Source: Candidatus Nitrosopumilus sp. (lineage in GTDB: Archaea; Thermoproteota; Nitrososphaeria; Nitrososphaerales; Nitrosopumilaceae). From it: 22,258 bases of DNA. This document shows, piece by piece, positions 1 through 22,258 of the stretch (position 1 is the stretch's first letter; every line of letters starts with the position of its first letter). Both the position numbers and the translations under genes were made by a program. Under the pieces are notes generated by a model. It did no database searches, had not been told where the DNA came from, and saw only the letters and a program-made list of their open reading frames with translations. The DNA is taken from the NCBI GenBank assembly GCA_011055585.1, contig DRGT01000164.1, forward strand, positions 1-22,258, written 5' to 3'.

Positions 1-223
1 TCCCACAATTGTTCTTGCTGATGAGCCAACAGGAAATCTTGACTCTGTTACAGCTGGAATCATAATTCAACTCATGAAATCTATGGCTAAAAAACTGAAT
101 CAAACATTCATTGTAGTCACACATGAAAGAGAGCACTTTGGAGATGTAGACCGCGTAATCACGATTAAGGATGGTCGCGCATTTGAAGATGAAGAACCAA
201 GAAAAATGGAGGTTGCAGCATGA
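1..223 (+). CDS. ABC transporter ATP-binding protein, C-terminal end (partial, LolD/MacB type)
   Basis: This is the 3' end of a gene that begins before the window; the reading frame starts at base 2 and gives 73 residues plus TGA. The visible part carries the end of the Walker B motif (LADEPTGNLD, with the catalytic Glu), the D-loop Asp, and the H-loop His in VVTHERE. The EPTGNLD form is characteristic of the LolD/MacB/FtsE-type ATPases, which power export or lipoprotein/peptide handling rather than solute uptake. The stop overlaps the next gene's ATG (ATGA at 220-223), so the ATPase and the anchored extracellular protein downstream are probably co-translated parts of one system. The substrate cannot be told from this fragment. 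Confidence 0.9.
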   Translation, partial: PTIVLADEPTGNLDSVTAGIIIQLMKSMAKKLNQTFIVVTHEREHFGDVDRVITIKDGRAFEDEEPRKMEVAA

Positions 224-1515
224 TCAGATTTTCTTTAATCATATTGGCATTTTTTGTAATATCACCATTAATTGTATCGGATGTGTTTGCTCAAGTAGGA
301 TTTGGAGATTCTCCATTTGAGAGAAAATTTGGTGATGTAAAGTTTCTTGATGCGTATTTTGGAACGGAAGATGAAAAATTAGAGATAGACCCAGGAGACA
401 GAAACGTACCATTTACAGTAGTACTAGCAAACGTAGGAACGCAGGACATTACCGGAATTAGAGGACAGCTTTCACTGCCCTTTACATTTGGTTCAGCGGA
501 TGGCCCAGGTTCACTAATTGAGGCTGACAGCGATTCAAGCTCGCTTGCTGGCGAAACTTTTAGCTTAACATTTTTTGTTAACATAAGTAATCAGGCAGAC
601 ATCAAACAATATCCAGGTTCTGTAAAGGTAGATTATTCAAGATTAAGAGAATCTGGAGTAAGAAATGCATTTTTTGATTTTAATTTCAAGGTAACTGGTG
701 ATAGTATCATTAACATGCGTGCACTAGATCCATTTTTGATCTCATTAAAAACAAATCATGTTGTTATTGAAGTTGCTAATGACGGTACAGCACCAATCTC
801 TGGCGTGGATATCGTAGCACAAAACACTCAAACAGCAATATCATCTACTACAGCATCTGTAACAAATATTGAAAACGTTGTTATCTTAGACACAAACTGG
901 GACATTGGACATATTGATCCAGGTACTGCAAAATATCTTGAGGCTAATATTTACATTCCAGAAACACTAAAGGGAGTAACATTACGTGTTCCAATGGAAT
1001 TAACTTACTTTAATGCACATGGGGACCAACATACTATTTCTAGAATTGTTGACTTTTACATCATAGGACTAATTGATGCTAAAATTTATGATGTCAAAGT
1101 AATTGAATTATCAGGAAAACCAACCGTAATTGGAGAAATAATTAACGAAGGAAATGATGATGCATTATTTGGATTTGTTACACTAGAACCATTGGAAGGC
1201 TCTAACATTATAAAATCAACTCAATTTATTGATGAAATTGAAACAGACTCTCCTGTCCCATTTAATGCTCAAATAGAATTTGATGGAGAACCAAGATACG
1301 GTGAACATGATATTCGAATTACAGTTAGATACAAAGATGCACTACGAGATGAGCATTTTCTTACCTATGATACAACTGTATTCATTAATGATCCATCAAA
1401 AAATCAAGAATCTGAAATTGATTATTCTCAATTCCTAATAATACCTGTAATAGCTGGTGTAGGAATTTTTGCATTTTCACGAATTAGAAAGAAAAAACAC
1501 GAACAAGCAACCTAG
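220..1515 (+). CDS. Membrane-anchored extracellular protein with CARDB/NEW3-like beta domains (COG1361-like)
   Basis: The 431-residue protein has an N-terminal signal peptide (hydrophobic residues about 5-24, ending VFA-QVG), a long extracellular beta-rich region, and a C-terminal membrane helix (about residues 405-423) followed by the basic tail RIRKKKHEQ. The middle has repeated segments of the form 'VPFTVVLANVGTQDITGIRG' and 'VVIEVANDGTAPISGVDI', the pattern of CARDB/NEW3 domains found in archaeal COG1361 S-layer-like proteins. Its ATG overlaps the stop of the ABC ATPase by 4 bp, so it is probably the extracytoplasmic partner of that transporter. In related systems a MacB-like permease lies nearby; none is visible here, and it may lie upstream of the window. 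The precise role is unknown. Confidence 0.75.
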   Translation: MIRFSLIILAFFVISPLIVSDVFAQVGFGDSPFERKFGDVKFLDAYFGTEDEKLEIDPGDRNVPFTVVLANVGTQDITGIRGQLSLPFTFGSADGPGSLIEADSDSSSLAGETFSLTFFVNISNQADIKQYPGSVKVDYSRLRESGVRNAFFDFNFKVTGDSIINMRALDPFLISLKTNHVVIEVANDGTAPISGVDIVAQNTQTAISSTTASVTNIENVVILDTNWDIGHIDPGTAKYLEANIYIPETLKGVTLRVPMELTYFNAHGDQHTISRIVDFYIIGLIDAKIYDVKVIELSGKPTVIGEIINEGNDDALFGFVTLEPLEGSNIIKSTQFIDEIETDSPVPFNAQIEFDGEPRYGEHDIRITVRYKDALRDEHFLTYDTTVFINDPSKNQESEIDYSQFLIIPVIAGVGIFAFSRIRKKKHEQAT

Positions 1516-1568
1516 TATTCTAACCAACCTTTTGTTTTTATTTGTAGAATAGATGGAATCATTGTTAA

Positions 1569-2429
1569 TTGACAATAGACCCTCTTGAATTATTTCTGTG
1601 GACCTTTCGAAGAAATGAAAAAGACGTAGTAAATCTCTATGATTCACTTTCTGATGTGATGAGACTAGCAACAGGTGGTGACATGCTAAATTTTGGTTAC
1701 TGGACTAAAAATACAAAAAAACCAATTGATGCCCAAAATGAACTTTGCAAAATGTTTGGAGAGTTTTCAGATCTTAAATCAGCTACAAACATAATCGATA
1801 TTGGGAGTGGATTTTCTGCACCGGCGATTATATGGAAGACACAATTTAGTCCATTAGAAATTACTTGTGTAAACATAAACTTTAATCAATTAAAACAATC
1901 ATCATCTAGAATTAACGAATCAGAAAATTCAATTGATGGAATTAATCTTTTAAACTCTACATCAACATCTCTTCCTTTTCCAAACGAGTCAGTTGATAGG
2001 ATTTTGGCTCTAGAATCATTACAACATGTAAAACACTTGGAAAATTTTATTTCTGAATCAAAAAGAATTCTAAAAAAACATGGTATTTTAGCAATTGCAA
2101 TACCTGTTGTCACAAAAAAAATTACACCAATTATTGATCTTGGAATATTGTCAATGACATGGTCCTCAGAACATTATACAACTGATTACATCAAATTGCT
2201 CCTAATTGATAATGACTTTAAGATTTTAGAATTACAAAATATAGGTTCAATGGTCTATGATCCACTTACAAACTATTACATTAGAAACAGAGATGATATA
2301 AAAAATAAAATTCTATCAAAATATCCATCTTATGTCGAAAAAATTCTTTTCAAATCATTACAAAAAATAAAACAGCTTTCAGAAAAAAATGTCATAGATT
2401 ATGTTTTGATCAAGTGTGAAACACATTAG
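1569..2429 (+). CDS. Class I SAM-dependent methyltransferase
   Basis: This 286-residue soluble protein has the class I methyltransferase fold signature. SAM-binding motif I is NIIDIGSGFSAPA (about residues 74-86). An MLNFGYW segment about 35 residues before it is typical of the UbiE-related small-molecule methyltransferases. A motif IV/post-motif region follows: LALESLQHVKHLENF and then RILKKHGILAIAIPV. Family members methylate small molecules or lipids, but the substrate cannot be read from sequence. The start is a TTG at 1569, the only acceptable in-frame start before the first internal Met (residue 31). A T-rich TATA-like stretch (about 1533-1542) lies 27-36 bp upstream, which suits a leaderless transcript. 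The gene stands alone, with no overlap on either side. Confidence 0.8.
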   Translation: MTIDPLELFLWTFRRNEKDVVNLYDSLSDVMRLATGGDMLNFGYWTKNTKKPIDAQNELCKMFGEFSDLKSATNIIDIGSGFSAPAIIWKTQFSPLEITCVNINFNQLKQSSSRINESENSIDGINLLNSTSTSLPFPNESVDRILALESLQHVKHLENFISESKRILKKHGILAIAIPVVTKKITPIIDLGILSMTWSSEHYTTDYIKLLLIDNDFKILELQNIGSMVYDPLTNYYIRNRDDIKNKILSKYPSYVEKILFKSLQKIKQLSEKNVIDYVLIKCETH

Positions 2430-2507
2430 GTAAATTTTGATCACACATTTCTAAGTAAAAATTATGCGCATTTCTTAAAAGCGATTTTTTCAATAATACA
2501 TCATAAA

Positions 2508-3977
2508 ATGAAATTAGGAGCAATTCTAGTATTTTCTGTAATCACATTCATGATTGTGCCTGCTTATGGCGATGTAACCTCACTCAAAACAGACAAATCA
2601 ATCTATTCTATAGGCGACAAAATCGTTTTTTTGGGTACCTCTAATAATCCTGGAGAGTTAGTTCATGTAACTATTAAGAATACTTTTGGAAACACTGTGG
2701 AATTTAGAAGTGGATCTGTAAATAGTACCGGTCATTTTTCACTTGTTCCAATTACAGCAGATAAAAAAATATTTGATAAACCTGGAACCTTTGAAGTTAT
2801 AGCTTTTGGAAATACTCAACAATTTCAAAATGGAACAAGACTTACTCTTGATTTTTCTAATGATAAAATTACTGTACTTGGATTATTTGATCTTAAACTA
2901 AGTACAATTTCAAGCAAAAACGTAGATGAGGAAAAAACATTATCATTTACAGTTACTGTAACAGATTCTACAATTGAGGATACACAATTTAGTTTAGTGA
3001 ACAATCCACCTGGCACAACAATAAATCCCACAACGGGTCAATTCACGTGGACACCAAACGATGCTCAGGGAGGAATTACTTACACTTTTGATGTTGTAGT
3101 TAATGTAGGTGGATTGGAAGACAGACAAACTATAACAATTAATGTAATTGATATTCCACCTCCAGCACCAGCTCCAACTCCAGAGCCAACACCTGAACCA
3201 ACTCCAGAGTCAACACCTGAACCAAAAGAAACTGGTATTGCCCTATTTGTTGATGCAAAACAAGATCCTCAATACTATGTAGACAGATACAACAATGAAC
3301 AAAACTACAAAGACTGGTTTGACCAAAATTATCCAGAATATTCATCAATTTATGAAGCAGTTGGATTAGAAGAACCTAAATTAATACCAGCATTTGTTGA
3401 TGCAAAACAAGATCCTCAATACTATGTAGACAGATACAACAATGAACAAAACTACAAAGACTGGTTTGACCAAAATTATCCAGAATATTCATCAATTTAT
3501 GAAGCAGTTGGATTAGAAGAGCCAGTAATTAAAGAACCAGAATTTGGTGAATGTGGTGTTGGAACTAAACTAATTGATGGAGTTTGTGAAGTGGTAGTTA
3601 CTACAAGTGGAGGAGGATGCCTTATTGCAACTGCAGCATATGGTTCTGAACTTGCTCCACAAGTACAAATGCTAAGAGAAATCAGAGATAATTCACTCTT
3701 AGAAACAGAATCAGGTCAAACCTTTATGCAAGGATTCAACTCGTTCTACTATTCATTTAGTCCAACAATAGCTGATTATGAAAGGCAAAATCCAGTATTC
3801 AAAGAAGCAGTAAAACTAACAATTACTCCTCTTTTAGCCTCACTTTCTCTGCTAAATCACGTTGATATTGATTCAGAACAAGAAATGCTTGGTTATGGAA
3901 TCGGAATCATTCTAATGAATATCGGAATGTATTTTGTTGCACCTGCAATCGTGATTTTTAGAATCAAAAATCGTTAG
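2508..3977 (+). CDS. Large surface protein with Ig-like domain, duplicated 44-aa unit and CFI-box C-terminus
   Basis: The 489-residue protein is built from several modules. It has a signal peptide (residues 1-21, ending VPAYG-DV), then a beta-rich domain resembling macroglobulin/Ig domains. A putative Ig (He_PIG-like) segment with the signature NPTTGQFTWTP lies near residues 170-185. A Pro-Thr-Glu linker (about 218-240) is followed by two identical 44-residue units (about 247-290 and 296-339, with the core YYVDRYNNEQNYKDWFDQ). A Cys-containing segment, GECGVGTKLIDGVCE, precedes the CFI-box motif CLIATAAYGSELAPQ (Cys371). A C-terminal hydrophobic helix ends in RIKNR. CFI-box C-termini are common in Nitrososphaeria surface proteins and are suspected, not proven, to be an anchoring or processing signal. 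A TATA-like CTTAAAAG lies about 26-33 bp before the ATG. It probably sits on the cell surface; its partner is unknown. Confidence 0.75.
   Translation: MKLGAILVFSVITFMIVPAYGDVTSLKTDKSIYSIGDKIVFLGTSNNPGELVHVTIKNTFGNTVEFRSGSVNSTGHFSLVPITADKKIFDKPGTFEVIAFGNTQQFQNGTRLTLDFSNDKITVLGLFDLKLSTISSKNVDEEKTLSFTVTVTDSTIEDTQFSLVNNPPGTTINPTTGQFTWTPNDAQGGITYTFDVVVNVGGLEDRQTITINVIDIPPPAPAPTPEPTPEPTPESTPEPKETGIALFVDAKQDPQYYVDRYNNEQNYKDWFDQNYPEYSSIYEAVGLEEPKLIPAFVDAKQDPQYYVDRYNNEQNYKDWFDQNYPEYSSIYEAVGLEEPVIKEPEFGECGVGTKLIDGVCEVVVTTSGGGCLIATAAYGSELAPQVQMLREIRDNSLLETESGQTFMQGFNSFYYSFSPTIADYERQNPVFKEAVKLTITPLLASLSLLNHVDIDSEQEMLGYGIGIILMNIGMYFVAPAIVIFRIKNR
3245..3373 (+). repeat. Direct repeat, copy 1 (129 bp, exact)
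   Basis: This copy is identical base for base to 3392-3520, with a 147-bp (49-codon) offset, so the reading frame is kept. It encodes the acidic, aromatic-rich unit containing DPQYYVDRYNNE and YPEYSSIYEAVG. Zero synonymous differences over 129 bp suggests a recent duplication or active gene conversion. Confidence 0.95.
3392..3520 (+). repeat. Direct repeat, copy 2 (129 bp, exact)
   Basis: This is the second copy of the unit at 3245-3373. The copies diverge immediately outside the repeat (aacctaaa after copy 1, gccagtaa after copy 2). The 18-bp spacer between them encodes a short linker (EPKLIPA). Confidence 0.95.
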
Positions 3978-4012
3978 ATAATAATTATATTCCGTACCGC
4001 AAGTATCTGATC

Positions 4013-4396
4013 ATGTCATGGGGTGAAATCGAAGTTCCAAAGGAATTGCGAGAATTCATGCCAGATAAGGCTGAATTAACTAGACTTGGGCAAAAAAATG
4101 GCGCAAACAAACAGTATCGCCTTGGAAACTTGCACATTAGAGAATATGATGATAAATTTCTCGTACACACTGACAAAGTTGATCCAAGAAAGGATCCACT
4201 AGGACATTTAATTTATGATGCACCAGAAGTTCTCATTGGTTTAGCTTGCGCCGCATTTGGCGGCTCTAAGGTAGCAACAAGCATTTTCAAAAACAGTAAT
4301 AAAAAAAATTCAATGTTTTCTGGATTGGTTGCATCAATTCTTGCAGGTTATCTTGGTTATTCAGTTTCAAAAAAACTAAAAGATCTTCGAAGGTGA
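4013..4396 (+). CDS. Conserved hypothetical small membrane protein
   Basis: I do not recognise a named family. The 127-residue protein has a charged, soluble N-terminal half (about residues 1-70) and a hydrophobic C-terminal half. Two membrane or hairpin segments lie near residues 70-92 (VLIGLACAAFGGSKVATSIF) and 103-118 (FSGLVASILAGYLGYSV), and it ends in KKLKDLRR. The glycine-alanine-rich hairpin would leave both ends on the cytoplasmic side. A TATA-like AATTATAT lies about 22-30 bp before the ATG. Its TGA stop (4394-4396) is followed directly, in the same reading frame, by the UbiB-like gene, so the two may be co-transcribed. Confidence 0.65.
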   Translation: MSWGEIEVPKELREFMPDKAELTRLGQKNGANKQYRLGNLHIREYDDKFLVHTDKVDPRKDPLGHLIYDAPEVLIGLACAAFGGSKVATSIFKNSNKKNSMFSGLVASILAGYLGYSVSKKLKDLRR

Positions 4397-4399
4397 TTA

Positions 4400-5956
4400 A
4401 TCATAGACACATTTAGAACAATCAAGGTTGTCATCAAACTCATTCCCCTACTTTTAGCACTAAGAAAAGATCGACGTAACTGGGTAAAAAGCGAAGGAAA
4501 AGGAATTGATGAGGAAAAATACAGAAAAAATGCAAAAAAAGTTTTGAACACTTTCATTTCACTTGGTCCAGTTTACATTAAACTTGGTCAGTGGCTTTCA
4601 TCAAGAGCAGACATTTTACCACAACCATACATGGAAGAGCTTGCAAAACTACAGGATCAAGTGCCAGCGTCTTCTTTTGAAAATGTAAAACCAATTATTG
4701 AAAAAGATCTTGGACCAATAGAGCAAAAATTTGATTCAATTGAACATGATGCATTGTCTGGAGCATCATTAGGCCAAGTTTATCGCGGAAAGGTTGCAAA
4801 CCAACAAGTTGCTATAAAAGTAAAACGTCCTGGAATAGAAAAAATTGTCGAAGAAGATCTAAAAATTCTCAAAAAAATTCTTCCAACAGCACTAAAGTTT
4901 GTTGATCCAAACTTGAGATTTACTGCAAAAGCAATGCTTGCCCAATTTATTGAAACAATTCATGAAGAAATGGATTATACCAAAGAATTATCCAATCTAA
5001 AATCCATCAAAGAAAATCTTAAAGAATACGATAACGTCATTGTTCCTTCTGTTTTAGATGATCTTTCCTCAAAAAATGTGCTAACCATGGAGTATATTCC
5101 AGGTATCAAAATCACTAATGTTCAGGCTCTTGATGAGAAGGGAATTGACAGGCAAAAAATCGTAATCGACGTTCACAAAATCTTCTTTACAATGCTTTTG
5201 CGGGATTCAATTTTTCATGCAGACCCACATCCAGGGAACATCTCAGTTACAGATGATGGAAAACTGATTCTATATGACTATGGAATGGTTGGAAGACTGG
5301 ACAATGAAACAAGAATGAGATTAGTTCGACTCTATCTTGCTCTCCTTGAAAAAGATCCTCCCAGAACAGTAAATGCAATGGAACAGCTTGGAATGCTAGT
5401 TCCAGATTATAATAGAACTGCAATTGAAAGGGCAATTGAATTAACAGTTAGAGCAATGCACGGAAAAAAACCATCAGAGATGGAAGTTGAAGCATTAATG
5501 GAACTTGCAAATAAAACAATGAGTAGATTTCCATTTACTCTTCCAAAAAATCTTGCACTTTACATGAGAATGGCAACAATTGTTGAAGGAATTTACAAAA
5601 CACACAAGGTTGACTTCAAATTTGTCAAAGTATTAAAACAAATCCTTGAAGAAGAAGATCTAATCAAAGATGCTTACATTGAGGAGATAAAATATTTCTT
5701 TGAAAGATTTGCAAAGTCACTTGATGCAACAATCGCAATTGCTCCAGAACTAAAAAAATTCATTGATGAAAATAGATCCTTACAATTACTCTCATCAAAA
5801 CCCATATCAAATATTTTGTTATCAGGTAGCATATTGTCTTCAGCAATTTTTATTGGCTCTGCATTTTTGTATAGCACTAACGAAACTGCATCAATTACTG
5901 GAATGATTAGCTCTCTGGTGATGATGGGAATTTTTGTAATTTTTAGAAAAAGATAA
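4400..5956 (+). CDS. UbiB/ABC1/ADCK-family atypical kinase-like protein (non-canonical start)
   Basis: This belongs to the UbiB/ABC1/ADCK family of atypical protein-kinase-like ATPases, which act in isoprenoid quinone biosynthesis or membrane lipid homeostasis in bacteria and eukaryotes. Visible family marks are the KxGQ motif (KLGQWLSSRADILP), the Ala/Gly-rich loop GASLGQVYRG in place of a normal P-loop, the ATP lysine in VAIKVKRPG, the catalytic HADPHPGNI, and the metal-binding YDYGMVG. Two C-terminal hydrophobic helices (about the last 45 residues) would anchor it to the membrane. The first canonical start in frame is TTG at 4544, but the open frame runs back to 4397 and encodes 48 further family-like residues (IDTFRTIKVVIKL... 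up to the KxGQ region). I therefore place the start near ATC 4400 or ATA 4403, which is uncertain. With this start it is 518 residues, normal for the family. Confidence 0.85.
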   Translation: MIDTFRTIKVVIKLIPLLLALRKDRRNWVKSEGKGIDEEKYRKNAKKVLNTFISLGPVYIKLGQWLSSRADILPQPYMEELAKLQDQVPASSFENVKPIIEKDLGPIEQKFDSIEHDALSGASLGQVYRGKVANQQVAIKVKRPGIEKIVEEDLKILKKILPTALKFVDPNLRFTAKAMLAQFIETIHEEMDYTKELSNLKSIKENLKEYDNVIVPSVLDDLSSKNVLTMEYIPGIKITNVQALDEKGIDRQKIVIDVHKIFFTMLLRDSIFHADPHPGNISVTDDGKLILYDYGMVGRLDNETRMRLVRLYLALLEKDPPRTVNAMEQLGMLVPDYNRTAIERAIELTVRAMHGKKPSEMEVEALMELANKTMSRFPFTLPKNLALYMRMATIVEGIYKTHKVDFKFVKVLKQILEEEDLIKDAYIEEIKYFFERFAKSLDATIAIAPELKKFIDENRSLQLLSSKPISNILLSGSILSSAIFIGSAFLYSTNETASITGMISSLVMMGIFVIFRKR

Positions 5957-6349
5957 TCACTCTATTGAGATATCTCTTCCCTTTTTTGTAACAGGAATTA
6001 TAATTGTTAAAATTCCTTGGGAATATTTAGCAGAATTTACTTTTTCTTCTCCTTTTTTGATGTGAACTGGAAGTCTGATTTTTTTATCAATGACATTTGG
6101 TCTTTGATTGCAAATTAGATTGTCCTTTTTTTCACCTCTAGTATTTTTTTCAGCATTAATTGAAAGAATATTTCTATTGATTGACAGCTTGATGTTTTTT
6201 TTATCAAATCCAGGCATATCAATAATAATTGTAAGTTTTTTGTCATCAATTTCCATGTCCATTGGCGGAAGAACAAATTCGTAAAACTCTCTTGATTTGT
6301 TGCCAATTTCCCGCATCATTTCTTTTGCCATGTATTTCACTAGACCCAT
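5957..6349 (-). CDS. Small heat shock protein, Hsp20/alpha-crystallin family
   Basis: The 130-residue protein consists of a short N-terminal arm and one alpha-crystallin domain. It has the family pattern MDMEIDDKKLTIIIDMPGFDKKNIKLSI (positions 6271-6188), the strand RLPVHI, and the C-terminal strand GILTIIIPV, which serves as the IxI-type docking element. Such proteins hold unfolding proteins in the cytosol without ATP. It starts at ATG 6349, with a TATA-like TTTATAAC (6372-6379) 23-30 bp upstream. Its TGA (5957-5959) directly abuts the TAA of the converging UbiB-like gene, leaving no intergenic base. The family assignment is firm. The domain is slightly shorter than usual for the whole protein, which suggests a minimal N-terminal arm. 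Confidence 0.85.
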   Translation of the reverse strand: MGLVKYMAKEMMREIGNKSREFYEFVLPPMDMEIDDKKLTIIIDMPGFDKKNIKLSINRNILSINAEKNTRGEKKDNLICNQRPNVIDKKIRLPVHIKKGEEKVNSAKYSQGILTIIIPVTKKGRDISIE

Positions 6350-6371
6350 TTTGAAAAATTCTTCTTATTTA

Positions 6372-6379
6372 GTTATAAA
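6372..6379 (-). promoter_or_regulatory. TATA box of the Hsp20 gene
   Basis: TTTATAAC on the minus strand lies 23-30 bp before ATG 6349. The divergent tmk promoter (TTTTTAATT, 6391-6399) is 12 bp away, so the two genes share a 75-bp control region. Confidence 0.45.
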
Positions 6380-6424
6380 TTTTGATAGATTTTTAATTCC
6401 TCAAACGCCCTGTGAATACATCTC

Positions 6425-7006
6425 ATGATTATAGTAATTGAAGGCGGAGATCAGGCAGGAAAAAAGACACAATCTGAATTACTTGCAAAAGCACTACGAA
6501 AGAGAAAACTCAAAACAAAAATTTTCAGCTTTCCAGACTACAAAACCCCTGTTGGAAAAGAGATTAAAAAATTTCTGATGGGAAAAAGAAAACTTCCAGT
6601 CCAGGTAGTTCACTGTCTTTTAGCAGCAAACAGATGGGAAAAAGTCAAAGACATCAAAGATGCCATATCAAAAAATTCCGTTCTGATAATGAATAGATAC
6701 TACCAATCAAATCTTGTCTATGGTCTAGCAAATGGAATGAATTTAGTTTGGCTTGAAAATCTAGATGAAGGTTTACCAAAAGCTGATTTGGTAATTGTAC
6801 TTGATGTATCTCAAAAAGAAGCATTTGGTCGCAAAAAAACAAAGCGAGATGAATTTGAAAAAAACCGAGAATTTTCAAGAAAAATTTCCAAAGCATACAG
6901 GCAGCTAGCAAAGAAAAAGCATTGGAAAATTGTTGATGCTTCTAAAACAAAACAAAAGGTTCACCAAGACATCATGAAGATCTTTGCAAAAAAAACTAGG
7001 GCATGA
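6425..7006 (+). CDS. tmk: Thymidylate kinase (dTMP kinase)
   Basis: This 193-residue P-loop kinase should convert dTMP and ATP to dTDP and ADP for DNA synthesis. The P-loop is EGGDQAGKKT (residues 6-15), and FPDYKTPVG (about 36-44) matches the nucleoside-binding FPRE/TP region. LLAANRWE is the usual helix of the dTMP site, and the C-terminal LID-like segment is Lys/Arg rich (FGRKKTKRDEFEKNREF). Two residues depart from the common bacterial form: GKK replaces GKS/GKG in the P-loop, and NRYYQSN (residues 90-96) stands where DRY/DRF is usual. The gene opens a three-gene operon with an HD phosphohydrolase and UMP kinase, which supports a nucleotide role. A T-rich TTTTTAATT (6391-6399) about 27-34 bp upstream is the likely promoter. 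Confidence 0.85.
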   Translation: MIIVIEGGDQAGKKTQSELLAKALRKRKLKTKIFSFPDYKTPVGKEIKKFLMGKRKLPVQVVHCLLAANRWEKVKDIKDAISKNSVLIMNRYYQSNLVYGLANGMNLVWLENLDEGLPKADLVIVLDVSQKEAFGRKKTKRDEFEKNREFSRKISKAYRQLAKKKHWKIVDASKTKQKVHQDIMKIFAKKTRA

Positions 7007-8247
7007 AAAAAACTCATCTAGATATCATTGATCCAATTCATGATTTTATCAGAGTTTCAGGGCCTGAACTAAAAATTATTGATAATCCAATCTTTCAAAG
7101 ATTACGAAGAATACGACAACTTTCAGGAGCTCATCTAACTTATCCTGGAGCACAGCACACAAGATTTGAGCATTCACTTGGTGTGATGCACATTTCAGGA
7201 CAAGCCGGACAAGCATTACAAGAAAAAGGAATTTTAAAAAAAGACGATATTGAAAATCTACGTCTAGCAGCTTTACTTCATGACATTGGTCATGGACCAT
7301 TCTCTCATCTTTTTGAAGAAGTGTTACAAGAAAAAAGGAAAATCTCTCATGAAGAAATTGGCAAAAGAATTATTTTGAAAACAGAGATAGGAGATTCACT
7401 TTCTAAATCAGGTTATGATAAAAAATTCATTACCAAACTTGCATTTGGAGATTCAAAATTACAATTCATGAATGAAATAATCTCTGGTGTGCTAAGTGCA
7501 GATATGATGGATTATCTCTTGCGTGATGGTTACTATACAGGTGCAGAGCATGCAAAAATTGATCATAAACGATTAACACAATCACTCGAAGTTTATCAAA
7601 AAAAACTTGCACTAGAAAAATCTGCATTGTATTCTTTTGAGTCAATGATGCATTCTCGTTATCAAATGTTCAAGGCTGTGTATTTTCACAAAACTGTTCG
7701 TTCTGCAGAAGTTATGTTGCTTGAGTCAATGAGGCTAGCTGATGAGGAGCTAGGATTGACCTCATTAAATTTGATAGACTATGTAGAGCTAACAGATGAA
7801 TCTGTTCTATTGAAACTGCTTTCTTTGTCTGGTAGAACCAGTGAACTAAGAAGAGCAAAGAAAATCGCAGAAGACTACCAAAACCGCCAACTTCTAAAAT
7901 GTGTCTTTGAAAGAATTCTAACAAACAAAGCCAAACTTGGAAAAATGAAAACAAGTCAATTAAGGAAAAAGATTTCAAAAAAATCCAGAGTCAATGAAAA
8001 TGAGATATTTATTGATAGTTCTATCACTTCATCGCTTCCATTGGCGCCATCAAAAAAAGAATTACAATCAATTATTCTTGTTACAAGAGATTCAAGCAAA
8101 CGACACGCCGAAAAAATTCCCATCTCAAAAATTCCCTTGGTTTCTCAAATGTCTGGATTTATGAACATTCTCAGAGTTTACACAACAAACAAGAATAGAA
8201 AAAAAGTTGAAATTGCAGCCAAATCAATCCTTGGTGGTTTAAAGTGA
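7003..8247 (+). CDS. HD-domain phosphohydrolase, SAMHD1/dGTPase-like (COG1078)
   Basis: This 414-residue protein has the metal-binding HD tetrad: His57 in FEHSLGVMH, His93-Asp94 in [12 protein letters not shown], and Asp167 in [15 protein letters not shown]. These motifs and the N-terminal [20 protein letters not shown] match the COG1078 family, which includes SAMHD1 and bacterial dNTP triphosphohydrolases that remove triphosphate from dNTPs. Its ATG overlaps the tmk stop (ATGA, 7003-7006), and its own stop overlaps the UMP kinase start. It therefore sits between two nucleotide kinases, where it could balance dNTP pools; this role is inference. Other COG1078 members have unknown substrates. 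The C-terminal third (about 290-414) is Lys rich and not recognisable to me. Confidence 0.85.
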
Positions 8248-8927
8248 AAAAACGAATTGTAATCAAGCTTTCCGGCAGAATTTTCAGCACTGATAATGTC
8301 AAAGTATTGAAAGACTATGCAAGATTTCTGGTAAAGATTAGCAAAGTTTGCCAGCCAATTATAGTTGCTGGAGGAGGAAATATTGCAAGACATTACATCA
8401 ACCAAGCAAGATCTTCGGGTGCCGATGAATCTAGCTTGGATGAGCTAGGAATTGAGATTTCTCGTCTTAACGCTCAACTTTTGATTTATGCTCTACAACA
8501 CAATGCATATCCTCATCCACCAAAAACTTTGCAGGAAGTTCGAATCGCAGTAGACAGTGGATGTATTGTAGTTGCAGGAGGATTGCATCCAGGACACAGC
8601 ACTAATGGTACGGCAGCACTAATTGCTGAAAAGGTAAAGGCTACAGAGTTTCTCAATGCAACGGATGTTGATGGAGTTTATGATATGGATCCAAAAAAAT
8701 ACAAAAAAGCAAAAAAGTTCAAGCGAATTGATCTAAAATCACTTCGAAAGATGCTTGTTCATGAAGATTCCATAGCTGGAAGCTATGATTTAATGGACAT
8801 TTTAGCCTTGAAAATTATAGAGCGCTCTAAAATCAAAACCCGCATTCTAAAAGCAGACATCAAGTCATTAGAGAAGGCAATCAAAGGCGACTCTGTTGGA
8901 ACTGAAATAATTTTAAAGAAAAAATAA
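8244..8927 (+). CDS. pyrH: Uridylate (UMP) kinase, archaeal PyrH type
   Basis: This 227-residue member of the amino-acid-kinase fold has the usual length of archaeal UMP kinases and should phosphorylate UMP to UDP. The landmarks are KLSGRIF at residues 8-14, [12 protein letters not shown] (phosphate/UMP-binding glycine loop), [18 protein letters not shown], and the nucleotide-binding [20 protein letters not shown]. The start is GTG 8244, overlapping the upstream TGA (GTGA), so it is translationally coupled to the HD-domain gene. It is the last gene of the tmk operon. The next gene, on the other strand, converges 9 bp away. Confidence 0.9.
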
Positions 8928-8936
8928 TTTTAGATT

Positions 8937-9284
8937 TTAATTAGTTTGAACTGTAGGATATTTTTCCGTCCAAAGCTCTACATATTCCTCAGTAAATTCT
9001 GGAATTCCAGACTCGATTAATTTTTTGAAAATATCTATAGCCTCTTTTTTTTCTAAAGCCTTTGATTGAGCTTTTGTCTTGCCATCAGCATCAACTAGAA
9101 TGGCGGCAAAACCATCAGGAGTTTGAATTACTGCAGCAAGGTCTTCTTCTCCAACTGGAATAAATTTGCCATCTACTTTTTTTGTAGTAATTGTTAGCAT
9201 TCCAAATCCAGCAATGTCGAAAATCTTCATTTGAGATTTGTTTGCTCTTTGCTTCCCAATTCTTACTGCCTCAAAATATTGCAT
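8937..9284 (-). CDS. Conserved hypothetical protein
   Basis: I do not recognise this 115-residue soluble protein. It has an N-terminal helix with basic residues (MQYFEAVRIGKQRANKS), then alternating strands (GFGMLTITTKK, LAAVIQTPDGFAAILVDADG). A Lys/Glu-rich C-terminal helix (KEAIDIFKKLIESGIPEF) ends in an acidic aromatic stretch (EEYVELWTEKYP). There are no cysteines, membrane segments or catalytic motifs. It starts at ATG 9284 with a TATA-like ATTATACT (9309-9316) 25-32 bp upstream, back to back with the promoter of the gene at 9355. The clean promoter and open frame make it a likely real gene. Confidence 0.65.
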   Translation of the reverse strand: MQYFEAVRIGKQRANKSQMKIFDIAGFGMLTITTKKVDGKFIPVGEEDLAAVIQTPDGFAAILVDADGKTKAQSKALEKKEAIDIFKKLIESGIPEFTEEYVELWTEKYPTVQTN

Positions 9285-9354
9285 TGATTACATGAATGCA
9301 TTTTCAGTATAATAATTATCAACATTTAAGAGATGTTCAAGCATAAATTGAATA

Positions 9355-9900
9355 TTGAATCCAAGAATTTTTGTTGTTTTAGGAGTTGCTGGGTTTGCAG
9401 TTGTTATTGGAATTGTTGCCTTATCCGGTCAATCATTAATCAGCGATATTTCTGAAGAAGGAATTTTTTCAGGATCTTCAAACTCAGCAAAAGTTATGCC
9501 AATTACCATAGAACTAGTGGATCTATCAATTGTAGAGATTACAGACAGATATGCTGTTCTAGAAATTGAATTCCAAGTTTCAAATCCAAATTTTAAGTCA
9601 GCGATTCTACAATATCTCAAATACGAACTCCTTGAGGATGGTGTTCGAGTGTATGTGGGTCAGATTGGTGAACGTGCTGCGGGATTTGTTATTGGTTCTA
9701 GTTATATCCAAATTTTATCTCAAAGCTCTACCGCCCTCTCAGATGAAATTGTCTTAAAAAATACAGGAAACACTCCAGAACTTTGGTCTGACTTGACTGA
9801 AAACACCGCAAATTGGAAAATCATTGGAGAGGCATTTTTCAATTTGAGCTCCATGACAACAGGTGGCCAAAATGAGGTTACCTTTGAATTTACCAGGTAA
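9355..9900 (+). CDS. N-terminally anchored protein with a LEA14/WHy-like domain
   Basis: The 181-residue protein starts with one membrane helix (VVLGVAGFAVVIGIVALSG, about residues 7-25), followed by a Ser-rich linker and a beta-rich extracytoplasmic domain (about 46-181). The segment IEFQVSNPNFKSAILQYLKY followed by LLEDGVRVYVGQ resembles the LEA type-2/WHy pattern (a strand with xNPN, then a Y-x-L strand and a 'v..G' strand). WHy domains occur in stress and secreted proteins of archaea. The start is TTG 9355, with a TATA-like ATTTAAG (9324-9330) about 25-31 bp upstream. The fold resemblance is by eye and should be treated as tentative. Confidence 0.55.
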   Translation: MNPRIFVVLGVAGFAVVIGIVALSGQSLISDISEEGIFSGSSNSAKVMPITIELVDLSIVEITDRYAVLEIEFQVSNPNFKSAILQYLKYELLEDGVRVYVGQIGERAAGFVIGSSYIQILSQSSTALSDEIVLKNTGNTPELWSDLTENTANWKIIGEAFFNLSSMTTGGQNEVTFEFTR

Positions 9901-9973
9901 TCTCCTTGTGGTATTGTATCATAAAATTCAAAAATTATGATAATTTGTTTTTACACGAAATAAATTGCCAAAG

Positions 9974-9981
9974 TTATAAAT
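9974..9981 (+). promoter_or_regulatory. TATA box (box A) of the 36-aa microprotein gene
   Basis: TTATAAAT lies 24-31 bp before ATG 10005, the spacing expected when transcription starts at or next to the start codon. It is one of the best TATA matches in the window. Confidence 0.55.
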
Positions 9982-10004
9982 GATTCACAAATTTGATGAT
10001 TGCG

Positions 10005-10115
10005 ATGGCAGAAGCAAGTATGGCCGCATTTGGCTCAGCAATAGGAGTAGCAATTGCTCTAGCAGTAGTGACATTTGCTCTTCGTGGTAAAGGGCATCCT
10101 GAACCAATAGATTAG
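10005..10115 (+). CDS. 36-residue single-span membrane microprotein
   Basis: This short ORF is below the usual size cutoff. It encodes a short N-terminus (MAEASMAAFG), one Ala/Ile/Val-rich membrane helix (SAIGVAIALAVVTFAL, residues 11-26), and a polar tail (RGKGHPEPID). It is preceded by a strong TATA box, TTATAAAT (9974-9981), 24-31 bp before ATG 10005, as for a leaderless transcript. It is followed directly by a hairpin terminator (10118-10140), so it looks like a complete single-gene unit. An in-frame ATG at 9996 is too close to the TATA box. I do not recognise a family. It could be a small subunit of a membrane complex; that is inference. Confidence 0.6.
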   Translation: MAEASMAAFGSAIGVAIALAVVTFALRGKGHPEPID

Positions 10116-10117
10116 TT

Positions 10118-10147
10118 AAAGGAAAAATTTCCTTTCACATTATTTTT
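10118..10147. terminator. Hairpin/T-rich terminator between convergent genes
   Basis: A perfect inverted repeat, AAAGGAAA-AA-TTTCCTTT (10118-10135), is followed by the T-rich stretch cacattatttttc. It sits three bases after the microprotein stop and just before the end of the converging Cas4-like gene, so it could stop transcripts from both sides. Confidence 0.5.
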
Positions 10148-10148
10148 C

Positions 10149-10790
10149 TTATTTGTTAAAACCAACTAGACCTTTTAGTGATATTGATTTTGAAATCTTT
10201 TCTTTAATGTAACAGTTTTCGTAATATTGACAGTTAGAGCATTCATCTGATGGTTCTAAAATTGGAACCTTTTTCTCCTTTAGAAGATCATGAAGAACTC
10301 TGGCTCGTCTTACAACTTCCTCGAACATTTTTTTGCTTCTTGACAAGGAAAAAGAAGTCTCTTTTCCATCTCCAGTAAGATACACTAGGAGTCCTTCTGT
10401 CTTGTCAAAAATCCACATACATGCATTAATGTAAAGCAAATCACGAGCAATTGGATTCTCTGGTAGTGTGTTTGCAGAACGGAAAACAAAGACCACATCA
10501 TCAACTATCATATCTGTCTGTCCTTTGAGCTTTAGATCATCAATTTCAAATTCTCCAGTTTTAGAGCCATAACCCTTGCTTCTAAGTAGGCCCCCAACTA
10601 AATCTGCAAAACTAGTTCTCTCAATCTCTTTTGGCTCTACTCTGTCATAGTATGAACGTCTAAGACATCTGACAACCTCATCTAGATGAATTGTTTTGAT
10701 ATCATTTGCATCAATTTGTAGTTCGACCTCCTTTCCAATCGAATCTATGGCACTTTTTACGAGTGCCCTATAGTCTCTATCTCCCATCAT
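10149..10790 (-). CDS. Cas4/Dna2-like PD-(D/E)XK family protein with degenerate active site
   Basis: The 213-residue protein resembles the Cas4/RecB-like nuclease family. A lone Cys42 (VVRCLRRSYYD) and a C-terminal C184-x2-C187-x5-C193 cluster together form the four-cysteine iron-sulfur arrangement of Cas4 and Dna2. The motif around GQTDMIVDD supplies the family Asp (D93). The following strand, where E-x-K is expected, reads VVFVFRSA, with no Glu or Lys, so metal-dependent cleavage is probably lost. No cas genes or CRISPR repeats are nearby, so this is a stand-alone homologue. It starts at ATG 10790, overlapping the stop of a 14-codon upstream ORF by 4 bp. The product might bind DNA without cutting it, but that is inference. 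Confidence 0.6.
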   Translation of the reverse strand: MMGDRDYRALVKSAIDSIGKEVELQIDANDIKTIHLDEVVRCLRRSYYDRVEPKEIERTSFADLVGGLLRSKGYGSKTGEFEIDDLKLKGQTDMIVDDVVFVFRSANTLPENPIARDLLYINACMWIFDKTEGLLVYLTGDGKETSFSLSRSKKMFEEVVRRARVLHDLLKEKKVPILEPSDECSNCQYYENCYIKEKISKSISLKGLVGFNK

Positions 10791-10831
10791 GGTAAATCAT
10801 TAATCACATAGATCTTCATAAATTTGCTCAT
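10787..10831 (-). CDS. Possible 14-codon leader ORF upstream of the Cas4-like gene
   Basis: The frame ATG AGC AAA TTT ... CCA TGA encodes MSKFMKIYVINDLP. Its TGA (10789-10787) overlaps ATG 10790 of the Cas4-like gene as ATGA. Its own ATG lies 24-31 bp downstream of the TATA-like element at 10855-10862, the leaderless spacing used elsewhere in this window. A purine-rich GGAGGAGG lies 8 bases upstream. It could be a coupled leader peptide, a true microprotein, or chance. Confidence 0.35.
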   Translation of the reverse strand: MSKFMKIYVINDLP

Positions 10832-10854
10832 CGCTCAGCCTCCTCCGAGTACTG

Positions 10855-10862
10855 ATTTTAAT
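10855..10862 (-). promoter_or_regulatory. TATA-like element upstream of the Cas4-like gene
   Basis: On the minus strand this reads ATTAAAAT within AACATTAAAATCA. It closely matches the promoter elements at 16633-16640 (subunit C) and 21613-21620 (subunit E), and predicts a transcript start near 10831. Confidence 0.45.
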
Positions 10863-10874
10863 GTTATCGAAATA

Positions 10875-11540
10875 TCAACCGAGTTTTTTTATCAAATCTA
10901 TGGTTTTCTCTTTATCTGCTTTTGACAAGTTTACGTAGGCTTCTAGTATTTCCTTTTGAACTTGAATGCTTTCATCAGAAACACTCTTCAAATTTGCAAA
11001 ACTAAACGGAAGCAAATTTTTTAATTTTCCTTCACAAAAAGCTCTCACATATTTTTCAAATAAAGAAAAGGTGAATTTTGGAGCAATTTTTGAAAGTTTT
11101 AGAATAATTTCCTGAAATTCCTTTTCTTGTGAATTTGAAAATGCAAAAAACTTAACCAAAAGAGTATGTCTATCTTTAATCTCATTGATAGACAACGCCA
11201 CTAACAGTCCGCTCTGGGTTAGTTTGTAGTATGGAATTCCTTTTTCCTGAAGTGCCTTTGGACCACGCCTTAATGGCAAGCGACCCTCCTCCTCAACAAG
11301 TTTTAGTGGAATGAGAATTTCATCCAAATCTCGAAAAACTCCAGAATAAAGATTCTTCCAAACTAATCCATTCTTGGCTGCAATCCTTTGAGAAAGCGAC
11401 GTCCTTGTTTTTTCAGTGGGACTTTCTTGAGTAGCTAATGTTGTGATTATGGCTCTCTGTCTTGTTGCTTCACCAGTTAGCTCTTGATTTTTTGTTTTGA
11501 AGGTATCAAAAATTGCTAGTTTTGATGAATCTGATTTCAA
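10875..11540 (-). CDS. Uncharacterised protein with probable winged-helix DNA-binding domain
   Basis: I do not recognise a named family. The 221-residue protein has a basic N-terminal region, then a segment (about residues 45-115) with the helix-turn-helix pattern LSQRIAAKNGLVWKNLYSGV. A two-strand wing follows (LKLVEEEGRLPLRRG ... IPYYKLTQSGLLVAL); the 'YxLTxxG' ending is typical of winged helices. The C-terminal half is helical and Leu/Lys rich. No membrane segments are seen. It starts at TTG 11540, the only accepted start near the 5' end. It is transcribed away from the ammonium transporter gene across a 144-bp spacer, so it could regulate that gene; this is inference from position only. 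Confidence 0.5.
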   Translation of the reverse strand: MKSDSSKLAIFDTFKTKNQELTGEATRQRAIITTLATQESPTEKTRTSLSQRIAAKNGLVWKNLYSGVFRDLDEILIPLKLVEEEGRLPLRRGPKALQEKGIPYYKLTQSGLLVALSINEIKDRHTLLVKFFAFSNSQEKEFQEIILKLSKIAPKFTFSLFEKYVRAFCEGKLKNLLPFSFANLKSVSDESIQVQKEILEAYVNLSKADKEKTIDLIKKLG

Positions 11541-11717
11541 ATTAATCCCCTCAGAACCTCTAACTGCCTTATTCTACCACTACTTTTAGGTTCAAAACTT
11601 TGTGACATAATTTTCATATTCTATGTTAGTATCTTATATTAAGGAAATATAATAAATAACACTGTTACTGCTTTAAAAATCTCTATGCTTATATCCTTTC
11701 CAAATTTCATGCAAATA

Positions 11718-13277
11718 ATGAATTCTAGGAACCGCAAGTATGCACTCTTACTTGTGGCTGCAGTAGCTATTACAGCAACTGGTGCAATGTCTCAAGCATA
11801 TGCACAGTCAATCAATGATGGCATGGATGGATACGTTCTAGGAACGAGTGGAATCTACACTGGAAATCCAAACGAATGTTGGTATGATGACGGCGAAGGA
11901 GGCATGTTGCCCTGTAGAATTGATACAGGTGATACAGCATGGATTCTTGCAGCATCTTCTCTTGTGTTATTCATGACTCCTGGTGTTGCATTCTTTTATG
12001 GCGGATTAGCCAGATCAAAGAACGCAGTAAACGTCGTTGGAATGGTCTTCATCGTAATTGGTTTGATGTCATGGCAATGGGTTGCATGGGGTTATACCCT
12101 CGCATTTGGACCCAATGACAATGACACTACTAACATGTACATGGGAGCCTTGGATTACGTTGGATTTAATCAGGTATCCCACTACGCACCTCTTGGTGAG
12201 CTAGGTCTATGTACTGACACGTGGTCTGCCGCATATCAAATGCAAGTCTTCCCTGAAGTCGAGCAATGTAGTGTAGGCTGGCCAGGAACAGTTCCGCATC
12301 AAATGTTTGCAATGTTCCAGGCAACATTCGCAATTATCACACCAGCTCTAATTGTTGGTGGACTAATTGACAGAATGAAGTTCAGTGCACTAATCATCTT
12401 CATCCTACTCTGGGGAACGTTCGTTTACGATCCAGTTGCCCACTGGGTATGGGGTGGCGGAATTATTGGAAACATGGACTTTGATCCGGATCTATCGCCG
12501 AGCTTTGGACTTGACTTTGCTGGTGGTACTGTCGTACACATTACTTCAGGATTCTCTGCACTTGCAGGTGCGTTAGTTTTAGGCCGAAGGCTAGGATATG
12601 GAAAGGTTCCAATGGAACCACACAATGTACCGATGGTGGTACTAGGTGCCTCTATACTCTGGTTTGGATGGTTTGGATTTAACGCAGGTAGTGAAGTAAT
12701 GGTTGATGGAATCACTGTAAGCGCTTGGGTAGTGACAAACACTGCTACAGGTGTTGCATCAATTACATGGTTACTAATGTCATGGGCTTACACAGGAAAA
12801 CCGAGCATCGTTGGTGCTGCAACAGGAGCTGTTGCAGGATTGGTAGCAATCACGCCAGCGTCTGGTTGGGTAGGACCCATGGCCGCAATAATCATTGGTA
12901 TTGCAGCTGGAACCGTTTGTTATGGAGCTGTTGCATTCAAGAATGCACGAAGATGGGACGACGCGCTCGATGTATGGGGAGTACACGGCATGGGTGGTTT
13001 CACTGGTGCAGTTCTGACTGGAACACTAGCTAGTCCACACATTTGGGATACCGGTGATGGTATCGGTGCTTGGACTGGAACACCAGAAGGTTATGAGCAA
13101 CAAGCAATCAACATTGCAGGTGCTGTGTTGACATTATCTTACGCATTTGGTATGACAATCCTCTTGCTGAAAATAATGGATGCAATATGGCCTGGTGGAA
13201 TCAGAGTCACTCCTAAGGAAGAGGAGATTGGACTCGATCTAGCACAACACGGAGAAAGAGCATACGTCAACGAATAG
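11718..13277 (+). CDS. amt: Ammonium transporter, Amt/MEP/Rh family
   Basis: This 519-residue membrane protein (530 if it starts at 11685) imports ammonium, the substrate of this metabolism. Family marks are FFYGGLARSKNAVNVV (membrane span after the N-terminus), the Phe-gate region FAMFQATFAIITPALI, YDPVAHWVWGGG, the twin pore histidines in GGTVVHITSG and DVWGVHGMGG, and FGWFGFNAGS. A signal peptide (MNSRNRKYALLL ... AYAQ) precedes the first span. I chose ATG 11718 because TATA-like CTTATAT (11690-11696) is 22-28 bp upstream; ATG 11685 and 11709 are also possible. Extra loops near the N-terminus and between early spans hold four cysteines (NECWYDDGEGGMLPC; GLCTDTW ... VEQCS). No glnK gene is adjacent, unlike most bacterial amtB loci. 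Confidence 0.95.
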   Translation: MNSRNRKYALLLVAAVAITATGAMSQAYAQSINDGMDGYVLGTSGIYTGNPNECWYDDGEGGMLPCRIDTGDTAWILAASSLVLFMTPGVAFFYGGLARSKNAVNVVGMVFIVIGLMSWQWVAWGYTLAFGPNDNDTTNMYMGALDYVGFNQVSHYAPLGELGLCTDTWSAAYQMQVFPEVEQCSVGWPGTVPHQMFAMFQATFAIITPALIVGGLIDRMKFSALIIFILLWGTFVYDPVAHWVWGGGIIGNMDFDPDLSPSFGLDFAGGTVVHITSGFSALAGALVLGRRLGYGKVPMEPHNVPMVVLGASILWFGWFGFNAGSEVMVDGITVSAWVVTNTATGVASITWLLMSWAYTGKPSIVGAATGAVAGLVAITPASGWVGPMAAIIIGIAAGTVCYGAVAFKNARRWDDALDVWGVHGMGGFTGAVLTGTLASPHIWDTGDGIGAWTGTPEGYEQQAINIAGAVLTLSYAFGMTILLLKIMDAIWPGGIRVTPKEEEIGLDLAQHGERAYVNE

Positions 13278-13308
13278 GAAAATCCTTCCTTTCTTTTTTC
13301 TTTTTTTT
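13277..13308 (+). terminator. T-rich terminator after amt
   Basis: A short GGAA/TTCC stem overlapping the stop is followed by a nearly pure T tract (13290-13308). Poly-T tracts are the usual archaeal termination signal. Confidence 0.5.
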
Positions 13309-13375
13309 AAATTTTCTAAAGATAATTATCTAAAAAAAACAAATGAATTTACATTCGAGCATCATTTGTTGATTT

Positions 13376-14149
13376 GTGATAATTACTACAAATGATTTAC
13401 ATCAAGTTCTAAACGAGTCAAACCTTGTTTTGATTGACACAAGATCATACAAGGAATATTCTGAGAATCATATTCTTGGTGCAATAAACTTGGACCTTTT
13501 TGCATTTCACTGGTTTGATACATCAAAGAAAGGAATTGAGAACTTTAATGCCCAAACCACAGACCTGTTTTCCTTTGTTGGTATAACTAACGAAAAAAAA
13601 GTAGTATTCTATGATGATGTATCTGGAATCCTAGCAGCTAGAGGAGTTTGGATGCTACTTTATTTTTCACATCCTCAGGTTTTCATGTTAGATGGCGGAA
13701 TTCAAAAATGGAAAAGCGAAAATCTCCCAACTGAAACAAAAACAAATCCATTCAAGCAAGCAAAATTTTCTGGCAAGATAAATGATGAGATTCTTGTTGG
13801 CTATGAATATCTCAAAGATAACTTGGATAGAGTAAAAATCATTGATGCAAGATCAAAAGAAGAATTTGATGGTACAGTAGTTCGTGCTGCTCAAAAAGGC
13901 CATATTCCTAGCGCAGTAAATGTTGATTGGAATTTGAATATAACAAATGACGGAACTTTGAAAAATGAAAAAGAGCTTTCTCAATTGTATCCATTTTCAA
14001 AAGATGATGAAATAGTAACATACTGCCAAGGAGCTTACAGGGCTGCAAACACGTTTGTTGCATTAAAAAAACTTGGATTCAAAAATGTTAGAGTTTATTT
14101 AGGATCTTGGGGAGAATGGGGAAATAGATTAGAACTTCCTGTAGAATAA
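13376..14149 (+). CDS. Two-domain rhodanese-type sulfurtransferase
   Basis: The 257-residue protein has two rhodanese modules, as in thiosulfate and 3-mercaptopyruvate sulfurtransferases, which move sulfane sulfur to an acceptor through a Cys persulfide. The N-terminal domain (about 1-125) has LIDTRSYKEYSENHILGAIN and LLYFSHPQVFMLDGGIQKWK. The C-terminal domain (about 140-257) has IIDARSKEEFDG, a GHIPSAVN loop, and the catalytic loop YCQGAYRAA (the only cysteine position of the usual active site). The loop CQGAYR differs from CRKGVT of rhodanese and CGSGVT of MST, so donor specificity is open. The start is GTG 13376, with TATA-like ATTTACA (13347-13353) 23-29 bp upstream. Confidence 0.8.
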   Translation: MIITTNDLHQVLNESNLVLIDTRSYKEYSENHILGAINLDLFAFHWFDTSKKGIENFNAQTTDLFSFVGITNEKKVVFYDDVSGILAARGVWMLLYFSHPQVFMLDGGIQKWKSENLPTETKTNPFKQAKFSGKINDEILVGYEYLKDNLDRVKIIDARSKEEFDGTVVRAAQKGHIPSAVNVDWNLNITNDGTLKNEKELSQLYPFSKDDEIVTYCQGAYRAANTFVALKKLGFKNVRVYLGSWGEWGNRLELPVE

Positions 14150-14183
14150 TTCAATAATAGATCTTAAATTATCTCAATTACTC

Positions 14184-14612
14184 ATGCTTTTCAAAAACAT
14201 TCTAGTTCCATACGATGGTTCAAGTCATTCTAAACATGCATTCAAAGTAGCTTTGGATATGGCAAAAAAATACAATTCCAAGCTTTCGATGGTTACTGTC
14301 TTGGATACTTCTTCTGGATATTGGGCTCAATCCTCCCTTTGGGATAAAGCAATTGGTGGGGCTAGAACTCTTGTAACAAAAGAGCTTGAATCGTTTAAAT
14401 CTGCTGCAAAAAAAGCTAAAGTTTCATTTCATTCTGAAATTATACAAAGTCATTCTATAACAAAAACAATAGTATCTCATTCCAAATCCAAGAAAATTGA
14501 TCTAATAGTAATGGGTGCTCATGGAATAACCGGTTGGGATAAATTAATTCTAGGTAGCATTACAGATAGTGTAGCTCACCGAGTTAGGTGTCCAGTTCTT
14601 ATTGTACGATAG
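14184..14612 (+). CDS. Universal stress protein, UspA family
   Basis: The 142-residue single Usp domain opens with the family strand NILVPYDGSSHSKHAF and ends with PVLIVR. The ATP-binding signature G-x2-G-x9-G-S is intact in MGAHGITGWDKLILGSITDS (about residues 111-130), so it is likely an ATP-binding member rather than a UspA-like non-binder. These cytosolic proteins are linked to stress and energy state. The gene stands alone and converges on the unknown gene at 14667, with a palindrome between them. Its promoter is not clear; A/T-rich sequence lies 15-30 bp upstream. Confidence 0.9.
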   Translation: MLFKNILVPYDGSSHSKHAFKVALDMAKKYNSKLSMVTVLDTSSGYWAQSSLWDKAIGGARTLVTKELESFKSAAKKAKVSFHSEIIQSHSITKTIVSHSKSKKIDLIVMGAHGITGWDKLILGSITDSVAHRVRCPVLIVR

Positions 14613-14638
14613 ATTTTGTTACAACCGTTGACAGTTCG

Positions 14639-14652
14639 TATCAAATTTGATA
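14639..14652. terminator. 14-bp palindrome between convergent genes
   Basis: TATCAAATTTGATA is a perfect palindrome followed by the T-rich attttgttgtttgt, and lies between the convergent uspA-like gene and the gene at 14667. It could act as a weak two-way terminator, or could be a protein-binding site. Confidence 0.35.
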
Positions 14653-14666
14653 ATTTTGTTGTTTGT

Positions 14667-15068
14667 CTAAAAATTTAATTGACGAGGCTCCGTTTCATAG
14701 TCTTCAGGATCCGCATATTTTTCTCGCAATTTGCAAACATCATCAATTATTTTAAAAGGTTCTAGATCAGGCTCTGTACTTATCATTAGTATACCCTTTT
14801 CTCCACAAGGCATCGTAAGACGATTAATTTTAGGATATTTTGTCATGGTATAGATTGGTGTTCCAATTAGTTCTGAGGAATGTAGACGAGTCTTCCACCT
14901 TGCATACCCATGTATTAACGAGTCTTTTGTTTGTTGATCGGTAAATATTTTTTTAATTCCTTCTTGCATCTTATAATATATTTCACCACTTATCGTGTTG
15001 TAGACTCCGGCAAATCGTATCTTTGGATTGCTTTTGATAATCTCGCTGCAGAACTTATTGTAATCCAT
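14667..15068 (-). CDS. Small thaumarchaeal protein, possibly DUF6659 family
   Basis: The 133-residue protein appears to be one of the small proteins common in Nitrososphaeria. I associate the N-terminal pattern (FCSEIIKSNPKIRFAGVYN, then a tyrosine-rich GEIYYKMQEGIK) with DUF6659, from memory and not checked. The remainder has RLTMPCGEKGILMIS and an EPDLEPFKIIDDVCKLREKY helix. Cysteines are scattered and form no obvious metal site. No function is known. It has ATG 15068, with a TATA-like TTAATAAG about 23-30 bp upstream. It sits just downstream of the ATP synthase genes on the same strand, but it is probably a separate unit. Confidence 0.45.
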   Translation of the reverse strand: MDYNKFCSEIIKSNPKIRFAGVYNTISGEIYYKMQEGIKKIFTDQQTKDSLIHGYARWKTRLHSSELIGTPIYTMTKYPKINRLTMPCGEKGILMISTEPDLEPFKIIDDVCKLREKYADPEDYETEPRQLNF

Positions 15069-15115
15069 GGATTTTTTTAATGTGTTAAGTGCTTATTAAG
15101 AATTATTCCTTGAGG

Positions 15116-15475
15116 TTATGCCTTCAAAACAGTTGACACAACATGGTCAACTGCCTCGTCAAACTTGTCGCCTATCTTTTTTTGTACATTTTTTAGGTTT
15201 TCATCACCTTCGGTAGCTATTTTTTGAGATTCTAATTTGGCTTTCTCACGTGACTGTGCTATAATTGATTCTGCTTCTTTAGTTGCCATTTCAGTTACCT
15301 GTTTTCGCAATTTGTCAATTTCTTTCAGAGCCTTTTGATTTAGCTGATTCTTCATATCTGCTAGTTTTTCATCTAAGGAATCAATGTTAGACTCCAATCC
15401 CGATAAAGCTTTGATTATGTCATCAACTTTTGCAGGAGCAGTTGTAGTAACTGGGATTTCTTCAGTAGATGCCAT
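15116..15475 (-). CDS. A-type ATP synthase peripheral stalk subunit, H/G-like coiled coil
   Basis: The 119-residue protein is mostly one long coiled coil (about residues 20-100: LSGLESNIDSLDEKL ... ESIIAQSREKAKLESQK) ending in NVQKKIGDKFDEAVDHVVST. This matches the build of AhaH/NtpF-type stalk subunits, which pair with subunit E to tie the A1 head to subunit I. It follows subunit C on the same strand, which supports the call. I chose ATG 15475 (MASTEEIPV); an upstream in-frame TTG at 15523 would add 16 residues. A TATA-like ATTTAAGG lies roughly 20 bp before 15475. Sequence similarity alone would be weak, so the assignment rests on coil shape and neighbourhood. Confidence 0.6.
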   Translation of the reverse strand: MASTEEIPVTTTAPAKVDDIIKALSGLESNIDSLDEKLADMKNQLNQKALKEIDKLRKQVTEMATKEAESIIAQSREKAKLESQKIATEGDENLKNVQKKIGDKFDEAVDHVVSTVLKA

Positions 15476-15564
15476 TTTTTTAGAACCCTTAAATTTCAAT
15501 GCAGATGATGCTTTCAAATCCAATAATTAAATCCTTCAATTATGATAAGAGTAAAATTATCAAG

Positions 15565-16608
15565 TTATTCTATAGTGATAATCTTTGACATAGTAATTTG
15601 AGGATCAATCTTTTGTTGTACTGCATATGCAATTGCGGACAGGTTCCTCACCTCAAAAGTAGTCAACTTCAAAATTCCAATTACGTTAGACAAGCTAAAC
15701 ATTTTCGTAAACGTTCTATTCACTGTTCTAAAAATTTCAAGCTCAAATGATCTTTCAAACTGTGAAATAGCTTCTATAGGAACTTTTGTTTCTGGGATCA
15801 TTTCCTTATAGTATGTATTTTCTAGTTCACCAAATGCATCCGCTACGGATTCCATCGCACAAAGTCTAACTACCAAGTCTCTTGAAACTGTTGAAGTGTA
15901 AGCCACTATAAGGTCCAGTATTTGTTGTTCTTCTAACCCCCAGAATTTTCCTCTAAGCGTACTAAGTAAATTGAAAAAGTCAATATCCATTCTTATCAAG
16001 GGAACAACATCTCTCTCTCCAGACCTTTTCATCGCTGTACCTAATTGTTTGTAGAATATTTTTTCAAAATAGATGTCAAACACTTGCAAATCCTTTTTTT
16101 CATTATAAAGTGTAACTGCTTTTGCAACTTCATCCCCAAATTCACTTGAAGCTAAACTTGATGCAGCTTCCTCTATGTCTTTTGCAACAAGAGCCTTGAC
16201 AATTATGTCACGACGTCCAATTAGTTCTTCGGCTCGTAGATTTATCCGAGATTCGATCTGTTCAGATGGTATACCCAAAACTTTTCCTTTGAATATGAGT
16301 TTTAAATTCCAAATTAACAACTTTAGATAATACGCTTTCAAAACAGCTGACCCGCCTACAGACTTACCAAGGGAGTAATGGACTTCGGCAAGACGACTTC
16401 TTAAGAGAGCTTCTATTTTTTCTGGTGTAAATGGTGTTGTAAGCTTAGAAATAGAGTCAGCATAAGCAGTATTTTTTATTCTTGTTACGAGCTCATCTAG
16501 GTCTCTTGACTCGGCCAAAGTTTGAAGTTCTTTTTTTGAAAGTAATTTTCCACGTGCACTAAACGATTTTACAGAAGAAAATACTTTTTGAGGACCACCA
16601 ATACCCAA
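15565..16608 (-). CDS. atpC: A-type ATP synthase subunit C
   Basis: Subunit C (homologue of V-ATPase subunit d) caps the membrane rotor ring and couples it to the central stalk. The 347-residue length and helix-rich composition fit, as do the opening GKLLSKKELQTLAESRDLDE, the middle VVPLIRMDIDFFNLLSTLRG (the family's 'D..N....R.K' helix), and the closing EVRNLSAIAYAVQQKI (the family's 'NLR.I...K'). The frame has no ATG near the start; TTG 16608 is preferred because TATA-like ATTAAAAT (16633-16640) lies 25-32 bp upstream, fitting leaderless initiation. It has its own promoter, separate from the E-A-B-D block, and follows the K gene terminator. Confidence 0.9.
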   Translation of the reverse strand: MGIGGPQKVFSSVKSFSARGKLLSKKELQTLAESRDLDELVTRIKNTAYADSISKLTTPFTPEKIEALLRSRLAEVHYSLGKSVGGSAVLKAYYLKLLIWNLKLIFKGKVLGIPSEQIESRINLRAEELIGRRDIIVKALVAKDIEEAASSLASSEFGDEVAKAVTLYNEKKDLQVFDIYFEKIFYKQLGTAMKRSGERDVVPLIRMDIDFFNLLSTLRGKFWGLEEQQILDLIVAYTSTVSRDLVVRLCAMESVADAFGELENTYYKEMIPETKVPIEAISQFERSFELEIFRTVNRTFTKMFSLSNVIGILKLTTFEVRNLSAIAYAVQQKIDPQITMSKIITIE

Positions 16609-16632
16609 TTCCTTTAGACTTGATGAATGAGG

Positions 16633-16640
16633 ATTTTAAT
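16633..16640 (-). promoter_or_regulatory. TATA-like promoter element of subunit C
   Basis: On the minus strand this is ATTAAAAT in the context TAAACATTAAAATCC, the same 15-base context found before subunit E (21611-21625). It is 25-32 bp upstream of TTG 16608. Confidence 0.5.
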
Positions 16641-16681
16641 GTTTAGTGAATACTTTTAATTGGATGTATAATTACTTACGC

Positions 16682-16712
16682 AAAAAAAATTTTTAAACTA
16701 AATTTTTTTGAT
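16682..16712 (-). terminator. T-rich terminator after subunit K
   Basis: On the minus strand, just past the K stop, the sequence runs AAAAAAATTTAGTTTAAAAATTTT and then further T: an A/T-rich hairpin-capable stretch ending in eight T residues (16689-16682). It fits a terminator for the abundant rotor-ring message. Confidence 0.4.
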
Positions 16713-16715
16713 AAC

Positions 16716-17018
16716 TTATTGTCCCAAGATGATAAACATCATTACTATACCATAGATAGCAATTGATTCTACCATCCCGATAAAGATGAAAACTTTTGAT
16801 TGTAGTGCAGGGTTTTCGCTGATTACTGCAAGACCTGCAGAACCTACATAACCTAATCCAATGCCTGCACCTAGTGCAGCAAGACCAAATGCAAAACCAG
16901 CACCTAACACTTTCATGTCTCCAGAAGCAGAAGATTCTACTTCTTCTTGACCGTAAACATTTGTAAAACCTAAAACTAATACCGAAAGGATTCCAATTAC
17001 GAAAACAAGGTACCTCAT
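16716..17018 (-). CDS. atpK: A-type ATP synthase subunit K (rotor c ring)
   Basis: This proteolipid forms the rotor ring in the membrane. The 100-residue protein has a signal-peptide-like N-terminus (YLVFVIGILSVLVLGF ... VYG-Q), then one two-helix hairpin: a glycine-rich first helix (GAGFAFGLAALGAGIGLGYV, residues 39-58), the polar loop SENPALQSK, and a second helix carrying the ion-binding Glu84 (GMVESIAIYG). A single hairpin per subunit means the ring is not of the duplicated V-type. No Gln is seen in the first helix where sodium-type rings have one, so proton use is likelier; that is inference. ATG 17018 has its own TATA-like TATATTTA (17044-17051) 26-33 bp upstream. Confidence 0.9.
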   Translation of the reverse strand: MRYLVFVIGILSVLVLGFTNVYGQEEVESSASGDMKVLGAGFAFGLAALGAGIGLGYVGSAGLAVISENPALQSKVFIFIGMVESIAIYGIVMMFIILGQ

Positions 17019-17043
17019 TGGTATCAGTTTAACGTTCTTAGAC

Positions 17044-17051
17044 TATATTTA
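17044..17051 (-). promoter_or_regulatory. TATA-like promoter of subunit K
   Basis: The minus strand reads TAAATATA within GATTTAAATATAG, 26-33 bp before ATG 17018 and just downstream of the 43-aa ORF. It would allow extra production of K, which is needed in many copies per complex. Confidence 0.4.
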
Positions 17052-17066
17052 AATCATAATATGACT

Positions 17067-17198
17067 TTATGATTTTTCTAACATGGTTTTCTTAAAAGAT
17101 TCAAGATCACTTTTTATAGATTTTACAAAATCGTCATAATCTTGATCAAGACTTGATTTTGTACTTTCTAAAGTTTTCTTGATATCTTCTTTTGCCAT
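17067..17198 (-). CDS. Uncharacterised 43-aa protein encoded inside the ATP synthase operon
   Basis: This ORF sits between subunits D and K and is below the usual length cutoff. ATG (17198-17196) overlaps the subunit D stop by one base (TAATG), the same junction as between B and D, so it is very likely translated by coupling. The product begins MAKEDIKKTLESTKSSLDQD and continues as one charged amphipathic helix to MLEKS. It has 10 Lys against about 11 acidic residues, no cysteines and no membrane span. It is not a recognisable subunit F (about 100 residues) or H. It could be a small stalk or regulatory subunit; that is inference. Confidence 0.65.
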   Translation of the reverse strand: MAKEDIKKTLESTKSSLDQDYDDFVKSIKSDLESFKKTMLEKS

Positions 17199-17833
17199 TA
17201 CCCTTTTCTCTTTTCGATGACAGCTTTAACTTTTTTTAATCTTACGAATTCTTCCCGATCTCGTTCCTCTAATGTTGCAAGTATGAATCTTATTCGAGAT
17301 TCATACATAGGTATAATGATATTTTCAAGAGCATTCAATAATTTCTGAGTTTTCTCTAATGCTTTTGCTAAACTAATTATTGAATTTTCAAATTCAGCTG
17401 CCTTGCAAATTTGAGGAAGCATTGTTTTGATTTGTTTTGCTGCTCTATCAATTGTAGCATTTGTGTCAGCAAATCCATATGGCATCGAGTCAGCATGAAT
17501 TTCTTTAACAGAAAGCACGGGAATAGATACATCAACTATTCGTTTTACATCAACATCTATTTCCATAGAGGCTGGTGTAGACTGTGCAACTGAATCCACA
17601 GTGTTAGTTCCAAGAGTAAGATAAGCCTCATTCACCGTACGATAAACATCTTGAAGAGGAGTCCAAATATCTCCTCGAGCTTTTGTTGCTTCATCAATCA
17701 ATTCGTTGATTCGTTTCAGTAAGACTGCACGTTTATCATCTAAGATTTTTCGAACCATTGTAGCAACTTTACTTGAACGTCTGTATTTGAGAAGTTCAAT
17801 TTTGGTAGCTGATACATTTTGCCCAAATGACAT
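17198..17833 (-). CDS. atpD: A-type ATP synthase subunit D (central stalk)
   Basis: Subunit D is the long alpha-helical hairpin of the rotating central shaft inside the A3B3 head. The 211-residue protein has the family start VSATKIELLKYRRSSKVATM with RKILDDKRAVLLKRINELID, a middle variable loop, and the paired C-terminal helix ALENIIIPMYESRIRFILATLEERDREEFVRLKKVKAVIEKRK (split across about residues 165-210). ATG 17833 overlaps the subunit B stop by one base (TAATG). It is followed, again with a TAATG overlap, by the 43-aa ORF. Length and motifs are normal for the family. Confidence 0.95.
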   Translation of the reverse strand: MSFGQNVSATKIELLKYRRSSKVATMVRKILDDKRAVLLKRINELIDEATKARGDIWTPLQDVYRTVNEAYLTLGTNTVDSVAQSTPASMEIDVDVKRIVDVSIPVLSVKEIHADSMPYGFADTNATIDRAAKQIKTMLPQICKAAEFENSIISLAKALEKTQKLLNALENIIIPMYESRIRFILATLEERDREEFVRLKKVKAVIEKRKG

Positions 17834-19221
17834 TACTTGCTCGCCTTATAGTATTGATCAATAAACTTGTCTTTTACCTTGGTGAGTTCATTTTTTGGTA
17901 AAGCGGATGCTACCTTCCACTGAAGACCAAGTGTTTCTTCAAGATTTCTATTTTCATCTAGTCCCTGTGATAGAAATTCTTTTTCAAACATGTCCCCAAC
18001 ATCCATGTATTTTCTATCGACTTCTGTAAGGCCACCTTTTCCAACGATTTCAGAAAGTGCTCTAACTTCCTGTGCTCTAGAATAAGCATCGTAACATTGA
18101 TTTGAAATTTCCTGATGATCCGCACGTGTCTTTCCTTCTCCAACTCCATCTTTCATAATTCTACTAAGACTCATCAATACATTTACTGGCGGATAGACTC
18201 CTTTTCTAAAGAGTTCTCTACCAAGAACAATTTGTCCTTCAGTGATGTATCCGGTAAGATCGGGAATTGGATGGGTGATATCATCTGATGGCATCGAAAG
18301 TATGGGCATTTGAGTAACGCTTCCCTTTTTCCCTTTTAGTCTTCCAGCCCTTTCGTAGATAGTAGACAGGTCAGTGTATAGATATCCAGGATAACCCTTT
18401 CTCCCTGGAACTTCTTCACGTGCTGCAGAGATTTCTCTTAATGCTTCACAATAATTTGTCATGTCTGTAAGAATAACAAGAACATGCATGCCAAGATCAT
18501 ACGCAAGGTATTCTGCCGCAGTCAGTGCAACACGAGGCGTGATTATTCTTTCAATGGCTGGATCGTCTGCAAGATTTAGAAAGAGAACACTTCTTTTTAG
18601 CGCACCCGATTCTTCTAGACTACGTTGAAAGTATTTAGCTTCACTATATTGTACACCAATTGCTGCAAACACTACAGCAAACTCTTCTCCACTTCCAACC
18701 ACGGAAGCTTGTCTTGCAATCTGCGCAGCCAGAATATTGTGAGACATTCCAGAGCCTGAAAAGATTGGTAGTTTCTGTCCCCGTACAAGTGTCAACATAC
18801 CATCGATAACAGAAACACCTGTTTGGATAAAGTCACTTGGATAATCCCGTTGCTCAGGGTTCATTGGCTCGCCGTTTATATCTTCAAATTTGGATGCGAT
18901 AGGATCTGGAAGACCGTCTTTTGGTCTACCCAATCCATCAAAAACTCTACCGAGAATATCTTCAGAAAGAGGCATTGTCATAACTTTGCCGACAAACTTT
19001 GCCTTAGTTCCAGAAATGGAAAGACCCATTGTTCCTTCAAAAACTTGAACTACAGCTTTTCCATTTCCTACCTCCAAAACTTTGCCTAATCTTTTTTCAC
19101 CTTCCGTTGTTTGAATTTCTACAAGTTCATCAAACATGGCGTTCTCAACTCCATCCACTACAACTAGCGGTCCCTTAATTTCTGCAATCTTATTGTATTC
19201 TATTCCACCTTGTAACGTCAA
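17833..19221 (-). CDS. atpB: A-type ATP synthase subunit B (regulatory head subunit)
   Basis: Subunit B alternates with A in the head and carries non-catalytic nucleotide sites. The 462-residue protein has the family N-terminal barrel ([20 protein letters not shown]) and [20 protein letters not shown]. The former P-loop is replaced by FSGSGMSHN, as is standard for B. The central region reads [40 protein letters not shown] and [20 protein letters not shown] (the arginine-finger region). The C-terminal helical domain is intact. The start is TTG 19221, overlapping the subunit A stop by 4 bp (TTGA). No intein or truncation is seen. Confidence 0.95.
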
Positions 19222-21005
19222 TTGGTAACCTTCACTCCTGATATGTTCTTGAATTGTTCATTCATGTTCTGGCTCAATTGATCTAGTTGTTCAAGTTGAT
19301 CATCTGGAACGTCCATTCTAGCTTTTAACAAGTTACTAATGATAGGCAATGCACGAATGTCAGCTAGAGATGCATTCTCTTTCAGAGCACGTTGACCACT
19401 TTTGTAAAATTCAACTAGTAACTTCAAAAGCTTGAATTGTTTTTCTGGACTACAGTACGTATCTACTTTGTCAAAAGAGTTTTGTTGTAGAAAACCTATC
19501 TTAATCATTCGTGCTACTTCTAAAATGAGTTTTTCATCATCAGGTAATGCTTCTGGTCCTAACAGTCTAACAATTTCTTTAAGCGTATCTTCTCTTTGCA
19601 AGACTACATACGCTTCATTTCTCAAGTTGAGCCAATCTTCATTAACATTAGATTTCCACCACTTTTCTACATCAGAAAGATATCCGGAATAGCTGTTCAT
19701 CCAATTTATTGAAGGATAGTGTCTGGAATATGCAAGTCTTGCATCAAGTGCCCAAAATGTCTTGATGAATCTGATGGTATGAGTTGTAACTGGTTCAGTA
19801 AAGTCTCCTCCTGAAGGTGAAACTGCTCCAATCAATGTAACTGATCCGTGTCTCTCTGGACTACCAAGAGCATGAACCCTTCCAGCTCTCTCATAAAACT
19901 CTGCGAGTCTAGAAGCAAGATAAGATGGATATCCTTCCTCAGCTGGCATCTCTTCAAGTCTACCGCTCATTTCTCTTAGAGCCTCCGCCCACCTGCTCGT
20001 AGAGTCTGCTACAAGCACTACATCTTTTCCCATATCTCTATAATATTCCGCAATGGTTACTCCAGTGTAGATACTAGCTTCTCTTGCTGCCACCGGCATG
20101 TTACTTGTATTCGCTACCAGAATGGTTCTTTCCATTAGCGGCCTTCCTGTGTGGGGGTCTTTTAGCTCAGGAAATTCTATAAGAACTTCAGTCATTTCGT
20201 TTCCTCTTTCCCCACATCCTATGTATACAACAACTTGAGAATCAGCCCACTTTGCGATCTGATGAAGTGTAACAGTCTTCCCAGTACCAAAAGCCCCTGG
20301 AATTGATCCCGTTCCTCCTTTAGCCATAGGAAAGAACGTATCAATCACACGCTGACCTGTAATTAATGGAATATTTGGATCGGATCTACTGGTATAAGGT
20401 CGTGGTTTTCTGACAGGCCAATAATGATACATCTTTAGAGGAATCTTTTTTCCATCTTTTTCGGTAGTAGCAACTTCGGTTTCAAGATCATACTCACCTT
20501 CACTTACAATATTTGTTATCTTGCCACCTTGATGATTAGGCGGAACCATAATACTATGTAGGGTTAGTTGAGTTTCTTGAACTTCTCCCAACACACTTCC
20601 AGCTTCTACTTCATCACCTACCTTCACAGTTGGAGTAAACTTGAATTTCTTTGTCATGTCAACTGGAGTAGTTTTAATGCCTCTGCTAATGAAAGAACCA
20701 GATTTCTTTGCAATTTCCCTCAAAGGTCTTTGAATACCATCATAAATTTGACCCATAATTCCCGGTCCTAGTAAAACACTCAATTGATTTCCGGTGCCGA
20801 CAACAGGCTCTCCAGGTTTGAGACCACTTGTAGATTCATAGACTTGAATAAACGCAACATCACCTGTTAGACGAATTATCTCGCCGATAAGATTGGCTTC
20901 CCCAACAGATACAGTTTCATACATTTTTCCATCAGACATTCCGTCTGCTTTTACTGCAGGTCCGCTAATCCAAACAATTTTACCTTTTGCCGTCACATCA
21001 ATCAC
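19218..21005 (-). CDS. atpA: A-type ATP synthase subunit A (catalytic)
   Basis: This catalytic subunit makes or splits ATP in the A1 head. The 595 residues have the family layout: the N-terminal beta barrel ([15 protein letters not shown]), the A-type-specific insert (about 110-195, [12 protein letters not shown] at its end), and a P-loop reading GAFGTGKT (237-244) instead of the usual [25 protein letters not shown] has the catalytic Glu, [20 protein letters not shown] follows, and the C-terminal helices are intact. Length shows no intein, which some archaeal A genes carry. The start is GTG 21005, overlapping the subunit E stop by 4 bp (GTGA). It is the second gene of the minus-strand operon. 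Confidence 0.97.
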
Positions 21006-21589
21006 CTTCCAAATTTAGTTGCAACATCTTTTCTTATCACGGGCTTTAGCCGTTCAAGTCTTGCATCAATTGTATTATCAAAATTCATTGAACCGTCTTT
21101 TGATTTTACGAAAATTCCCCCTATACATTCAATCGTATCAGAAGACAAGGTTGTACCTTTAAATTTTTTCAGTATAGATTTAACTAAATCGGAATCTCTT
21201 GCGTTGGTTGATATAACTACATCTGTAGTTCCTAATGATGTTATTGCTTCATCAATTAATTGAGTCATAAGATTTGTATAGTCTTTTTGTACCGATTCAC
21301 GAAGTTTTTCAATGGCTTTGTCGATGACCTTTTCGACAGACTCATCCACCAACAAAATCTGTTTGCTTCTTTCTGCTAAACCCGAACTTCCAATTATTTG
21401 ACTTTGTATCTTATCTGCATCTTTTTTTCCTTCTGCAATTATTCTATCATACTCTTGTTCAAGTGGAGGAAGTGAATCTGATAGAACCTTTTTAGAATTA
21501 TCAAGTGATTGCTTTAAGCTTTCCAATAACTCCTCTTCAGATTTTTTTAAAATTTTGTCAATCGTTTTTTCTAACGCAGCAGAACTCAA
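21002..21589 (-). CDS. atpE: A-type ATP synthase subunit E (peripheral stalk)
   Basis: Subunit E forms the peripheral stalk that stops the head from turning. The 195 residues are a long helix (about 1-90, with [20 protein letters not shown] and [18 protein letters not shown]) followed by the globular domain. That domain holds [17 protein letters not shown] and [20 protein letters not shown], the latter the family's 'GGxxxxSxDGxxxxDNT' signature, with [18 protein letters not shown] at the end. The start is TTG 21589; TATA-like ATTAAAAT (21613-21620) is 24-31 bp upstream, as before subunit C. It opens the E-A-B-D-ORF block and is transcribed away from subunit I. Confidence 0.92.
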
Positions 21590-21681
21590 CGATCAAGAAA
21601 TATTGATAACGGATTTTAATGTTTATCAACTCAAGAACCTAAGAAACGTTTTAAAATCAATAATTAAACGTAAATGCTATC
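21590..21681. promoter_or_regulatory. Divergent promoter region between subunits E and I
   Basis: The 92-bp spacer holds two back-to-back TATA-like elements. The minus-strand element in TAAACATTAAAATCC (21625-21611) serves subunit E. The plus-strand element TTTTAAAATC (about 21649-21658) lies 25-32 bp before TTG 21682 and serves subunit I. This would let both halves of the complex respond to the same local factors. Confidence 0.55.
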
Positions 21682-22258
21682 TTGGCATCAGCGGATCTGA
21701 TTTTAGGTTCTGTTATCCTACCAAGATCAGAATCTCCTGAAGCTATTTCGAGACTCGCTGAATTTGACTGGTTTCACAACTTAGAAACTAAAAGTGATAC
21801 TGTAACACCCGAAATCGATGACTTGCTTCTAAAGGCTCAGAAACTATACCAATCAATTGATGAAGTTGTAAAGGGTCTACAAATCCCACCTCGTGTTGGG
21901 ATTTTAGAAATTTTATTCAAGGGTACTGTGATAAAAAAAACATCATACGAACTTAATGAAATTGAAAACATGATAGAAGATCTAGAGGAAAAAAGTTTAA
22001 GCATTTTAAAGCAACCGAAAAAACTTCTTGATGAATATGCAGAAACTGAACGTTCTCTAGAAGAATATACTATATTGAAAGAAACTATTGAAGTAGTAAG
22101 AAAGCTAAATGTAAACTTGAATAATCTTGGTTTAACCAAGTACTTTTACACAAACCTCTTTGTAATTGATTCAAAAGATTATGGTGAAATAGCTCGTTCT
22201 TTACAAGACATCCCCATCTTTAGTTATGCATTAGAAAATAAACAAAAAACAGCGATAA
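21682..22258 (+). CDS. atpI: A-type ATP synthase subunit I, N-terminal part (partial)
   Basis: The start of subunit I, the large stator (a-like) protein of the membrane sector. Only 192 codons of the cytoplasmic domain are in the window; the membrane channel half lies beyond the right edge. The opening LGSVILPRSESPEAISRLAEFDWFH matches the family's first beta-alpha unit ('..v.iv.l....e.i..L..lg.vH'). The following KLYQSIDEVVKGLQIPP and the long coiled coil (NEIENMIEDLEEK ... TERSLEEYTILKETIEV) match the stalk-binding domain. TTG 21682 is the only usable start; the frame is closed by TAA at 21661, and a TATA box sits at the right distance. It is missing from automatic ORF calls because it has no stop in the window. 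Confidence 0.8.
   Translation, partial: MASADLILGSVILPRSESPEAISRLAEFDWFHNLETKSDTVTPEIDDLLLKAQKLYQSIDEVVKGLQIPPRVGILEILFKGTVIKKTSYELNEIENMIEDLEEKSLSILKQPKKLLDEYAETERSLEEYTILKETIEVVRKLNVNLNNLGLTKYFYTNLFVIDSKDYGEIARSLQDIPIFSYALENKQKTAI

Follow-up and report, generated by a model that had tools for sequence, protein, structure and literature searches.

A 43-residue helical protein encoded behind subunit D in an A-type ATP synthase operon of Nitrosopumilus, a positional equivalent of Sulfolobus epsilon

Between the genes for subunits D and K of an ATP synthase operon in Candidatus Nitrosopumilus sp. lies an open reading frame (ORF) of only 43 aa. Does it encode a protein and, if so, what is this protein to the enzyme? 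We studied it in the window, by which we mean the whole stretch of 22,258 nucleotides that was analysed (positions 1 to 22,258 of contig DRGT01000164.1), and in the corresponding loci of other archaea. The features that matter for the argument are the following:

starts 21682, plus strand: apparent subunit I, named by likeness to I of relatives; runs off the window
21002..21589, minus strand: subunit E (PF01991, E 1.6e-19), first in the run E-A-B-D-small gene
19218..21005, minus strand: subunit A, start GTG (ORF and translation)
17833..19221, minus strand: subunit B, start TTG (ORF and translation); one-base junction with D
17198..17833, minus strand: subunit D (PF01813, E 2.4e-50); its stop codon shares one base with the start of the small gene (TAATG)
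17067..17198, minus strand: epsilon-like 43-aa gene (ORF; purifying selection; single predicted helix)
17046..17053, minus strand: TATA-like octamer TTTAAATA, between the small gene and K (gap of 48 bp); probable promoter of K, conserved in spacers
16716..17018, minus strand: subunit K, the proteolipid (PF00137, E 1.9e-17); start codon ATG at 17018
15565..16608, minus strand: subunit C (PF01992, E 5.2e-52)
15116-15475, minus strand: probable H/G subunit, following C (a hit below the cut-off to NCBIfam V-type subunit H, E 3.7e-7)

A protein gene under purifying selection

A previous sequence-only reading of this DNA had described the ORF, and its layout was reproduced throughout: coordinates, strand, 43 aa, the TAATG shared with D, the matching B-D junction and the gap of 48 bases to the start of K. 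Along E, A, B, D and the small ORF, successive genes of the window overlap by 4, 4, 1 and 1 bases, and TAATG is the sequence at both the B-D and the D-small ORF junctions. The check proposed in that reading, conservation of the frame and dN/dS below 1 across relatives, was run on 46 Nitrosopumilales-type sequences of 43 aa, which were compared as codons after dropping other lengths. The frame is open in all 46, and the +1 and +2 frames have stops in every one of them. The median dN/dS of the small ORF is 0.23 (from the 520 of 1,035 pairs with an ORF dS of 0.1-1.0), and the same 46 sequences give medians of 0.67 and 1.13 in the shifted frames and 0.71 in antisense; for comparison, D has 0.06 and K 0.17. 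In 22 disjoint pairs, the pN/pS of the small ORF is 0.214 (binomial p 6e-49), with around 196 nonsynonymous changes among 397 versus the 82% expected. The codon-usage log-odds per codon are 0.29 in the frame of the ORF versus -0.49 and -0.58 in the other frames. The 43-aa ORF encodes a protein on which purifying selection acts, and it evolves faster than D.

Such ORFs are rare behind other genes. Counted by a stricter rule as a control, charged non-membrane ORFs of 36-60 aa, starting at -20 to +45 from the preceding stop, were found behind 138 of 202 D genes versus 14 of 1,111 other ORFs of at least 150 aa, and one of these 14 (L188) is the same small gene counted twice. A chance ORF is ruled out by this rarity and by the frame-specific purifying selection.

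The place of the ORF just before K would also suit a leader or spacer that serves the expression of K and encodes no protein. We regard this as very improbable, given the frame-specific selection, the loci that keep the ORF without K beside it, and the fact that K seems to have a TATA-like box of its own behind the ORF. All 45 spacers compared between the small gene and K contain the octamer TTTAAATA, where shuffles would lead one to expect it in 0.78, and in 42 of the 45 it lies 32-35 nt before the K start. It is probably an internal promoter from which the proteolipid gene is transcribed nearly without a leader. Its conservation at a near-fixed distance suggests that K probably has its own transcript start and that the small gene ends the E-A-B-D run. 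We rejected a role as leader for K on the strength of this box.

Association with A-type D and distribution among archaea

The link of the small gene to D is stronger than that to K: among the loci with the small ORF behind D, 6 of 86 in Nitrososphaeria and 9 of 48 elsewhere keep it though K was not found within 900 nt. It goes with the A-type enzyme. A profile built on 22 small-gene sequences found it beside D in all 10 genomes with A-type D (E 7.6e-14 or better), a result that is partly by construction because some of the 22 come from the genomes searched. In the 14 genomes whose D over the cut-off is exclusively V-type-like, the profile did not find the gene; its best match there lies within a longer frame (E 0.009). 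Four genomes have both types of D (G001, G108, G128 and G160), and in each of them the small gene follows the A-type D and a membrane ORF follows the V-type-like one. The labels A-type and V-type-like are our own, drawn from the D tree and from the ORF behind D and not from the published operons. In a FastTree phylogeny of 186 D proteins, whose details are unsure owing to long branches, the epsilon label requires 7 changes versus 48.7 with shuffled labels; the V-type-like rows L159 and L160 were labelled 'none' by rule, which leaves the epsilon label unaffected.

The V-type-like operons have a conserved small membrane ORF of their own directly behind D (L158-L164 and L166-L175; also L216, L218 and L219). 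It is mostly 41-43 aa long, has a motif around QQKKFY...RAFK.GNI and often starts with a TTG that overlaps D. The two examples that we scanned had no Pfam match. It could be an unlisted subunit and perhaps, at a guess, an AhaG-like one. In G001 (L170), the two operons are neighbours: about 6.7 kb of a single contig separates the A-type D gene from the V-type-like one.

All 10 Nitrososphaerota loci matched by the D of the window have a small ORF behind D. We sampled part of the 192 Nitrososphaeria genomes with D (30 loci, then 20+20+20 regions, and 30 low-scoring genomes). Among 106 distinct Nitrososphaeria D loci, where V-type-like loci in one of the 20-region sets were chosen on purpose and fractions are not prevalences, 86 show a charged one-helix ORF of 41-56 aa at an offset of -14 to +18 from the D stop. 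The remaining ones have a membrane ORF behind D (19 loci) or a longer membrane ORF that lay outside the counting rule (L177). In 30 further genomes with a low-scoring D, the ORF behind D is epsilon-like in 10 and a membrane ORF in 3; the other 17 have a different gene there, which on visual inspection is mostly that for subunit C or for a methyltransferase. Outside Nitrososphaeria, the rule finds a small ORF behind D in 48 of 84 loci, and in none of the 11 bacterial loci among the 84. Two archaeal loci that fall outside the rule, L016 (a run of N) and L113 (start at +218), do carry the gene by eye, and 23 of the 73 archaeal loci outside Nitrososphaeria have no small ORF behind D, by rule or by eye. 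The D-linked small gene is common in Nitrososphaeria and not universal. Its absence from many loci implies that the enzyme can do without a D-linked copy, which counts against the reading, given below, as a part of the enzyme. The sequence-only reading had thought a lineage-specific subunit plausible; this restriction was not borne out, since ORFs at the same position are widespread in Nitrososphaeria and in other Thermoproteota.

One of eight genomes searched (G007, SAT137) has a second epsilon-like copy, on the minus strand of L204 at about 1593-1697. Over 34 residues it shares 74% identity with the D-linked copy, and it lies in frame at the N-terminal end of the gene for the 49-kDa subunit of NADH dehydrogenase (NuoD).

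Sulfolobus epsilon and other candidate identities

The window protein was unmatched among rotary ATPase subunits in our profile searches, as the sequence-only reading had anticipated, but a named counterpart exists at the same place in Sulfolobus. The ORF at this position in Sulfolobus acidocaldarius is named membrane-associated ATPase epsilon or ATP synthase epsilon subunit, and corresponds to Pfam PF08112 (ATP-synt_E_2). Both genes lie between D and K (Sulfolobales-like loci L098-L101, L104, L106 and L107), and both products are small charged helices of about 40-55 aa with the same repeat angle. The S. acidocaldarius epsilon has 53 aa by ORF call, 10 residues more than the window protein. 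The latter differs from it in having no PF08112 match at E up to 1 and in its weak direct profile similarity. PF08112 recognises 5 of 42 members of the small-gene family and is over the cut-off in 4 of 16 genomes searched, with matches limited to Sulfolobales-like genomes.

We compared trimmed groups of small proteins, profile against profile. A shuffle control covered 15 of the 45 pairs of groups, for the most part the stronger pairs: each of the 15 scored above all of its 60 column shuffles and above the reversed alignment. Nitrosopumilales are linked to other Nitrososphaeria at 95-97%. The intermediate Nitrososphaeria group X41 is linked at 90-96% to Nitrososphaeria groups (96% to deep Nitrososphaeria), at 93% to both the Thermoproteales-like group and X77, at 75% to Methanomethylicota and at 47% to Sulfolobales. 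The direct link between Nitrosopumilales and Sulfolobales is weak (21% trimmed, 39% untrimmed), and lies above 60 of 60 shuffles. These results could also be read as non-homology, with D-linked ORFs that arose or were recruited separately in Nitrososphaeria and Sulfolobales, which would make the window gene an invention of Nitrososphaeria. The weak direct link fits this alternative, as do the failure of PF08112 beyond Sulfolobales-like genomes, the several group pairs among the 45 that fall below 5%, and the fact that Sulfolobus epsilon scores higher with the N-terminal E helix (60%) than with any other epsilon-like group. Yet place, length, helix and repeat angle are all shared, and X41 bridges Nitrososphaeria, Thermoproteales-like, X77, Methanomethylicota and Sulfolobales (47-96%), so that we find separate origins unlikely. 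Given the weak direct link, the lack of a PF08112 match and the stronger chain through X41, we class the window protein as the positional equivalent of Sulfolobus epsilon and probably its remote homologue; it is not a member of PF08112.

Other identities fared less well. F or H in disguise is ruled out, since no match of the window protein to the F (PF01990) or H/G profiles was found and relatives have separate F and H candidates. The sequence-only reading had argued that the locus lacks F, making an additional small subunit plausible, but this argument falls, as a search of 16 relatives recovered F in every one. Each of the 13 Nitrososphaeria in this set has an F copy remote from the A-type D, either on a separate contig or at a distance of hundreds of kilobases; in G001, a further copy lies between the two D genes, about 3 kb from the A-type one. 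The H/G candidate of the window has homologues in 12 of 12 Nitrososphaeria genomes searched. Among the 140 matches that a profile search of the PDB gave up to E 10, the best being chloroplast b' (E 0.0021), there were only coiled coils and similar structures, and we recognised no solved homologue. A match to the NCBIfam F0F1 subunit B' (E 0.0065; 16.7 bits versus a cut-off of 118) was likewise taken as coiled-coil likeness. The 19 close relatives in databases include 17 that are unnamed, one conserved hypothetical protein and one with a protease-ATPase name, which looks like a misannotation. An alignment-based search added seven relatives, none of them with a functional name; one is a hypothetical protein of a Methanomethyliaceae archaeon. 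A literature search, with most subscription papers outside its reach, gave nothing on a thaumarchaeal epsilon or on the window gene; the work of Denda et al. 1990 is said to deal with the Sulfolobus operon.

Possible role and comparison with known systems

The AlphaFold2 model of the window protein is one helix spanning residues 2-42 (pLDDT 95.6), which supports the single charged amphipathic helix of the sequence-only reading. The hydrophobic face repeats at 96-98 degrees per residue in 10 of 10 small-ORF groups, an angle that is coarsely resolved with about 43 residues. H repeats at 96.5-97 degrees in most sequence windows (99-101 in the first three) and E at 95-99.5 degrees in its first seven, N-terminal ones. 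The windows of D range over 93.5-115 degrees, with some at 93.5-98.5, so the repeat does not single out E and H. The coil of E and H is right-handed, and the angle suggests, but does not show, that the small protein forms a right-handed coil like that of the peripheral stalk.

The explanation to which we give slightly more credence than doubt is that of a genuine gene for a 43-aa helical protein of the A-type ATP synthase, equivalent in position and probably remotely homologous to Sulfolobus epsilon. The protein would be translated in step with D and would attach to a stalk of the A1 part, as a small helix with a role in structure or assembly. The stalk could be the D-containing central one, or the protein could form an extra strand beside the E/H peripheral stalk, which has a similar helical repeat. 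The idea of a small stalk or inhibitor subunit, put forward from the sequence, thus keeps its real gene, its B-D-like junction, its operon place and its amphipathic helix, and a subunit remains plausible; its restriction to one lineage and its argument from a missing F have to be given up.

The inhibitory half of that idea is the main functional rival. IF1 and zeta are inhibitory helices of ATP hydrolysis, and cyanobacteria have a small ATP synthase regulator, AtpTheta. An inhibitor or regulator of this kind would insert its helix into the A3B3 head or lock the rotor when the proton gradient falls. The size and the single charged helix of the window protein fit such a function, and so does its faster evolution relative to D (dN/dS 0.23 versus 0.06). 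However, a fixed operon place overlapping D suggests steady 1:1 production and not conditional expression, and we consider an inhibitor unlikely. That the gene is constantly paired with D, and that its helix repeats much as E and H do, makes us lean towards a structural helix.

On a broader scale, one may propose that epsilon is a further stoichiometric subunit in the A-type ATP synthases of ammonia-oxidising archaea and of many other Thermoproteota, missing from the accepted list and built onto D as D is made, and that an unrelated small membrane protein takes the place behind D in the V-type-like enzyme of the same lineages. For us, belief and disbelief in this proposal are evenly balanced.

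Two other small proteins invite comparison. AhaG of the Methanosarcina mazei A1A0 ATPase is also a small product (6.3 kDa) listed next to D, and the gene order ahaGDBAFCEKIH is tabulated for Methanothermobacter; the membership of AhaG in the enzyme is itself regarded as doubtful (PMC4350412). By its description, AhaG is unlike the charged helix of the window: of its two larger tryptic peptides, one is said to be very hydrophobic. Our guess is that the membrane ORF of V-type-like operons may be its closer counterpart. AtpTheta, also set beside the window protein by description only, is a small regulator of ATP synthase too, but of an F-type enzyme and expressed from its own regulated gene.

In ammonia-oxidising archaea, the type of ATP synthase separates ecological groups. 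The available part of the study that reports this gives A, B, D, E, F, I and K as common to all ammonia oxidisers, identifies eight of nine subunits of the A-type enzyme and reports no clear H in neutrophilic species; its subunit listing does not mention epsilon (Wang et al. 2019, PMC6863869). If the small protein is a subunit, the D-tied gene and the H candidates in 12 of 12 genomes would change this parts list. The gene offers a direct target for cryo-EM, and epsilon, which Pfam recognises only in Sulfolobales-like genomes, gains a wider setting. In summary, the window gene occupies the position of the little-studied epsilon gene of Sulfolobus and probably encodes an overlooked part of the enzyme.
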